Translations under genes and position numbers: made by a program | Origin: Gammaproteobacteria bacterium | Lineage (GTDB): Bacteria > Pseudomonadota > Gammaproteobacteria > Ga0077536 | Length of the DNA stretch: 64,000 nucleotides | NCBI GenBank assembly: GCA_021773835.1 | Contig: JAJFJQ010000010.1 | Span: 1 to 64,000 of the forward strand | Direction: 5' to 3' | The notes under the pieces: model-generated | What the model was told of the DNA's origin: nothing | The model's database searches: none | What the model saw: only the letters and a program-made list of their open reading frames with translations | Shown: in pieces, positions 1 through 64,000 of the stretch | Position numbering within the stretch: the stretch's first letter is position 1 | Layout: every line of letters starts with the position of its first letter

Positions 1-1046
1 TGATAGCGTCGTTGTTGGTTATTGTTTTCGACACACGTACCGATGATCCAGGCGACCAGTAACGCGAGCAGCGCGATAAGCAACAGCACGGCGATGCGTT
101 GCGTGATCCGGGAGCGTGAGACTTCGAAACCCAAACCAAAACGCCCGCTTTTCAGATCGCGAAACGCCTCTTCTATTTGCATGCGCCCCGCATAGATCGA
201 GACCACGCGCTTAGCGCGTGCACTTTGGGATGACAGAGAGGTGACGAGTAACCAAGGTTCGCGCTCCCGTGCGGCATGTTGCTCGGAGTGTTTTGAACGT
301 GCACGTTGTCCGGCGAGTGTCCATTTGCTACGGCCGCGTTTGGGTTGCCGCACGACCACCAGACGTACACCCAAGGGATTGCTACGTGTCAGCTCGATAT
401 CGCCGAGGTCCTTCGCTTTCGTAGTCGCCTTAACATAGAGTATTTTTGCGTCGAACCACGGCTCACACGGGTCACGGTGCACCAGATGCCGATTGCGAAT
501 ACGCCCGACGTAATCCCAACCGAGCGCCAGCACCTGTCTGAACCAGGGTGTGCGAAAACCCGCATCGCTCACCAATATCGGTTGGGCGGCGGCGGGTACG
601 ATCTCCTGCAGACTATCCAAGAACCGCTTATGGGTAACTCGTTTGTCTTTACCCGACAGCCTATGTACTTCCTCGTACACAGTTAGCGAACGACCCTCGA
701 TGATCAGTGATGCGCGGAGTAGGTAGTGACGCTTCGACCCATCCAGATCTGACCAATCGACTGCGATAACCGGTCGCGTGCAAGTACCGAGCATCAACTT
801 CGCTACCGCCCTGTAGATGGATACGCGTTCAGCCTGCAAATGGTGGTTCGATAGTAGCCGGTCCATACGTTTGATCTGGTACTTCTCATCGATAAGTCCG
901 TTAAGCCCACGGCCTAGCGCACTCACCGTTAACGCCTGCCCTTCTAACGCCGAACCGACCGCCGCATAGACCGCCTCACGACGACACTTGTGCATCGGTA
1001 TTAACACACCTGAGAGCGTATTCGTTATGATTGCTTTAACCTGCAT
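1..1046 (-). CDS. IS4-family transposase, C-terminus beyond window edge
   Basis: DDE transposase that cuts and rejoins the ends of its insertion sequence. Reading the minus strand from the ATG at 1046 gives 348 codons open to the left edge. The catalytic triad is visible: D97 (VIAVDWSDL), D161 (LVSDAGF) and the IS4-family YREK signature Y285-x2-R288-x3-E292-x6-K299, followed by a hydrophobic stretch (about 318-336) usual for these proteins. The frame is intact as far as seen, so the element may be active. It lies directly downstream of the DapA-family gene. The stop codon and one IS end lie outside the window. Confidence 0.93.
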   Translation of the reverse strand, partial: MQVKAIITNTLSGVLIPMHKCRREAVYAAVGSALEGQALTVSALGRGLNGLIDEKYQIKRMDRLLSNHHLQAERVSIYRAVAKLMLGTCTRPVIAVDWSDLDGSKRHYLLRASLIIEGRSLTVYEEVHRLSGKDKRVTHKRFLDSLQEIVPAAAQPILVSDAGFRTPWFRQVLALGWDYVGRIRNRHLVHRDPCEPWFDAKILYVKATTKAKDLGDIELTRSNPLGVRLVVVRQPKRGRSKWTLAGQRARSKHSEQHAAREREPWLLVTSLSSQSARAKRVVSIYAGRMQIEEAFRDLKSGRFGLGFEVSRSRITQRIAVLLLIALLALLVAWIIGTCVENNNQQRRY

Positions 1047-1106
1047 GGTGTCCTCCAGTGAACCAATTGATATCGCTATCGATCAGATCACTGGATGCCA
1101 TGCAGG
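1040..1106. repeat. Inverted repeat around the transposase start
   Basis: CCTGCATGG (1040-1048) pairs with CCATGCAGG (1098-1106), and CCAGTG (1055-1060) pairs with CACTGG (1089-1094), giving a long imperfect hairpin with a loop of about 28 bases that contains GATATCGCTATCGAT. The transposase start codon lies inside the left arm, so in the mRNA the hairpin would hide the start codon. Such structures limit translation in some insertion sequences; that role is an inference here. Confidence 0.7.
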
Positions 1107-1185
1107 TTCCCTAACCCTATCTATTTGTTTTTGATCAGCTTTTCGTGGGGAGCCTTCAGACTCCGACCCCATTTTTATTACCTTG

Positions 1186-2154
1186 CTACACCGCTGCAGC
1201 GCGTGGCCGCTGTAGGCCAACGGTACGTTCCAGTCCGGCGGCATCGAGAGCTGCCGAGATGCGGCCGATTTCCGCAGCCGATAACTTGACGAGCGGCGGC
1301 CGCACGACCGCACGTTCCTGACGGCCCAATAAAACCAGCGCCTCCTTCATCCGGTTATGCATGTCGCCGAACGGATCACAATAGAACACTTGAGACGTGT
1401 GCCAGATCCGGTCGGCCAGCGCCTTGGCGTTTTTCAGGTCGTCGGATTTGACCGCATTGAACAACGCAACTTGCAGATCCGCGATCACCGAGCCCGCACC
1501 CGATAGCAAGCCGTTCGCACCCATGACCAGCGACGACATCAACCACGCGGAATTGGTCGATAGTACATTGACCGGGCGCGGCAGCGTTTGTAACACGCGT
1601 ATATGACGTTCGTGGTCTTGTGCCGGTGACCAGTCCTTCACTGCTTGAATCGTGGGGATTTCTTCAACGAGCTTGACCAGCGTATCAAGCGAATAAGCCA
1701 GTTCGTCACCATACTGAAACACGATCAGCGGCAGATCAGTTGCATTGGCGATCATCTTAAAATGCGTCAACGCCATTTCGGGACGATGACGGATCCCACC
1801 CATACGCATTGAATGGGGTGGAAAGCACAGGAGCGCGGATGCGCCGCCGACGTCTGCCATCCGCGCGATTCGCGCCGCCTCGATGCTACCATCGGCATAG
1901 ACGCCATTGATCAACGGCACCTCGTTGCCGATCTCGTCCCCAGCAATATCGAGGACTCGCGCCTGCTCGTCGAACGTACAGGCGTGAACTTCCGACGAAT
2001 GTCCATTCACGGTAACGGCGGTAATACCGGCAACTGCGCCGACATAGGCGAGATGGCGCCGGGTTTCTGCTTCATCGATGGAAAAATCGTGGTTAAACGC
2101 GAGGAGCGCCGCAGGGATCACGCCGTGCGGGACGTATTCCGTATGTCGTGCCAC
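1186..2154 (-). CDS. Dihydrodipicolinate synthase (DapA)-family aldolase
   Basis: Class I aldolase/lyase of the DHDPS-NAL superfamily, a TIM barrel forming a Schiff base with a 2-oxo acid. The 322 residues fit the family. The Schiff-base lysine is K173 (QAVKDWS) and the conserved tyrosine Y148 (VFQYGDE). Early sequence HGVIPAALLAF matches the family start. The context of amidase and PhyH dioxygenase genes upstream on the same strand argues for a catabolic aldolase rather than lysine synthesis; the substrate is unknown. The IS4 element sits right behind its stop codon, and the Ala/Arg-rich end may have been altered by that junction. Confidence 0.85.
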   Translation of the reverse strand: MARHTEYVPHGVIPAALLAFNHDFSIDEAETRRHLAYVGAVAGITAVTVNGHSSEVHACTFDEQARVLDIAGDEIGNEVPLINGVYADGSIEAARIARMADVGGASALLCFPPHSMRMGGIRHRPEMALTHFKMIANATDLPLIVFQYGDELAYSLDTLVKLVEEIPTIQAVKDWSPAQDHERHIRVLQTLPRPVNVLSTNSAWLMSSLVMGANGLLSGAGSVIADLQVALFNAVKSDDLKNAKALADRIWHTSQVFYCDPFGDMHNRMKEALVLLGRQERAVVRPPLVKLSAAEIGRISAALDAAGLERTVGLQRPRAAAV

Positions 2155-2200
2155 TACCCTCTCCTTCGTCGAAATCCAATGCGAACGCGTTTAGCCGAGT

Positions 2201-3094
2201 TCAAGCGATCTTGACACTGTCACCCTGAACTGGACCGGCGGCACCGTCGGCATACAAGTCAGCGCCACCCGATGACAGTTCCTCATAACCGTTTATGACA
2301 TCCCACGGATCCTGAAAGTCTTGCATCCAGCCAAGGAACGGCTTGTGAATGTTGTAACCCAGCAGCCGCGCGAGCTGCTCGGGCAGATTCTTCACGATAT
2401 CGAGCGGCACGGAGAGATACCAGTTCTGCTCTTGGCGCAACCAACCGAGCGAGTAACCAGCAAACATCGCGATACGCCATTCATTGCTCGTCACGTTTCG
2501 TCCACCGCCGTGGTAGGTACCGCCGACAAACACACAAAACGATCCCTTAGACATCACCGCCGGTACTGTCTCGTCCTCCCGCGGCACGCGCTCATCATCC
2601 CACAGGTGACTGCCGGGAATGAGCCGAGTCGCGCCGTTGTCCTCCGTAAAATCGGTCAAGGCCCAGAATGTGCTGGTGCAGGCGTTACGCTCGCTAGGAT
2701 GGGCCAGCGGATAAAGCAAATCGTCCCGATGCAGCGGCTGCGGCGTCTCGTCTGGACCGATCGCTGTTATCGAGTTGGAATTGAGCTGGTAGTTATCGCA
2801 CCACGGCCCCAAGGTCAGATCCATCACTTCCAAGACTTTGTCGTGCACGAGGAAGCTACCGACGTGCTCGGTCTTGGTAATAAGCGAATGCAGCCTTTTC
2901 GTGTGGTAGCCGACGAAATCACCCTGCCCACAGGCCTTACGTCCTAGATAGGGATCGAGGTCTGCCAACATAGCGTCGATGGCGTCGTGCCGAACCGCGT
3001 CGTTGATGATCACACAGCCATCGCGTTTTAAGATCCCCGCTAGCTCGTCTTTGTCGACCGACAAGTCGACGGTCTCGATACCTCGCACGGCCAT
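2201..3094 (-). CDS. Phytanoyl-CoA dioxygenase (PhyH)-family Fe(II)/2-oxoglutarate oxygenase
   Basis: Non-haem iron hydroxylase using 2-oxoglutarate and O2. The 297 residues contain the iron-binding facial triad H122-x-D124 (PLHRDD) and distal H195 (GGTYHGGG), with R199 after it as candidate 2-oxoglutarate ligand. The motif GATRLIPGSH (about 154-163) is typical of PhyH proteins. Spacing of 46 bases to the aldolase downstream suggests co-transcription. Bacterial members hydroxylate many small molecules, so phytanoyl-CoA should not be assumed as substrate. Confidence 0.88.
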   Translation of the reverse strand: MAVRGIETVDLSVDKDELAGILKRDGCVIINDAVRHDAIDAMLADLDPYLGRKACGQGDFVGYHTKRLHSLITKTEHVGSFLVHDKVLEVMDLTLGPWCDNYQLNSNSITAIGPDETPQPLHRDDLLYPLAHPSERNACTSTFWALTDFTEDNGATRLIPGSHLWDDERVPREDETVPAVMSKGSFCVFVGGTYHGGGRNVTSNEWRIAMFAGYSLGWLRQEQNWYLSVPLDIVKNLPEQLARLLGYNIHKPFLGWMQDFQDPWDVINGYEELSSGGADLYADGAAGPVQGDSVKIA

Positions 3095-3169
3095 CGTAAT
3101 CTCCTCTTCGAGCTGGGATGTCAGCTGATTCTATATAACGCTATTTTGGTAATTCTTCCAGCACCGGCA

Positions 3170-3586
3170 CTAGACTTCACGCCGCTCGCCAAAGTAATGG
3201 ATGACGACGGCGACACCTAACCCGAGTGCTGCTTGAACGGTAATGGCAACGATCATGCTAAGCACGATCACCGCGTCGGAAACCACGAGTTGGGCGTGAC
3301 CGCCAGCGTCACTTTGGGCTGCAAAAAAAAACTGCCAGCAGGTAAGTCCTATGGCTAATGCGCCGGCAGCGAGTAGCACACTCATGCGGCGAGTGGTTCG
3401 ATTCCATAGCGCGATCAGGGTAAATCCAATCACCGGAACGACCAATGTTGCGATCGGCAAGTATGTGGACACGACATTTGACCCACCGAATCCGAACTTC
3501 AGCAAGAACTGGATTGCAAACAAGGCGAGCGCAATCAAGCTCGCGTGAACAGGTGCCCAAATTAAAATGCGTTTATTGCTCGCCAA
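3170..3586 (-). CDS. Small four-helix membrane protein, unknown function
   Basis: 138 residues with four hydrophobic segments (about 16-32, 42-60, 69-90, 102-128), separated by short basic loops such as NRTTRR. No family recognised. It starts nine bases after the amidase stop codon, so it is probably translated with it; the only available start in this region is a TTG at 3586 without a strong ribosome site. It could be a small membrane partner of the surrounding catabolic genes. Function unassigned. Confidence 0.6.
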   Translation of the reverse strand: MASNKRILIWAPVHASLIALALFAIQFLLKFGFGGSNVVSTYLPIATLVVPVIGFTLIALWNRTTRRMSVLLAAGALAIGLTCWQFFFAAQSDAGGHAQLVVSDAVIVLSMIVAITVQAALGLGVAVVIHYFGERREV

Positions 3587-3595
3587 ATCAGATCG

Positions 3596-5050
3596 CTATT
3601 TCAATAGGGCATCGAGTGGCGGCCACTTATCGGCCCACGGGCGGGCTGCCTCAAACGCCGCAGCCGCACGCAACACCATCGGATCAGCTAGATGTCCCCC
3701 CGCGATCTGTAATCCAACCGGTAGTCCATCCTCGGTGAAGCCTGCGGGCACGGTGGCCGCGGGCTGACCCGTCATGTTGAAGGGGAAGGTAAACGCCAGC
3801 CATGCAAACGGCGGTCCGATGCGGCCATCGATTTTCTCCGGGCCTTGGGTATGCAGCGCAAAAGGCGGTACCGCGAGGGTCGGCGTTAGTAGAAAGTCGT
3901 AGTTTTGCATGAAGCGCCACATTTTATTGTTCACGGCCTTCCGGGTTACGACGGCGTTTGTAAGATCCTCGGCACTCCAATCGTTATTAATAAAGTCGAC
4001 CAGATGCGGTGTCATGCGGTCACCGAATTCCGCAGTCATCCGCCGCATGCCTGCTAGATCAGATTCAGCGGCAACCAAGCCCCAAAATCCGGCATAGGGA
4101 TCATCGAAACCCGGATGCGCTTGTTCAACATGGCAGCCAAGCTCGCTTTCAAATACCTTTACCGCGTCGCCCACGATACGCCGGACTTCGGGATCAACGG
4201 CGGCGTAGCCCCAGTCAGCACTGTAGGCAACGCGTAGACCCTTCAGATTGGTATCTTTGAAACAAGTATTCCAATCAAATTCCGGACCCGGTAGTGAATG
4301 CCGATCTCGCGCGTCGGGGCCGGAGCCGATCACGGACAACATGAGCGCGGCATCTTCAACCGTGCGCGCGTTTGGCCCGATGTGCTCAATCGATTCCCAA
4401 CTCGAGACCCCCGGGTAACGTTCGTCCTTAGTGCCGGGATACAAAGGCACTCGCCCCATCGACGCTTTCATCCCGACTATTCCGCAATGCGCAGCCGGAA
4501 TACGCACCGATCCACCGCCATCGCTCGCGATCGCAAATGGTGCCATACCGGACGCTACGGCGGCCGCGGATCCAGCGCTTGATCCACCGGAGGTGCGTTC
4601 GACATTCCATGGATTACACGTCGTCGGAAACACGGGGTTATGCCCGGCGCCGCTATAGCCAAATTCGGGTACGTTTGTTTTACCGATGATGATCGCGTCA
4701 GCGGCCTTTAGCCGCTCGACCACGACATCGTCTTCATCGGGAACGAAATTTTCGTAGGCGAAAGAGCCCGAAACCGTTTTAATGCCCTCGGTACACACCA
4801 GATCTTTGATGCCGACCGGCACGCCGGCCAGTGGCCCGACTTCTTCCCCTTTTGCAATTGCCTGTTCAATCCGCATAGCCTCAGCGCGCGCAAGTTCTGG
4901 GGTCGGTGTACAGAATGCATGGATGGTCGGTTCAAGCTGATCCATGCGCGTTAGCACGGCATCGATCACCTCAGTTGGGGAGAGTTGTTTTGCGCGGATC
5001 TTTTGCGCCAACTGGGCCGCGCTCATGCGGCAGATTTCACTATCGGGCAT
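3596..5050 (-). CDS. Amidase (amidase-signature family)
   Basis: Hydrolase of C-N amide bonds with a Ser-cisSer-Lys triad. The 484 residues carry K82 (VGIKDLV), the Gly/Ser-rich signature [14 protein letters not shown] (155-168, cis-serine S157/S158) and the nucleophile S181 ([11 protein letters not shown]). Length is usual for the AtzF/GatA-like superfamily. There is no GatB or GatC beside it, so a tRNA amidotransferase role is unlikely. It heads the minus-strand group with the membrane protein, PhyH oxygenase and DapA-like aldolase. Substrate unknown. Confidence 0.9.
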
Positions 5051-5193
5051 GTCGGGTCTCCTACCGTATTACGTCCAAGGTAGCACCTTTGCTTGGTTCG
5101 GGTGCGGCGCGCGTATAGCAGGTGTTGTTATAACGCTTTTACCACCTCCGATGCACTACACTAAGGGGCACGAAATTGGGAGACCTTATTGCT

Positions 5194-5982
5194 ATGAAAA
5201 CCATAAAAACCGCTACCATCGAAATTAATTACGCCGAAGACGGACCGGCCGATGCCCCGGTACTGCTTTTTTCAAATTCGTTAGGGTCAGACTTGTCGAT
5301 GTGGCAAGCTCAAGTGGATCATTTCAAAAATGACTACCGCATAGTGCGCTACGATCATCGCGGCCACGGTGGCACGGCCGTCCCCGCCGGACCGTACAGT
5401 TTCGAAGAGCTCAGCATGGATGTGGTTGCGCTGATGGATGCCCTGGGCATCGAACGCGCGCACTTCGCCGGGCTTTCGATGGGCGGCATGACCGCGCTCG
5501 GTATGGCGATAGATCACGCCGACCGCTTGCTTAGTGCGACCTCATGCAACTGCGTCGCCGGCTATACGCCGGAAGCGATCAAGGTGTGGGACGATCGCAT
5601 CGCGGCAATTAGTGAAAATGGATTGGGTTCGGTGCTTGAAGGAACTATTGAACGTTGGTTTACCCAGCCGACCATCAACAGCCGACCCGATGAGATGGAC
5701 GCCATTCGAAAGATGATCATGGCAACGTCTACGGACGGTTATCTCGCCTGCTGCGGGGCGTTAAAAAAATTAAATTATTTGGATCGGCTGTCGACGATTT
5801 CTACGCCAACCCTATTTATCTCCGGGACCCATGATATGGGTGCCCCCGCAGCCGCGATGAAAAATATGCATGAGCGCGTCGCTGGCTCCGGTTACGTTGA
5901 ACTCGACGCGGCGCACGTCTCCAACATTGAACGGCCGGCTGAATTCAACCGTGCGTTGGGAGATTTTTTACGGTCAGTTTAG
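5194..5982 (+). CDS. Alpha/beta hydrolase, 3-oxoadipate enol-lactonase-like
   Basis: 262-residue single-domain hydrolase. The nucleophile is S95 in GLSMGG, the acid is probably in SGTHDMGAP, and the histidine is in DAAHVSNIERP near the end. The blocks YDHRGHGG, GPYSFEEL and DALGIERAHFAGLSMGG closely recall PcaD enol-lactonases, though no other protocatechuate genes are here. I chose the ATG at 5194 because GGGAGA lies about 10 bases ahead; an upstream TTG at 5176 would place that site inside the gene. The last 267 bp occur again at 6920-7186. Divergent from the amidase. Confidence 0.87.
   Translation: MKTIKTATIEINYAEDGPADAPVLLFSNSLGSDLSMWQAQVDHFKNDYRIVRYDHRGHGGTAVPAGPYSFEELSMDVVALMDALGIERAHFAGLSMGGMTALGMAIDHADRLLSATSCNCVAGYTPEAIKVWDDRIAAISENGLGSVLEGTIERWFTQPTINSRPDEMDAIRKMIMATSTDGYLACCGALKKLNYLDRLSTISTPTLFISGTHDMGAPAAAMKNMHERVAGSGYVELDAAHVSNIERPAEFNRALGDFLRSV
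5714..5980 (+). repeat. Direct repeat copy A (3' part of hydrolase gene)
   Basis: 267 bp that recur at 6920-7186 with seven mismatches and no gaps by manual alignment (260/267). This copy lies inside the intact hydrolase gene, ending two bases before its stop codon. The offset between copies is 1,206 bp and they enclose the gtrA-type gene. Confidence 0.95.
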
Positions 5983-6111
5983 GTCGCATATTAGGACGGC
6001 GGCATCACGCGCACCACCTGCCAATCACAACACGCCTGTTGAGAAGATAAAGACAAATTTCTGGCGTACAACCAAAATTGAAACGTCTTCGTGTGTAGAG
6101 AGTTATGCCGG

Positions 6112-6504
6112 GTGAGTAGCAATTTCGCAGCCAAGCAGACACTGAGGGAATTTGGTTCTTTCGCCGGAGTCGGAACCCTTGCAACTAGTGTCCATTATGT
6201 TGTTCTTGTCGTCCTTGTCGAAATATTCTCAACGAATGAAACATCGGCAACGACTGTGGGTTACGTAGTAGGTGCGGCTGTTAGTTATGCATTGAATTAT
6301 CGTTTTACATTTCGCAGCGCCAAGTCACATAAAACGGCGGTTATGCGATTTCTTGTAATCTACGCAGTCGGCATGGCGTTAAATTCACTAATTGTTTTTT
6401 GCTTGGTACATACATTCACATTCCACTATTTTGTTGCGCAAATCGTCGCAACGGGAATCGTGTTGTTGTGGAATTTCGTTGGAAATAAACTTTGGGCTTT
6501 CTAG
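6112..6504 (+). CDS. GtrA-family membrane protein
   Basis: GtrA-like proteins are small four-helix inner-membrane proteins, usually linked to flipping of lipid-linked sugars or to polysaccharide and teichoic acid decoration. About 130 residues with helices near 13-31, 38-56, 71-89 and 98-118 and the family pattern FAGVGTLATSVHYVV...GYVVGAAVSYALNYRFTFRS and a final WNFVGNKLWAF. Start is probably the GTG at 6112 behind AGAGAG; an in-frame GTG exists at 6091. The gene is more AT-rich than its neighbours, has no glycosyltransferase beside it, and lies between two copies of a 267-bp repeat, all hinting at acquisition or rearrangement. Confidence 0.87.
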   Translation: MSSNFAAKQTLREFGSFAGVGTLATSVHYVVLVVLVEIFSTNETSATTVGYVVGAAVSYALNYRFTFRSAKSHKTAVMRFLVIYAVGMALNSLIVFCLVHTFTFHYFVAQIVATGIVLLWNFVGNKLWAF

Positions 6505-6919
6505 TGGAGCATCAGCGAATGTTAGAATTCGATTCGTATGAATATTCAAAGCAATTGCTGATATTAATAGCAGTGCTGGCCTACAATTGACAACACATAC
6601 TACGAGAATCCTACCGCCGCCTTATGGCGGTGATCGAATACATCACTACAGATTATGAAACGGTAGTTAAACCCGTGCAGCGCAAATGCTGCACTCAATG
6701 TTCTACAAGACCATCCGGAGCACCGTCGACACGTCTCAATTGTAGGTTTGAGTAGAAGTTTCGGCATAGCGGTCGCGCTAACCGCCGGCTTACATCCTGC
6801 GTAAGGAAATACTGTCGTTGTCATCGCCTCTTACATTGAACCCGTCAGAAACGGGTGGCGCATGCCAACCATCATGTCTTTGAAGCACTGACTCCGTCGG
6901 GAGCGTAAAGCGTATAAGG
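6505..6919. other. 415-bp intergenic stretch without a recognisable gene
   Basis: No convincing coding frame. It holds two small perfect hairpins, CCGCC...GGCGG near 6613-6632 and GTGCAGC-GCAAAT-GCTGCAC near 6676-6696, neither followed by a clear T-run. It lies between gtrA and the second copy of the 267-bp repeat and may be debris of the rearrangement. Confidence 0.5.
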
Positions 6920-7186
6920 TGATCATGGCAACGTTTAAGGACGGTTATCTCGCCTGCTGCGGGGCGTAAAAAAAATTAAATTATTTGGATCGGCTGTCGA
7001 CGATTTCTACGCCAACCCTATTCATCTCCGGGACCCATGATATGGGTGCCCCCGCAGCCGCGATGACAAATATGCATGAGCGCGTCGCTGGCTCCGGTTA
7101 CGTTGAACTCGACGCGGCGCACGTCTCCAATATTGAACGTCCGGCTGAATTCAACCGTGCGTTGGGAGATTTTTTACGGTCAGTTT
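6920..7186 (+). pseudogene. Duplicated 3' fragment of the alpha/beta hydrolase (repeat copy B)
   Basis: Second copy of the 267-bp segment of the hydrolase gene. It has no start region, and a T-to-A change at 6968 turns a leucine codon into an in-frame TAA (6967-6969), so it cannot make hydrolase. Right at its end (7186/7187) the sequence changes to an unrelated coding remnant with a sorting signal. Seven point changes show the duplication is not brand-new. Confidence 0.92.
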
Positions 7187-7489
7187 TCAAGAAATACCGG
7201 TTCAGGCTGGACGTACGCTAATGGATCGGATATCACGCTGTCGGGATACAGCCCGGAAATCATCGCCCATTTCCAACTGATAGAAGCATTTCTGCCAGCA
7301 GATTGGGCCAGCGTGAGCCTGTTGCACTCGTCCGTCTCCCCGATTTCTGGCGGCGGTAGCGCGGGTAATCAAACGGATATCTTCTATTACACGGCGGCCG
7401 ACGTCGAAGTCGTCCCGATACCCGCAGCGCTCCCCTTGTTGGTTTCGGCGCTTGGGTTACTTGTTGTCAAAATCCGCCGAGGTAAATAG
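7187..7489 (+). pseudogene. C-terminal fragment of a VPLPA-CTERM (exosortase-type) surface protein
   Basis: An open frame of about 100 codons ending with the tripartite sorting signal: VPIPAALPLL motif, hydrophobic helix (LLVSALGLLVV) and basic tail KIRRGK. This is the VPLPA-CTERM variant of the PEP-CTERM signal, cut by an exosortase. The sequence before it (repeated Ser/Gly/Asn, FYYTAADVEVV) is the end of an extracellular domain. No start codon or signal peptide remains: the upstream part was replaced by the duplicated hydrolase fragment, whose other reading frame happens to be open into it (start-like ATG at 7076). Confidence 0.8.
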
Positions 7490-7510
7490 ACCACAACGGA
7501 GGCAGCCGAA

Positions 7511-7532
7511 GGAAGGGAGTAGTGATCCTTCC
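7511..7532. terminator. Hairpin between convergent genes, possible bidirectional terminator
   Basis: GGAAGG, ten-base loop, CCTTCC, located between the VPLPA-CTERM remnant on the plus strand and the ABM-domain gene ending at 7635 on the minus strand. There is no strong T-run, so a terminator role is only suggested by position. Confidence 0.4.
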
Positions 7533-7634
7533 TCCATCGCGGCCGCGGTGTCCCATGCGCAGGCGATGTTCCCGACCATTTGGTGAAGATTGATGGCGTC
7601 TAAATGAGTCCCAACCTTTTAGGATTCAATCCCC

Positions 7635-7967
7635 CTACTTGGTCGGCAGCACAAACCCCATATCGCGCTTACCACTGACGTCATAGATCTCGGCTGAGTA
7701 ATGGGTGATATCACCCCGGATGTTGGCTTCACTCAACGCGGCGACCATCGTGTCCATGTAGGGATGGGTGAAGTGTGCATCGAGCGCGGCCTGATCGTCC
7801 CACACCTCGAAGATAATAGCCCGGTTGGGTGCAGTGACATCAATCGCCCAGTCGTAGATCTGCGCACCGGGTTCTTTGCGCGAATTCTCGATCGCATTCA
7901 TTATCGAGTCTTTACAGCGGTCGAAGCCGCCCGGTACGAATTCGAATACAACAGCGACGATCAACAT
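7635..7967 (-). CDS. ABM-domain protein (putative quinol monooxygenase type)
   Basis: 110 residues with the dimeric ferredoxin-like fold of antibiotic biosynthesis monooxygenase (ABM) proteins: strand MLIVAVVFEFVPG, helix FDRCKDSIMNAIENSRKEPG, strand GAQIYDWAID, then FEVWDDQAALDAHFTHPYM, the family hallmark (E-W-x-D-x-x-A-x-x-x-H). Members oxidise quinols or degrade small aromatics without a cofactor, but many have unknown substrates. It lies 71 bases behind the PQQ dehydrogenase on the same strand and may be the last gene of that operon. Confidence 0.85.
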   Translation of the reverse strand: MLIVAVVFEFVPGGFDRCKDSIMNAIENSRKEPGAQIYDWAIDVTAPNRAIIFEVWDDQAALDAHFTHPYMDTMVAALSEANIRGDITHYSAEIYDVSGKRDMGFVLPTK

Positions 7968-8038
7968 ATAAATACTCCTCAGATTATTTGACGACGCATG
8001 GAATTGCGCCGTTTATTTCAATTGTTGTTGACCCCAAT

Positions 8039-9811
8039 CTATAGCGAAAACGCAAAGATCATCGCGCTCGGATTGACGTTTTCGAGTCCCGGCACCGCTT
8101 CGATCCACCACTTCGGCATGGTGCCGCCAAGACCTACGGAAAGGGCAATGTATTGCTTGCCGTCAACGGCATAGGTGATCACCGGCGCATTTAGGCCAGA
8201 ACCCGTTGGAAAGCGCCACAATTCTTCCAAGTTTTCGGCGTCATAGGCCACGACATCGCCGTCGGGTGTTGCCGTGAAGACAAGATCGCCGGCCGTCGCC
8301 AGCACCCCACTCAAAACTGGGTATTCGGTGTCGATCCGTTTTGTCATCTTGCCGGCCTTGACGTCGATCGCGACGAGGCTACCTGAGAAGCGCTCGGGAT
8401 TATGCATCCCGCCGGCAGTAAACCACTCGCGCGGAATACTCTTACCGTCGTCGTCGACCGGACTCGTGGAGGTGGCATTACAACTTTCGTTCACTGGTAT
8501 ATAGAGGATCTGTCGATTTGGGTTATAGGCCATCGGCATCCAGTTTTTCCCGCCCATAAGCCCAGGGCAAATTAAGTCGGATTTCAGTTTGTCGCGGCTG
8601 GACGCGACGCCTGCATAGTTTTGTATTTTCGCTTCGGGGTCATAGTCGAGCGGTCGCCCGCTGTCGGGATCGATGCCTTTCGTCCAGGTAATGCGTTTGA
8701 CATATGGCGTTGCATAAATGAATGAACCGTCGGCGCGGTTGATCGCGTATAGATAGCCATTGCGATCGGCGTGCAACATCATCTTATGTGACTTGTCTTT
8801 ATATTCCGTATCGACGAGCACGTGTTCATTGACGCCGTCGTAATCAAACGGATCATTGGGTGTGTATTGGAAATGAAATTTGATCTCGCCGGTGTCCGGA
8901 TCCACTGCGATCGTGCTGTTGGAAAATAAATTGTCGCCGGGTCGATAATGGCGGTCCCAATCCGGTCCCGGGTTGCCGACGCCCCAGTAGATCAAATCGA
9001 GCTCGCTATCGTATGACCCCGTTATCCACGTGGCACCGCCGCCGGTTTTGTATGCCTCGTGGTCATCAGCCCAGGTATCACCCCCGGGTTCGTCGGGGCT
9101 AGGGATGGTATGACGCCGCCAACGCCGCTTGCCTGAATTTAAATCTGTTGCCTCCAACCATCCGCGGATACCGAACTCGCCGCCGGACACACCCGTGATG
9201 ACCATATCTTTGACGATTAAAGGCGCGACGGTAATGGTCTCACCGCTTTCCGGCGCACCGATCTGTCGTTCCCATGCGATCTCGCCAGTGTCTTTTGCGG
9301 TGGCAATGAGTCGACCATCGAGCGTGTGCGAGAGCACGAGTTTGCCCCATAGGGCGACGCCTCTGTTGTTAACGCCGCAACAGGCCACTTCGCCAGCCCA
9401 ATCTTTATCCGTGCCCGGATCCATCCGCCAAACAAATTTTCCGCGCCCTTCGCCCACATCGAGTTTTGTGACGACGCCCCATCCGTCAATCGCATACATA
9501 AACCCATCTTCCACTAGCGGGGTCGCCTCAAGTCCTGCGGTCGGATGGATACCGCCGCCGTCAGTGCCGCCAAGCGCGAAGGTCCACGCAACCTTGAGAT
9601 CACCGATGTTGTCGCGATTTATTTCGGCCAGACTGGAGAAATGGTGGGCGTCGTAGGTGCCATGGTGATGCAACCAGTTATTCGGTTCATTCGCGGCACC
9701 GAGCAGACGTTCGCCGGTCGTCTCGCTGATAGTTTCACCCGCGCATACGCTGCCGGCTACGCAGAAAACGGCGGTCAATAGCAACCACCGTATAAGTTTC
9801 AGAACCATCAC
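8039..9811 (-). CDS. PQQ-dependent alcohol dehydrogenase with lanthanide-type active site
   Basis: Periplasmic quinoprotein (590 residues, signal peptide ending near VCA at 23) that oxidises alcohols and passes electrons to a cytochrome c. The eight-bladed propeller signs are present: vicinal cysteines C144-C145 (EVACCG), predicted metal ligands E212 (GGEFG) and N280 (GNPGPDW), catalytic D323, and D325 two residues later (PFDYDG). An Asp at that second position is the mark of lanthanide-dependent XoxF/ExaF-type enzymes; calcium enzymes have Ala, Ser or Thr. No cytochrome domain of its own. Its start overlaps the cytochrome c gene stop by 4 bases. Confidence 0.93.
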   Translation of the reverse strand: MMVLKLIRWLLLTAVFCVAGSVCAGETISETTGERLLGAANEPNNWLHHHGTYDAHHFSSLAEINRDNIGDLKVAWTFALGGTDGGGIHPTAGLEATPLVEDGFMYAIDGWGVVTKLDVGEGRGKFVWRMDPGTDKDWAGEVACCGVNNRGVALWGKLVLSHTLDGRLIATAKDTGEIAWERQIGAPESGETITVAPLIVKDMVITGVSGGEFGIRGWLEATDLNSGKRRWRRHTIPSPDEPGGDTWADDHEAYKTGGGATWITGSYDSELDLIYWGVGNPGPDWDRHYRPGDNLFSNSTIAVDPDTGEIKFHFQYTPNDPFDYDGVNEHVLVDTEYKDKSHKMMLHADRNGYLYAINRADGSFIYATPYVKRITWTKGIDPDSGRPLDYDPEAKIQNYAGVASSRDKLKSDLICPGLMGGKNWMPMAYNPNRQILYIPVNESCNATSTSPVDDDGKSIPREWFTAGGMHNPERFSGSLVAIDVKAGKMTKRIDTEYPVLSGVLATAGDLVFTATPDGDVVAYDAENLEELWRFPTGSGLNAPVITYAVDGKQYIALSVGLGGTMPKWWIEAVPGLENVNPSAMIFAFSL

Positions 9812-10335
9812 TTTTTCTCTCCGTTTAATTGCGCTTGCGCCATGAGTTTGCAGCGCCTAGCGTCGGCGCCCCAGAATGCGACGCAATCATCATAACCCGG
9901 TGTACCGCGGCCTTGGATATCCGTTTGGATGTAATCGACGACCGCGCCGATATCGCGATCGGACAGAAAATAACGCGCACGCGGCGGTGTTGCATCGCCG
10001 AGGGACGCCGAATTCGATCCATAACACTCGCGGTTGGATCCCTTATAAGCCTTGCGATAATGATAAGGCATGTCTGTTGCCGGCCGACCACAGCGGATCA
10101 CTAAGATCAGCGCCTCGCGACTCAACGGCGTGTCACGTAGTGACAACGCTAACCCACCGTAGCTGCCACCGCCGCCGCCGTGCCATTTATGGCAACCAAC
10201 GCAGTTCGCTTTTTTGTAGACGGATTTACCGAGACCCGCATTCGGTTCAGCATGGATTGGCGAGGCCATGAACAACACATACAGTGAGAGTGCGAGCCTT
10301 AAGCGCACGGGCAAATGTTTTAGCAGATTAATCAC
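9808..10335 (-). CDS. Periplasmic c-type cytochrome, partner of the PQQ dehydrogenase
   Basis: 175 residues with a signal peptide (cleavage near IHA-EP, about residue 29), one haem site C-x2-C-H (NCVGCHKWHG) and a probable axial methionine in ATDMPYHYR. A Gly-rich loop follows the haem site, and the tail has two further Cys-containing segments (DDCVAF, ARRCKL). Overlap ATGA with the PQQ dehydrogenase start means translational coupling; it is very likely the electron acceptor of the adjacent quinoproteins. The cytochrome-PQQ fusion gene lies 56 bases upstream on the same strand. Confidence 0.9.
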   Translation of the reverse strand: MINLLKHLPVRLRLALSLYVLFMASPIHAEPNAGLGKSVYKKANCVGCHKWHGGGGGSYGGLALSLRDTPLSREALILVIRCGRPATDMPYHYRKAYKGSNRECYGSNSASLGDATPPRARYFLSDRDIGAVVDYIQTDIQGRGTPGYDDCVAFWGADARRCKLMAQAQLNGEKK

Positions 10336-10391
10336 GGGATCGGGTAGGCGTCCTTGTCACCACAATACTATCTTGGCAATTCACTCTCACC

Positions 10392-12542
10392 TTAGTGCGG
10401 CAGTTCAAACACATAGATCTGATTGCCACCACTAGGTTGATGGATGTCAGGGCTTTGCGCCGTGGTGAGCAATTTTAGAACGCCGAGCCCCGCCTGCACG
10501 GCGATATATTGGCGGCCATTAACGGCATACGACACCGGGTAACCATGGAGTCCCGCGCCGAGACGCGTTTGCCACACGAGTTTTCCGTCGGCGGTGTCAA
10601 ATGCCTTCAAGTATCGATCGAGATCGCCAATAAACGTCAATCCACCGGCCGTATTCAACGCTGCAGTGACAAACATCGCGCGCTGCGTATGATGCCAGCG
10701 TTCGGTCATCGTGTTGATATCCCAGGCCGCTAGCCGCCCGAGCTTGCCGTTCGCTCCCGGCATCTCATAGACCCGCGACTCGCCGCCAAAACCACCCATA
10801 CCTTCGGTCATTTCAACCTCACGCCCGACCATGTCCACACAGAGTTGAAACATCGGAAAGACTACCGCGCGAGTCGCGGGACTATACGCCGCCGACTGCC
10901 AGTTATGGCCGCCGTAAATACTTGGGCATACGGATACCGGATCACCGATCTTGGCGTCGATAATGTCCTGGCGGTAGTGCAGCCGACCAGTGCTGCGATT
11001 GAGTGGTAGAAACAAGTTTTGATAAATCGTCTCGGTAAAATCGACAAACTTTCCGGTCGCGCGCTCAAGCTTCCACAAGATGCCATCTTTACCGACCGTA
11101 ACCATGAATTGGCGATCATCAAGATCGACCAACACCCGCTCAAAGCTGCTTTCCATATCCAAGGTTTCACCGGGTATGTGCTGGTAATGCCATACGATAC
11201 GGCCGGATTTCGGTTCGATTGCCAAGGTGGAATTCGTGTACAGCGCCGCGTCCAAGGGTGACATACCACGGCTCGCCGCGACCCACGGCTTGGCCTGGGC
11301 GGTGCCAATAAAGAAAAGCTTTAATTTGGGATCATACGTGCCAGGCATCCACGTGTCGCCACCGGCACGCAACTCGAACGGGATATCGCCCCAGGTGGCA
11401 TCGTTGGGATCATCGGGCAACGCTATCGTCGAGGTACGCCACAACTCTTTCCCAGTATCGGGATCGTGGCCTGTGATAAAGCAACCGCCTTTTTTGTAGC
11501 GCTCGCAACCGTTGATCCCGCTGATGAGCACGCCATCACCGACCACCGGACCAGAGGTATGGGTGTAACCCTGTTTATAGTCCGCCTTCACCGTACGCCA
11601 CAGCTCATCGCCAGTGCGTGCGTCGAGCGCAACGAGCGCGGCATCGTAGGTGGCGAGAAACACCTTATCGCCGTAGAGCGCGATATTCTTCGTAGGCCCA
11701 CCTAGGGTTTGAGATTCTGGCGGATAATCGTAGACATACTCCCAGATGAGATCGCCGGTGGCAGCGTCCAATGCCTGGATCACATTCTGCGGGTGGGTGA
11801 GAAACATTACGCCGTTGTGTACCAACGGGGTACCTTGGTTACTGCCCTCGCGCATCGTAAGCGACCAGGCCAGGGTGAGTTGTTTTACATTGTCGCGATC
11901 GATTTGATCGAGCGGGCTATAGCCTTGGCCATCTTGGGTGCGGCGCCAACTCAGCCACGCGCCCGCAGGTGGTGCGGCGAGCATGGCATCGGTAACCGGT
12001 TCGTAGTTGTCAATAGTGCGATTGACGAAACCCCGCGCCTTGTTCGCCTGATCGGCGATGACGCCGGCGTCCGACCAACTTTGGAAAATAATCGGTCCAG
12101 TGTTTTCAGCAGCCTCACGTGCCGCCGCCGCATCCCACGCGTCACCTTGAACCGCAACGCCAATGATCAGGCCGGTGTTGGGCGCAAGCTCCGTGTCGCC
12201 GGCCGCGGCCCCGTTCACTCTTAAGATGTGCGCGGTGATCGCCGTATTCACCGAAGGCTTCAACGAGTTCGGTGCGCCGGCCGGCATCTCTTCACGGATC
12301 AGCGTCTCCAAACTTGCGATCGTTTCGTTTCCCCATTTGGCAAGGAAACTGGGTCCGGCGAGTGCTGCGCCATGTCCAGTTCCGCTGAGCGCCAGGTGAT
12401 GACATTCGCCGCAGTGTTTGTCGTAGTTCAATTTTCCGTTCGCAGCCTGCTGCTCGGTATAGAGCCCCTCGAGCGCAGATACTTGCGCGGCGAACATGAC
12501 AGCCGCGATAAGCGGTGCGGCGATACGAAGTTGATAGACCAT
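10392..12542 (-). CDS. Quinoprotein dehydrogenase with N-terminal cytochrome c domain
   Basis: About 716 residues. Signal peptide MVYQLRIAAPLIAAVMFAAQ, then a cytochrome c domain (haem site HCGECHH near residue 43), then a PQQ propeller with tryptophan-docking repeats such as GDLIWEYVYDYPPE and GDELWRTVKAD. The usual vicinal cysteines are absent (the position reads GGPTKNIALYG), and the catalytic aspartate is followed at +2 by Glu (TLDMESS) rather than Asp. I chose the ATG at 12542 because it opens the signal peptide; the frame stays open upstream to 12650. First gene of the quinoprotein operon, divergent from the MBL gene. Confidence 0.87.
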   Translation of the reverse strand: MVYQLRIAAPLIAAVMFAAQVSALEGLYTEQQAANGKLNYDKHCGECHHLALSGTGHGAALAGPSFLAKWGNETIASLETLIREEMPAGAPNSLKPSVNTAITAHILRVNGAAAGDTELAPNTGLIIGVAVQGDAWDAAAAREAAENTGPIIFQSWSDAGVIADQANKARGFVNRTIDNYEPVTDAMLAAPPAGAWLSWRRTQDGQGYSPLDQIDRDNVKQLTLAWSLTMREGSNQGTPLVHNGVMFLTHPQNVIQALDAATGDLIWEYVYDYPPESQTLGGPTKNIALYGDKVFLATYDAALVALDARTGDELWRTVKADYKQGYTHTSGPVVGDGVLISGINGCERYKKGGCFITGHDPDTGKELWRTSTIALPDDPNDATWGDIPFELRAGGDTWMPGTYDPKLKLFFIGTAQAKPWVAASRGMSPLDAALYTNSTLAIEPKSGRIVWHYQHIPGETLDMESSFERVLVDLDDRQFMVTVGKDGILWKLERATGKFVDFTETIYQNLFLPLNRSTGRLHYRQDIIDAKIGDPVSVCPSIYGGHNWQSAAYSPATRAVVFPMFQLCVDMVGREVEMTEGMGGFGGESRVYEMPGANGKLGRLAAWDINTMTERWHHTQRAMFVTAALNTAGGLTFIGDLDRYLKAFDTADGKLVWQTRLGAGLHGYPVSYAVNGRQYIAVQAGLGVLKLLTTAQSPDIHQPSGGNQIYVFELPH

Positions 12543-12762
12543 GATGGGATCCGCGCAGGGGGTTTCACTCAGTTTACCTAAAATTCTAAGGCGAAACAGA
12601 ATGCCGCTAGGTCGGCGAGGCTCCTGAGCGGCGAACTTTCGCTTCGGCAAGTTCGCAAATGCTACGCACTATTTGATGCAACTCGTACATCGCACTCCCG
12701 CGCAAGACACAACTTTTGCGCCCGCCTTATACTAATATTTAATTCCAACAGCGAGTACCACC

Positions 12763-13821
12763 ATGACCTCGAACGCATCTGCTGCCGACACTGTCGAACT
12801 CGACGCGCTGGAACTGCTCGTCGTGATGGACAATGAGACCGACACGCTGTCCAGCGTCGATGAAGGAATACCGCAGATACCTGAGGTCGTACATCTCGCG
12901 GCGCGCACGCCACCCTCTCGACACTTCGAGGGTCACGAGTGCAAGACCGTTTTGGACCAGATGTGCTGCGGATGCCATGGCCTTTCCGTCTTAGTAACGG
13001 GGCGGTGCAAGGACGTTGAGCATACTGTCCTGTTCGATGTCGGCCCGTACCCACAGTATTGGCTCGACAACGCCGAGCGTCTGAATATCGATCTTGCAAA
13101 GATCGAATGTTTGTTTCTTTCGCATTGGCACTTCGATCATAGTGGCGGCTTTCCCGAAGTCATCGCCGCCATCAGTAGCGCGCGCGCCAAGGCTGGTTTA
13201 GCGGAGCCCTTGATCGTTGATTTACATCCGGACCGTCCGGATCAACGCGGGGTAATGCTGCCGAGCGGGGTAATGATACTGCTACCAGTGGAGCCGGCAT
13301 TCGATGAGATGAGTCGTAGCGGCGGCAAGATCGCGACGCATGCCGAAGCCCACACCTTGTGTGACGGTTTTTTCTACGCCAGCGGCGCAATCGAACGCGT
13401 AACGACCTATGAAACCGGCCTGCACGGACACCATTCGTTCTATGGCGAGGCCGGCGCGCCGGATCCCTTGATCATGGACGAACGGTATTTGCTTGCGCAG
13501 GTACGTGGGCGCGGGATCTCCGTGTTATCGGCGTGTTCCCATGCCGGTATCGTGAATGCCTGTTTGAGCGCGAAAGCGGCGTTTGGGACGGTCCCGATCG
13601 ATGTCGTACTGGGTGGCTATCACCTGGCCGGCAAAGTGATGGAGGAGCGCATCGAAGAGACGATTGCCGATCTCAATACGCTGGTGCAACCCCGCGTCGT
13701 TGCACCCGGGCACTGTACCGGTTGGCGCGCCAAAGCGCGCTTAGCGGATACCTTTGCCCCAGGTCGTTATGCGCCAAGCGTCGTCGGCACGATGTATCGC
13801 CTACAGGCCGCAGCGGAGTGA
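12763..13821 (+). CDS. MBL-fold metallohydrolase, COG1237-like
   Basis: 352 residues. The metallo-beta-lactamase motif H121-x-H123-x-D125-H126 (SHWHFDHSGG) gives a two-metal site; later conserved pieces are SACSHAGIVNA and GGYHLAG, both typical of the COG1237 group related to the dihydropterin-type methyltransferase-associated MBL proteins. The N-terminal 50 residues are extra and precede a Cys-rich stretch (DQMCCGCHG). Reaction unknown: the family includes hydrolases and oxygen-reacting enzymes. It is transcribed away from the quinoprotein operon, with 220 bp between. Confidence 0.83.
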   Translation: MTSNASAADTVELDALELLVVMDNETDTLSSVDEGIPQIPEVVHLAARTPPSRHFEGHECKTVLDQMCCGCHGLSVLVTGRCKDVEHTVLFDVGPYPQYWLDNAERLNIDLAKIECLFLSHWHFDHSGGFPEVIAAISSARAKAGLAEPLIVDLHPDRPDQRGVMLPSGVMILLPVEPAFDEMSRSGGKIATHAEAHTLCDGFFYASGAIERVTTYETGLHGHHSFYGEAGAPDPLIMDERYLLAQVRGRGISVLSACSHAGIVNACLSAKAAFGTVPIDVVLGGYHLAGKVMEERIEETIADLNTLVQPRVVAPGHCTGWRAKARLADTFAPGRYAPSVVGTMYRLQAAAE

Positions 13822-13842
13822 CAGCTTATTGTTTATGGAAAT

Positions 13843-13900
13843 ACTATCGATCCACCAAATTGCTGAACCAGCAATACCAGTTGTCCGGCCCATCGATAGT
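13843..13900. repeat. Nested inverted repeats (cruciform-like) between two genes
   Basis: ACTATCGAT (13843-13851) is the reverse complement of ATCGATAGT (13892-13900), and inside this pair lies a second perfect hairpin TTGCTG-AAC-CAGCAA (13860-13874). The element lies 21 bases after the MBL gene stop and 80 bases ahead of the next start codon. It could end the MBL transcript or act as a leader structure for the hydrolase; no T-run follows. Confidence 0.6.
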
Positions 13901-13980
13901 CATCCTTGTCCCAGCATCGAAGGGGGCGCTAAGCTCTCGGAAAGAAGCCATAAAAAACCAATTTGGGGGGACGGCACACA

Positions 13981-14790
13981 GTGAACGCGACCAGCACGCA
14001 GGCCGGCGGGGAACCGATCCCTACCCGTTTTAAACTGCACGATTGTGAAATCGTTATGCGCCGTAAAGGGGCGGGCAAAACCTTGGTGTTCTTGCACGGT
14101 GCGAGCGGCGGCAGCGCCTGGCTGCCCTTCATGGAAACGCTGTCTCGCTCCTATGACCTTATCGTGCCCGAACATCCCGGATACGGCGCATCCGACGACC
14201 CCGACTGGCTGGAGCGCATCGAAGACCTCGCGTATTTCTATCTAGATTTCCTCAAGGCCCTCGACCTCTCCGAGGTTCACCTGATGGGGCTGTCCTTGGG
14301 CGGCTGGATTGCGGCGGAATTGGCGATCCGCGACACATCGCGCCTCGCGAGCCTTACCCTGGTAGACGCCGCCGGAAACTTTATCGAAGGTGCCGAGAGT
14401 GTCGACATCTTCCTGCTGACTCCCGAGGAGCGGTTCCGCGCCACCTATTACGATCAGGACCTAGCCTTGTCTGAAATGGAACGCCTGATGACCCCCGAGA
14501 ACGCGGACACAGCCATCAAGAACAACTTCACGACCGCCAAGCTCGTCTGGCAACCGCGTGCCTACAACCCCGCCATGCTCAAATGGTTGAAGCGCATAGA
14601 GCTGCCAACTTTAGTGATCTGGGGCGCCAACGACCGGGCGTTCGGACCTGAATATGCCGACAGCTATCAAGCATTGATTCCCGGTGCGGAGAAAGTCGTC
14701 ATCCCGGCGTGCGGCCACGTACCCAACGTTGAGAAACCGACGGAATTTATCGCCGCCGTCGATGATTTCATCGCGCGGGTGCCCACATGA
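13981..14790 (+). CDS. Alpha/beta hydrolase
   Basis: 269 residues. Oxyanion motif FLHGASGG, nucleophile S105 in GLSLGG, acid in WGANDRAFGPEYAD, histidine in CGHVPNVEKP near the end: a complete Ser-Asp-His triad as in meta-cleavage product hydrolases and haloalkane-like esterases. Start taken as GTG at 13981 because GGGGGGA lies at an ideal distance before it; a TTG at 13963 is inside that site. It overlaps the following luciferase-like gene by 4 bases, so both probably act in one pathway, hydrolase and monooxygenase together. Substrate unknown. Confidence 0.88.
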   Translation: MNATSTQAGGEPIPTRFKLHDCEIVMRRKGAGKTLVFLHGASGGSAWLPFMETLSRSYDLIVPEHPGYGASDDPDWLERIEDLAYFYLDFLKALDLSEVHLMGLSLGGWIAAELAIRDTSRLASLTLVDAAGNFIEGAESVDIFLLTPEERFRATYYDQDLALSEMERLMTPENADTAIKNNFTTAKLVWQPRAYNPAMLKWLKRIELPTLVIWGANDRAFGPEYADSYQALIPGAEKVVIPACGHVPNVEKPTEFIAAVDDFIARVPT

Positions 14791-15923
14791 AATTCTATAA
14801 CTTCCACCTAATGCCCTACGCTGACGTCGATCTCGACGCCATCGATAAAAACGGCACCGCCTGGATCAGTTTCTCCAACTCAAATTTCGACCCGATCAAG
14901 GGCGCTGCGCTTTACAACCGGTATCTCGACGAAATGGCATATTCGGACCAACTGGGTTTCGATGGCGTGATCGTCAACGAACACCATCAGACCGCCTATG
15001 GCCTGATGCCGGTTCCGGCGGTACTGGCAGGCGCGCTGTCGCGGACTGTGAAAAACGGCAAGATCGGTGTGTTGGGCCGGGCCCTACCTTTGGTCAACAA
15101 CCCGCTCACCATCGCCGAGGAATACGCCATCCTCGACAACCTCACCGAGGGCCGCCTGATTGCGGGCTTCGTCCGCGGCATCGGCGCTGAATACCATTCC
15201 ATGGGGATCAACCCGGCGCACTCCAAGGACCGGTTCAACGAAGCCCACGACCTGATCATCCGCGCCTGGACCGAGCCGGGACCGTTCGAGTTTGTCGGCA
15301 AGCACTATCACTTCAAATACGTCAATCCCTGGCCCCTGCCCTATCAGCAACCGCATCCGCCGATCTGGGTCCCGTCGCAAGGGTCCAGCGACACCGTCGA
15401 GTGGGCGGCTCGCATGAAATACACCTATTGTCAGACCCTGAGTCCGATCAAGTCGGTGGCGAAGGTGTTCGATGGATACCGCGCAGCCGCGGAAAAATCC
15501 GGCTACACCGCATCACCGGATCAATTGGCCTGGTCCATGTCGATGTTCATCGCCGAGACTGACGCAAAAGCGCGCGCGATGGCCAAGCCCCACATCGAAG
15601 CGTTAGTCAACCAGTTGCTCAGCATCCCGCTCCAGATGCTACTGCCGCCCGGATACACGAGCCCCGAGTCCCTCAAGAAGATCGCCGCATCTGGCGTAGT
15701 GGGACACCACAAAACTATCGACGATCTGATCGAGGAAGGCGTGGTGATCATCGGCAGCCCGGAAACCGCCCGCGAAAAACTGGAAGAATTTTCGACACTG
15801 GCGGGCTTCGGCAGCATTCTGGTCAAGACCCAGTTCGGCACCATGCCGACCGCAATGGCCCGCGACAACATCGCAGCCATCGCACGCGAGATCCTACCCA
15901 AATTCCAGGGCCGAGACGGTTAA
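14787..15923 (+). CDS. LLM-class flavin-dependent oxidoreductase (1)
   Basis: 378-residue member of the bacterial luciferase-like monooxygenase family, TIM-barrel enzymes that use reduced FMN or F420. Recognisable blocks: GFDGVIVNEHHQTAYG, GRALPLVNNPLTIAEEYAILDNLTEGRLIAGFVRGIGAEY, and HPPIWVPSQGS. The NEHH pattern and length match alkanal/alkane-type group members. Coupled by 4-base overlap to the upstream alpha/beta hydrolase; a flavin reductase is not nearby. Substrate unknown. Confidence 0.9.
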   Translation: MKFYNFHLMPYADVDLDAIDKNGTAWISFSNSNFDPIKGAALYNRYLDEMAYSDQLGFDGVIVNEHHQTAYGLMPVPAVLAGALSRTVKNGKIGVLGRALPLVNNPLTIAEEYAILDNLTEGRLIAGFVRGIGAEYHSMGINPAHSKDRFNEAHDLIIRAWTEPGPFEFVGKHYHFKYVNPWPLPYQQPHPPIWVPSQGSSDTVEWAARMKYTYCQTLSPIKSVAKVFDGYRAAAEKSGYTASPDQLAWSMSMFIAETDAKARAMAKPHIEALVNQLLSIPLQMLLPPGYTSPESLKKIAASGVVGHHKTIDDLIEEGVVIIGSPETAREKLEEFSTLAGFGSILVKTQFGTMPTAMARDNIAAIAREILPKFQGRDG

Positions 15924-16103
15924 CGGCGCGACCGTATCGGAAATCGTTTTCGGTGATCGGAAACCGACAATGGGTCCATGGCTGTCATTACCCTATCGCG
16001 GGACATGAATGCCCGTAATAAAATTCCAACGACCAAAACAGATTATAGAAATACCTTGTCGGCGAAGGTGGCGGGCTGACCAGATCAGTGCAGGAGTTTT
16101 GTC

Positions 16104-16886
16104 ATGCTTGAAGCAATGCATTATGTCGATCGAGGCCACGGTCAGCCGGTAGTTTTCAGCCATGGCACATTGATGGATTGGTCAATGTTTAACCCGCAAC
16201 TGGCTGCTCTTGAAGACCGCTACCGCGTGCTGGCCTACAATCATCGCGCACGCACGGCCGATTACAATTCGCCTTATAAGCTCGATGATTTAGTCGAAGA
16301 TTGTCGCGCCTTTCTAGACCAATTAGAGATCAACAAGTGTGTATTGGCGGGCATGTCCATGGGCGGCTTCATGGCGTTGGAATTCGCACTTCGTTATCCG
16401 GAACGACTGAACGGACTGATCCTCATCGCAACCTACGCGGGCGCCTACTCGGACGAGGAGCGCCAGCAGTATGGTGAAGCCTTTGCTGCGCTAAATACTG
16501 ATGGCCTGGTACCTCGGCCGTTCGCCGAGTGGGTTGCCGGTCTTTGTTTCGGCCCAAGCACCCACGCCGACAACCCCGCACTCATTTCGAAATGGATGGA
16601 CAAGTGGTGCGAAATACCGGCGCGCTCAGTCTACCGCGAAGCGAATTCATGGTTAGACAAACGCGACCTGACGGCAGAGCTCGAAGGTCTGTCGATTCCA
16701 AGCCTGATTGTGCATGGGCAAGAGGACGCCGTGCTGCCGCTGGCGCATGCGGCGCAACCGATGGCAGATGGTTTGTCTGACGTCGCCATGTCACCAGTCC
16801 CTAGGGCCGGCCATACCGTCAATCTGGAACAGCCGGAAACTGTCAATGTTGCTATTGATCAATTCTTGCGTAGTCGGATCGCCTAA
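16104..16886 (+). CDS. Alpha/beta hydrolase
   Basis: 260 residues, start supported by AGGAG seven bases before the ATG. Oxyanion motif VFSHGT, nucleophile S85 in GMSMGG, acid in HGQEDAVLP, histidine in RAGHTVNLEQP. Complete triad; cap region is short, as in enol-lactonase- or esterase-like members. Stands alone on the plus strand, 180 bp after the luciferase-like gene and convergent with the sulfite reduction operon. Not the same as the 5.2-kb hydrolase but of the same broad type. Confidence 0.87.
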   Translation: MLEAMHYVDRGHGQPVVFSHGTLMDWSMFNPQLAALEDRYRVLAYNHRARTADYNSPYKLDDLVEDCRAFLDQLEINKCVLAGMSMGGFMALEFALRYPERLNGLILIATYAGAYSDEERQQYGEAFAALNTDGLVPRPFAEWVAGLCFGPSTHADNPALISKWMDKWCEIPARSVYREANSWLDKRDLTAELEGLSIPSLIVHGQEDAVLPLAHAAQPMADGLSDVAMSPVPRAGHTVNLEQPETVNVAIDQFLRSRIA

Positions 16887-16944
16887 TACGGATCTAATTT
16901 AGACGCCTTTCTAAAGAACGACTGCGGAGAACGTAGGATAGGCG

Positions 16945-17505
16945 CTAGCGGCGAATTTTCGTCGCGCCCAAACCAGCCAGTACCGAACCTCCGGAACCGA
17001 GAGCTGATTCGGCAATAAGGTTTTCAGCTGGTGCGAACATACCGCGTGGATCGCGCGTCGGACGCAGCCCACATGCGGCTTTCCAGGCCGCTTCGCCGTG
17101 ACGTTTCAGATCTACATCCGCCAGCGCGACGCTACCGAAGCCACACTCTTCCAATAGTGGGTATTGATCCGGGATTAACGGTCCACTGGCACGTAAATGA
17201 CCGTGGTAGCCAACCTTGCGCAACTGCTGCGCAAGTGAAAAACCACGGCCATCAGACATCCCGGCGAAGACTATCTCGACCAAAGACAGGCGTGCTAACA
17301 AAGCGGCGTCGATTAAATCGGCCGCGTACTCGCCTGGCACTGCGGCTCCGAGGATCGCCGGCAGATCGATAGCAGGATTGGCACACAGGGCCGCATCCAG
17401 CCAATCCCAATCGACAATCATCCAATCACCGAAATCGCCTCGAGACGTCTCGCCGACTCGACGCCACTGATCGTCGAAAAATTGCCCGCCACTAATGATC
17501 GTCAT
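16945..17505 (-). CDS. DUF934 protein associated with sulfite reduction
   Basis: 186 residues of the DUF934 family, found almost only beside cysI/cysH in proteobacteria and thought to help sulfite reduction. Typical pieces: DFGDWMIVDWDWLDAA... in the first third, FAGMSDGRGFSLAQQLRK-GYHGHLRASG, and a final FGSVALADVD segment. Its start overlaps the end of cysI by 14 bases, so it is the fourth gene of the cysH-cysG-cysI operon. Biochemical role not established. Confidence 0.88.
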   Translation of the reverse strand: MTIISGGQFFDDQWRRVGETSRGDFGDWMIVDWDWLDAALCANPAIDLPAILGAAVPGEYAADLIDAALLARLSLVEIVFAGMSDGRGFSLAQQLRKVGYHGHLRASGPLIPDQYPLLEECGFGSVALADVDLKRHGEAAWKAACGLRPTRDPRGMFAPAENLIAESALGSGGSVLAGLGATKIRR

Positions 17506-19135
17506 AGACCACGTCGCGAAATGACGCGACCCCAGTGCGTCTCACGGTTTCCAGAAACGTTTCATCGCCTTGCCGGATCCGTTGATAGTGGTTGGTCATA
17601 CTTTCAACCGCGCCGACCACGGCATCAGCATCAATCGCGGGACCGAGGCGTTCGCCAATGGCGGGTGCAGCGGAAGACTCACCGGCGAGGGTTAACTGAT
17701 ACATTTCGTGCCCGCCTTTTTCAACGCCAAGGATGCCGATGTGACCAACATGATGATGCCCGCAGGCATTCATGCAGCCGGAGATCTTTATCGACAATGG
17801 CCCAATTTCGCCGGCAACCGCGACGTCGCTGAAGCGAGCGGCCAAATCCTTCGCTAACGGAATAGAGCGCGCATTGGCGAGACTGCAAAAGTCGAGTCCT
17901 GGGCAAGCAATCATGTCGCTGATCAATCCCAAATTAGCCGCGCCAACACCCGCCGTATCAAGTGCATTGAATAGTCCGGGTAAATCAGACGCATGCACGT
18001 GTGGCAACACAAGGTTTTGCTCGTGCGTGATACGCAGCTCGCCGGCAGAATAGTGCTCGGCCAAATCGGCGACGCTACGCATTTCCGAAGCGCTCGCATC
18101 ACCGGGCGCGCGACCTTGAGATTTGAGCGTAACCACAACCATCGCCATGTCAGCATTTTTATGTACTTGAACATTGCGCGCGAGCCATCGTTTGTAATGC
18201 TCGGTATCACGAACGACTGCCGCCTGTTCCGCAGCGGGTTGCGTGACGGGTAGCGAGAAATGTTGCTCAATGCGCTTGAGTGCCGCGAGTGCATGCACAT
18301 AGTCGTCGGCGGGAATGCGCGAAAACTCCGTCTCTACTTGGTCACGAAACGCTTCGAGACCAAGGGCCTTGAGTAGAATTTTGATCCGCGCCTTGTACTT
18401 GTTGTCGCGCCGACCGTGCAGGTTATACACACGCAGTATCGCTTCAATGTAGCGCAATAGATCTTCGGCCGGTAACGCCGGGCGCAGTAGTTGGCCGATC
18501 ACTGGCGTGCGACCCTGACCACCACCCACAATGATGTCATAACCAAGCTCGCCACCGTTGCGTTCAACGAGACGGATACCGATATCATGGAAAAACATCG
18601 CAGCGCGGTCGGCCGTCGAACCACTAACGGCAATCTTGAACTTGCGCGGCAGGAACGCAAATTCCGCGTGCAGCGTTGACCATTGCCTGAGTAATTCTGC
18701 TATCGGACGTGGGTCGGCCACCTCATCTGCAGCGACACCGGCGAACGCGTCACAGGTGATATTGCGGATACAGTTACCTGAGGTCTGCATCGCATGCATA
18801 TCGACATCCGCAAGATCGGCTAGCACGTCGGGCACGCGATCCAATTCCAACCAGTTAAATTGGATGTTCTGCCGCGTGGTGAAATGCCCGTAACCGCGAT
18901 CATAACGTTCAGCGATCACCGCAAGCTGGCGCAGCTGATGCGACGAGAGCGTGCCGTAGGGGATGGCGATCCGCAACATGTAGGCATGGCGTTGGAGGTA
19001 CAAACCGTTTTGCAGGCGCAACGGCGTAAACTCGTCGTCGCTTAGCTGGCCGTTTTTGTAGCGCGTAACCTGGTCGCGAAATTGCGCAACGCGAGCCTGC
19101 ACAATGTCTCGATCAACCCCGTCATAGCGATACAT
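17492..19135 (-). CDS. cysI: Assimilatory sulfite reductase haemoprotein (nitrite/sulfite reductase family)
   Basis: Reduces sulfite to sulfide with six electrons using coupled sirohaem and a 4Fe-4S cluster. 547 residues. The cluster ligands are in the C-terminal part as C-x5-C (ACPGLDFC) and C-x3-C (SGCMNAC), and the tandem repeat layout of the family is evident (YGHFTTRQNIQFNW in the first half, LRITHEQNLVLPHV in the second). I start at the ATG at 19135, preceded by GGAGGTG; the frame is open upstream into cysG. No cysJ flavoprotein accompanies it, so a ferredoxin or another donor is likely. Confidence 0.93.
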   Translation of the reverse strand: MYRYDGVDRDIVQARVAQFRDQVTRYKNGQLSDDEFTPLRLQNGLYLQRHAYMLRIAIPYGTLSSHQLRQLAVIAERYDRGYGHFTTRQNIQFNWLELDRVPDVLADLADVDMHAMQTSGNCIRNITCDAFAGVAADEVADPRPIAELLRQWSTLHAEFAFLPRKFKIAVSGSTADRAAMFFHDIGIRLVERNGGELGYDIIVGGGQGRTPVIGQLLRPALPAEDLLRYIEAILRVYNLHGRRDNKYKARIKILLKALGLEAFRDQVETEFSRIPADDYVHALAALKRIEQHFSLPVTQPAAEQAAVVRDTEHYKRWLARNVQVHKNADMAMVVVTLKSQGRAPGDASASEMRSVADLAEHYSAGELRITHEQNLVLPHVHASDLPGLFNALDTAGVGAANLGLISDMIACPGLDFCSLANARSIPLAKDLAARFSDVAVAGEIGPLSIKISGCMNACGHHHVGHIGILGVEKGGHEMYQLTLAGESSAAPAIGERLGPAIDADAVVGAVESMTNHYQRIRQGDETFLETVRRTGVASFRDVVYDDH

Positions 19136-19136
19136 C

Positions 19137-20573
19137 TCACCCCACCTCCAGCAGCGCCGGGAACGGTGACTCGGACAATGCCAGTTCGTGCCCAAGCCGC
19201 TGGGTAAGTTGATTTGAGTCACTTCGATCCGCCAGCCCCAGCAGAATAATTGCCGGTCCGGAAAATTTTTGCGTAGTCATCTGCTGCCCGAGCTCAGCGA
19301 GATGCGTCGTTAGCACTCGTTCGTCCACTCGCGTCGCGTTTTCAATCACGGTGACCGGAGTCGCCGGATCCGCGCCATGCAGTAGCAAACGCCCCTGCAC
19401 GAAACGCGCAGCGCCGATACCCATATATATCGCGCTGACGACTCCTGGTATTGCAAGCGCGCGCCAGTCCTGCTCGGCATAGCCTGCGGTGTCCTGGCCG
19501 GTAATGAGACTCAGTGCGCGGTTGCGCCCACGTCGTGTTAACGATGCCCCAATACGCGCCGCCGCCGCAGTTGCTGATGTAATACCCGGTACGATTTCGT
19601 AGCTTACACTGGCCGCTTGCAACGCATCGATTTCTTCATCCACGCGACCGAAAACCATTGGATCGCCGGACTTTAGACGCACGACCTGTTGTCCTTCGCG
19701 CGCTGCACCGACCAACGCCGCATTGATGTCGTCCTGGCGCCAGCTGTGACCGCCGGGCGTCTTACCAACCTCGAGCAACACCGCCTCACGGCGCACCAAA
19801 TCAATAATGCGCTGATCAATTAGGCGGTCGTACAGCACGACGTCTGCGCGATCCAGCATTCGTCTCGCTCTAAGCGTCAACAGTTCAGGATCTCCGGGGC
19901 CCCCACCAACAATACTGACATGTCCTGTTGGGTCACTCGGTACAATGCCATCACCGAGCGTGTTATGCAGCACACGAAATGCATCATCCGCTCCGTGCCG
20001 CGCGATTAGGCGCGCGCCGATGCCGGCGAAAAAGTGTCGCCAAAACGAACGCCGCTGCGCTGCTGCAAAGCAGGTACGTACGCGTGGCCGTAGGGATGCC
20101 GCGAGCCGAGCTAGGGCACCGGTATCGATATCGAGTAATGCTTCGATTCGTGCCTTAATCTGGCGCGTCAAAAGCGGCGCCGTGCCTTCACTGCCGATCG
20201 CGACAATAATCGGATCTCGGTCCACAATGGCCGGCGAAATAAAGTCAGACATTCCGGCGTTGTCGACCGTGTTAACCAGGATGTCACGCTCCCGGCACAG
20301 CGTTGCAACGCGGCGATCTTCATTGATGTCTTCGTTGGCGATATAGACCAAACGTGCGTCGTCGAGATCACGTGGAGTCAGCCGCCGCGCGAATAATTGA
20401 ATGGCATCAGATGCGGCAAGATCGCGCAATTCATCGCTTATGACAGACGCGATCACAGTCACGCGTGCTGCGCTTTTAAGCAAGGTACGTAATTTACTCA
20501 GCGCCATCCGGCCGCCGCCGGCAACTACAATGCGGCGATCCCGAACGTCAATAAAGATCGGTAGGTAATTCAT
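19137..20573 (-). CDS. cysG: Sirohaem synthase (three-function)
   Basis: 478-residue fusion that makes sirohaem from uroporphyrinogen III. The N-terminal part (1-150) is the precorrin-2 dehydrogenase/ferrochelatase with the NAD site VVAGGGRMALSK; the C-terminal part (from about 215) is the SAM-dependent methyltransferase, opening with VSIVGGGPGDPELLTLRA and containing LKSGDPMVFGR and VPGITSA. It supplies the cofactor for CysI, whose start codon follows directly after its stop. 28 bases separate it from cysH. Confidence 0.95.
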   Translation of the reverse strand: MNYLPIFIDVRDRRIVVAGGGRMALSKLRTLLKSAARVTVIASVISDELRDLAASDAIQLFARRLTPRDLDDARLVYIANEDINEDRRVATLCRERDILVNTVDNAGMSDFISPAIVDRDPIIVAIGSEGTAPLLTRQIKARIEALLDIDTGALARLAASLRPRVRTCFAAAQRRSFWRHFFAGIGARLIARHGADDAFRVLHNTLGDGIVPSDPTGHVSIVGGGPGDPELLTLRARRMLDRADVVLYDRLIDQRIIDLVRREAVLLEVGKTPGGHSWRQDDINAALVGAAREGQQVVRLKSGDPMVFGRVDEEIDALQAASVSYEIVPGITSATAAAARIGASLTRRGRNRALSLITGQDTAGYAEQDWRALAIPGVVSAIYMGIGAARFVQGRLLLHGADPATPVTVIENATRVDERVLTTHLAELGQQMTTQKFSGPAIILLGLADRSDSNQLTQRLGHELALSESPFPALLEVG

Positions 20574-20601
20574 CGCTCAGTTTCACTCAACGCTAGGCCG
20601 T

Positions 20602-21303
20602 TCATAACAAGTGCTGCAGGCCGCATTCAAGCTTGTCACCGGGCTTGGTGGGATCAACATAATCCGTGTTATTCGCAATTGCGTGACGGTCGAGATACGC
20701 ATCGACATCCGCGTCGTCCCAGTAATACATCGGCGCAACCCGCAACACACCTCGATGCCCGCGCGAGACGGAGCCGAGTGTGCTGCGGTATACGGACTGA
20801 TGGCGCCGTATACCGGTAAACCAAACATCCGGTGCAAAATCGTCGAATGCCCGTGTGAACGGTTCGAGTTTCATTAACTCAACGAACGCGTCGTAATGCT
20901 CATCGCCCGGACTTGGTACAGGACCACCCAATGCCGCAAACCGGCCGGCCGTCCACGTCGGCGTATAAACGTGCAGATTGAGCGACAAGCGGGTAGTTAG
21001 GTAATCAACATAGTGATAGGTCGCCGATGTGTTGTAACCCGAATCGATCCAGATCACGGGAAGGTCGGGACGCTGGGACACCAATAGGTGTAACAAGGCC
21101 GCCGACCCAGGTCGAAAGTTCGTCGTCACCAACGGCCGGGATGCCACCGCAAATGCTTGATCCAAGATCGCCTCCGGCTGTGGCGCTGCATCGCTCCCGC
21201 CGTGAAGTTCATGGACCTTGTCGATCGCCCACAGGTGCGATACCGAGGGCGTGGTGGTTACATTCATCTGGTAGGTCATCTCGCAGAATTCGATGACGCG
21301 CAT
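20602..21303 (-). CDS. cysH: Phosphoadenylyl-sulfate (PAPS) reductase
   Basis: Thioredoxin-dependent reduction of PAPS to sulfite and PAP. 233 residues with PVIWIDSGYNTSATYHYVDYL, the TGIRRHQS motif and the catalytic cysteine C227 near the end in ECGLQ. The usual ending is ECGLH or ECGIH; here Gln replaces His. The paired cysteines of the 4Fe-4S APS reductases are absent, so PAPS is the substrate, which fits the CysC domain in the opposite arm. First gene of the minus-strand sulfite operon. Confidence 0.93.
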   Translation of the reverse strand: MRVIEFCEMTYQMNVTTTPSVSHLWAIDKVHELHGGSDAAPQPEAILDQAFAVASRPLVTTNFRPGSAALLHLLVSQRPDLPVIWIDSGYNTSATYHYVDYLTTRLSLNLHVYTPTWTAGRFAALGGPVPSPGDEHYDAFVELMKLEPFTRAFDDFAPDVWFTGIRRHQSVYRSTLGSVSRGHRGVLRVAPMYYWDDADVDAYLDRHAIANNTDYVDPTKPGDKLECGLQHLL

Positions 21304-21606
21304 TTTAAGAATGTTTATATATAATTAATAGTTATTAATTTACATATATATATTTCTTATTAGTATAAAAAGACACCAAATGGCTATAAAGCCGGCCGGA
21401 TCGGTCGAGCGAAGAAAGTGCCACGCGATCGATGACGGGTGTTCTTTGTCCGTTCAGATCCGGCTGAAACCATTGCCGGACGTGCTTATAGGAGAACGCC
21501 GAGAAACTAACTGCCATCGTCGAAAACAATATTTGTGTCGCAGTTTGCAATATTTTTTATATTTTATGCTATTTTCATCGACCTTAAAATTATTACGAAT
21601 TGCGAC
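21304..21606. promoter_or_regulatory. AT-rich divergent control region of the sulfate genes
   Basis: About 300 bp between cysH and cysD. The first 70 bases next to cysH are nearly all A/T, and a perfect inverted repeat AATTAATA-GT-TATTAATT spans 21323-21340, 20 bases before the cysH start codon, where it could act as operator. A second AT-rich patch precedes cysD (21545-21600). Both arms are probably controlled here, as CysB-type regulators do elsewhere, but no CysB site can be claimed from sequence alone. Confidence 0.6.
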
Positions 21607-23079
21607 ATGTCACTCCCTCAAGAAATTTTCTTAAACCCCACAACCGGTGGTGCCTGGGATACCGATGCGGTGCACGCGGTCATCGTTGCGCAAGCCAATC
21701 AATCCGACAATCAGAGTGTTAGAACGACGGAACGGGCATTGGAACAGTCCGATTTGCTGCCGAAAGCGCTCACGACGGCGGAACTCTGTGACGAGCACGA
21801 TCGACCGGCCCGCTCGAGCGTCGTATCGAGCCTCGATCGGCAACTCAAGAAAAAGCGCTATCAATCGCTGATCCTGCAGTTACACCATCACGAACGCGCG
21901 GGAACGGTGTTGATGGTCAATGATGGCCGCAAGGGCCGTCGCTGGTACTTTGTCGATGAGCTAAGCTGCGAGTCCGTAACGCAAGCCTTGGTTGCCTTGT
22001 GTGCCGGCAAAAGTTCGCTGGTGTGGCCACATGGACAAATTACACCTGTCATTCGGCAATTGGTTGCTAAGCACAGCTTTCAAATGGCCCTCGATGACGG
22101 GACGCAAGTTCGCTTTGGCAGCGTCGCGTTTATGGAAACGCCGCACCCTACCGCACCCGCTAATCGACACCTACCCGGTGAGACGCTCTCACATCTGGAT
22201 CGACTCGAAGCAGAAAGCATCTTCATCATCCGGGAGGTGATGGCCATCGCTGAAAACCCCGTGATGCTCTATTCGATCGGCAAAGATTCCTCCGTCATGC
22301 TGCATCTCGCTCGTAAAGCTTTCTACCCCGGACCACCGCCCTTTCCGTTGATGCACGTTGATACGCGCTGGAAATTCCAGGCGATGTATCAGTTTCGCGA
22401 TGAAATGGCTAATGATTTGGGCATGGAATTACTGGTCCACATTAACCCGGAAGGCGTCGAAAAAGACATCAACCCCTTTGACCACGGTAGTTCGATTCAT
22501 ACCGACATCATGAAAACTCAAGGCCTCAAACAGGCCTTAGAACACCATCAGTTTGACGCGGCTTTCGGTGGCGCGCGTCGCGACGAAGAGAAAAGCCGGG
22601 CGAAGGAACGCATCTTTTCGTTCCGCAGTGAAGCCCATCGTTGGGATCCGAAAAACCAGCGACCAGAACTGTGGCATTTGTATAACGGTTTCAAGAAAAA
22701 AGGCGAGAGCATGCGGGTTTTCCCGCTGTCTAATTGGACCGAACTCGACATTTGGCAGTATATCTTCCGAGAAAATATCCCAATCGTGCCACTCTATTTT
22801 GCCGCACCGCGGCCGATAGTTGAACGAGACGGGATGCTGATCCTCGTGGATGACGACCGCATCGAGCTGTATCCAGACGAGGAAGTGCAGATCAAGAACG
22901 TTCGGTTTCGAACGCTTGGCTGTTACCCGTTGACCGGCGCGATCGAGTCGGATGCACAGGATCTCTCCGGCATCGTACTTGAACTGCTCCAAAGTAAGAC
23001 AAGTGAGCGACAAGGTCGAGCGATCGATTCGGATTCCAGCGGATCGATGGAGAAAAAGAAGCAAGAGGGGTATTTCTAA
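21607..23079 (+). CDS. cysD: Sulfate adenylyltransferase subunit 2 with 188-residue N-terminal extension
   Basis: Residues about 189-490 are a full-length CysD, the ATP-pyrophosphatase subunit that adenylates sulfate: [16 protein letters not shown] start, PP-loop [34 protein letters not shown], and a normal C-terminal QEGYF. Ahead of it lies an unusual domain with a possible winged-helix segment ([18 protein letters not shown]...[12 protein letters not shown]) and a second conserved-looking part. The ATG at 21607 is preferred over a GTG at 21535, whose added residues translate promoter-like AT-rich DNA. A third option is ATG 22132, giving only the classic protein. cysNC begins directly after the stop. 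Confidence 0.9.
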
Positions 23080-24957
23080 ATGAGCGAAGCAGAACCAATT
23101 TCTGAATATCTATCGCAGCAGTCGGACCTTGATCTATTGCGGTTCATTACCTGTGGCAGCGTCGATGACGGAAAGAGCACATTGATCGGTCGAATGCTCT
23201 ACGAAGCACAACTGATTTTTGAAGATCAAATAGCGTCCCTACAAGAGGAATCAAAAAAACTTGGGACCCAGGGCGATGCGATCGATTTTGCCTTACTGGT
23301 CGACGGTCTGGCCGCAGAGCGTGAACAAGGTATCACCATCGATGTGGCTTACCGATTTTTCAATACCGATCACCGCAAGTTCATCGTCGCAGACACGCCC
23401 GGGCATGAACAATACACGCGCAACATGGTCACCGGTGCGTCGAGTGCAGATGTGGCGGTAATTCTTATTGACGCCAGTCAGGGCGTTTTGACCCAAACGC
23501 GCCGCCATTCCTTCATTGTGTCTCTACTCGGTATTCGCCACGTCGTACTCGCGGTAAATAAGATGGACCTCGTTGATTTTAACGAGGATGCCTTCCAATC
23601 CATTGTCACGGATTATAAAGCCTTCGCCGAACACCTTGAGTTTTCCGCCATTACCGCCATACCGGTATCGGCATTGCACGGCGACAACGTCACCGAACGT
23701 TCAATGCATACTGCGTGGTATACCGGCCCGACATTGCTGGGCTACCTTGAGACGGTCGAAATTGCATCGGGAAAATCGGATGCGCCATTTCGGTTTCCTG
23801 TGCAATGGGTAAACCGGCCCAACGCAGATTTTAGAGGGTACTGCGGCACAATTGCCGCGGGCCAGGTTAGTCCGGGCGATGCAGTTCGCGTTCTACCGTC
23901 CGGCGAAGTCGTCAACGTTAAAGAAGTCCTACTAGATGAAAACAAACTGGATGCTGCCGTCGCGGAGCGTGCTGTCACCTTGACCTTCGATCGCGAAATC
24001 GACATTTCCAGAGGGGATGTCATTGTCGCAGCAAATGATCCATGCGAAGTATCGGACCAATTCGAAGTTTCCTTGGTGTGGATGGATCAGGACAAAGGAT
24101 TCACCGGACGATCATATTGGTTACTACTCGGCACGAACCGAGTGAATGCGACGCTGACGGACATCAAATTCAAGTACAACATTAATACTTTTGAGAAATT
24201 ATCGACAAAAGCTTTGCAGCTCAACGAAATCGCTGAGGTAACGATCAACCTCGATACGCCTATCGCCTTTGAGCCGTACAAAGTTTGTAAGGAGCTCGGT
24301 GCTTTCGTACTCGTTGACCGTTACACCAACGCCACCGTAGCAGCAGGGATGATCAACTTCGCCTTAAGACGTGCTCAGAACGTGCATCGACAAGCATTGG
24401 TCGTCGATAAACAGGCGCGTCGCCGTCTGAATGGGCACAAAGCTTCGGTATTGTGGTTTACCGGATTAAGCGGATCCGGAAAGTCGACGGTCGCTAATGC
24501 GCTCGAACAAGTACTCCATGAACAGGGCATCCGAACCTACATTCTCGATGGAGACAACGTCCGCCATGGATTGAATAAGGACCTTGGGTTCACAGATGCG
24601 GATCGCATCGAAAATATTCGCCGCATCGCCGAGGTTGCGAGATTGATGGTAGACGCCGGTGTCGTGGTACTAACGGCATTCATTTCTCCATTCCGCTCAG
24701 AGCGAGACATGGCGCGCGCGATGTTCGAGGATGGTGAATTCTTGGAAGTGTTTGTGGATGTTTCGTTGGAAAAAGCGGAAGAGCGCGATCCCAAAGGACT
24801 TTATAAGAAGGCTCGGCGAGGAGAGTTACCGAATTTCACCGGTATTGATAGCGCCTATGAGGCACCGATCAATCCCGAGATCACCCTAAACACAGACACG
24901 CTGAACGTCGCTGAGAGTGTAGACAGGATTGTGGAGCAGCTTGAGCTACACGGCTAA
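23080..24957 (+). CDS. cysNC: Bifunctional sulfate adenylyltransferase subunit 1 / adenylylsulfate kinase
   Basis: 625-residue fusion. The CysN part (1-430) is an EF-Tu-like GTPase: GSVDDGKST at 26-34, DTPGHEQY and VNKMD. The CysC part (from about 450) is APS kinase with Walker [10 protein letters not shown] near 463-471, [16 protein letters not shown] and [10 protein letters not shown]. It drives APS formation with GTP hydrolysis and phosphorylates APS to PAPS for CysH. Start codon follows the cysD stop without gap (TAAATG). All motifs intact. Confidence 0.96.
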
Positions 24958-24971
24958 GGAAGTCAGCACGC

Positions 24972-25223
24972 ATGGAGTTAGAATCGCCGCTCTATCGAGA
25001 ATCGCATTTAAGAAGTCTGCTAAAAGCCGCGTCCTGGCGGGTGATCGCGACTTTAACCACAGGCTTCATCGCGTATTTCATTACTGGTAACGTCGAGACG
25101 GCGCTCATGATCGGAGGCATCGAGTTTTTCATTAAATTCGTCGTCTACTATGCGCACGAACGTGCCTGGCAATTAATCCCTCGGGGTGGTATCCGTCAGC
25201 TTTACGCAAATCTCAAAGGATAA
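24972..25223 (+). CDS. DUF2061 membrane protein
   Basis: 83 residues of the DUF2061 family: SHLRSLLKAASWRVIATLTTGFIAYFITG, then an acidic-Gly turn and IEFFIKFVVYYAHERAW. Two membrane helices. The family is frequently found right after cysNC or sulfate uptake genes; its role is unknown. Starts 14 bases after cysNC, with AAGGA ahead, so it closes the plus-strand sulfate operon. Confidence 0.87.
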   Translation: MELESPLYRESHLRSLLKAASWRVIATLTTGFIAYFITGNVETALMIGGIEFFIKFVVYYAHERAWQLIPRGGIRQLYANLKG

Positions 25224-25287
25224 GGCTCACGATTGGGCAGGCCATGAAACCGAGCATGGGTCTACCGTAAAAAAACGCAACGGATTA

Positions 25288-25764
25288 TCAGTAAATTGGC
25301 CCAACGACGGGCTCGGTATCGTGTTGCCGCATCAACTCGAGCAGGGCATCAGGGTCTGGCCGCTGCCCGCCTTTGGTGAGTTCAGCGAGTCCTTCAAAAT
25401 ATTTCTCGCGCGAATCAGCCGGGCAGAACATGATTAACAATATCAGCTGCTGGGAGCTGGTATTAGAAAAAGCATGCACGACTTCCGTAGGAACCAGCGC
25501 CGTAGTCCCTGCCTTCGCAGTTAGCGTCTCATCGCCAACGACGAGTTCAACCTCGCCCTCGACAACATAGAATATTTCCGCCGTTTCGTGATGAATATGG
25601 CGGCCCGGTCCTGCGGTGTCGGGCTCCATGACGTATTCAAATAATCCAAAATGACCGTCGGTGTTTTTACCGGTGACTTTAAAGGTACATCGAGTGCCGG
25701 TCCCGATGCTGACGTAACGCCCCTCGCCACGCTCAAGTAGGATTGCCGATTCTGGAAGCGTCAC
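25288..25764 (-). CDS. Cupin-domain protein
   Basis: 158 residues with a single cupin barrel. Motif 1 is GRHIHHETAEIFYVVEGEVELVVG (metal ligands H-x-H and E), motif 2 LVPTEVVHAFSN. Such proteins act as small dioxygenases, isomerases or binding proteins. Convergent with the sulfate operon and 240 bases from the next minus-strand gene, so no clear partner. Confidence 0.83.
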   Translation of the reverse strand: MTLPESAILLERGEGRYVSIGTGTRCTFKVTGKNTDGHFGLFEYVMEPDTAGPGRHIHHETAEIFYVVEGEVELVVGDETLTAKAGTTALVPTEVVHAFSNTSSQQLILLIMFCPADSREKYFEGLAELTKGGQRPDPDALLELMRQHDTEPVVGPIY

Positions 25765-25860
25765 CTTGCCCTCCTAACAAACTGTATTGGCCGCGCCCAT
25801 CCAACCGCACTATGACTGTTGGGCGGAAGCAAAATTTGCATGGTGTGCGCTGCTTCGGAT

Positions 25861-26043
25861 CTATCGCGAACGTTTTGTGACGACCATCGATAGAATTAAC
25901 AGCACAGTAAATAACACACTGACCAACAAGACGTGCGGCGTAAAGACGTGGTGAAGGGCCGCGGGCGGTTCCATTACGTGTCCCTCGTGTGCCATCATCA
26001 TTGGCGCGAACAGAATCAGTACAGAAACAACGAATCTTTTCAT
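25861..26043 (-). CDS. Small histidine-rich membrane protein, unknown
   Basis: 60 residues: signal-like hydrophobic start (KRFVVSVLILFAPMMMA), a short His-rich part (HEGH, LHH, TPH), one membrane helix (about 34-54) and a basic tail KRSR. GGGGGA lies before the ATG at 26043; the frame is open further upstream without a site. The HxxH-like cluster could bind a metal, which is an inference. No family recognised. Confidence 0.6.
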   Translation of the reverse strand: MKRFVVSVLILFAPMMMAHEGHVMEPPAALHHVFTPHVLLVSVLFTVLLILSMVVTKRSR

Positions 26044-26157
26044 AGGTAGATCCCCCGATTGTTTGTTTAGCGCACAGTTCTTATACGAGTAACTTGCTGT
26101 TCCCAGTGCAGCCGATCTCTGAGCTGTGGTTTCCATCAGTTACCGATAACGGCTCAA

Positions 26158-26448
26158 TCAAACACCCCAGCTGTCTAGAAAATGCCAAGTCGGCTCTTCC
26201 ATCATCTCGCCTAGTACTTCCATATCACCGCGCTCCGTCCTCCAAGCCAGGTACTTTTCATAATGTTGGCGACTTTCCCACAACTCTACGATAACGAGTT
26301 TGGAAGGGTCATCCTGGTCTTTGGTGATGTAGATGTTGAAGCATCCATCGAATTTGCGCGTGTCGGGCAAGACCTCAATGAATTTGTCTCTAAGTTTGTC
26401 GTGACAACCGTCTTTAATGGTGACTTCTAGTAATACATGGCAGGCCAT
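26158..26448 (-). CDS. ABM-domain protein (second)
   Basis: 96 residues with the ABM/dimeric alpha-beta barrel fold: strand HVLLEVTIKDG, helix with DTRKFDGC, and VIVELWESRQHYEKYLAWRTERGD, the Glu-x-Trp and helix hallmark. It resembles the ABM protein at 34764-35063 (both have DTR-x-FDGC and Y-E-x-YL-A-x-R) more than that at 7635-7967. Probably a small oxygenase or a binding protein; no clear operon. Confidence 0.8.
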   Translation of the reverse strand: MACHVLLEVTIKDGCHDKLRDKFIEVLPDTRKFDGCFNIYITKDQDDPSKLVIVELWESRQHYEKYLAWRTERGDMEVLGEMMEEPTWHFLDSWGV

Positions 26449-26734
26449 ATCTCAGCTCCGTTTGGACATCTGTTTTCAATTCTCATCGAGCTCGGAAGAT
26501 TTCACAGCTAATTTCTATTTGCAAGCTTCCGGTCGCCAGCGGACTGATACAGCTGAGACAAATCCGAAACAATTCCCACGTTCACTGAAACACCACGGAC
26601 ACACCCGCGGTGTAATCTTAATCTCGCGATAACGTTAGCAGCACGCGGAATAATTTCAAAATTGTGCTTGCTGCTTCGTTAACCTCGATCTATTTGGAAT
26701 ACGGGCTTAGCCCCAGGAACACAGGAGATATGAC

Positions 26735-27145
26735 ATGTTAAACAAGATAAGCATTGTCGCACTGGTGGGATTGCTACTTTCCGCGCAAGCAGCGATCGCG
26801 GATGCGCCGCTAAAAAGCAGACTCGCGCTAGACACCGATCAAGCAAAAATTGTGACTAACATTCAGGCTAAACATCGAGAAGCAAAGCGTGGCGAACGAC
26901 AATCATTAAATCGCGAAGCTCGAAAACTCCGCCGCGCACGTAACGCCAACGACAGCGAATTAATCGCGAAACAAGAAATTGTTGTTAGTCGGCTCGAAGA
27001 TGTCTTACGGCAAAGAATACTCAGCGAGGACGACGAAATACGCCAGGTGTTAAATCCAGATCAGCTTAAAAAGTTCGAGCACTATCTTGTGGAACGCAAC
27101 AATATGACGGGAAGCTCTAGGGATGTCTTAGTACTCAAACGGTAA
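26735..27145 (+). CDS. Periplasmic Spy/CpxP-like protein
   Basis: 136 residues, signal peptide MLNKISIVALVGLLLSAQAAIADA, then an all-helical basic domain with the pattern LALDTDQAKIVTNIQAKHREAKR and a later LNPDQLKKFEHYL, which recall the two LTxxQ motifs of Spy/CpxP/ZraP stress chaperones and metal sensors. Good ribosome site AGGAGA eight bases from the ATG. No two-component genes nearby. Family placement is by pattern only. Confidence 0.65.
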   Translation: MLNKISIVALVGLLLSAQAAIADAPLKSRLALDTDQAKIVTNIQAKHREAKRGERQSLNREARKLRRARNANDSELIAKQEIVVSRLEDVLRQRILSEDDEIRQVLNPDQLKKFEHYLVERNNMTGSSRDVLVLKR

Positions 27146-27312
27146 TTTTGGGCGCCGGAGCATTGAATACCGCATATCGGAATCGTTCGTTCGGTGGCTC
27201 ACTGAACATGCACAGCCGGGATCGAAGAGCTGCCACGGCTCAATGACAGACGATTGTGCTTTCTCAAGCGATCCGGCAATGGCGCGACACCGAGGCAAGC
27301 ATGACCGAATTT

Positions 27313-28200
27313 TCAATGCTCGCGATACGGGATCTGACAATAAGAAACGCCCTGCTTGGGATTCGCGCCATGCTTCGTCAGAAACCGAGTTAACGAAGTC
27401 ATCGAATTATCAACATTCGGCGTTGGCCCCAGAAAAACATGTTCCAAGGGCACGTGGTTGGACGCATCTTTTTGCAGGAAAAATTCCATGAATGGAATCA
27501 GCATTGATCTGCCTTCGCGATACTCGATCGGTGCCTGGGAATGTTCGGTTATGATTGGCGAGACGATCCGCCACTCTTGCTCCTCATTGAATGTACCGTG
27601 CTTCAATAACGCGGCAATACGCACAAGGTCGCCTTCGACTTCTTCGAAAACATCATGGAAAGACTCGGAAGCATGGCGTTGGGATGTGTCGGTATTCTCG
27701 CCGCGCTGCGTCGCCAAGTTTTCAATGCTGGTTAGGATGGATTCGACCAGGTTTTTTTGCTTGCCGCTTTCGTAGATGCACTTACCTACTCGAAAACCTT
27801 GGGCACTGGCCGCCTGGCAAATAAGATCGGGTTGAAATCCGATACTCACGCCCCGACCGTGCGGACAGTAACCTCGCCATTGACTGAGAAGGTTTCCATC
27901 GGCGATGAATGACACAACGAACTGCAAATGTCCGTGCGTCAATCGTTGGTATATCCACTCGCGTAACTGCGACAGCAATTTCGTATGGGGAGACTGCGCT
28001 TCGATCCGTTGTGCAATATGAACGCGCAGGATATCAGCCGCATGCTTCATTTCAGCAGCATCACTAAAAAACCCGATCTCTGTAGCATGAAGCGATCCGG
28101 ACGCGACAATCTTCATCAACGCGCCCAAAGACGTGTAATGGTATAGGACCTTGCTTGGTTGCTCCGCAAATAAACTGTCGACGAGCTCAGTGAGTTGCAT
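27313..28200 (-). CDS. DUF2971 protein
   Basis: 295 residues with the marks of DUF2971: YHYTSLGALMKIVASGSLHATEIGFFSDAAEMKHA near the start and FIADGNLLSQWRGYCPHGRGVSIGF in the middle. The family is widespread, patchy and of unknown function, often found in mobile or defence-rich regions. It is divergent from the membrane cyclase-like gene, 196 bp apart, and may share its promoter region. Confidence 0.85.
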   Translation of the reverse strand: MQLTELVDSLFAEQPSKVLYHYTSLGALMKIVASGSLHATEIGFFSDAAEMKHAADILRVHIAQRIEAQSPHTKLLSQLREWIYQRLTHGHLQFVVSFIADGNLLSQWRGYCPHGRGVSIGFQPDLICQAASAQGFRVGKCIYESGKQKNLVESILTSIENLATQRGENTDTSQRHASESFHDVFEEVEGDLVRIAALLKHGTFNEEQEWRIVSPIITEHSQAPIEYREGRSMLIPFMEFFLQKDASNHVPLEHVFLGPTPNVDNSMTSLTRFLTKHGANPKQGVSYCQIPYREH

Positions 28201-28396
28201 TTGGGGATTCTAACTTTTATATCATTTTGGGACATGCAATAAACCTCGGTTGCGGGATTCATGCCTGTCCGCCAATTGTTTTCCGCCGCGAATCGGCGTC
28301 GCCGTCCGGTTACGGCGCGGATACCATTGCGTCAAAGATTGTGCCGGGCAAGGGCGATTTGCTCACAATCCGACCGGGAATTGCTAAGATCGACCG

Positions 28397-29386
28397 ATGC
28401 ACGCAGTCGGTGCCGCTCTCTTAGGGTTCGTGGTTTTTGTTCTCGGCAAATTCATTTGGGTGCTGAGACTTTGCCTAATCGCCTACTTTGCGGCGTTGTG
28501 CATACCGCTATATGGCAGTTACCGCCAATTCGCAGCCCTCGATCGTTTTGTCGCCTGGGTCAACACCCCGACTCGCCCACTACAAGATGTCCTGCGCAGT
28601 AGCTTGCCCACCGAATTCGGAAGTATCGATATTACGCCGGCACTACTGCTGGTGATATTGGTCGTGTTGTGGTCAATGCTCGAGTCGCAATGGTCGAAGT
28701 GGCGTATGAGGGCCGCATTGTTAAGGAAAACCGCCCGGCATAAGGGGCGACTATCAAAGATCCGAAAAGAGGCCCGCAAGCAAGCCGCACAGATCGATGC
28801 ACTACCCCCAACACCCGAAACCTCCAATCGCGAGGAGTTACTCGAACTCTACGCCAGAACGAAGAAAGCGTTGGAGGCACAGAAACAATTCCTGGCGTTC
28901 CTGTCGATCGATGTAGTCGGTTCGACCCGCATGAAAGAGCACGAGGATGCAGCGATCGCCTCGCGAGATTTCTCACGCTACATGGCCATGGTTGACGAGG
29001 TGATCGAGCGACACGATTACCTAAAAGCGTCGTGGACACCGGATGGTGTCATGATCTGCTTTTGCGAGACGGCGCAAGCGGTTGCGGCTGGACAGGAGGT
29101 CTTACGGTCCCTCGAACGTTTCAATCGCGAAATCAAAGCCATGAGCGCTGACTTTAACGTTCGGATCGGAATAAATTCGGGGCAAGTCCTGTACGATGAA
29201 AAAGTACCGATGGAAGAGATGAGCGACCGCGTAATCGACATCGCCGGGCACCTGCAAAAATATGCACAGGAAAACTCGATTTATATCAACAAAAGAGCTG
29301 TAGACGGCGACATCGACGAGTCAGGCTTCGTGTTGGGCGACATGGAGGTCGATGGTTGCGAGGTCTTGGTGTGGAAACACGTTTGA
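28397..29386 (+). CDS. Membrane class III nucleotide cyclase-like protein, catalytic residues partly lost
   Basis: 329 residues: N-terminal membrane helices (about 3-40 and 80-95), basic coiled linker (98-165), then a cyclase homology domain. Metal aspartates are kept: D172 (SIDVVGST) and D216 (WTPDGVMICF). The transition-state Asn-Arg pair, normally VN-x-A-x-R-L, reads VIDIAGHL here, with D281 for Asn and H285 for Arg. It may be inactive, use a different reaction, or act as a nucleotide sensor. The phosphatase gene follows five bases later. Confidence 0.82.
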   Translation: MHAVGAALLGFVVFVLGKFIWVLRLCLIAYFAALCIPLYGSYRQFAALDRFVAWVNTPTRPLQDVLRSSLPTEFGSIDITPALLLVILVVLWSMLESQWSKWRMRAALLRKTARHKGRLSKIRKEARKQAAQIDALPPTPETSNREELLELYARTKKALEAQKQFLAFLSIDVVGSTRMKEHEDAAIASRDFSRYMAMVDEVIERHDYLKASWTPDGVMICFCETAQAVAAGQEVLRSLERFNREIKAMSADFNVRIGINSGQVLYDEKVPMEEMSDRVIDIAGHLQKYAQENSIYINKRAVDGDIDESGFVLGDMEVDGCEVLVWKHV

Positions 29387-29391
29387 ATCGG

Positions 29392-29841
29392 ATGAAGATT
29401 ATCAAACGCGTCACCGTGATCTGCACCGGGAATATTTGTCGCAGCCCCATGGCTGAGGCGGTTTTGCGGGATAGTCTTAAGCGTTCGAACGCACATTGCG
29501 AGGTCCAGTCAGCAGGAATTGGCGCGTTGGTCGGCCATCCTGCCGACGCGGAGGCGGTCAAATTGATGGAAGAACGTGGTCTCGATCTCAGCGCTCATCG
29601 CGCAACGCAACTCACGGGGCGCAAGGGCCTCGACAGCGATCTAATTTTAGTGATGGACGCTGATCAACTTCATGCCGTGGAAGAGAATTGGCCGCTCCTG
29701 CACGGCCGCGTTTATCGCTTAGGTCATTGGGAAAAATTTGATGTCGCCGACCCCTACCAGCGAGGCGAACGTGCATTCCGCAAGTCCTTAAACGCAATCG
29801 ACGCGGGTGTGGTTCGGTGGCTCGACATTATCGCGGCTTAG
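29392..29841 (+). CDS. Low-molecular-weight protein tyrosine phosphatase
   Basis: 149 residues. Active-site loop C11-x5-R17-S (ICTGNICRSPMAEA) at the very start and the general-acid loop DPYQRG near the end are intact. Such enzymes (Wzb/Etp type) dephosphorylate tyrosine autokinases that set exopolysaccharide chain length. This fits the Wzz-like gene that overlaps its 3' end by 25 bases. Start set at the ATG at 29392, which begins the family's short lead-in. Confidence 0.93.
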   Translation: MKIIKRVTVICTGNICRSPMAEAVLRDSLKRSNAHCEVQSAGIGALVGHPADAEAVKLMEERGLDLSAHRATQLTGRKGLDSDLILVMDADQLHAVEENWPLLHGRVYRLGHWEKFDVADPYQRGERAFRKSLNAIDAGVVRWLDIIAA

Positions 29842-31451
29842 CTTCATTTTTACTGTTCTCGCTAGTAGGCGCACTCGCCGGCGCGATCCTCGGCACCCTT
29901 ACAGATAAGTCGCTATTGAAATGGCGCCCCCCGCGCTTCGAGGCGACCATCGTTTTATTTCACCCAAGCGGATCTGGCATGTCTGACTCCGGGCGCGATT
30001 TTGTTGCCCTAAGCCTTGCTCAACCGGAATTTCTACCCAGCGCTGCGACCCGGCACGGGTGGGACGCGAATATGGCGGCGGAAGTCGCCAGCAATGTCTC
30101 GGTCGTGGCAGCTAACGCCGCTGGGCCGGTTGCTGAATTGCGCTTGTCCGGCACGGATCCAACGACGCTTGTGACGACGTTGAATTTGGTCGCCGAACGA
30201 ATGATCGAGTGGCACCGAGACAAGCAAATGATGGTGTTGCAATCGCAATTGAGCGAGTTAGACGCGGCATTCGAATCTGCAAAGCGCTCTGAGGAAGATC
30301 TAGTGGCGGCACGCAGCGACGACACAAGGCTACCGTCGTCCGCGCATAGTGCCATTAGCGCCATGACCGATCTGGCACGGCAACGCCGTCAACTAGAGTT
30401 GGCAGCACGTTATCAATTACGACGCGAATCGTCTTTCGATACGCTACGGCGTCAGCAACGCTTAACCGTCGTCCTGGCCAAAGAGGCGCGACTGAACAAA
30501 AGCATCGGCGACAAAGCCGGCATCGCATCAACCCAATTTGAAAATGAACATGCCATTGCAGTGCTATCTGCCGAACGGCTTGCGGTACAGGAAACCAAAG
30601 CGCGGCTGCAACGGGAATTCGAGTCTGTCCAACCATTACAGATCGTGCAGCGCGCCGCGGTTAATCAAATCTCGCGTAGCCCCGCTCCAGCCCAATTACT
30701 TATGGCTGTTGGAAGCTTCATCGGAGCGTTGATCGGCGGCTTCGTTTGGTCAAAACGCCGCTCTTCACCTGGCAAATTGAGCGACCTTGTTGGCGTAGAC
30801 TCCCGGCTACCGCCGACGATGGGCGTAATAGGAGAAACTCTTACGGAATACGGGGTACGGGAACTGCGCCCCCTAGCCGAAACCGACCCGGGGCATCTTG
30901 TTCTGGCAGGTATACACAGTCTTCACGTCGCGCTCTATGTGATGGCGCAAGAGCAAGACCGTACGGGACCGGTGGTCATCACCGAAACTGGCGAACCGCA
31001 GCATGCTGCCCACGTCGTTGCGAACCTCGCCGCCATTGCCGCGAAAGCGGGCGAGCGCGTGCTAATTGTTGAGGCCTTTAGTAGTCCAGGAATGTTGTCG
31101 CGCATTTTTACGAGTGATAAGCAAATAACAACTCCGGGTGGTGAAAAACTCGCCGCAGAGCACGCGACGGATGCACATCCGGGTACGGAGCGTATTCGTT
31201 TTTTGTTTTATGACCTGTCGACCAACGAACTCGAAGAAGAGACACTGCCGGTTATCGACGACTTCGATCGGCTCCTAATCCATGTTGGTAACGTCGCATT
31301 AGCCAGCGACTTGCTTGACGTTTACGGAACCGGCATTGGCCTGTTGGTGTGTTCAGGAAACGCGCGTCTGCCGGCATCAATTGAGGATCTAGAAGCGATA
31401 CACGGCATAGTATTGTGTGACTATCGTATCGACCCGTCAGTTTATAGTTAG
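29817..31451 (+). CDS. Wzz/BY-kinase-like protein with degenerate ATP site
   Basis: 544 residues: membrane helix (8-30), periplasmic region with long coiled coils (about 140-275), second helix (about 290-310), and a cytoplasmic ATPase-like domain. In tyrosine autokinases the latter has a Walker A G-x4-GK[ST]; here the position reads VVITETGEPQHAAHVVANLAAIAAKAG with no Lys, and the C-terminus has no tyrosine cluster, only SVYS. It is therefore probably a chain-length determinant without kinase activity. Start is a GTG inside the phosphatase gene. Confidence 0.75.
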   Translation: MARHYRGLASFLLFSLVGALAGAILGTLTDKSLLKWRPPRFEATIVLFHPSGSGMSDSGRDFVALSLAQPEFLPSAATRHGWDANMAAEVASNVSVVAANAAGPVAELRLSGTDPTTLVTTLNLVAERMIEWHRDKQMMVLQSQLSELDAAFESAKRSEEDLVAARSDDTRLPSSAHSAISAMTDLARQRRQLELAARYQLRRESSFDTLRRQQRLTVVLAKEARLNKSIGDKAGIASTQFENEHAIAVLSAERLAVQETKARLQREFESVQPLQIVQRAAVNQISRSPAPAQLLMAVGSFIGALIGGFVWSKRRSSPGKLSDLVGVDSRLPPTMGVIGETLTEYGVRELRPLAETDPGHLVLAGIHSLHVALYVMAQEQDRTGPVVITETGEPQHAAHVVANLAAIAAKAGERVLIVEAFSSPGMLSRIFTSDKQITTPGGEKLAAEHATDAHPGTERIRFLFYDLSTNELEEETLPVIDDFDRLLIHVGNVALASDLLDVYGTGIGLLVCSGNARLPASIEDLEAIHGIVLCDYRIDPSVYS

Positions 31452-31520
31452 CCGTGCAATCCTAGCTAGGTCTCATGCGTACCACGGCAAAATGGTCCAA
31501 ATAACTGAGCAGAGGTTAAA

Positions 31521-32909
31521 TCACACAAGCTTGAAGCCGTCGGCTTCGGGATGCCTACCGACGAACTCCCGGGCCAATTCGTTGTGACGACTAATTAGCC
31601 GCGATAAATCGATCGTCTTTAACTCACCACCCTCGACAACGACTTTTCCGTTAATAATCGAAAAATCGACCTTCTCCACATGGCACAGCAACAGCGCGGC
31701 CATCGGATCGTGCACGGCGCCGCCGGCCATACCGAGTGTCTGCGTGCTAACCCCGATGAAATCTGCGGCCTTACCAATCTCTAAACTGCCGATCTCGTCG
31801 CGTCCTAATACAGCCGCGCCACCAAGTGTCGCCATCTGTAATGCTTCTTCAACGGTGAATGCCCCCGGACCATTCTGTACCCGCTGCAACAGCATTGCAT
31901 TGCGTGCCTCGCCGATTGTGTGACCGCAGTCGTTGCTGGCGGAACCGTCAACGCCAATGCCGACGTTTACCCCAGCATCAAGCATCTCCCGCACCTTACA
32001 GATACCAGAGCCCAATCGCATGTTCGATGACGGGCAATGGGCGATACCGGTGCCGGTTTCGGCCGCCATTCGAATCTCCTCGGAGTTTAAAAAAATGCTG
32101 TGGGCCCACCAAACGTCGCTCCCCACCCAATTAAGTTCTTCCATATAAGCGGCCGGGCGCTGGCCAAATTCCCTGAGGCAATACACCTCTTCGTCCATGG
32201 TTTCCGCAACATGCGTATGCAATCGAACGTTTTTATGTGCCCGCGCCAGCGCCGCGGTTTCGCGCATCAGATCTTTGGTCACCGAAAATGGTGTGCACGG
32301 TGCTAGACCAATGCGGCGCATCGAGAACGGCTCCGGGTCGTGGAAGGCATCGATCACGCGCTGACAATCAGTAAGGATCTGGTCATCTGTCTGCACAATA
32401 TTATCCGGCGGCAAACCGCCGTCACTTCGGCCTAAGGACATGGAGCCTCGGGTGGCATGCATGCGCACACCGATCTCTGTGGCGGCGCGCACTTGCGCAT
32501 CCAAACTCACATCGTTGGTAAAAACATACAAGTGATCACTACTGGTCGTGCACCCGGATAAAACCATTTCAGCCAAGGCCGTGAGCGTACTGATGTGCAC
32601 CGCTTCGTCGGTGATCTCGCCGTAGATTGGAAACAAACGCACTAACCAATCGAATAAGCCATGATCTTGTGCACCCGGTACAGCACGAAACAGCGATTGA
32701 AAGAAGTGATGATGCGTATTGACCAGGCCGGGTAGCACTATCATACCGCGCGCATCGATCACCTTGTCTGCGTTAACGGGAAGTGCCGATGTCTCATTAA
32801 CTTGTTCGATGACGTTATCGCGTACAAAGATCCCGCCGTTCGCGAACTTGCGTCGCTTAGCGTCCATGGTGATTAGCATGTCTGCGTTTTTAACGAGTAA
32901 GGTGCTCAT
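31521..32909 (-). CDS. Amidohydrolase, 8-oxoguanine deaminase-like
   Basis: 462-residue zinc/iron amidohydrolase (COG0402). Metal site N-T-H-H-H near 65-68, HTHVAETMDE, AHSIFL and GVDGSASND supply the other ligands. The combination FFQSLFRAVPGAQD, HCPSSNMRLGSG and GIGVDGSASND is that of 8-oxoguanine deaminases and the related triazine hydrolases. It would turn 8-oxoguanine into urate, or deaminate a similar heterocycle. It fits the nucleoside and cyclic-amide theme of the region. Confidence 0.85.
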   Translation of the reverse strand: MSTLLVKNADMLITMDAKRRKFANGGIFVRDNVIEQVNETSALPVNADKVIDARGMIVLPGLVNTHHHFFQSLFRAVPGAQDHGLFDWLVRLFPIYGEITDEAVHISTLTALAEMVLSGCTTSSDHLYVFTNDVSLDAQVRAATEIGVRMHATRGSMSLGRSDGGLPPDNIVQTDDQILTDCQRVIDAFHDPEPFSMRRIGLAPCTPFSVTKDLMRETAALARAHKNVRLHTHVAETMDEEVYCLREFGQRPAAYMEELNWVGSDVWWAHSIFLNSEEIRMAAETGTGIAHCPSSNMRLGSGICKVREMLDAGVNVGIGVDGSASNDCGHTIGEARNAMLLQRVQNGPGAFTVEEALQMATLGGAAVLGRDEIGSLEIGKAADFIGVSTQTLGMAGGAVHDPMAALLLCHVEKVDFSIINGKVVVEGGELKTIDLSRLISRHNELAREFVGRHPEADGFKLV

Positions 32910-33083
32910 GATTGCTGCTCACAGCGTGCGATTCGCTTCATGTGTTTACCCTCGGTTCAGCAATTCGAATCTCTGTAATCGATCTAGACGTACGGGTTAA
33001 GCGTGCTTGAGTATAAGACGAATCAAGTTTGTAGTCCGAGCGCACCACTGGATGACAGTGCGCAGCTTGTACTTGCAAAGCGT
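32910..33083. other. Intergenic sequence upstream of the deaminase, nothing recognised
   Basis: Together with the next entry this makes a 318-bp stretch without a complete gene. This part should hold the deaminase promoter, but I see no clear -35/-10 pair, repeat or RNA gene. Confidence 0.4.
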
Positions 33084-33227
33084 CTAGCGCTTAACGGTGA
33101 GCGCCGTTTCACCGAACGAATGACTCATCCAGTTTTCTTCGTCCATTAAAAACTGATCGCCATCATCACCAAACGTTAGGTTTGCGCAAACGGAACACTC
33201 GTCGGTGTACCTCCACCGGCACCTGCT
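33084..33227 (-). pseudogene. 47-codon in-frame reading extension after the luciferase-like gene stop
   Basis: After the TGA of the luciferase-like gene (33228-33230) the same frame stays open for 47 codons to a TAG. The translation is protein-like and acidic (YTDECSVCANLTFGDDGD, then MDEENWMSHSFGETALTV). There is no start codon with a ribosome site at its head. It may be a gene remnant, or the former C-terminus of the upstream protein cut by a new stop. Low confidence in any function. Confidence 0.35.
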
Positions 33228-34607
33228 TCATCCGTCCGACGTAAGCGGTGTCACCTCACGCGCGATTTCAGGCACATCGCTCGTATCCGTTTCCGGTCCG
33301 CCGCCGCACGCACTACGCAAGGCTGGCGCGCACTCTTCAGCGAAATATTGGATCATGTCCTCAATCTCGCGTCCGGCAAATCCGGCTTTCTCGAATAGCC
33401 CCGCGAACATCAGGTCCTCGTAGCCGCAAAACTCCTTAGTGCGCATGATCATCTCGATGATCTCGTCCGGCCCACCGACCAGCGCGACCTCGGATTCGGT
33501 CAACATCTCTGCCGTTACCCGCTCGCCAACGGGGACCAGCGTGCCCTCGAAGAATGGGCCGACGTAGGCGAATTGATGTTCAAAACTGCGTTTTAGGCGG
33601 TCGTATTCACGCTTGCGATCCTGGCCAGGTAGATACAAATGGACGAAGCGTGCGATCCCTACGCCGCGTCGCTTCTCTGCGTCCCATCCGTAGCGCAACG
33701 CACCCCGGTCCAAACGATCAGGCCAACCCGCTTTTTCCGCAGCGGTGAAATAGATCTCGACATTTTTGGCGAGTTGTTCATTCGCCTCACCGACGAAGTA
33801 ACCGTTGACACCATGTTCTGCGGCCCAGGTAATAGAACGCGGACTAGTCAACGGTTGCCATAATTGCGGATGCGGCTTTTGTAAGGGCTGCGGGTAGACG
33901 CTTATCTCTTTCAACTTTGTCGTGGTTGCTACGACCGGATTGCCTCCGGAGTAGAGATCCGGGCCGCCGAGATCAAGAATGTCTTCGAGACTGCGCTCAA
34001 GCCCCGGTTGTGAAAAATAGGCCTTTGTGTGCGGGTGGTTCCACTTCGTGTAGCGTGGTGGCAGCGAGAAATTTTCGCCGCGATGGGAAAACGAAGGTTC
34101 GGTCCAGGCCTTGATGAGGATCTCAAAGGCTTCCTCAAACGCCGATCGGTTGCGCTCCTGATCTTGGATGGTCGAGCCGTAGGTGCGACCGAAGGTCTCG
34201 TTTTCGCGCGGTTGATAGCCGCGGCCAATGCCGCATTCAACGCGTCCACCGCTAACAACATCGAGCATCGCAATCTGCTCGGCAAGGCGTAATGGGTGAT
34301 GCCAAGTAATGATATTAGCGGCCTGTCCAAGACGGATGCGTTGCGTCTGCGAGGCGATCGCCATAGCCGACATGAGTGGATTCGGTGAGCACTCCGCGCC
34401 TTCGGGCTGAAAATGATGCTCTGTCTGGAACCAGTACTCATAACCCAGCTTGTCGGCGAGGATCCCTTGGCGGATCTGGTTGAGGATCGTGCGTTGCGCG
34501 GAGGCGTGCATCTCTGCCAAGTTGCCGTCACTGATGGCAACACCTTCCGAGTTATAGATGACCGGTAGGTCGCTCGATCCGTTATGAAAGCATCCGAGTT
34601 CTATCAC
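33228..34607 (-). CDS. LLM-class flavin-dependent oxidoreductase (2)
   Basis: 459-residue luciferase-like monooxygenase. Recognisable: GYEYWFQTEHHFQPEG, RIRLGQAANIITWHHPLRLAEQIAMLDVVSGGRVECGIGRGYQPREN, and KPHPQLWQPLTSPRSI. Start placed at the GTG at 34607, nine bases behind GGGGGA; the frame is open upstream without a ribosome site. Longer than typical members because of an insertion around 175-230 (SFSHRGENFSLPPRYTKWNH...). Divergent from the small ABM gene at 34764. Substrate unknown. Confidence 0.88.
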   Translation of the reverse strand: MIELGCFHNGSSDLPVIYNSEGVAISDGNLAEMHASAQRTILNQIRQGILADKLGYEYWFQTEHHFQPEGAECSPNPLMSAMAIASQTQRIRLGQAANIITWHHPLRLAEQIAMLDVVSGGRVECGIGRGYQPRENETFGRTYGSTIQDQERNRSAFEEAFEILIKAWTEPSFSHRGENFSLPPRYTKWNHPHTKAYFSQPGLERSLEDILDLGGPDLYSGGNPVVATTTKLKEISVYPQPLQKPHPQLWQPLTSPRSITWAAEHGVNGYFVGEANEQLAKNVEIYFTAAEKAGWPDRLDRGALRYGWDAEKRRGVGIARFVHLYLPGQDRKREYDRLKRSFEHQFAYVGPFFEGTLVPVGERVTAEMLTESEVALVGGPDEIIEMIMRTKEFCGYEDLMFAGLFEKAGFAGREIEDMIQYFAEECAPALRSACGGGPETDTSDVPEIAREVTPLTSDG

Positions 34608-34763
34608 GCCTAAGTCCCCCTTTATGCAGGCACGATGATGCCGCGTCGAGAAAAAGAATGCCAACGCACGGAGCAAACGCGTGTGGTGCGAGGCACCGAA
34701 GGAACGATCTATACCGTACGCAGGCTACAATCGCGGCCCACTGCAACAAAACAGGAGCTACGC

Positions 34764-35063
34764 GTGACAACAATCGTGATCCTCGATATTCCAGCAACAC
34801 CCCAGACCCGAGATAAGGTCTTAGCAACCCTCGAAGAAGCCCTGGTTGATACACGTGCCTTTGATGGCTGTGAAGGCTTAGAACTTCTCGTCAATCAAGA
34901 AGACCCCGCAAACTTCGTCGTGTGGGAACGCTGGACATCGCGCGACCAGTACGAACGCTATCTCGCGTTTCGCCAGGCGAGTGGTTTCTCTGCGAGCTTC
35001 CGCGCGCTGTTTCCCGACCCACCGGTGATCCGTAAGTTTGATATTGGGAAAAAGTTCGACTGA
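34764..35063 (+). CDS. ABM-domain protein (third)
   Basis: 99 residues: strand TTIVILDIPATPQ, helix RDKVLATLEEALVDTRAFDGC, then FVVWERWTSRDQYERYLAFRQASG, the hallmark W-E-R-W and helix. GTG start at 34764 is fixed by AGGAG six bases ahead. Closest inside the window to the 26.2-kb ABM gene. Small cofactor-free oxygenase or binding protein; the divergent luciferase-like gene is a plausible functional neighbour. Confidence 0.8.
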   Translation: MTTIVILDIPATPQTRDKVLATLEEALVDTRAFDGCEGLELLVNQEDPANFVVWERWTSRDQYERYLAFRQASGFSASFRALFPDPPVIRKFDIGKKFD

Positions 35064-35322
35064 GAAAAATTGCGGCACTCGCTAGGCGTCTATGAGTCGC
35101 GTCGCGTTCTACCCCAACATAAAATAACCGGTGCGATTCAAGAAACAGCGGTAGCGCACACACGATTTCGTCCCGTACTGCGTTGTTTACGTGCGGGCGT
35201 ATCGGCGTACGCGTACCATGGTCGGCGCCTCCATCACGACAGTGGCCGCGGCGTCTTGCGTGCGGCCAATCGTCGATTGATGGCCATAAATTTTAAAGCG
35301 GTTTTATTTTAAAGGTTTGCCA

Positions 35323-35769
35323 ATGCTATTACCCACCGGGACGCTTGAATTGAGCGAGGCCACGGCCATTGTGAATGCGGCATTGGCGCACGCGAGATCA
35401 GAAAATATGTCGCCGCTAGCTGTCGCCGTTGTCGACGCAACGGGCACGGTAAGGTGCCTGCAGAGCGAAGACGGCGCAGCTTTGATGCGACCCGACATCG
35501 CATATGCCAAGGCGTGGGGCTGTGTCGGACTCGGCATGTCGACACGCAAATTTTTCGATGCAGTTCAGCAGGTACCACAATTGGTTCCGGCCTTTCATTC
35601 TTTTATGGGTATTTCACAAAACCGCCTAGTGCCATCTCCCGGTGGGGTTTTTATCCTGCGCGATGATGCAGTTATCGGTGCGGTTGGCGTCTCCGGTGAC
35701 CACCCTGATCGCGACGAAGCATGCGCATTCGCCGGCATTAAAGCGGCTGGATTAGAATCTCGAGTGTAG
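35323..35769 (+). CDS. GlcG/HbpS-family protein
   Basis: 148 residues of the GlcG/HbpS (DUF336) fold: LSEATAIVNAALAHARSENMSPLAVAVVDATGTVRCLQSEDGA at the start and GGVFILRDDAVIGAVGVSGDHPDRDEACAFAGIKA at the end, both diagnostic. Members bind haem or a corrinoid, or assist propanediol/glycolate pathways; many lie among catabolic genes as here. ATG at 35323 with AAAGG ahead is preferred to a TTG two codons upstream. Confidence 0.87.
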   Translation: MLLPTGTLELSEATAIVNAALAHARSENMSPLAVAVVDATGTVRCLQSEDGAALMRPDIAYAKAWGCVGLGMSTRKFFDAVQQVPQLVPAFHSFMGISQNRLVPSPGGVFILRDDAVIGAVGVSGDHPDRDEACAFAGIKAAGLESRV

Positions 35770-35831
35770 ATCCCAACGAAAATGCTAGAGCGATCAGCTC
35801 GATTGTTGCTGAATAAATATCAATACATCGT

Positions 35832-35875
35832 CTTATTGCGATGCATCAAATTGAAACAATCTGTATCGCAATAAG
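35832..35875. promoter_or_regulatory. 14-bp inverted repeat, probable operator or stem-loop
   Basis: Arms CTTATTGCGATGCA (35832-35845) and TGTATCGCAATAAG (35862-35875) match at 13 of 14 positions, separated by 16 bases. The element lies 62 bases after the GlcG-like gene and about 140 bases before the small acidic gene. Its size suits a dimeric regulator's site, or a transcript end for the GlcG-like gene. Confidence 0.65.
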
Positions 35876-36012
35876 GAACCCGTCGACAGTTTCTCTAAGC
35901 TTGAGCGGTGTTGACAACATGTCACAATTTCACGCGACCTACTTCACATGTTTTCGCCACTCAGGGGAGTATTTTGAATTCGCTTTCAAATAACTCGCAA
36001 CGGAGCGAAACA

Positions 36013-36198
36013 ATGGAACCGAATAACTATGAACCAGACAATTGGGAAATTGGAGACGAAACATTTGGATCATTGGATCTGAGCGAAATCTACGAAAACG
36101 ATTCGACACAGTTCGATTCCGATGACGCGCTAGAGATGGGCGACTTCGTCTGGGAAGCATTCGACGCTGCAGTCAACCCAAACTATTCCGACAGTTAA
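36013..36198 (+). CDS. Small very acidic protein, unknown
   Basis: 61 residues, about one third Asp/Glu, with one Lys/Arg-free stretch throughout and many aromatic residues (NYEPDNWEIGDETFG, FVWEAFDAAVNPNY). No Cys, no membrane segment, no family recognised. ATG is preceded by GGAG at eight bases; the frame is open upstream to 35908 but without a site. Could be a peptide inhibitor, a DNA-mimic-like protein or a modified-peptide precursor, none of which is supported beyond composition. Confidence 0.55.
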   Translation: MEPNNYEPDNWEIGDETFGSLDLSEIYENDSTQFDSDDALEMGDFVWEAFDAAVNPNYSDS

Positions 36199-36250
36199 TC
36201 GCCGGCGGACTGGGTCGCAGGCGACGGCGGTGTGTACGCTTCGCCCCACT

Positions 36251-36270
36251 ACCCTTTTACGACAAAGGGT
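36251..36270. terminator. Hairpin between convergent genes
   Basis: ACCCTTT-TACGAC-AAAGGGT, a perfect 7-bp stem between the acidic-protein gene (plus) and the luciferase-like gene (minus). T-rich sequence follows on the plus strand (CTTTTATTTA, about 15 bases later). A bidirectional terminator is plausible. Confidence 0.5.
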
Positions 36271-36288
36271 GCTGAGCTTGTACCGCTT

Positions 36289-37494
36289 TTATTTACGCAA
36301 GTTCATGCGTTTCATGATGGGAAGGATCGCGTCTTCCATGTGATGTAGGCCACCCAAAGGATCGAAGAAGCACATCAAGATGCTCTCGATACCGACTTCA
36401 TGTAGTTCGCGGATGCGCTCTGCGACCGTCTCATAACTCCCGATTATTTGCCACGCGCCAATACCGAGCGCGATGCGCAAGAACATATCCTTTCCGACAC
36501 CCCCGTAGGGATCGCTGGTATCGGCACCACCTTCGAAAAACTCATCGGCATATGACATTCGTTTCATCGACTCGATGAAATTTAAGGTCGCTTCGCTGTC
36601 GACCTCGTCTTCGAGCCAACGCTTAGTTGCTTGAGCCCGCTCATCGGTTGAATCCTCTATCACGTAGACCATCGTTGCAGCACGGACCGTACGCCCGTAC
36701 TCGGCGGCCTTGCGGTGGGCTTCTTCGATGCGCGTTTTGTAGCCTTCGAGCGTTGGCGCAGTAACAAACAACCAGTCCGCTTGGCGGCAGGCGAAGTCTA
36801 CGCCGGCATCAGAGTTACCCGCATTCATAATTACCGGCCGCGGGCGGCTTACCGGTTTGGGGCTAACGACTCCACCATAGGACTGGTAATACTTCCCTTC
36901 GAAAACAATACGCTCGTCTTCACTCCACAGATATTTCAACAATGTCGTGAATTCGTCGGCCATCGCATAGGCTTCGTCGTGTGCAATGGGTTCCAAAAGA
37001 CCAAAGGCAGCCTGCTCCCGCGCCGAATAACCGGTGACGATATTAAGACCCCAACGACCGCGCGAAATAAAATCGATTGTCGCGCCAAACTTGGCGAAGT
37101 GCAGCGGATGAAACTTATAGGTGACGTGCGCCGTCGAGAACAATCCGAGGCGTGTCGTCAACGGTGCGACTGCAGCGGCAGAAGTAAGGAAATCAATATT
37201 ACTGTCGTTGTAGTCGGTTGCGCCCCCTTGACCGATCCAGCGCGCAAACGGTACCTGATATTCAAACCCGATCTGCTCGGCGAGCTGGATCAAACGTGTC
37301 GCGCGATCCCAATGCCAGAAATCCTGATAGCGCGCCGGATCCTTCAACACCCCTTTCGAAGCTGTCATGCCGCCCTTGATGTTCCAAGCGAAAAAGCCGA
37401 GTTCCATTGGTTGACCGGTCCGGGTGTCGGGTTGGCCACCTGGGTCGAAGGGGCCTTTTAAGATCTCAGCGCGTTTAAATTGATTCTTTTCCAT
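36289..37494 (-). CDS. LLM-class flavin-dependent monooxygenase (3), NtaA/DszA/SfnG-like
   Basis: 401-residue luciferase-like enzyme of the subgroup that uses FMNH2 on chelators, sulfones and similar substrates: PMELGFFAWNIKGGMTAS, FEYQVPFARWIGQGG, RWGLNIVTGYSAREQAAFG, and PVIMNAGNSDAGVDFACRQADWLF. ATG at 37494 chosen over a TTG at 37503. It is divergent from the HpaB-like oxygenase with 200 bp between; both use reduced flavin and could share a pathway and a reductase. Substrate not deducible. Confidence 0.88.
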   Translation of the reverse strand: MEKNQFKRAEILKGPFDPGGQPDTRTGQPMELGFFAWNIKGGMTASKGVLKDPARYQDFWHWDRATRLIQLAEQIGFEYQVPFARWIGQGGATDYNDSNIDFLTSAAAVAPLTTRLGLFSTAHVTYKFHPLHFAKFGATIDFISRGRWGLNIVTGYSAREQAAFGLLEPIAHDEAYAMADEFTTLLKYLWSEDERIVFEGKYYQSYGGVVSPKPVSRPRPVIMNAGNSDAGVDFACRQADWLFVTAPTLEGYKTRIEEAHRKAAEYGRTVRAATMVYVIEDSTDERAQATKRWLEDEVDSEATLNFIESMKRMSYADEFFEGGADTSDPYGGVGKDMFLRIALGIGAWQIIGSYETVAERIRELHEVGIESILMCFFDPLGGLHHMEDAILPIMKRMNLRK

Positions 37495-37694
37495 ACTCAA
37501 CAATTCCTGAATTTCGCAAAATCGGACTTTCGGATAGATACAATCTGCGCCTCGTCGATAGCGATCCCATGTAGATTTCCGACCGTAACCGATAAATCAT
37601 AAACTTGATGCACAAGTGTTGTCACAGCAAAATGCACCGACAGTGCCCGGCGCGCGCGCTTGCGCACGCCCAATCGGAAGAGGAAGCAACCAGC

Positions 37695-38930
37695 ATGAGC
37701 ACCACCAACGCTGTGCGCGGGGCCGCTAGTTCGCCCGATCTTGTCGCGCTACGAGCCGAAGTTTTGGCCCGAGTCGACCAAATATTGCCGGACCTTGCCC
37801 GCAGCGCCGAGCAGGCGGAGACCGATCGCGACCTCGCCCCAGAGAGTGTTGAGCTCCTCATCGAATCCGGCGCGTTACGGCTGTTCGTTCCGCGTAGATT
37901 TGGCGGCTATGAGGCCGGCTACCGGACTTACATCGATACAACCATCAAGGTTGCCACCGCCTGTGGATCGTCGGCGTGGTTATGCTTCATCACCAACCAT
38001 GGCGACTGGCATACCGGCCAGATGAGCCAGAGCGTTCAGGATACCGTTTGGGCAAGCGGCCCGGCTGCTAAGGTGGGCACGCTATTGACGCCGAGCCCCG
38101 GATGGCGCGCGCAGGACGTCGAGGGCGGCATCAATGTCAGTGGTGAATGGCCCTATGCTTCCGGCAGCACATTTTCGAAATGGTCGCTGATCGCATTCCC
38201 AAAACTCGGCCCCGACGGTCAGCCGGTTGATAACATCCTCGGGCTGGTGTCTAACGATGAGGTCGAAATCAAGGATACCTGGCGGGTCGCAGGGATGGCG
38301 GCCACGGGTAGTAACACGGTCGTGGTAGACGATGTGTTCATTCCGCACGAGCACACGATGCTGATGTCCGACATGCTCGCACACCGCTTCCCCACGCCAC
38401 ACAAAAGCGAATCGATGTATCAAATGGATGTAGGAGCCGTATTCCACCTTGCTACCCTAGCGCCATGCGTCGGACTCGCCAAAGCTGCCTTCGATCTGAC
38501 GCTCGCACGAATCACCACGAAGCCTAAGCCAATGGCCTACACCTTCTATGAAGACACGACCAAAGCACCCGCTACGCAGTTCGCGATGGCGAAGGCGGGA
38601 TGGTTGATCGACACCGCACTTGAACAGACCCGCGCAACCGCCGACGCGATCGATCGGCAAGCGCGTAGCGCAAGCGCATTCTCCGGACTCGAGCGCGGCA
38701 CGTTCGCGATGCGCTCGGCAATGGGCCACCGCCTATGCCGCGAGGCGATGGACCTGTTGTTGGATGTGCACGGTGCCGGCGCGTTTGCGCTGTCCAATCC
38801 GATCCAGCGCATGTGGCGCGACTTCCATATCGCGAGCCGGCACGGTTTTTCAGTGCCCGGACTCAAACATGAGATCTACGGACGCGCGCTGCTTGGTGCG
38901 GAAGAACAGCACATGGCGCCGATCGTCTGA
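37695..38930 (+). CDS. Acyl-CoA dehydrogenase-fold flavin monooxygenase (HpaB/HsaA/DszC-like)
   Basis: 411 residues. The fold is that of acyl-CoA dehydrogenases, but the sequence resembles group D flavin hydroxylases: ALRLFVPRRFGGYEAG, VATACGSSAWLCFITNHGDWHTG, VSGEWPYASGS and GMAATGSNTVVVDDVFIPHEHTM, ending with the HGAGAFALSNPIQRMWRDFHIASRH helix pair. The catalytic glutamate of true dehydrogenases is not evident. AGGAAG lies at proper distance before the ATG. Hydantoinase-type genes follow 73 bases downstream, so a hydroxylated N-heterocycle substrate is conceivable. Confidence 0.87.
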   Translation: MSTTNAVRGAASSPDLVALRAEVLARVDQILPDLARSAEQAETDRDLAPESVELLIESGALRLFVPRRFGGYEAGYRTYIDTTIKVATACGSSAWLCFITNHGDWHTGQMSQSVQDTVWASGPAAKVGTLLTPSPGWRAQDVEGGINVSGEWPYASGSTFSKWSLIAFPKLGPDGQPVDNILGLVSNDEVEIKDTWRVAGMAATGSNTVVVDDVFIPHEHTMLMSDMLAHRFPTPHKSESMYQMDVGAVFHLATLAPCVGLAKAAFDLTLARITTKPKPMAYTFYEDTTKAPATQFAMAKAGWLIDTALEQTRATADAIDRQARSASAFSGLERGTFAMRSAMGHRLCREAMDLLLDVHGAGAFALSNPIQRMWRDFHIASRHGFSVPGLKHEIYGRALLGAEEQHMAPIV

Positions 38931-39003
38931 CCGCAACGGTCGGCGGGTTACACGGCAACACCGCTGGCGTACCATGACCGTGAGTTGAACTGAGGGATCT
39001 GTC

Positions 39004-41082
39004 ATGGCGTTCCGGATCGGCATCGATATCGGTGGCACCTTTACCGACTTTACGGTTGTCGACGACAACGGCGCTGTCACTTTGTGGAAGGAAGACTCGA
39101 CCCCGGAGCACCCGGTACAGGCGATAGAACGCGGTCTTGCCGCGGTCGCGGATAGCCTAAACACCGGGCTTGCTGAATTTCTACAGGGCGTAGACCTTTT
39201 CGTGCACGGTTCGACCATCGCCACCAATGCGGTCATCCAACGCAGCGGCCCACGCATCGGCCTGCTATGCACCGAAGGGTTTCGCGACATCATCCACTTG
39301 CGCGACGGCTTTAAACCAGAGCGTTTCAACATCCATCTCCGGCATCCGGTTGAATTTGTCGATCGCTATTTGCGACTCGGCGTCCGTGAACGGATCGATC
39401 ACGAGGGCGCTGTTACTGAAACTTTGTCTGAAGACGACGTGCGTAAAGCGGCCGGACACTTTCGTGATGAAGATGTGGCAGCGGTGGCAATCGCCTTCCT
39501 GTGGTCGATCGTGAACCCCGACCACGAACGCCGCGCAGCGGAAATACTCGCCGAGGAGCTGCCGGGCACAAAGGTGATCTTGTCGTCAGAGGTCTTGCCT
39601 GAGATCCGAGAATGGGAACGTACCTCGGCCAGTGTATTGAGTGCATACATTTTGCCGGGCATCGACGCATATCTACGCAAGCTCGAAGCATTGCTCGAAG
39701 ACGCCGGCTTTTCGCGGGCGCCGCTCATCATGCAGATCAACGGCGGCTGCGCGTCGGTTGAAGAGATCCTGCGCCGACCCGTGTTTGCGCTCGCCTCAGG
39801 CCCGGCGGCAGCGCCGGCGGCGGCGCTCCATTACGCACGCAATATTGACGCAACGAACATGATCAGCGTGGACATGGGCGGCACCAGCTTCGATGTCTGC
39901 CTGATCCGCGATGGGCGAGCCGGGATGTCGCGCACCATTCAGATCGAGCAACAACCGATCGGAGTGGCCGGCGTTGAAGTCCATTCGGTTGGCGCCGGTG
40001 GCGGTAGCATCGCTTGGATCGATAGCGGCGGAGCGCTGCGGGTTGGACCGCGCAGTGCCGGCGCAAAACCGGGTCCCGCGTGCTATGGACTGGGCGGATC
40101 GGAAGCAACCGTCACCGATGCCAACGTGGTGTTGGGATACCTCGAACCGGAGGCGTTTCTCGGCGGGCGGCGTGCATTGCGCCGCGACCTCGCCGAACGC
40201 GCAGTCATGGAACATGTGGCGGAACCGCTGGGCGTCGATCTCGCACGCGCGGCTGCAGGGATCATTGAAGTCGTCGATGCTGGTATGGTCGATGCGATCC
40301 GCGCGGTATCCATTGAACGCGGCATCGATCCACGCGGATTCATGCTCGTTGCCGGCGGCGGCGCCGGCGGTTTGCATGCGGCTCGACTTGCTCGCAAGCT
40401 CGGTATGAAACAACTTCTCGTACCACAAGAAGCAGGGACCTACTGCGCCTTTGGGATGACCGTAACCGATGTTCGCCACGACCACTCGGAACCTTTGCAT
40501 ACGCTGACATCGACGGCAGAACCCGCAGCGATCAACGCCCTATTTGACAGACTAGAGCGGCAGGCGCGACAGCGGCTTATCGACGATGGTTTCAGTCCGG
40601 AACAGATCACCATCGAGCGTTCGGTCGATGCACGTTATCCGAATCAGGTCCACGAGTTGACGCTAGCAATCGAATCGCCGCCGCCTTACGGTCACAATGA
40701 ACTGCGGGCTATCGAGCACAGCTTCCATCGAGAACACGAACAGCGTTTTACCTATGCGCTGACCGAGTTACCGATCGAATGTTTACATTGGCGCATTACG
40801 GCGATCGGCAGAATGCCGATCGCGGCGCACGACCCACGGCCGCTCGAAAGTGACGTGGACGGACAACCGGCGTCGGGCCGGGTAGGCGAACGCGACGCCT
40901 GCGTCGCCGGCGAAGGGCAGATATCCTTCGCCATTCACCGCGCCGGCGAGCTAGGGCCCAATGCGGTGATTGATGGGCCCGCAATACTACAGGCGCCGAC
41001 GACAACCGTACTGCTGATGCGCGGCGATCGGCTGCATGTACAAGCCGATCGCAGTTACCTGATCGACATAGGAGCTAACTGA
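39004..41082 (+). CDS. hyuA: Hydantoinase/oxoprolinase subunit A (set 1)
   Basis: 692-residue ATP-dependent hydrolase/carboxylase subunit of the 5-oxoprolinase superfamily. N-terminal phosphate loop GIDIGGTFTDF at 4-14; VHGSTIATNAVIQR, ISVDMGGTSFDV, GAGGGSIAWIDSGGALRVGPRSAGAKPGPACYG and VAGGGAGGLHA are the family blocks. It pairs with the HyuB subunit two bases downstream. Such pairs hydrolyse hydantoins or oxoprolines or carboxylate ketones with ATP; the exact substrate cannot be told. Confidence 0.93.
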   Translation: MAFRIGIDIGGTFTDFTVVDDNGAVTLWKEDSTPEHPVQAIERGLAAVADSLNTGLAEFLQGVDLFVHGSTIATNAVIQRSGPRIGLLCTEGFRDIIHLRDGFKPERFNIHLRHPVEFVDRYLRLGVRERIDHEGAVTETLSEDDVRKAAGHFRDEDVAAVAIAFLWSIVNPDHERRAAEILAEELPGTKVILSSEVLPEIREWERTSASVLSAYILPGIDAYLRKLEALLEDAGFSRAPLIMQINGGCASVEEILRRPVFALASGPAAAPAAALHYARNIDATNMISVDMGGTSFDVCLIRDGRAGMSRTIQIEQQPIGVAGVEVHSVGAGGGSIAWIDSGGALRVGPRSAGAKPGPACYGLGGSEATVTDANVVLGYLEPEAFLGGRRALRRDLAERAVMEHVAEPLGVDLARAAAGIIEVVDAGMVDAIRAVSIERGIDPRGFMLVAGGGAGGLHAARLARKLGMKQLLVPQEAGTYCAFGMTVTDVRHDHSEPLHTLTSTAEPAAINALFDRLERQARQRLIDDGFSPEQITIERSVDARYPNQVHELTLAIESPPPYGHNELRAIEHSFHREHEQRFTYALTELPIECLHWRITAIGRMPIAAHDPRPLESDVDGQPASGRVGERDACVAGEGQISFAIHRAGELGPNAVIDGPAILQAPTTTVLLMRGDRLHVQADRSYLIDIGAN

Positions 41083-41084
41083 AG

Positions 41085-42941
41085 ATGAGCGTCGAATCCG
41101 ATCCGATCACCTTTAGCGTGATCCTCAATCGTTTGAACGCAATCGCAAACGAGATGACCTTGACCTTGGAACAAAGCGCCTGGACGCCGATCTTGGCGCT
41201 ATGCCGCGATTTCTCCTGCGCGATTTACGACGACCGGCTGCGCCAGATCGCCATGTACGACGCACTCCCGATCCACACCACCTCACTGAAGATCGTATTA
41301 AAAGAGATCGCCCGAACCTTCGAGGGTCGGGTCAACGAAGGGGATGTGTTCATGTGCAATGATCCCTATCGGGGCAACACCCACGTCGGCGATGTCGTCA
41401 CCGCTTTACCCGTGTTTGTCGACGGTGAGCTACGCTTCTGGTCGGTGACCAAGGGCCACCAACTCGACATCGGCGCCTACCTTCCCTCGAGCGTCGTCGC
41501 CTCGGCCCGTAACGTATGGCAGGAGGGGCTGACTATTCCGCCGCTCAAGATCCACGATCGCGGTGAGCCGCGTGACGACGTGATCGATCTCTACCTGTCG
41601 AATGTGCGTTACCGCGAACTCCTACGCGGCGATCTTATGGCACAGTTGGGATCGATCGAGAAAGGGCGGGAACGTCTGGTGTCGCTATGTGATGAATATG
41701 GCACCGAAGTCGTGATGGCCTACGCCAACGCCATCATCGACTACGCGGACCGGCGCATGTCCGAACAACTGCAACAGATCCCGGATGGCGAGTATCGCGG
41801 CACCTGTTGGATCGACAGCGATGGCATCGATGGCTTGAATATACCGATAGAGGCAACCGTGACAGTCGCCGGTGATCAGGTCATCGTGGACTACACCGGC
41901 AGCGGGCCGCAGGGCGAAGGTAGCCTCAACGGATCCTACGCAACCAGTCAGGCCGCCGGTGCAGTGCCTTTCCTGAACTATATCGATCCTGATATTCCGC
42001 ACAACGAGGGTTGCATCCAACACATCGAGGTGATCGCCCCGGTGGGTACGGTGTGCAACGCCGCCTATCCCGCGTCGACGTCGAGCGCCACCATCGTTCC
42101 CGCCGATGCGATGCAAGATGCGGTTAATAAAGCGATGGCCCATGCGGCCCCGGAATTGGTCATTGCCGGGAGTGCGCGCTGCGCGAACGTGCCACAGTTC
42201 ACAGGGAGCCATGCAGCGACCGGGGAGGCTTGGGGCGTGATGTTGTTCAATGGCACGGGTGCACAAGGCGCCTCGAAGAATACCGATGGCTGGCCACTGT
42301 ACGAGAGTTCGGCCGCAGCCGGCGGTCTCAAGGCGCAGTCCTTAGAGCAACTCGAACTGCTATACCCAATCAAGATCGAGTGTATGGAGATAGAAACTGA
42401 TTCGATGGGCGCCGGCGAATCGATCGGTGGCGCCGGGGTGCGTCTGTCACTCGCCTCGAAGAGTGGAGAAATGGAGTGCATTACCTTTGGCGACGGTTGC
42501 AGTAATCCGCCGCACGGCACCGTCGGCGGGCGGCCTGGGATCGGCGGTGGTCAATATGTCGAGCAGCGTGACAACGGCAAGCGCCGTTACGTCTCGGCGT
42601 CGGGTCACGTACGCATTGCGCCTAACGAATTTTACGTTGGCGTCTCCACCGGTGGCGGCGGCTATGGCAATCCGCTGGAGCGTGATGCGGAACTCGTACG
42701 CCGCGATGTACGCGACGAGCTGATCAGCCGCGAGACAGCAAAGGATATATTCGGTGTGGTTGTCACGACGGATTTCAATCCAAAACTAGATGTCGCGGCC
42801 ACGTCCGAACAACGCTCGAAACTCGCGCAATGCAAAGTGAATTTGGTCCATCCAACCGCACCCGCGGCGGATGCAGAAGGCGAATGGGTGCGTGCCCAGC
42901 TGCGCGAGGGTGATGTGTTCCTGAACAATCCCGTGAGCTAA
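41085..42941 (+). CDS. hyuB: Hydantoinase/oxoprolinase subunit B (set 1)
   Basis: 618 residues. Family blocks: PITFSVILNRLNAIANEMTLTLEQSAWTPI, GDVFMCNDPYRGNTHVGDV, WSVTKGHQLDIGAYLPSS, NDGWPLYESSAAAGGLKA-like loop and the Gly-rich end STGGGGYGNPLERDAELV. Partner of the HyuA subunit with two bases between the genes. Convergent with the omega-aminotransferase, leaving 34 bases. Confidence 0.93.
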   Translation: MSVESDPITFSVILNRLNAIANEMTLTLEQSAWTPILALCRDFSCAIYDDRLRQIAMYDALPIHTTSLKIVLKEIARTFEGRVNEGDVFMCNDPYRGNTHVGDVVTALPVFVDGELRFWSVTKGHQLDIGAYLPSSVVASARNVWQEGLTIPPLKIHDRGEPRDDVIDLYLSNVRYRELLRGDLMAQLGSIEKGRERLVSLCDEYGTEVVMAYANAIIDYADRRMSEQLQQIPDGEYRGTCWIDSDGIDGLNIPIEATVTVAGDQVIVDYTGSGPQGEGSLNGSYATSQAAGAVPFLNYIDPDIPHNEGCIQHIEVIAPVGTVCNAAYPASTSSATIVPADAMQDAVNKAMAHAAPELVIAGSARCANVPQFTGSHAATGEAWGVMLFNGTGAQGASKNTDGWPLYESSAAAGGLKAQSLEQLELLYPIKIECMEIETDSMGAGESIGGAGVRLSLASKSGEMECITFGDGCSNPPHGTVGGRPGIGGGQYVEQRDNGKRRYVSASGHVRIAPNEFYVGVSTGGGGYGNPLERDAELVRRDVRDELISRETAKDIFGVVVTTDFNPKLDVAATSEQRSKLAQCKVNLVHPTAPAADAEGEWVRAQLREGDVFLNNPVS

Positions 42942-42975
42942 AGGCGATTCAGATCACTCCCGATTCATCGCGACG

Positions 42976-44334
42976 TTACGATTCTTGCGCGATTCGATCG
43001 AGACTTAGCGATGCCTTTTCGATCAGTTCGTCAATTTCGCTGTGAGTGATGATCAACGGCGGCGAGACGATCATCGTATCGTAGACGGCACGCATCACTA
43101 ATCCGTTTGACATACACGCTTCACGACACGCAGTACCGACGGCACCGCGTTTTTCGTCCACCCCCTCAGCGTCCTCATTGATCAATTCCAGCGCGCCCAT
43201 CAGGCCAATGCTGCGCGCTTCGGCAACCAGTGGATGACTTCCGAGTTCGTTCCAACGCGCGCGAAAATAAGGCCCGAGTTCGTCGGCGACCTGTTCAACG
43301 ATTTGCTCATCGCGGAGGATCCGGATATTGGCGGCCGCGACCGCACACGCCGCGGGATGCCCTGAGTAAGTGAAGCCGTGAAAGAATTCGCCGCCGCGTT
43401 CAATCAACACATCGGCCACGCGCTCGTGCACCATCACCCCCGCAATCGGCAAGTAACCGGAGGAGAGTCCTTTTGCGATCGGCATGAGATCCGGTTCGAG
43501 CCCGTAGTAGTCAGTGCCAAACCAATGGCCTAAGCGCCCGAAGCCACAGATAACCTCATCGACGACGAGTAAGATGCCGAACTTTTTACAGATGCGTTGC
43601 ACCTCCGGCCAATAGGTGTCCGGGGGAATGATGACCCCGCCGGCGCCTTGCACCGGTTCGCCAATGAACGCAGCGATGCGGTCCGCTCCGAGTTCTTCAA
43701 TTTTCGCCTGCAAGGCCTGTGCCGCATGCCGGCCAAAGTCTTCTCTAGAGCGCCCGTTGCCGTTGGCGTAGTGGTAAGGCGCCTCGATATGCACGATATC
43801 CGGGATCGGCAGTCCACCTTGGGTATGCATGTCTGGCATCCCACAAAGACTCGCCGCGCCGATAGTACTACCGTGGTAGGCACGCTCACGGCTGATGATC
43901 ACTTTGCGCTCAGGCTGGCCCATCAAGTCCCAGTAGCGCCGAACCATGCGGATGACAGTATCGTTGGCTTCCGATCCCGAATTCGTCAGAAACGTCCGCT
44001 GCATGCCGCTCGGACTGATCTCAGCCAACAGTTCGGTCAACTCAATAGCCGGTGGGTGCGCGGTCTGGAAGAAGCTGTTGTAGTACGGCAGTTCATTCAT
44101 TTGATCGCGCGCCGCATCGGCGAGCTCCTGTCGTCCATAACCAACATTGACGCACCAAAGTCCGGCCATGCCATCGAGTAGACGATTGCCGTCGGAATCC
44201 CACAGGTAGATCCCATCAGCGCGGGTGATAATGCGGCTGCTGGCCTGCTGTAGTTGTTTGTAATCCGTGAACGGATGCAGGTACGAACGGTGATCGGCAT
44301 CCTGCCATGCTGCAGTAGTCTGTTTATCGGTCAT
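42976..44334 (-). CDS. Class III aminotransferase (omega-aminotransferase type)
   Basis: 452-residue PLP enzyme. Motifs: HPFTDYKQL start region, GLWCVNVGYGRQELADA, GEPVQGAGGVIIPP, VDEVICGFGRLGHWFG and the PLP lysine in PIAKGLSSGYLPIAG. The pattern and length match beta-alanine/pyruvate or taurine-type omega-aminotransferases. It would remove an amino group from a beta- or omega-amino acid, such as those released by pyrimidine or amide breakdown, which suits the hydantoinase neighbours (inference). Confidence 0.92.
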   Translation of the reverse strand: MTDKQTTAAWQDADHRSYLHPFTDYKQLQQASSRIITRADGIYLWDSDGNRLLDGMAGLWCVNVGYGRQELADAARDQMNELPYYNSFFQTAHPPAIELTELLAEISPSGMQRTFLTNSGSEANDTVIRMVRRYWDLMGQPERKVIISRERAYHGSTIGAASLCGMPDMHTQGGLPIPDIVHIEAPYHYANGNGRSREDFGRHAAQALQAKIEELGADRIAAFIGEPVQGAGGVIIPPDTYWPEVQRICKKFGILLVVDEVICGFGRLGHWFGTDYYGLEPDLMPIAKGLSSGYLPIAGVMVHERVADVLIERGGEFFHGFTYSGHPAACAVAAANIRILRDEQIVEQVADELGPYFRARWNELGSHPLVAEARSIGLMGALELINEDAEGVDEKRGAVGTACREACMSNGLVMRAVYDTMIVSPPLIITHSEIDELIEKASLSLDRIAQES

Positions 44335-44493
44335 CGAAGCGCCTCATCTGACCGGTCAGGCCAGTGCTGACACAGATGGTAACCTTGGCGGTGAACACGC
44401 ACCAACCGGAATCGAATGCGAGCAACGCTTGGCCCCAGAAACACCATGCTAGTACTATGCGCAGGCCCAGTTCCCTGATTGAGACCATGCGAC

Positions 44494-46500
44494 ATGTTGC
44501 GCAGTGCGTGTTACATAATATTTATTGTTATCTCAGCGCTTCTAGCGATCGCCCATGCGGGCGAGCCATCCGCTACGGCACTAATGCAAAATCCAACCTC
44601 GTCATGGCTAACCAACGGCGGCAACCTATACAACCAACGCTATTCGCCGCTCACGCAGATCACGACAGAAAACGTCGGCGATCTCAAAGGCGTTTGGCGG
44701 GCGCGCCTTAACGGATCCGGGGTTGGCCCACCGTTTTCAGGCGAGGCACAACCGATCGTCCATGACGGCGTTATATACGTCATCACCGGTGCCGATGATG
44801 TGTTTGCCATCGATATTGAAACTGGTAAGTTCTTGTGGGTTTACAATTCGGGCCTCGACCCAACGATTACAACTGTCTGCTGCGGTTGGACCAGCCGTGG
44901 GGTGGCGCTCGGTGATGGGAAGATTTTTATTGGCCGCCTGGACGGACAACTAGTCGCGCTTGATATAGAAAGCGGTGCAGAAGTTTGGCGCGTGCAGGCG
45001 GAGCGATGGCAGGAAGGCTTCACCATTACCAGTGCACCGTTGTACTACGACGGTAAAATCATCACCGGGTTTTCTGGCGCCGAGTACGGCGTCCGCGGAC
45101 GCGTCAAGGCATTTAGTGCGACAGATGGTGCGCTGCTGTGGACCTTCTATACGGTGCCGGCGCCGGGTGAGTTTGGGAGTGATTCGTGGCCACAAGATTC
45201 GGATGTATGGAAACGCGGCGGCGCTACCGTGTGGCAAACCCCAGCAGTCGATCCCGAACTTGGCCTCGTCTATTTTTCCACGAGCAACCCGACCCCCGCC
45301 TTCAACGGCGCCAGTCGCGCAGGCGACAATCTATTCACCGTATCGATGTTGGCGATCGATGTTGAGACGGGTGCCTACCGCTGGCATTTTCAGCAAGTGC
45401 ACCACGATATATGGGATTACGATGCGTCAAGCCCGGTGGTGCTGTTTGATCTTGAGCTTGAAGGCCAACCACGTAAGGCGATCGCCGAGGCCGGCAAATC
45501 GGGCTGGGTATATATTCTTGATCGGATAACGGGTGAACCATTGCTTGGCGTCGAAGAGCGACCGGTGCTCCAAGACGAACGCCAGCGAACCGCTGCAACG
45601 CAACCAATACCGGCGGGCGACGCGTTTGTGCCGCAAGCGATGGAGATGCCGATATATGGTTATCCATTCGTGAACCAAGGGAAAATATTCACACCTTTTT
45701 GGAAGGAGCTGATTCCCATTCGGCCAAGTTCTTATGGTGGCACCACGTGGGCACCTTCGTCGTACAATCCCGAGCGCAAAAGTTTATATATTTGCGGCAC
45801 CGATGTGATTGGCCTGTTTACCGGTGGCAAAGATGATGTGATCGATCCGCAGGAGCTCGTTCTAGGCGGTGAGTTTGTCTTTGACTCCCATCGAATGGGC
45901 GTGTTTGCGGCTATCGACGTTACCACTAATCGCCTCCTGTGGCGCCACCGCTGGGAGGATTTTTGCTATAGCGGCTCTGCCACCACCGCTGGTGATCTCG
46001 TATTCACCGGCCACAACGATGGCCGCTTTGTCGCGCTAGATGCGCGTGATGGGAACGTTCTATGGGAGTTTCAAACCGGCGCGGGGGTTAACGCGCCGCC
46101 CTCGGTGTTTGAACATAAGGGGGTGCAGTATGTTGTGGTGTATGCCGCCGGCGCGCTGCTCACAAACTCGCCACCCGGCGATAACGTTTGGTTGTTTTCA
46201 TTAATCGGCACAATGGATGAAGTGGAGCCCGGATCATCTGGTACCACAGCTGTGGTCGGCGAGATCGATGCAGCTGCGGGTGCAGAGACTTATGTACGCT
46301 ACTGCAGCCAATGCCACGGCAACAATGGTGAAGGCGGACACGGCGGTGGACCAGCGCTGACCGGGAAACTTGATCCGCAAAACATTATGTCAATTGTTAG
46401 CCGCGGTAATGACAAAATGCCGGGTTTTGGCGGTACACTCACGTTCGACCAACTGCAACAGGTGGTTGCTTACGTCCAGGCGGGTCTGAAACAGCCGTAG
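44494..46500 (+). CDS. PQQ dehydrogenase with C-terminal cytochrome c, lanthanide-type site
   Basis: 668-residue quinohaemoprotein. Signal peptide (to about AHA), propeller with vicinal cysteines C129-C130 (TTVCCGW), metal ligands E196 (SGAEYG) and N265, catalytic D308 and D310 two residues later (WDYDA), the extra Asp expected for lanthanide enzymes. The C-terminal domain holds one haem site C-x2-C-H (RYCSQCHGNNGEGG) and an axial Met in DKMPGFGG, so it relays electrons itself. ATG at 44494 opens the signal peptide; an in-frame TTG lies five codons upstream. An MFS transporter follows by 58 bases. Confidence 0.93.
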   Translation: MLRSACYIIFIVISALLAIAHAGEPSATALMQNPTSSWLTNGGNLYNQRYSPLTQITTENVGDLKGVWRARLNGSGVGPPFSGEAQPIVHDGVIYVITGADDVFAIDIETGKFLWVYNSGLDPTITTVCCGWTSRGVALGDGKIFIGRLDGQLVALDIESGAEVWRVQAERWQEGFTITSAPLYYDGKIITGFSGAEYGVRGRVKAFSATDGALLWTFYTVPAPGEFGSDSWPQDSDVWKRGGATVWQTPAVDPELGLVYFSTSNPTPAFNGASRAGDNLFTVSMLAIDVETGAYRWHFQQVHHDIWDYDASSPVVLFDLELEGQPRKAIAEAGKSGWVYILDRITGEPLLGVEERPVLQDERQRTAATQPIPAGDAFVPQAMEMPIYGYPFVNQGKIFTPFWKELIPIRPSSYGGTTWAPSSYNPERKSLYICGTDVIGLFTGGKDDVIDPQELVLGGEFVFDSHRMGVFAAIDVTTNRLLWRHRWEDFCYSGSATTAGDLVFTGHNDGRFVALDARDGNVLWEFQTGAGVNAPPSVFEHKGVQYVVVYAAGALLTNSPPGDNVWLFSLIGTMDEVEPGSSGTTAVVGEIDAAAGAETYVRYCSQCHGNNGEGGHGGGPALTGKLDPQNIMSIVSRGNDKMPGFGGTLTFDQLQQVVAYVQAGLKQP

Positions 46501-46558
46501 ACTCTCGGCCGTCTCATCCATTCGACAATTCCAAACTCATCGATCAAATCTGTAGCAA

Positions 46559-47905
46559 ATGTCAGCGACACTCGCTAATGCGCCGGTAGATCCGTGGCCA
46601 CCTGCCACCCGCGCATGGACCATGATCGGCGTGATGACACTCGCCTACATTCTCTCGTTTGTTGATCGCATGATCTTCGGCTTGCTGATCACGCCGATCA
46701 GAACTGAGTTTGCGATCAACGATACGGTCTTCAGTCTACTTTACGGTTTAGGCTTTGCGTTTTTTTATACCGTCGTCGGCGTTCCGCTCGGTTGGATCGC
46801 CGATCGCTATAACCGCCGCAACCTAGCCGTACTCGGCATCGCGGCCTGGAGCATCATGACCGCAGCGTGTGGCCTCGCAAAATCATTTGGTCAGTTGGCC
46901 TTCGCGCGCATTGCGGTAGGGGTTGGTGAGGCGACCTTAACTCCTGCCACCTACTCTATGGCCGGAGATAGTTTTCCGCCACACAAGCTCGGTCGCGCGA
47001 TGTCGGTGTTTGTGATTGGCTGGCCGCTCGGCATTGGTCTCGCCTTGATCATCGGCGGCTTGGTGATCCAATTTGTCGCCGATACACCGTCATACACCCT
47101 GCCGCTCGTTGGCGAGCTAAAGTCGTGGCAGATGTGTTTTTTTGTGGTTGGTTTGCCGGGCTTGCTGATCGCGGCGCTTGCTATGTTGCTGCCGGAACCA
47201 GTCCGGCGGTCACCGCCGTCGCCGCGACGAGGCGGCGCGGGCGCGTCAACGTTCGCTCATCTACGCACACACTGGCAAGCCTATACCAGCCTGACGGTGG
47301 GTTACTCGATGATCAGTGTCGTAATGAACACCTATCATCTATGGGGAGTGCAGGTATTTGTGCGTGTACATGAACTACCGGTATCAAAAGCTGGGCTTAT
47401 GGTCGGCAGTGTGATTGCGATCTTGGGCACGATAGGGATCTTGTGCGGTGGATGGTTGAATGATCGGCTACGGTCAACGGGCCACCAAGATGCCGCTCTC
47501 AAAGTCGGTATTTTGGCGGCGTTATGCATGATCCCATTCGCGGCGACCGCCACTTTGGTTGATAGCGCCAGACTGGCGTTGTTGTTAATGCTGCCGATTG
47601 GGTTTTTTACGAGTTTTGGATTCGGGGCAAGCGGTGCGGCTATCGTGATGTTGACGCCCCCACAGATCCGCGGCACCGTGTCGGCCGTTTATCTCTTTGT
47701 GCTAAATATGGTCGCCATGGGGCTCGGTCCACTACTCACCGCGCTGATGAACGATCACGTCTTCCACAGCGATCTTGCAGTTGGTAAATCGGTCGCCGTG
47801 GTGGCCACCGTGGCATTGGTGTTTTCGGCATTGCTCCTGGCTTGGGGCCGTCGGCACTTTCGTGCCTTGAGTGAAATCAGTCAACAAGAGGCATTCGCAA
47901 TATGA
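46559..47905 (+). CDS. MFS transporter
   Basis: 448 residues with twelve predicted helices. The loop 2-3 signature appears as GWIADRYNRRNLAVLG, and helix 4 has ARIAVGVGEATLTPATYSM, the pattern of the spinster/hexuronate-like branch of major facilitator transporters. A basic central loop (RRSPPSPRRGGAG) separates the halves. Its end overlaps the next hyuA start by 4 bases, so it probably imports the substrate of that hydantoinase pair. Confidence 0.92.
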   Translation: MSATLANAPVDPWPPATRAWTMIGVMTLAYILSFVDRMIFGLLITPIRTEFAINDTVFSLLYGLGFAFFYTVVGVPLGWIADRYNRRNLAVLGIAAWSIMTAACGLAKSFGQLAFARIAVGVGEATLTPATYSMAGDSFPPHKLGRAMSVFVIGWPLGIGLALIIGGLVIQFVADTPSYTLPLVGELKSWQMCFFVVGLPGLLIAALAMLLPEPVRRSPPSPRRGGAGASTFAHLRTHWQAYTSLTVGYSMISVVMNTYHLWGVQVFVRVHELPVSKAGLMVGSVIAILGTIGILCGGWLNDRLRSTGHQDAALKVGILAALCMIPFAATATLVDSARLALLLMLPIGFFTSFGFGASGAAIVMLTPPQIRGTVSAVYLFVLNMVAMGLGPLLTALMNDHVFHSDLAVGKSVAVVATVALVFSALLLAWGRRHFRALSEISQQEAFAI

Positions 47906-49947
47906 TCCGTGCTGGCAGCGATATTGGTGGAACGTTTACCGACGTAATCTTGTTTGATGCAAAAAGCCAAGACATCCGTATCGCAAAGATCCCGAGTTCG
48001 GCGAATTTAGAACAAGCCGTGTTGGACGGTATCGCCGCGACCGGGAAGCAGGCAAATGAAATTGAAGTGCTGGTCCATGGATCAACGATTGTGATCAACG
48101 CGCTGCTGGAACGCAAAGGCGTTAAAACAGCGCTGGTCACGACGCAAGGGTTTCGCGACGTCTACGAAATCGGCCGTATCAACCGCCCCGATTCATTCAA
48201 TGTTTTTTTTAAGAAACACGATCCCTTGGTCGCGCGTGATCTGCGCTTTGAAGTGGTTGAGCGCATGTTGCCAGACGCCGAGCTAACGCCGCTGGACCCA
48301 GCAGCCATTGAGCTGCTGATCGGTCAACTGCGCGAGCATCCGGTCGACGCGATTGCCATCATGTTGCTGCACTCATATTCCAATCCCGCGCATGAGTTGG
48401 CGTTAAAAGCGGCACTCGCGGACGCGTTCCCTAATGCCTTTATAAGTGTGTCGAGCGAACTCACTCGTGAGTACCGCGAGTACGAACGTACTTCGACTGT
48501 TGTTGCCAATGCCTATGTCGGACCGATTGTCGAACACTATCTCGGACAACTGTCCGATCATTTAAACAACCGAGGTTTCGACGGACGTTTTTACCTAATG
48601 CAATCTAACGGCGGTCTGCTCGGCGAAGACGAGGCGCGCAGGAATTGCATCGCGTTAATCGAATCGGGTCCGGCGGGCGGGGTCATCGGAACGCAACAGG
48701 TATTAGATGATCTTGGTCTGCCATCCGGGGTGGCGTTTGATATGGGTGGCACCACGGCAAAAGCCGGAGTCGTTGAAGACGGTAACCCACGTATCGGCCA
48801 CCAATATTTTATCGGCTCCTACAATACTGGCTTACCCGTCTTAACGCCGGTGATGGATATCCACGAAGTAGGCACTGGCGGCGGCAGCATCGCTTCAGTG
48901 ACCGCCTATGGCGAGCTTCGGGTGGGTCCGCGCAGCGCCGGAGCGATACCGGGGCCTGCTTGCTATCAGGGCGGCGGGCGTGACGCGACGGTCACGGACG
49001 CCAACGTCGTACTCGGTAGGCTGAATGTTGCGTTACCGCTAGCCGGTTCGATGCCGCTCGATGACGTAGCCGCACACGACGCACTCTGTGAGAACGTGGC
49101 TAAGCCGCTCGGAGTTTCAGTCGAACAAGCCGCGGCTGGAATCTTGCGCGTCGCCAACACCGCGATGGCCTACGCCATCAGCGCCGTCACGGTCGAGCGT
49201 GGATTGAATCCGGCCGATTTTGTTTTGGTCGCCTACGGTGGTGCAGGACCGCTGCACGCAACTCAGATTGCGCGAGAACTAGGCATTAACCAAGTCGTGA
49301 TACCACCAAGCCCGGGCGTATTCAGCGCATACGGTATGTTGTTCGCCGACCCCCAGGGACACGCCTCGCGCACCCGGATCACGCGGGTGGACACCGAGGG
49401 ACTCGTCGGACTCGAAAGTATTGTTGATGAATTGATCGACGAGGCCGTTGCACCTTTGGGGATCGGTTCCGGCGTGCCGGATATGCTCGAGTTTTACGCC
49501 GATATGCGTTACGTCGGACAGGAACATACTGTCAACGTGCCAATAGAACGGGACATGATTCGCAATGGCCTGGAAGCAGAGGTCAAAGCGCGCTTCGACG
49601 CAGTACATGAACGCAGCTATTCGCATAGCGCCGCGGATGAGCCTGCCGAGATTGTTACCTTGCGTTGCGTCGCTTCGCTGAGTTCAGACAAACCGAGTTT
49701 TGCCGCCGTCGCTGACGTCGCTGGCGACGCATTGCCAAATTTTGAGGCTGCGGTGTGGTTAGAGCAAGACTGTGCGGAGACAATACCGTTTTATGCTCGG
49801 CGTGACCTCGGGGCTAGACAGCGCATCGCCGGCCCTGCGGTTGTGTTTGAGGAAACTGCATCGACGCTGCTACTTAGGGGTGATAGCGCCGTGGTGCATG
49901 CGAATGGTCATCTGTTGATCGAGATTGAACAAGCAGACAACGAGTAG
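47902..49947 (+). CDS. hyuA: Hydantoinase/oxoprolinase subunit A (set 2)
   Basis: 681 residues: GSDIGGTFTDVILFD at the start, VHGSTIVINALLERKG, FDMGGTTAKAGVVEDG, TGGGSIASVTAYGELRVGPRSAGAIPGPACYQGGG and VAYGGAGPLHA. Clearly the same superfamily as the 39-kb gene but not a recent copy. Overlaps the MFS gene by ATGA and precedes hyuB by five bases, so transport and hydrolysis are translationally tied. Confidence 0.93.
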   Translation: MIRAGSDIGGTFTDVILFDAKSQDIRIAKIPSSANLEQAVLDGIAATGKQANEIEVLVHGSTIVINALLERKGVKTALVTTQGFRDVYEIGRINRPDSFNVFFKKHDPLVARDLRFEVVERMLPDAELTPLDPAAIELLIGQLREHPVDAIAIMLLHSYSNPAHELALKAALADAFPNAFISVSSELTREYREYERTSTVVANAYVGPIVEHYLGQLSDHLNNRGFDGRFYLMQSNGGLLGEDEARRNCIALIESGPAGGVIGTQQVLDDLGLPSGVAFDMGGTTAKAGVVEDGNPRIGHQYFIGSYNTGLPVLTPVMDIHEVGTGGGSIASVTAYGELRVGPRSAGAIPGPACYQGGGRDATVTDANVVLGRLNVALPLAGSMPLDDVAAHDALCENVAKPLGVSVEQAAAGILRVANTAMAYAISAVTVERGLNPADFVLVAYGGAGPLHATQIARELGINQVVIPPSPGVFSAYGMLFADPQGHASRTRITRVDTEGLVGLESIVDELIDEAVAPLGIGSGVPDMLEFYADMRYVGQEHTVNVPIERDMIRNGLEAEVKARFDAVHERSYSHSAADEPAEIVTLRCVASLSSDKPSFAAVADVAGDALPNFEAAVWLEQDCAETIPFYARRDLGARQRIAGPAVVFEETASTLLLRGDSAVVHANGHLLIEIEQADNE

Positions 49948-49952
49948 CGCTT

Positions 49953-51686
49953 ATGAAGGCTAACGAGAAACTACGGGCGATTGACGCGGAAGTATTACGC
50001 CACGGCTTCATCGCTATAACCGAAGAGATGAAGATCAATCTCATGCGCACCGCCTACAACATGATCATCTACGAGGCGCTGGACTTCACCGTGGGATTGT
50101 TTGACGCCGAAGGCGACACGATTTCGATCGGTCTTGGACTGCCCATGTTCATTCGCGGCATGAGTGAGACCGTCAAGGCAACGCTGAAAGAGATCCCAAT
50201 TGATGAGATGCGCCATGGCGATATTTACATCACCAATGACGCCTACATCACTGGCAGCCATTTGAATCACATCGTCTTAACGCTACCGTTGTTTGATGGC
50301 GACGAGGTGGTTGGATTTACCTCAACGATGGCGCATTGGCTCGACATCGGTGGCGTTCTCAACGGTGTCACCCGAGATATTTACTCTGAAGGATTGCAGA
50401 TCCCGATCTGCAAACTATTCGATCAGCACGAGCAAAACGAATTACTAATTAAGATCATCGCGCAAAATGTACGCAACCCAGACCTTGCGCTCGGTGACTT
50501 ACGCGCGCAAATCGCCGCGGTACGCACGGGCGAACGACGGTTTAACCAGATCCTAGAGCGCTACGGTCGCACTCGCGTAGTGGACGCGATGCAATTCACA
50601 ATGGAGCGAAGCGCCGAACGAGCGCGCGCCGCAGTCACCGACATTCCCGATGGCCATTACGAAGCAGAATGTTTTATGGACGGCGACGGCGTTGTTGATG
50701 CGCCTATCCCGATCCATGTTGCGGTCACCGTAGCCGGCGACAAAATGACCGTGGACATGAGCGGCATCTCGCCACAAGTTCAGGGCTTCTACAACTCAGG
50801 ACGCACCGCCGGACTATCCGCCGCACAGGTTGCCTTCACCTGCCTAATTGACCCGATCAGCCGCCCGATCAACGACGGTACATTTGCCGCACTAGATGTC
50901 ATCCTGCCGGAGCGACGCGTTGTGAGCGCGGTAAAACCGGCCGCGATGCGCTGGTGGATGACGATACCAATGACCGTTGTCGACACGATATTCAAGGCAC
51001 TGGCCCCCGCCTTGCCGCAAGGAGTACCGGCCGGACATCATGCCGATTTAGCCATTGTTGACATGAATGGGGAACATCCGCAGGGCTGCCACTTCTACCG
51101 CTGCATCGGTGGTCTGATCGGCGGCGGTTGGGGCGCTAAATGGAATGAAGACGGCATGAGTGCCACCATCTGTATCAACGACGGCGATACGCATAATGCC
51201 CCGGTCGAATCGATGGAGCTGAAATACCCGCACCTGATCGAGCGACATGCCTTGCGCGAAGATTCTGGCGGACCCGGCCAGTTCCGTGGCGGTCTTGGCG
51301 TTATACAGCAGCGCCGGGTGTTGGCCACGAGTCGCATCAACGCCCAAATTGAGCGCACCCAAGATGCACCGTGGGGCCTATTTGGCGGACAATCCGGCGC
51401 CGCGAATAAGTTGGAACTACTGCGTCGCGACGGCTCGCACGAGAATTACCCAACAGGAAAAATTCTCGATCAAGACTTATTCGAAGGTGACGCCTATATA
51501 TTGTATTCCGGCGGTGGTGGCGGTTACGGCGATCCCCTGGAGCGTCCTGCCGATGCCGTGGCGGACGATGTGCGTCAGGGCTATGTTTCCGTCGCCGCGG
51601 CCGCACGGGATTACGGTGTTGTAATCGACCCAAAGACCCTTAACGTCGATGCCAACGCGACCGCTCGCCTGCGTCATTCCACGTAA
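49953..51686 (+). CDS. hyuB: Hydantoinase/oxoprolinase subunit B (set 2)
   Basis: 577 residues: DAEVLRHGFIAITEEMKINLMRTAYN, GDIYITNDAYITGSHLNHIV, AHWLDIGGVLNGVTRDIYSEGLQIP, and GGGGGYGDPLERPADAV. Partner of HyuA set 2. It differs strongly from set 1 in the first 60 residues, so the two pairs likely act on different substrates. Last gene of the PQQ-dehydrogenase, MFS, hyuA, hyuB run. Confidence 0.93.
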   Translation: MKANEKLRAIDAEVLRHGFIAITEEMKINLMRTAYNMIIYEALDFTVGLFDAEGDTISIGLGLPMFIRGMSETVKATLKEIPIDEMRHGDIYITNDAYITGSHLNHIVLTLPLFDGDEVVGFTSTMAHWLDIGGVLNGVTRDIYSEGLQIPICKLFDQHEQNELLIKIIAQNVRNPDLALGDLRAQIAAVRTGERRFNQILERYGRTRVVDAMQFTMERSAERARAAVTDIPDGHYEAECFMDGDGVVDAPIPIHVAVTVAGDKMTVDMSGISPQVQGFYNSGRTAGLSAAQVAFTCLIDPISRPINDGTFAALDVILPERRVVSAVKPAAMRWWMTIPMTVVDTIFKALAPALPQGVPAGHHADLAIVDMNGEHPQGCHFYRCIGGLIGGGWGAKWNEDGMSATICINDGDTHNAPVESMELKYPHLIERHALREDSGGPGQFRGGLGVIQQRRVLATSRINAQIERTQDAPWGLFGGQSGAANKLELLRRDGSHENYPTGKILDQDLFEGDAYILYSGGGGGYGDPLERPADAVADDVRQGYVSVAAAARDYGVVIDPKTLNVDANATARLRHST

Positions 51687-51802
51687 TTTCCTTCTTAAAG
51701 GCTGAACCAGTTCACGTTCCAGCGGTGTGATCTTGCTCAAGCGGCGCCGAGATCCTACCGTTAAACCTGCATAGGTATTTGTGAAAGGATGGTTTTTAGC
51801 CA

Positions 51803-52600
51803 ATGTCGGTTACGGAGTCGGACGCAATACAATCGGAAAAACGTCCCCCGGTTGCGGCCAAGGAGGCCGTATGGGTATTTGAATCCAATCTCGACGGTCG
51901 CCACGGCCGCGGTGCGCCAGCAGTTGCAGTTAATTGCCACGGGGCGGAACAAGGTCATGCGAGCGGCCCGACGGGAAACGCCTATGCGCTAACCACTCGT
52001 GATGCCGAGAATGAACTGCTGGATTGGGATGCGATAAAAGACAATATTCAGGCGTTTCGTGACCACGTGAGCGCTAAGCCGGATCGCAAATTTCGGATCC
52101 TTCCAAGTTCGCACAATAAATCCGAACACGAGCACGAACGCTTCGCCGATCTCCTACGTAATGTCCCGTCAAACTGCGAGCTGCCCGGTCGAATGCTCGA
52201 GCGCTTAGAACGTCTCAATAGCGTCCGAATAATCTTTCTCGATACCAACGTAACCTTGGTTCAGGGCGAGCGTGAACAAGTATTAGATCAATACTTCGCG
52301 GCCAATGCAGGTCTGTGGAACGCGGACCATATTGAAATCGTCAGCCTTGGCGCTGCTCAATCTCTTGTCGCCAACGCTAAGTACGCTGAGGAACGCGGTT
52401 ATCGTCACCGCATTATCAGCGCGGATCCCGATCTGTACGGTACTTACACCGAACAGGTGCGCGAGCAGTTGTCAGTTGCCTATTCGACCAAGCTAATATG
52501 CATCAACGATCCGACGGGCACTAGCACCGGCAATCAAGTCGGTGCATTGCATCTTGCAAATTGTGCGGGCTTACAAATCGATGAGCTTCTTATTCAGTAG
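51803..52600 (+). CDS. A1S_2505-like plus degenerate SLOG-like fusion protein, copy 1
   Basis: 265 residues, cytosolic. Residues 23-129 follow the layout of the phage-associated A1S_2505 family: VFESNLDGRHGRGA (canonical VFGSN-x-x-G-x-HG-x-GA), HGAEQGHASGPTGNAYALTTRD, a KP-x-RKFRI strand, then FADLLRNVPSNCELPG. Residues 141-265 follow a YspA/DUF2493-type SLOG domain: VRIIFLDTN, EIVSLGAAQSLVANAKYAEERG, DLYG and NDPTGTSTGNQVGALHLANCAGL. The glycine-rich nucleotide loops (GSR, GGARGAD) are lost. Weak ribosome site. Assignment rests on pattern comparison from memory. Confidence 0.6.
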   Translation: MSVTESDAIQSEKRPPVAAKEAVWVFESNLDGRHGRGAPAVAVNCHGAEQGHASGPTGNAYALTTRDAENELLDWDAIKDNIQAFRDHVSAKPDRKFRILPSSHNKSEHEHERFADLLRNVPSNCELPGRMLERLERLNSVRIIFLDTNVTLVQGEREQVLDQYFAANAGLWNADHIEIVSLGAAQSLVANAKYAEERGYRHRIISADPDLYGTYTEQVREQLSVAYSTKLICINDPTGTSTGNQVGALHLANCAGLQIDELLIQ

Positions 52601-52787
52601 TTAGATCGGAATTAATGGTATCTGCGCTAACGCTCGGAATTAGATGCGTCCACGCTGGTCAATCAGCCTAAGCTTCTAAATCGCGCACGCCGGCGGCACG
52701 ATTGCATGTCGGTATCCACTCGGCGTGAGCGACATGCTAAACAGACCACTATAATGACCACAGCGATAATTGAGAGGGTAATCGTTA

Positions 52788-53561
52788 ATGTCAGAAATGG
52801 CACATTCCGCTGCTACTAGCGGAATCATTTGGGTATTCGAATCGAGTCTCGGCGGCGAACACTCCGACGCTGCCGCCGCAATCGCCGTTAGACGACATGG
52901 CGCCAAAGATGGCGTCGGCAGCGGCGCCTCGGGGACAAGCTACGCGCTACAAACCCGCGACGACGAACATGTGCTGTTGCCTTTGAAAGAAATCGAAGAG
53001 AACGTACAAGAGTTTCGCGACTATGCAACCGCCCATCCGGAACTTAAATTTAAGATCGTCCCAGGGGCGCTGCGGAAATCTGACGAAGAACATGCCAGCT
53101 TCGCCGATTTATTACGCAATGTTCCGGCTAATTGTGAGTTGACAGGCCGCATGCTTGAAATCCTCGAGCGCTTAAAAACCGTTAGGATTATCTTGCTGGA
53201 CGCCAACGTAAATTTGGTTGATACCGCGGCACGTAAACGAGCCCTTGATCAATACTTCGCCGCGAATGAGGGCCTATGGAATGCCGAACAGATCGAAATC
53301 ATCAGCTTTGGTGCCGCACATACGCTAGTTGCCAATGACAAATACGCTACGGGGCGAAAGTATCTTCACCGCATTATTAACGTCGATGCAAACGTCTATG
53401 GCGACGATGCCGCCGAAGTACACGAAATATTGTCCGTCGCCTATGCGACAAAGCTAATTTGTCTCGATGATCCGAGCGGTACAAGTACGGCGGCACGAGT
53501 TAGTTCAATCCAACTTGCGGCCGGCGCCGGCCTCGAAATTGACGCCGTGCTGATCAAATAA
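52788..53561 (+). CDS. A1S_2505-like plus degenerate SLOG-like fusion protein, copy 2
   Basis: 257 residues, a paralogue of the gene 187 bp upstream with roughly half the residues identical by eye (for example FADLLRNVP-x-NCEL-x-GRMLE and LDQYFAAN-x-GLWNA). First domain (14-120): VFESSLGGEHSDAAAA, HGAKDGVGSGASGTSYALQTRD. Second domain (132-257): VRIILLDAN, IISFGAAHTLVANDKYATGR, YG, DDPSGTSTAARVSSIQLAAGAGL. It has lost even more of the His/Gly motif in domain 1. The FHA-cyclase gene follows 251 bp later on the same strand. Confidence 0.6.
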   Translation: MSEMAHSAATSGIIWVFESSLGGEHSDAAAAIAVRRHGAKDGVGSGASGTSYALQTRDDEHVLLPLKEIEENVQEFRDYATAHPELKFKIVPGALRKSDEEHASFADLLRNVPANCELTGRMLEILERLKTVRIILLDANVNLVDTAARKRALDQYFAANEGLWNAEQIEIISFGAAHTLVANDKYATGRKYLHRIINVDANVYGDDAAEVHEILSVAYATKLICLDDPSGTSTAARVSSIQLAAGAGLEIDAVLIK

Positions 53562-53583
53562 CCGGTACCGCCTATTACCGGTT
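53560..53583. terminator. Hairpin directly after the second fusion gene
   Basis: AACCGGTA, eight-base loop, TACCGGTT: a perfect 8-bp stem starting within the stop codon. No T-run follows, so it may be a weak terminator or an mRNA-end structure separating this gene from the FHA-cyclase gene. Confidence 0.45.
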
Positions 53584-53812
53584 GTGCGTTGAGTAGACAA
53601 CAAATCACGAAAATGTCTTGATCAAGCATGCGGATGCCGCTCCTCATATCCAATCCAGCGAAGCCCTGATCTGGCCTTAGGTCGGCCGGCCCAGTTTTCT
53701 GGTGGATCGACCAATGCGCCTCGTTGCGTTACCGCAGGATCAGCTGGTTTCGTTACCGAGACCATAATCCGGTATTATTACCAGTCTCATTCACAGGGAA
53801 CTCCTAGCCCCC

Positions 53813-54811
53813 ATGGCCTGGAAGCTCAGGATCAAAGACCATAATTCCGGCACAGTATCGGAGCAGATACTGGACCAAACTTCGGCACATATCGGCCGGG
53901 ATCCCAATGGTGACGTGACGCTCAAACACGACCGTGTGTCTCGACGCCACGTCGAACTACGCACCTCCACCTCAGGCACTGTGTCGGTTACCGACTCTAG
54001 TAGCAACGGTAGCTTCGTGCGCGAAGACGACAAATGGGTCCGTATTGAAGGGTCGATCGAGCTGCCGATGCCGTTCGTGCTGCGGATCGCGCATTGGACA
54101 CTGAAGATTGAAGATGTGATCGCTCCCCAGCCTGTGGAGGAAGAGGCCGAGCAAACGTGGGATCAATCCGTGATGATCCCAGTCGCCAGCCTAGGACATC
54201 GGACTGAAGCGATCCTTGTGTTCGACCTTTGTGAATCGTCGCTGATAGCAAGTAAGGACGATCACATGGCCTACCACCTAAAACAAAGACTGACGCAGAT
54301 CGCGGAGCCGATACTTGATGAATTTGGCCGCCGGTTTTTCAAGAGCACCGGCGACGGTTTTCTAGCAACCTTCGAAGACCCCGAGAAAGCCTTAGAAGCG
54401 GCGATCAAGGTCGAAGACCATATCCAATACAGAAATCAACGTACTTCTAATATGCCGATCCATTATCGCATTGCACTCCACTATGGAGATGTATGGGCGA
54501 TTTCCGCCGGCGGCGATGACGTACATGGTAACGACGTTAACATCACCTTCCGTATCGAAGGTGTGCAGTCAGCCGCGTTCCCTAGTGTTATCGCACTATT
54601 TCCGAAAAGAGATCGAATCCTTTGCTCCGGCGCATACTATGAACGCGTGAAGGACCATGCGGCGCATTTATCGCCTGAGTACTTACACTGTGGCGCCGCT
54701 ACCTTGAAAGGCATCGTTGATCCGGTCGATGTCTATTGGCTTAAAACACAGCACTCGATTGAGGATCTGGACTCAACGCTCGCCATCCGCACCGGACCAT
54801 CGTCTAACTAA
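53813..54811 (+). CDS. FHA-domain adenylate cyclase
   Basis: 332 residues, cytosolic. N-terminal forkhead-associated domain (about 4-100) with phosphothreonine-binding residues G28-R29, S43-R44-R45-H46 and N65-G66-S67. Then a class III cyclase domain (about 130-310) with metal aspartates D138 (VFDLCESS) and D181 (FFKSTGDGFLATF), purine-recognition K177 and probably D241, and the transition-state pair N243 and R247 (VNITFRIEG). All key residues are present, so it should make cAMP, perhaps switched by a phosphorylated partner. No membrane segment. Confidence 0.9.
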   Translation: MAWKLRIKDHNSGTVSEQILDQTSAHIGRDPNGDVTLKHDRVSRRHVELRTSTSGTVSVTDSSSNGSFVREDDKWVRIEGSIELPMPFVLRIAHWTLKIEDVIAPQPVEEEAEQTWDQSVMIPVASLGHRTEAILVFDLCESSLIASKDDHMAYHLKQRLTQIAEPILDEFGRRFFKSTGDGFLATFEDPEKALEAAIKVEDHIQYRNQRTSNMPIHYRIALHYGDVWAISAGGDDVHGNDVNITFRIEGVQSAAFPSVIALFPKRDRILCSGAYYERVKDHAAHLSPEYLHCGAATLKGIVDPVDVYWLKTQHSIEDLDSTLAIRTGPSSN

Positions 54812-54921
54812 GCCACCACGACCCCCGCATTGCTGAAACGCACTAAAGACGTTTAACAATTCGTCGGGGCATTCACGAACGACACAATTACCCGACTCAC
54901 CGGCATCGTACACATTTGTCA

Positions 54922-55989
54922 TCAGTGTGCCGGAACGAGGGTCGGTGCGGATAATGGCCGTTGAATCCGCTCGACAAACATGTCGATAAACCCCTCCCAG
55001 TCCAAGTCATATTGCACATCCATCTGCTGCGCACCCTCGGCACCGGGCCAAATTTGACGCCCCCCGACGGAAACGCCATAGCTGATGCCGTGATCGATAT
55101 TGACATCGACGTACAAGCGTTGCGTGGTGACGAGACCCGAGTCGACGACGCTCGCCATCGCAATTTGGTCGTACATATACCAAGACCTTTCAGGATTTTT
55201 TTCGAAACGACGGCCTAGTGTACTTTTCAGCAGCGCAGTCAATGGCGTCTCTATTGCCACCATTTTTTCATACCACGCCTTGGTCAAAGCGGATTTGCGA
55301 GAAACGTTTAGTGGCGATAACTCGATGCGAATACCAGAGCGGAGCGTCACCTGGGCCGCCTCCGGGTCAACCCAAAAATTGAATTCCGCATTCGGCGTGA
55401 TATTGCCGGCACCGTCGGGCAGCAAGGCAATGGCGCCACCCATAATGACTAGACGTTTTACAAGGGCCGCAAATTTAGGGTGTGCACGGATCGCCGCAGC
55501 AATATTTGTCAGCGGACCGATGGCGACGATCGTTACTTGGTGCGGATTAGCCAATACGGCTCTCACTATGAAAGAAACCGCGGGCTCGTTTTCAACCAAG
55601 CTACGAGCGAAACCGCCCGGCGGCGGTGGCGGCGGGTCATCGGAGTACCATTTCCCATATTGCCTCACGGCAAAATCACTCTTAGTGTGGACCAATGGCA
55701 TATCGGCCCCTTGATAAACTGGGATCGCTGGTTGATTCGCTATTTCGAGCAGGCGCAAAGCATCGGACGTGGCGCGCTCGACGCTGTCGTTGCCGGCAAC
55801 AGTTGTGATTCCGAGTATTTCCAGTTCCGGCGATTGCAGCGCCAACATCACGGCCATGCTGTCGTCGGACGGCGGCATAACAAAATCGGTATCGATGATT
55901 ATCGGTATTCTTGCAGCGGTCGGTACCGATAGCGCTGCGCCGGCGGTAAGCACTAATGCGCAACGAAAAAATAGTAATTGTTTGTTCAC
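54922..55989 (-). CDS. Exported nucleoside hydrolase (inosine-uridine preferring family)
   Basis: About 355 residues with a signal peptide (cleavage near PTAA-RIP), so it acts in the periplasm. The calcium/ribose site D-T-D-x5-S-D-D opens the mature protein (IIIDTDFVMPPSDD), with TTVAGNDSVERAT and a later GAGNITPNAEFNFWVDPEAA giving the other ligands. It would split nucleosides into base and ribose. A GTG at 55989 behind AGGAG is taken as start; an ATG at 56016 without a site is the alternative. Divergent from the ribose-type ABC genes, which could import the products. Confidence 0.88.
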   Translation of the reverse strand: MNKQLLFFRCALVLTAGAALSVPTAARIPIIIDTDFVMPPSDDSMAVMLALQSPELEILGITTVAGNDSVERATSDALRLLEIANQPAIPVYQGADMPLVHTKSDFAVRQYGKWYSDDPPPPPPGGFARSLVENEPAVSFIVRAVLANPHQVTIVAIGPLTNIAAAIRAHPKFAALVKRLVIMGGAIALLPDGAGNITPNAEFNFWVDPEAAQVTLRSGIRIELSPLNVSRKSALTKAWYEKMVAIETPLTALLKSTLGRRFEKNPERSWYMYDQIAMASVVDSGLVTTQRLYVDVNIDHGISYGVSVGGRQIWPGAEGAQQMDVQYDLDWEGFIDMFVERIQRPLSAPTLVPAH

Positions 55990-56114
55990 CACCTCTCCTC
56001 GTGCGGCGCGGTTCATTTGAACTCAACACGCGACTGTTATTCGTTCAGGATGATGGATAAAGTATATCGGACCTGCAACCGACCGGTGCCCGATCTAATC
56101 CTGCAAAGTTGTTT

Positions 56115-57086
56115 ATGCATAACGTGAGCAAATTGTTAGTGGGAATGCTCATTCTGGTGGGCGTTGCAGCATGTGGTGATGCGGCACTCGACCCGCATCC
56201 ATCGAAAAGTACGGACGATAGTGACCCGCGACCAGTCGTGGCGCTGATCATGAAATCCTTGGCGAATGAATTCTTCGTCACAATGGCGAATGGTGCGAGA
56301 GCCCATCAGGCGGCGCACGCGGATCAATATCGGTTGATCGTCAACGGGATCAAAAATGAAGTCGACCTAGCCGAACAAGTGGGCCTAATCGATCAAATGA
56401 TCGCATCACGCGTGGATGCAATCGTTATCTCGCCGGCCGGGTCAAAAGCGCTGGTGCCTGCCTTGGCGCGCGCCGTCGACGCGGGCATCGCCGTGATCAA
56501 TATCGATAATCGTCTCGACCAGGACATTCTTGCCGAATACGGCTTGGAGATCCCCTTCGTCGGGCCGGACAACTTCCTCGGCGCAAAGATGGTCGGACAA
56601 TATCTGGCATCGCGTTTGAGCGAAGGCGATGAAGTCGCCATCCTAGAAGGCGTTACCACCGCATTTAACGCGGGGCGGCGCAGCGCTGGTTTCAATGAAG
56701 CGGCGGCTGAGGCCGGACTGAACGTCGTAGCCCAACAAAGCGCGCAGTGGGACCAAACGAAGGCGGTAACCGTGACCTCGGCGATCCTAGTCCAACACCC
56801 TAACTTGGTAGCCATTTTATGCGGCAACGATAATATGGCCTTGGGCGCGGCGGCCGCCGTTAATCAAGCGGGCAAGCGCGGTAAAATAATAATAGTGGGC
56901 TTCGACAACATTTCTGCAGTGCAGAACTTAATCAGGGACAAAACAATTCTCGCGACCGTTGATCAACACGCGGATTTATTGGCCGTTTTTGGTATTGAAT
57001 CCGCCCTCGAAGCGCTGTCATCAACGATGCCAATTAAGGATAAATCGACGCCGGTGGACCTCATTACTAGCGAAAGCCTCGATTAA
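56115..57086 (+). CDS. ABC transporter substrate-binding lipoprotein, ribose/sugar type
   Basis: 323 residues with a lipoprotein signal (MLILVGVAAC, Cys about 20) and the type I periplasmic-binding fold of the RbsB family: VALIMKSLANEFFVTMANGARA, IDQMIASRVDAIVISPAGSKAL, AGIAVINIDNRLD, and NAGRRSAGFNEA. Last part VDQHADLLAVFGIESAL is typical. ATG at 56115 is chosen; a TTG two codons before is less likely. First gene of a three-gene importer; the ligand is probably a sugar or nucleoside in view of the facing nucleoside hydrolase. Confidence 0.9.
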   Translation: MHNVSKLLVGMLILVGVAACGDAALDPHPSKSTDDSDPRPVVALIMKSLANEFFVTMANGARAHQAAHADQYRLIVNGIKNEVDLAEQVGLIDQMIASRVDAIVISPAGSKALVPALARAVDAGIAVINIDNRLDQDILAEYGLEIPFVGPDNFLGAKMVGQYLASRLSEGDEVAILEGVTTAFNAGRRSAGFNEAAAEAGLNVVAQQSAQWDQTKAVTVTSAILVQHPNLVAILCGNDNMALGAAAAVNQAGKRGKIIIVGFDNISAVQNLIRDKTILATVDQHADLLAVFGIESALEALSSTMPIKDKSTPVDLITSESLD

Positions 57087-57095
57087 CTTTCAATC

Positions 57096-58655
57096 ATGGC
57101 AACAACTCGCCTGTCCATCTCAGGTCTATCTAAATCGTACTCAACGCCTGTCCTCAACGATGTCAACTTATCAATCAACTGCGGTGAAATTCACGCGATT
57201 GTCGGTGAGAATGGCGCCGGCAAAACGACTTTAGTCAATATTCTGGCCGGTATAACGCACAAAGATGCCGGCGAGATCATCCTGGATGGCGAGCGCTACG
57301 CGCCCAGTGGTCCAAAAGACGGATTCAATGCCGGTGTTTCTTACGCTGCCCAAGAGCTCAGTATCATCGACACACTTAGCGTCGCGGAGAATATTTGGCT
57401 AAGGGAATTACCGCACAAAATGTGCGTTATCGAAACGGCTAGGCTTGAGCAGAAGACACGTGGGTTATTGGATCTAGTCGGCCTTGATTACCTTTCTTCG
57501 AATACACCAACAGAACGCTTAAGCCTCTCAGAACGTCAGCTTATCGAGTTGGCCAAAGCCCTAGCCGCCGACGCTCGCGTGGTCATCCTGGACGAGCCGA
57601 CTGCCGCGCTGGCAGGACCACAGGCCGCGCGGCTGCACGACATTATTGCGACGCGCGCGGGCAAGGGTGCGTCGATAATCTACATTAGCCACCGCTTAGG
57701 CGATGTACTCTCGGTGGCCCATACGGTATCGGTGTTGCGTGATGGGCAAGTAGTTTCGTCCGCGCCCGCCAACACCCTGACCGTGGACGATGTTATTCAC
57801 CAGATGAGTGGTCAAAGTTACCCGAAGCGTGAAATTTCGCCTGGCGCGGCACACGAGAAAAAACCTGTACTCGAGGTCGACAAGGTCACGACGAAGGACC
57901 TACCCCATCCGATCAGTTGCACGTTTTACCCTGGCGAGATCGTTGGAGTCGCAGGATTAGCAGGCGCGGGCAAAAGTGAGTTTTTAAGCGCTTTGTTTGG
58001 CTTGACCAGGCTGCGTACTGGTCGAATTAGTCGCTACAGTGACGCAGGTAGCATAAACATCGACGATCCAGCTCATGCCGTACGCTCAGGCATCGGTTAT
58101 TTGGGCGAAGAGCGACTATCGATGGGTTTATTCAACGGACATTCGGTTCTCGCCAATATGATGATACCCGGCATTGGCAGCTGCAGTTCATTGTCATTTT
58201 TGAACCGGGTCGCCGAACGTATTTCGAGCCAGGATCTGATCGAGCAACTCGCTATCCGGTGCGACGGCCCACAACAGCTAGTCGAACAGCTCAGTGGTGG
58301 TAACCAACAAAAGACGCTGATTGCACGGTGGCTACATTGTGGTTCTCGAATTTTGCTGCTTGACGAACCAACCAGGGGCGTTGATGTTGGGACGAAAAGC
58401 GCAATCTACGAACTGCTTTTTAATATGCGCGACGAGGGCAAAACAATCATCGTTGCCTCAAGTGATGTTGAAGAACTCATGACGCTCGGCGATCGCACGA
58501 TAGTCTTTTCCGCTCGAAAACTAGTGCGCGAATTTCAACGCGATGGCTGGGCAGAGAACGATATGCTAACGGCTGCATTTCAAGAGTTTACCGATCAATC
58601 AACGGTTCGCCGAAATACCGGTGAATTACCGCAGCAAAACACCGGGCGGCCATAG
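57096..58655 (+). CDS. ABC transporter ATPase, ribose/sugar type (two ATP domains)
   Basis: 519 residues. First nucleotide-binding domain: Walker A GENGAGKTTL, signature RLSLSERQLIELAKAL, Walker B VVILDEPTAAL. Second domain: divergent Walker A GLAGAGKSEF, signature QLSGGNQQKTLIARWL, Walker B ILLLDEPTRGVDVG. This duplicated form is that of RbsA/MglA. The gene begins nine bases after the binding protein and ends three bases before the permease. Confidence 0.94.
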   Translation: MATTRLSISGLSKSYSTPVLNDVNLSINCGEIHAIVGENGAGKTTLVNILAGITHKDAGEIILDGERYAPSGPKDGFNAGVSYAAQELSIIDTLSVAENIWLRELPHKMCVIETARLEQKTRGLLDLVGLDYLSSNTPTERLSLSERQLIELAKALAADARVVILDEPTAALAGPQAARLHDIIATRAGKGASIIYISHRLGDVLSVAHTVSVLRDGQVVSSAPANTLTVDDVIHQMSGQSYPKREISPGAAHEKKPVLEVDKVTTKDLPHPISCTFYPGEIVGVAGLAGAGKSEFLSALFGLTRLRTGRISRYSDAGSINIDDPAHAVRSGIGYLGEERLSMGLFNGHSVLANMMIPGIGSCSSLSFLNRVAERISSQDLIEQLAIRCDGPQQLVEQLSGGNQQKTLIARWLHCGSRILLLDEPTRGVDVGTKSAIYELLFNMRDEGKTIIVASSDVEELMTLGDRTIVFSARKLVREFQRDGWAENDMLTAAFQEFTDQSTVRRNTGELPQQNTGRP

Positions 58656-58658
58656 CGA

Positions 58659-59612
58659 ATGGACCGACTACGTTTCCTAAAGCAGCACCTCGAAGAAAAC
58701 TTTATTGTCGCCTCGCTCATATTGCTGATCCTATTGTTCGGAACCGCATCGGATAACTTCTTCTCCGTAATAACGCTAACGACGATCCTCAATCAATTGC
58801 CGGCGTTAACCGTTATAACCGTCGGCATGACGCTCGTATTGATCGTCGGTGGTATCGATCTATCTGTCGGATCGGTGATGGGGTTTAGCGCGACCGTCGT
58901 TGGCGTCGCCACCGTTGCATGGGGCTTACCGTTGCCATTCGCGTGCATTGTGGGGCTTATGGCTGGTCTAATGTGTGGCCTCACGAACGGGATTTTAGTG
59001 TCTTATTTAGCGCTACCATCTTTCATCGTGACGCTCGGGATGCTCGAGATGGCCCGCGGGCTGGCTTACATCACCACAAATTCACAAACCGTGTATATCG
59101 GCGGCGCTATTCAAAAAATATCCTTACCGCTACCGATCATCGGCGTCTCGGCTGCATTACTCGTCGCAGTGGCGACAGTGATCGTCGCCCATTTAGCGCT
59201 CACGCGAACCGTTATGGGACGTTTTATCATCGCCATTGGGACCAACGAGCAAGCGGCACGTATGTCCGGTATCGATGCGCGTCCCTATCGACTTTGCATC
59301 CTAGCCGCATCGGGCGCTTTGGCCGGCCTTGGCGGGATCTTCAATGCAGCCTATTTAGGATCGGCAGATCCGAATGCCGGGATCGGTTTCGAGCTGTCGG
59401 CCATCGCCGCGGCCGTGATCGGAGGAACAAGTTTGATGGGTGGCCGAGGGTCTATCCTCGGCGCGTTTGCCGGGGTTCTAATAATCACGATCTTACAAAA
59501 TGGCTTAGCCCAAATCGGCGTGTCGGAACCGGCTAAACGCCTCATCACAGGCGCCGTGATTATTGTTGCGGTTTTGATCGACCGCTGGCGAGGAACGCAT
59601 TCGGCGTCGTAA
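58659..59612 (+). CDS. ABC transporter permease, ribose/sugar type
   Basis: 317 residues with about eight to ten helices. Family blocks: VGMTLVLIVGGIDLSVGSVMGFSA, the loop GTNEQAARMSGIDARPYRL and the ending GGTSLMGGRGSILGAFAGVLIITILQNGLAQIGV. It forms the membrane channel with the two upstream gene products. One permease gene only, so it probably works as a homodimer like RbsC. Confidence 0.94.
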   Translation: MDRLRFLKQHLEENFIVASLILLILLFGTASDNFFSVITLTTILNQLPALTVITVGMTLVLIVGGIDLSVGSVMGFSATVVGVATVAWGLPLPFACIVGLMAGLMCGLTNGILVSYLALPSFIVTLGMLEMARGLAYITTNSQTVYIGGAIQKISLPLPIIGVSAALLVAVATVIVAHLALTRTVMGRFIIAIGTNEQAARMSGIDARPYRLCILAASGALAGLGGIFNAAYLGSADPNAGIGFELSAIAAAVIGGTSLMGGRGSILGAFAGVLIITILQNGLAQIGVSEPAKRLITGAVIIVAVLIDRWRGTHSAS

Positions 59613-59710
59613 ACAACCGATCGATTAGCAAGCTAAAGCGGTACGCATTTCCGCCGGACGGCTATGGTCTTCTTCGCCTATCAACTTATCGACAGATTCG
59701 CATCGGTGCG

Positions 59711-60412
59711 TTAGTCCGAGCGTTTAAGTCCACTCGTACTCGGCGTGGACATTCCTGCGACAACGAAAGTCGTAAGGCGCTCAACCAATTCGTTGATGTC
59801 ATCGGATTTATAGCGCCCACGCGACAGGTCGTCGAGCCGATCAACCCCAGACATCATGTACAAAAAAGCACCGATAACAAACATCATGCGCCAATAGATT
59901 TCGGCTGGGTCGATATCGGGTAACGCCCGCTCCAGTGCCGCGAGATAGCGGCGAGTGGTGATGTCATAGACTTCTCGGCGTAGACGAAAATGCATTGCGT
60001 CGGTTTCGTCGTGCACACGAGCCTGTAATCTCACGAACCGGCGGCCGCCCTCGCCGCTTTGCTTTAATTCAAATTCCGCAAGGAGATAGGCCCGCATGAT
60101 CTCTTCCACCGTCGGCGGCCGCCCGGGACGCGCCTCAAGCTCGTCGAGTAATTCGTCCCAACGTTGCACAATCTGAGTACCGCGACGTTTGAATACAGTC
60201 TCAAATAATTTCTCTTTCGAGCCGAAATAATAGGTGATCAAGGCGGGGTTTACCGATGCCTTCGCACCAATAGCACGTAGTGATGTTGGCGCGTAACCTT
60301 TTTCCGAGAACGCAAGTTCCGCAACGTCGAGGATCTTCTCGCGTTTATCTGCTTTGCGGCCCGATTCGTTAGAAGGCCGCCCGGGTCTGCGGCGCGATTT
60401 TGCGGCAGTCAC
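59711..60412 (-). CDS. TetR-family transcriptional regulator
   Basis: 233 residues. The helix-turn-helix lies at about 27-70: ILDVAELAFSEKGYAPTSLRAIGAKASVNPALITYYFGSKEKLFE, a textbook TetR pattern, preceded by a basic tail (RRRPGRPSNES). The ligand-binding part is of the CECR6/YP_0937-like type with no recognised effector. GTG start at 60412. Divergent from the HpxZ-like gene, so it may control the oxygenase genes to its right, though the ABC genes to its left are also candidates. Confidence 0.9.
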   Translation of the reverse strand: MTAAKSRRRPGRPSNESGRKADKREKILDVAELAFSEKGYAPTSLRAIGAKASVNPALITYYFGSKEKLFETVFKRRGTQIVQRWDELLDELEARPGRPPTVEEIMRAYLLAEFELKQSGEGGRRFVRLQARVHDETDAMHFRLRREVYDITTRRYLAALERALPDIDPAEIYWRMMFVIGAFLYMMSGVDRLDDLSRGRYKSDDINELVERLTTFVVAGMSTPSTSGLKRSD

Positions 60413-60748
60413 GACCGACAGTCGGACGCCGTCACCTGGTGTACCAAACGCGAAGTAGATCGCAACAGCGCGCTGAATGTAGATTTCCCGAACCGGCGGT
60501 CAAGGCGCAGTCGATAGGCCGTGCCGCCCAATTTGTCATTCCATGTATAACTCGGCATTTGAATAATCAGTCTGGTGTATAGAGCCTGTCGATTATGGCT
60601 GACTTCCACGCACGACCCAACCTGCGTTGACAAATTAATCGGATGAAATTCAGAACACCAACGGCTAGGCTAATGTAGCCGTCGATATTGAACGTCCGGT
60701 AGGTGGTGAATTGTTTACGCCACGTACCGAATCTAAAAGGAGCCGTAA
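60413..60748. promoter_or_regulatory. 336-bp divergent intergenic region
   Basis: Lies between the TetR gene and the HpxZ-like gene and should hold both promoters and the TetR site. I see no long perfect palindrome. AAGGAG ends eight bases before the ATG at 60749 and fixes that start. No coding frame is convincing. Confidence 0.45.
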
Positions 60749-61129
60749 ATGGAAATTAATAATGATGCGGTGCATGCTGAGATCACAGAGGCGTTTTGGC
60801 GCTATACCAACGCTATGATTACCAACGACATCGAGGTCGTAAAGGAAATGTTCTGGGACAGCGAACATACACTTCGTTACGGTAAGGGTGAGAGTCTCTA
60901 CGGAAAGGAAGCAATCGCGCGGTTTCGCGATGGGCAACGCGGGCGGCCGCTTGAAATCGATGTTACGCGGTTAGTCATCACCGCCTTCGGCCAGGATTTC
61001 GGTACGGCCAACTGCGAAATGCAGATCCAAGGGGCCGACGGCATGACTCGGATGAGCCATAGTTGGGTACGCATGGACGAAGGTTGGCGGATCGTCGCGG
61101 CACAGGTCTCAGACGCCCCACCCACCTAA
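60749..61129 (+). CDS. HpxZ/AtzH-like protein (DUF3225, NTF2 fold)
   Basis: 126 residues: EITEAFWRYTNAMITNDIEVVKEMFWDSEHTLRYGKGESLYGKEAIARFR and SHSWVRMDEGWRIVAAQVSDAP are the signature of the AtzH/HpxZ group. HpxZ belongs to oxalurate (purine) breakdown and AtzH to cyanuric acid/biuret breakdown, where it accompanies an amidase. The usual amidase partner is not adjacent; the nearest amidase in the window is 55 kb away. Likely a small accessory protein of the nitrogen catabolism encoded here. Confidence 0.83.
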   Translation: MEINNDAVHAEITEAFWRYTNAMITNDIEVVKEMFWDSEHTLRYGKGESLYGKEAIARFRDGQRGRPLEIDVTRLVITAFGQDFGTANCEMQIQGADGMTRMSHSWVRMDEGWRIVAAQVSDAPPT

Positions 61130-61485
61130 AAAGGCCGCCAAAAACAGTATCGTTGGCAAATGACGCCGGTGCTGTACGGTACTCGCAGCAATAGCTGAAA
61201 TACAGGCCGTGAGTGACGTTTATGGGCGCGTGGCTCGGCCAAACCCACTTCAAACGCGAATTAATTATTCGATTGATTAATAAACTTGCATTTTTACATG
61301 GCTGCGGTTTTACTAGCGGCAACTAAAGAGATTCGTGTCCACGTCAAATACCAGGCACACTGCTCAGTATTGATGCCGCTGTTGCTCCGGTAAAGGGTGT
61401 TGGACAAGCAATTTCAATGCGGTTTCAACCAGACCACTAATTTTGAAACTGTTGTTTGAAACGATTCGCTATAGAGGGCTTACCC
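61130..61485. promoter_or_regulatory. 356-bp region upstream of the Rieske oxygenase gene
   Basis: No gene. Contains ATTAAT twice, ten bases apart (about 61260-61282), and three related motifs near the start codon: GGTTTCAA at 61421-61428, TTTGAAAC at 61442-61449 and again at 61455-61462. The first is the inverse of the others, so the three could be half-sites for a regulator. AGAGGG before the ATG at 61486 is the ribosome site. Confidence 0.45.
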
Positions 61486-62667
61486 ATGCAGACCAAAATG
61501 ATTGACAAACAATGGTCCGAAAAATATCCAGAAGTTGGTAAGGGCCCGGTGTCGACCGAGCCGAATATCTCTCCCGAATATTTTGAGTTGGAACGCGACC
61601 GGATCTTCCGCCGTCATTGGATCAACATGGGCCGGGTCGACGAGATACCGTCGGCAGGTAAGTACTTCGTGCGCGAACTTGAGATCTGCAAGGTATCGAT
61701 TCTGGTAGTGCGGGGTAACGACGACAAGGTTCGTGCCTTTCATAATGTCTGCCCGCACCGGGGCAATACGCTAGTTTTAGATGAGCGGGGTCAATGCCCC
61801 GGCCGCTTCGGCTGCGGCTTCCACAGCTGGGCCTTCACTCCGGAGGGTGAGCTAGCGCATGTCCCCGACGAAGAAAACTTTTTCGATCTCGACAAGAGCA
61901 AATTAGGGCTCACCCCAATTCACTGCGACGTCTGGGAGGGGTTCATTTTTATCAACCTCGCGCCAGAGCCCGCCGAGACATTACGAGAATTTCTCGGCGG
62001 CGTCGCCACGCAACTCGACGGTACGCCTTTCAGCGAAATGAAATTGTTGAAAACTTATAAGGTCGAAGAGGCAGCCAATTGGAAGACCGGGCTTGACGCG
62101 CAAAACGAGCTCTACCATTTACCGTTTCAACACCGCTATACGATCGGTAACGCGTTAGTCATGAAGGACAACAAGTTTTGCCGATTCTCGAACGTGAATC
62201 TTTACAATTATCACAGCGTGTGGTCGTGTGAATACAACCCCAATGCGACACAGCTTCCGACCGAAGCGGTCATGCAGCGCGTGGACAACGCGCTCACCGA
62301 CGTTCGCGTTAAGCAGCGGATCAGCGATTTCGATTGGTACTTGATCTTCCCCAATATGGCGCTACTGCTTTTCAACGGCGTGTCGGGCGATTTCTTCATG
62401 ACCTACAATTTTTGGCCGATTGCGGTTGACAAATGTGTGTGGGAGATGCGCTACCATTTTCCCCCAGCGGAAAATGTCGGACAACGCTTGGCACAGGAAT
62501 GGACCATTGGCCGCCTGCGCGACACACTGATGGAAGACGCATTTCAGCATGAGAAAATTCAAAAAGGCCTAGCGGCGCGCGCGCGACCGGACATGGTAAT
62601 GCAGGATGAAGAAATCACTATCCGGTATTTCCACGAAGTTATTGAACGCGAAATGGCACGGGCGTAA
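61486..62667 (+). CDS. Rieske non-haem iron oxygenase, alpha subunit
   Basis: 393 residues. Rieske 2Fe-2S site C89-x-H91 (CPHRGN) and C110-x2-H113 (FGCGFHSW); mononuclear iron site DAQNELYHLPFQH in the C-terminal domain (H-x4-H). It hydroxylates or demethylates an aromatic or heterocyclic compound using electrons from a reductase that is not in the window. ATG at 61486 with AGAGGG ahead; the in-frame TTG at 61456 is upstream of that site. First of three closely spaced genes. Confidence 0.92.
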   Translation: MQTKMIDKQWSEKYPEVGKGPVSTEPNISPEYFELERDRIFRRHWINMGRVDEIPSAGKYFVRELEICKVSILVVRGNDDKVRAFHNVCPHRGNTLVLDERGQCPGRFGCGFHSWAFTPEGELAHVPDEENFFDLDKSKLGLTPIHCDVWEGFIFINLAPEPAETLREFLGGVATQLDGTPFSEMKLLKTYKVEEAANWKTGLDAQNELYHLPFQHRYTIGNALVMKDNKFCRFSNVNLYNYHSVWSCEYNPNATQLPTEAVMQRVDNALTDVRVKQRISDFDWYLIFPNMALLLFNGVSGDFFMTYNFWPIAVDKCVWEMRYHFPPAENVGQRLAQEWTIGRLRDTLMEDAFQHEKIQKGLAARARPDMVMQDEEITIRYFHEVIEREMARA

Positions 62668-62669
62668 CG

Positions 62670-62990
62670 ATGGCAACAACGCTACCTAAACCCTTCCGTG
62701 ACCTTGAGCCGTATATGGCATGGTCGTTGGCGACCGAACGCGAGCGGATTGCAAAACGCGTCGCGAGCTCTATGGACGAGATCATCGAATTTCATGGTGT
62801 GATGTCGAAACGACTGGAAGAGATGGTCGAATATCTTAATCAGTATCCCTACAACGACATGCCCCCGGATGCTCAAAGCCTATGTAATTTGGCCTTGTCG
62901 CTGGTGGAAGTGTCCATGCTCGTCGAGATGTATAAAAACCCCGACAATTTGAACATGGTCGAAGCAGAACGGTTTGTAGCGTACCAATAG
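62670..62990 (+). CDS. Small protein following the Rieske oxygenase, unknown
   Basis: 106 residues, mostly helical, with one central helix pair (MDEIIEFHGVMSKRLEEMVEYLNQ and SLCNLALSLVEVSMLVEMYK). Starts three bases after the oxygenase stop, so it is co-translated. It is too short for the usual beta subunit (about 160-180 residues, NTF2 fold) and shows no sequence likeness to it. May be a small partner or stabilising subunit; no family recognised. Confidence 0.75.
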   Translation: MATTLPKPFRDLEPYMAWSLATERERIAKRVASSMDEIIEFHGVMSKRLEEMVEYLNQYPYNDMPPDAQSLCNLALSLVEVSMLVEMYKNPDNLNMVEAERFVAYQ

Positions 62991-62997
62991 CACGGAG

Positions 62998-63768
62998 ATG
63001 GCTAATTTGATTGATGGCAAAACGGCGCTGGTGACCGGCGGCGGTTCAGGGATTGGACGTTCAGCGGCAATCGCCTTTGGCGCAGCCGGTGCCAATGTCG
63101 TTGTCGCCGACGTCGACGAGGCCGGCGGCAAAGAAACGGTTTCGTTAATCGAGGCAGCATCGGGTGCGGCGACGTTCGTGACGGCCGACGTGTCGAAGGC
63201 AGGCGAGGTAGAAAGCATGGTCGATGCCGCGGTCGCGGCATACGGCAGCCTCGATTGCGCGTTCAACAACGCCGGCGTCCAGGGCGCACTCAGCCAGACG
63301 GCGGAATGCACCGAAGAGAATTGGGATCTGATCACGGGTATCAATCTCAAGGGCGTATGGTTGTGCATGAAATACGAAATCGCGCAGATGCTAAAAAACG
63401 GTGGCGGCGCTATCGTCAACAATTCGTCAAACTTCGGACTAGTCGGTTCAATCGGCATGCCCGCCTATTCAGCGGCCAAACACGGGCTGATTGGGCTCAC
63501 AAAAACCGCCGCCCTCGAATATGCCCGATCGGGTATTCGGGTGAACGCAGTATGTCCGGGACCCGTGCAGACACCTTTAGTCGATAAAATTTTGAGTGCG
63601 CAACCAGACGCCGACGACATAATCGACTCAATCATCGATCGCGAACCGATCGGCCGCTTCGGCCAACCAGAAGAGATCGCAACCGCGGTCGTATGGCTGT
63701 GTTCGCCCGAGGCCAGTTTCGTTGTTGGCGCGATCCTACCGGTAGACGGCGGCTTCGTCGCAATGTGA
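62998..63768 (+). CDS. SDR-family dehydrogenase
   Basis: 256-residue short-chain dehydrogenase. NAD(P) site TGGGSGIGR, D of VVVADVDEA (favouring NAD), NNAG, catalytic Ser in NNSSNFG and Y-x3-K in YSAAKHG, then NAVCPGPVQTP. Likely oxidises a cis-diol or alcohol made by the Rieske oxygenase. Start uncertain: ATG at 62998 follows CGGAG directly, while an in-frame TTG at 63007 is at the ideal distance. Confidence 0.92.
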   Translation: MANLIDGKTALVTGGGSGIGRSAAIAFGAAGANVVVADVDEAGGKETVSLIEAASGAATFVTADVSKAGEVESMVDAAVAAYGSLDCAFNNAGVQGALSQTAECTEENWDLITGINLKGVWLCMKYEIAQMLKNGGGAIVNNSSNFGLVGSIGMPAYSAAKHGLIGLTKTAALEYARSGIRVNAVCPGPVQTPLVDKILSAQPDADDIIDSIIDREPIGRFGQPEEIATAVVWLCSPEASFVVGAILPVDGGFVAM

Positions 63769-63827
63769 CACGTCCGTTAACTGAGCAATAACATCGTACA
63801 AACAATCTACACAACAGGAGGACTGCC

Positions 63828-64000
63828 ATGATCGTACAAACTGCGGATGAAGGTGCTAAACACTTTGTCATCACGATGGATCAACATACCGCGCTCTCGG
63901 GCCAATTCGCCGAACACTTCGGCAACGACGAGTTTGAATCGATCAAACCTAGAGAGCAGATGCTGAAAGTGGTCACCAATCACGACATTGGTTGGCGCGA
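63828..64000 (+). CDS. DUF3891 protein, N-terminal part, cut by window edge
   Basis: 57 codons visible from an ATG with a strong site CAGGAGG. The translation IVQTADEGAKHFVITMDQH, LSGQFAEHFG and VVTNHDIGWR matches the start of DUF3891 proteins, whose conserved HD pair suggests a metal-dependent fold. Continues beyond the right edge. 59 bases behind the SDR gene, so probably part of the oxygenase operon. Confidence 0.75.
   Translation, partial: MIVQTADEGAKHFVITMDQHTALSGQFAEHFGNDEFESIKPREQMLKVVTNHDIGWR

Follow-up and report, generated by a model that had tools for sequence, protein, structure and literature searches.

In an uncultured gammaproteobacterium, two adjacent chromosomal genes, here called A and B, encode a tandem pair of macro-SLOG proteins in which the characteristic motifs of both domains have been replaced. 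On balance we favour the view that both proteins are non-catalytic binders of a nucleotide or ADP-ribose-type ligand, or of a protein, maybe acting as an unequal pair, and that the adjoining gene for an FHA-cyclase is next to theirs by chance.

The genes lie on the forward strand of a stretch of 64,000 nucleotides (the window), in which the open reading frame of A (265 aa) extends over 51803..52600 and that of B (257 aa) over 52788..53561. Hydantoinase A and B genes are found upstream of A, and the trio formed with the cyclase gene is followed downstream by a nucleoside hydrolase gene on the opposite strand and a periplasmic-binding-protein gene. The initial annotation described A and B as a doubled gene whose products share an A1S_2505 plus SLOG layout, and this description was borne out: the two proteins are 56% identical across 257 columns (E 1e-103), they are tandem paralogues and the only copies of the fusion gene found in this genome, both match the NCBI model NF049995, and a profile of their family aligns end to end with known fusions of the two domains.

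Domain composition of A and B

The first half of A (approximately residues 20-135, 51860..52207) is a macrodomain according to its predicted structure. The model NF049995 (A1S_2505_Nterm), which names the domain solely as a phage non-structural protein, matched the N-terminal halves of A and B with 82.1 and 84.4 bits, above its curated cut-off of 45, and also matched 24 of 24 rows of the family alignment at E up to 1. When the N-terminal domain of A was modelled alone, the mean pLDDT was 91.6, and a structural aligner supplied with Foldseek's 1000 best PDB chains placed TARG1 (4j5r) first (Z 9.8, rmsd 2.7, 109 of 121 residues aligned), while macrodomains of viruses and of DarG (Z 9.0) came just below it. 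A Z of at least 8 was reached by 62 chains, and the list from Z 8.0 upwards has 46 entries, of which 31 are macrodomains, 12 are members of a designed-hydrolase series and 3 are of unnamed function; Poa1p and 4gua, counted among the 31, are entries that we take to be macrodomains. Foldseek alone gave weak E-values, with a designed hydrolase on top (E 0.014) and the TARG1 protein C6orf130 as the best macrodomain (E 0.051, probability 0.99), and the macro fold is therefore called mainly from the aligner. Sequence searches of solved structures returned nothing significant for the N-terminal domain of A, for the whole family or for standalone A1S_2505 domains, and TARG1 appeared in the search with the standalone-A1S_2505 profile at a sub-threshold E of 1.4. 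A. baumannii A1S_2505 itself was earlier modelled to the same macro fold, according to the accessible part of that report (PMC6978653). Relatives of the domain are joined to ADP-ribosylglycohydrolase (L082) or, in another gammaproteobacterial genome, occur in a DUF4326-A1S_2505-SLOG fusion that bears PF10686 (L114).

The second half of A (approximately residues 139-265, 52217..52597) and that of B are assigned by homology as degenerate SLOG domains. The C-terminal halves of both proteins matched no SLOG model in Pfam or NCBIfam, and none of the 24 rows of the family matched PF10686 (YAcAr/YspA SLOG) with an E-value up to 1. The family profile spans both halves of two plasmid A1S_2505-SLOG fusions (P0002 and P0001; hhalign E 5.2e-32 and 5.6e-31, respectively). 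These proteins, found in Acidiphilium (L068) and Halomonas (L067) under the name 'SLOG family protein', share the two domains and their order with A and B, to which they are homologous from end to end; unlike A and B, they keep the GSN and SLOG motifs and a PF10686 match in the second half, and this model scores above its gathering threshold in P0001, P0002 and L114.

Structural comparison of A points in the same direction. Its whole-protein AF2 model (pLDDT 89.4, pTM 0.86), compared with viral proteins by Foldseek, retrieved first a group of function-unnamed phage proteins of 28-30% identity, presumably of the A1S_2505 type, and 10 of the 50 viral matches listed carry YspA or DUF2493 SLOG names (best E 2.1e-4). 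Against solved structures, the SLOG half reached a Z of up to 6.3, which is within the range of common arrangements, so that these matches are not decisive alone; the Foldseek comparison of the whole model with the PDB gave poor superpositions and was set aside. The 50 entries listed for the solved-structure comparison do not include B. subtilis YpsA, which is uninformative either way. Structure prediction for A yielded a macro fold in the first half and viral YspA/DUF2493 matches for the second. In B, the corresponding halves (52818..53165 and 53175..53558) are assigned from sequence alone, by NF049995 and the motif table for the first and by identity to A and the motif table for the second.

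The A1S_2505-SLOG fusion originally reported is thus present, and was incompletely described, since its first half is a macrodomain and Macro-SLOG proteins have been described before. Fusions of YAcAr or YpsA-type SLOG with Macro or NADAR, and of DUF4326 with Macro, SLOG and NADAR, appear in the accessible portions of two phage surveys (Iyer et al., 2022, PMC9503650; jumbo phage survey 2021, PMC7824862), where such proteins are proposed to take part in the synthesis, sensing or degradation of ADP-ribose signals. The architecture of A and B is therefore already known: like them, these phage fusions combine Macro and SLOG in one chain, to which L114 adds DUF4326. A and B differ from the phage proteins in being chromosomal and in having lost the motifs, and the surveys may not count A1S_2505 as Macro. 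A description of a chromosomal, motif-less macro-SLOG branch was not found in the accessible text of the literature searched. What is distinctive in A and B is that both sites look eroded and yet pN lies well below pS and a sister species has a tandem pair too.

Motif changes, duplication and constraint

Both active sites of A and B look eroded in the alignment, where the loss of glycine motifs pointed out in the initial annotation is plainly visible. FGSN is replaced by FESN in A and FESS in B, the TK motif (PTKD) has become TR in both (TTRD in A, QTRD in B), and the RIGCG loop reads PSSHNK in A and PGALRK in B. The FGSN and GCG motifs are common in standalone NF049995 members, from which the N-terminal halves of A and B, their scores above the cut-off notwithstanding, differ in both motifs and in being fused to a SLOG-like half. 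In the second half, the SLOG motif, GGARGAD in the Acidiphilium fusion, is LGAAQSL in A and FGAAHTL in B; neither conforms to GxD/E, the substrate motif of YpsA-clade SLOG proteins in the accessible text of PMC6459960.

At residue 27, the four rows from this genus have Glu and the remaining 20 family rows have Gly. The lysine of the TK motif is found in 0 of 24 family rows, with Arg in A and B; of 15 domains from outside the family, 11 keep it and 4 do not. This count combines the 10 standalone domains of the motif table, all with the lysine, and five single-domain or otherwise fused proteins outside the table (L080, L082, L087, L088, L113), 4 of which are without it. Among the PF10686-bearing fusions, 2 of 3 keep the lysine; the Acidiphilium fusion retains both TK and RIGC, whereas the Halomonas fusion does not. 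Fused relatives outside the family alignment (A1) are also without it, namely L078, L111 (in the table) and L112 (not in the table). Alignment A1 comprises 24 of 25 proteins, as the truncated L028 (9381-10037) was excluded from it, yet kept in the tree.

The TK lysine looks to us like the catalytic Lys84 of TARG1, an equivalence assumed from the TARG1 sequence, with the sub-threshold profile match (E 1.4) as its sole computed support. The first half of A has a fold like that of the TARG1 and DarG macrodomains (ALC1-like class) and is without a lysine at the TK position and without the GCG loop. The catalytic lysine is Lys84 in TARG1 and Lys80 in DarG, and the SCO6735 macrodomain, in which both TARG1 catalytic residues are missing, is still an active hydrolase (PMC9411070, accessible text); a review likewise notes the missing residues in SCO6735 (PMC7050489, in part). 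Motif loss in A and B is therefore no proof of inactivity.

Continued enzyme activity is the most serious alternative, and one that we regard as unlikely. A and B would then have a macro or SLOG site rebuilt with other residues and act on a changed ADP-ribose or nucleotide substrate, much as SCO6735 shows that a macrodomain is able to swap catalytic residues (PMC9411070), and the family has invariant positions peculiar to it, for example Asp147 and Tyr61 (24 of 24 rows). Against this stands that the glycine of FGS has changed in both proteins, as have the GCG loop and the SLOG motif. We prefer the view of A and B as binding proteins, whose catalytic activity would have been lost.

Despite the apparent erosion, the genes look maintained. 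B is 66% identical to one copy of a tandem pair in a sister species (G001), and comparison of each protein gene with its nearest G001 copy gave pN of 0.29 (A) and 0.25 (B) versus pS of 0.80 and 0.85; as pS is saturated, we do not express these values as a rate ratio. The tree unites all four copies from the genus (100/99) and groups B with one G001 copy (100/99), while A has no firmly placed partner (95/73); the bootstrap of the tree had not fully converged. From this clustering, and from the pairing of B with a G001 copy, the gene was most likely doubled before the two species diverged. The tandem pair is present in 2 of 4 genomes of the genus, and the two without it are 57% and 82% complete.

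Matches to the fusion family occur in 18 of 58 genomes (the window's own included), all within the window's taxonomic family (18 of 36, against 0 of 22 outside). In a class-wide draw of 274 genomes, 8 had a match at E 1e-12, of which 3 were from the window's family, the match in G206 covering the first domain only. A scan of named genomes yielded 9 full-length relatives, 7 from Gammaproteobacteria MAGs, 1 from Proteobacteria and 1 from a Klebsiella pneumoniae record that is probably mislabelled. Viral contigs contained no relatives when searched with A alone and 3 matches, over the first domain, when searched with alignment A2.

Fused relatives with a retained SLOG motif are plasmid-borne and the matching phage records hold single-domain relatives (0 of 175 cover 80% of the query), a distribution that would suit decaying remnants of mobile-element genes without current function. 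It is very improbable that A and B are such remnants, given that no internal stop occurs in any of the 25 matches listed, that pN is well below pS, that the tandem pair is found in two species and that the gene recurs at a chromosomal site beside CstA, PLP decarboxylase and redoxin genes in other genera.

The adjoining FHA-cyclase gene

The third gene of the trio (53813..54811, forward strand) encodes a 332-aa protein with an FHA domain and a class III nucleotide cyclase domain, which looks as intact as initially stated. The FHA domain scored 37.5 bits against a Pfam cut-off of 20.7. The class III cyclase domain of the window copy scored 16.0 bits, below the cut-off of 21.9, and that of an orthologue 23.0; phmmer aligned the protein with the solved cyclase 3mr7 at E 1.3e-11. 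Asp, Lys, Asp, Asp, Asn and Arg, at positions that we take to be those of the class III cyclase catalytic residues, occur in 15 of 15 rows of the alignment, among them that of the window copy.

Orthologues of the cyclase (48-69% identity, E < 1e-90) were found in 18 of the 36 family genomes, the window's among them. Both gene families are held by 13 genomes and are neighbours in the window's alone, lying on different contigs in 12 of 12 others. Neighbour counts were rough, since a crude gene caller was used and in 4 of 22 loci long antisense ORFs masked the fusion gene, and the neighbourhoods were therefore cross-checked by tblastn. The cyclase was found in 0 of 20 fetched fusion-gene neighbourhoods, 14 of them from the 12 genomes; the other 6 are from genomes that have no full-length orthologue of the cyclase, so that no other result was to be expected there. 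In five loci (L021, L025, L033, L035, L040), the contig stops about 1.2 kb or less from the fusion gene, which makes the absence less telling. Conversely, the fusion gene was found in 0 of 16 cyclase neighbourhoods, 12 of them from the 12 genomes; these cover all but one (G031) of the 17 other genomes that have an orthologue, two of them (L045, L098) over about 4 kb only.

Moreover, each gene has its own recurring company in other genera. In these rough counts, the fusion gene (22 loci) is accompanied by genes for a PLP decarboxylase (9), CstA (8), a redoxin (7) and a DUF4919/TPR protein (7), and the cyclase gene (16 loci) by those for a zinc alcohol dehydrogenase (10), an Alginate_exp-type protein (10) and a HerA helicase (8). 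Neither set is present in the window or in G001, and both genes are therefore placed elsewhere in this genus. In G001, the cyclase gene lies about 2 kb upstream of hydantoinase-gene homologues, without the fusion pair.

At the 3' end of B, a 10-bp hairpin without a T-run (53558..53585; -13.5 kcal/mol, z -2.60, equally stable in 4 of 200 shuffles) could stop the A-B transcript ahead of the cyclase gene. The terminator scan did not call this hairpin, no equivalent was found after the G001 copy, and consensus promoters and terminators around A, B and the cyclase gene were not above chance expectation.

A cAMP-linked cassette, with A and B as sensors or scaffolds in a response that the adjoining cyclase generates, is very improbable: the shared strand, the gap of 251 bases between B and the cyclase gene and the intact cyclase residues agree with it, but the families adjoin in 1 of the 13 genomes that hold both, their neighbourhoods do not cross-match, each gene keeps other neighbours elsewhere and a hairpin follows B. 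The three-gene nucleotide-signalling cassette of the initial annotation thus found no counterpart in the 12 other genomes with both families, an outcome that the annotation had itself named as counting against it, and the cyclase is most likely a coincidental neighbour of A and B. Our literature searches retrieved nothing on an FHA domain together with a class III adenylate cyclase, or on an FHA domain with an adenylate cyclase and SLOG. A defence-system reading found no support in PADLOC: A and B matched none of its core gene models at E up to 1, and the cyclase matched PycC weakly (22.7 bits).

Possible role of the macro-SLOG pair

The macrodomain identity of the A1S_2505 half points to ADP-ribose chemistry and not to cAMP. 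The clade of A and B is related to plasmid-carried fusions and to phage fusions described as acting on ADP-ribose derivatives. Both active sites look eroded in this clade; catalysis would most likely be absent, and the macro cleft and/or the SLOG pocket may bind a nucleotide, an ADP-ribose-type ligand or a protein, with A and B possibly acting as an unequal pair. Of the non-enzymatic sensor or scaffold in a cAMP response that had been suggested, non-catalytic binding would thus persist as the most likely mode of action, while the link to cAMP is unsupported.

A more specific proposal, which we put forward as a doubtful one, is that the domesticated, catalytically dead pair acts as a receptor composed of two proteins and perceives a signal derived from NAD or ADP-ribose in the everyday physiology of the chromosome's host, a phage-type counter-defence module having been turned into a housekeeping sensor. 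The macro fold of the A1S_2505 domain, together with its fusions to ADP-ribosylglycohydrolase, DUF4326 and SLOG, points to ADP-ribose metabolism, and the chromosomal, motif-less branch to which A and B belong would be a test case for the conversion of phage-type nucleotide-signal enzymes into host binding proteins.

A second cyclase-like gene

Besides the FHA-cyclase, the window encodes another class III cyclase-like protein, 329 aa long, at 28397-29386 (+ strand), adjoining a DUF2971 gene (27313-28200, - strand). Its Guanylate_cyc match reached 21.0 bits, below the cut-off of 21.9, and its N-terminus looks hydrophobic. It carries TPDG where the FHA-cyclase has TGDG.

Fusions of the A1S_2505 domain in other genomes

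In another gammaproteobacterial genome (L114), DUF4326, A1S_2505 and YAcAr SLOG domains are combined in one protein, and in a Bacteroidales MAG (L082, 732-1895) an ADP-ribosylglycohydrolase (132 bits) is joined to an A1S_2505-type domain. FES replaces FGS, as in the tandem macro-SLOG paralogues A and B, also in fused relatives from another family (f71; L111 and L112), and the sequence of their SLOG half differs.

Phage annotation and predicted fold

An A1S_2505-type protein of a Rhodobacter phage (L069, 1992-2360) is annotated as 'ADP-ribosyltransferase'; in contrast to this label, the modelled fold of the A1S_2505 domain suggests a macrodomain.
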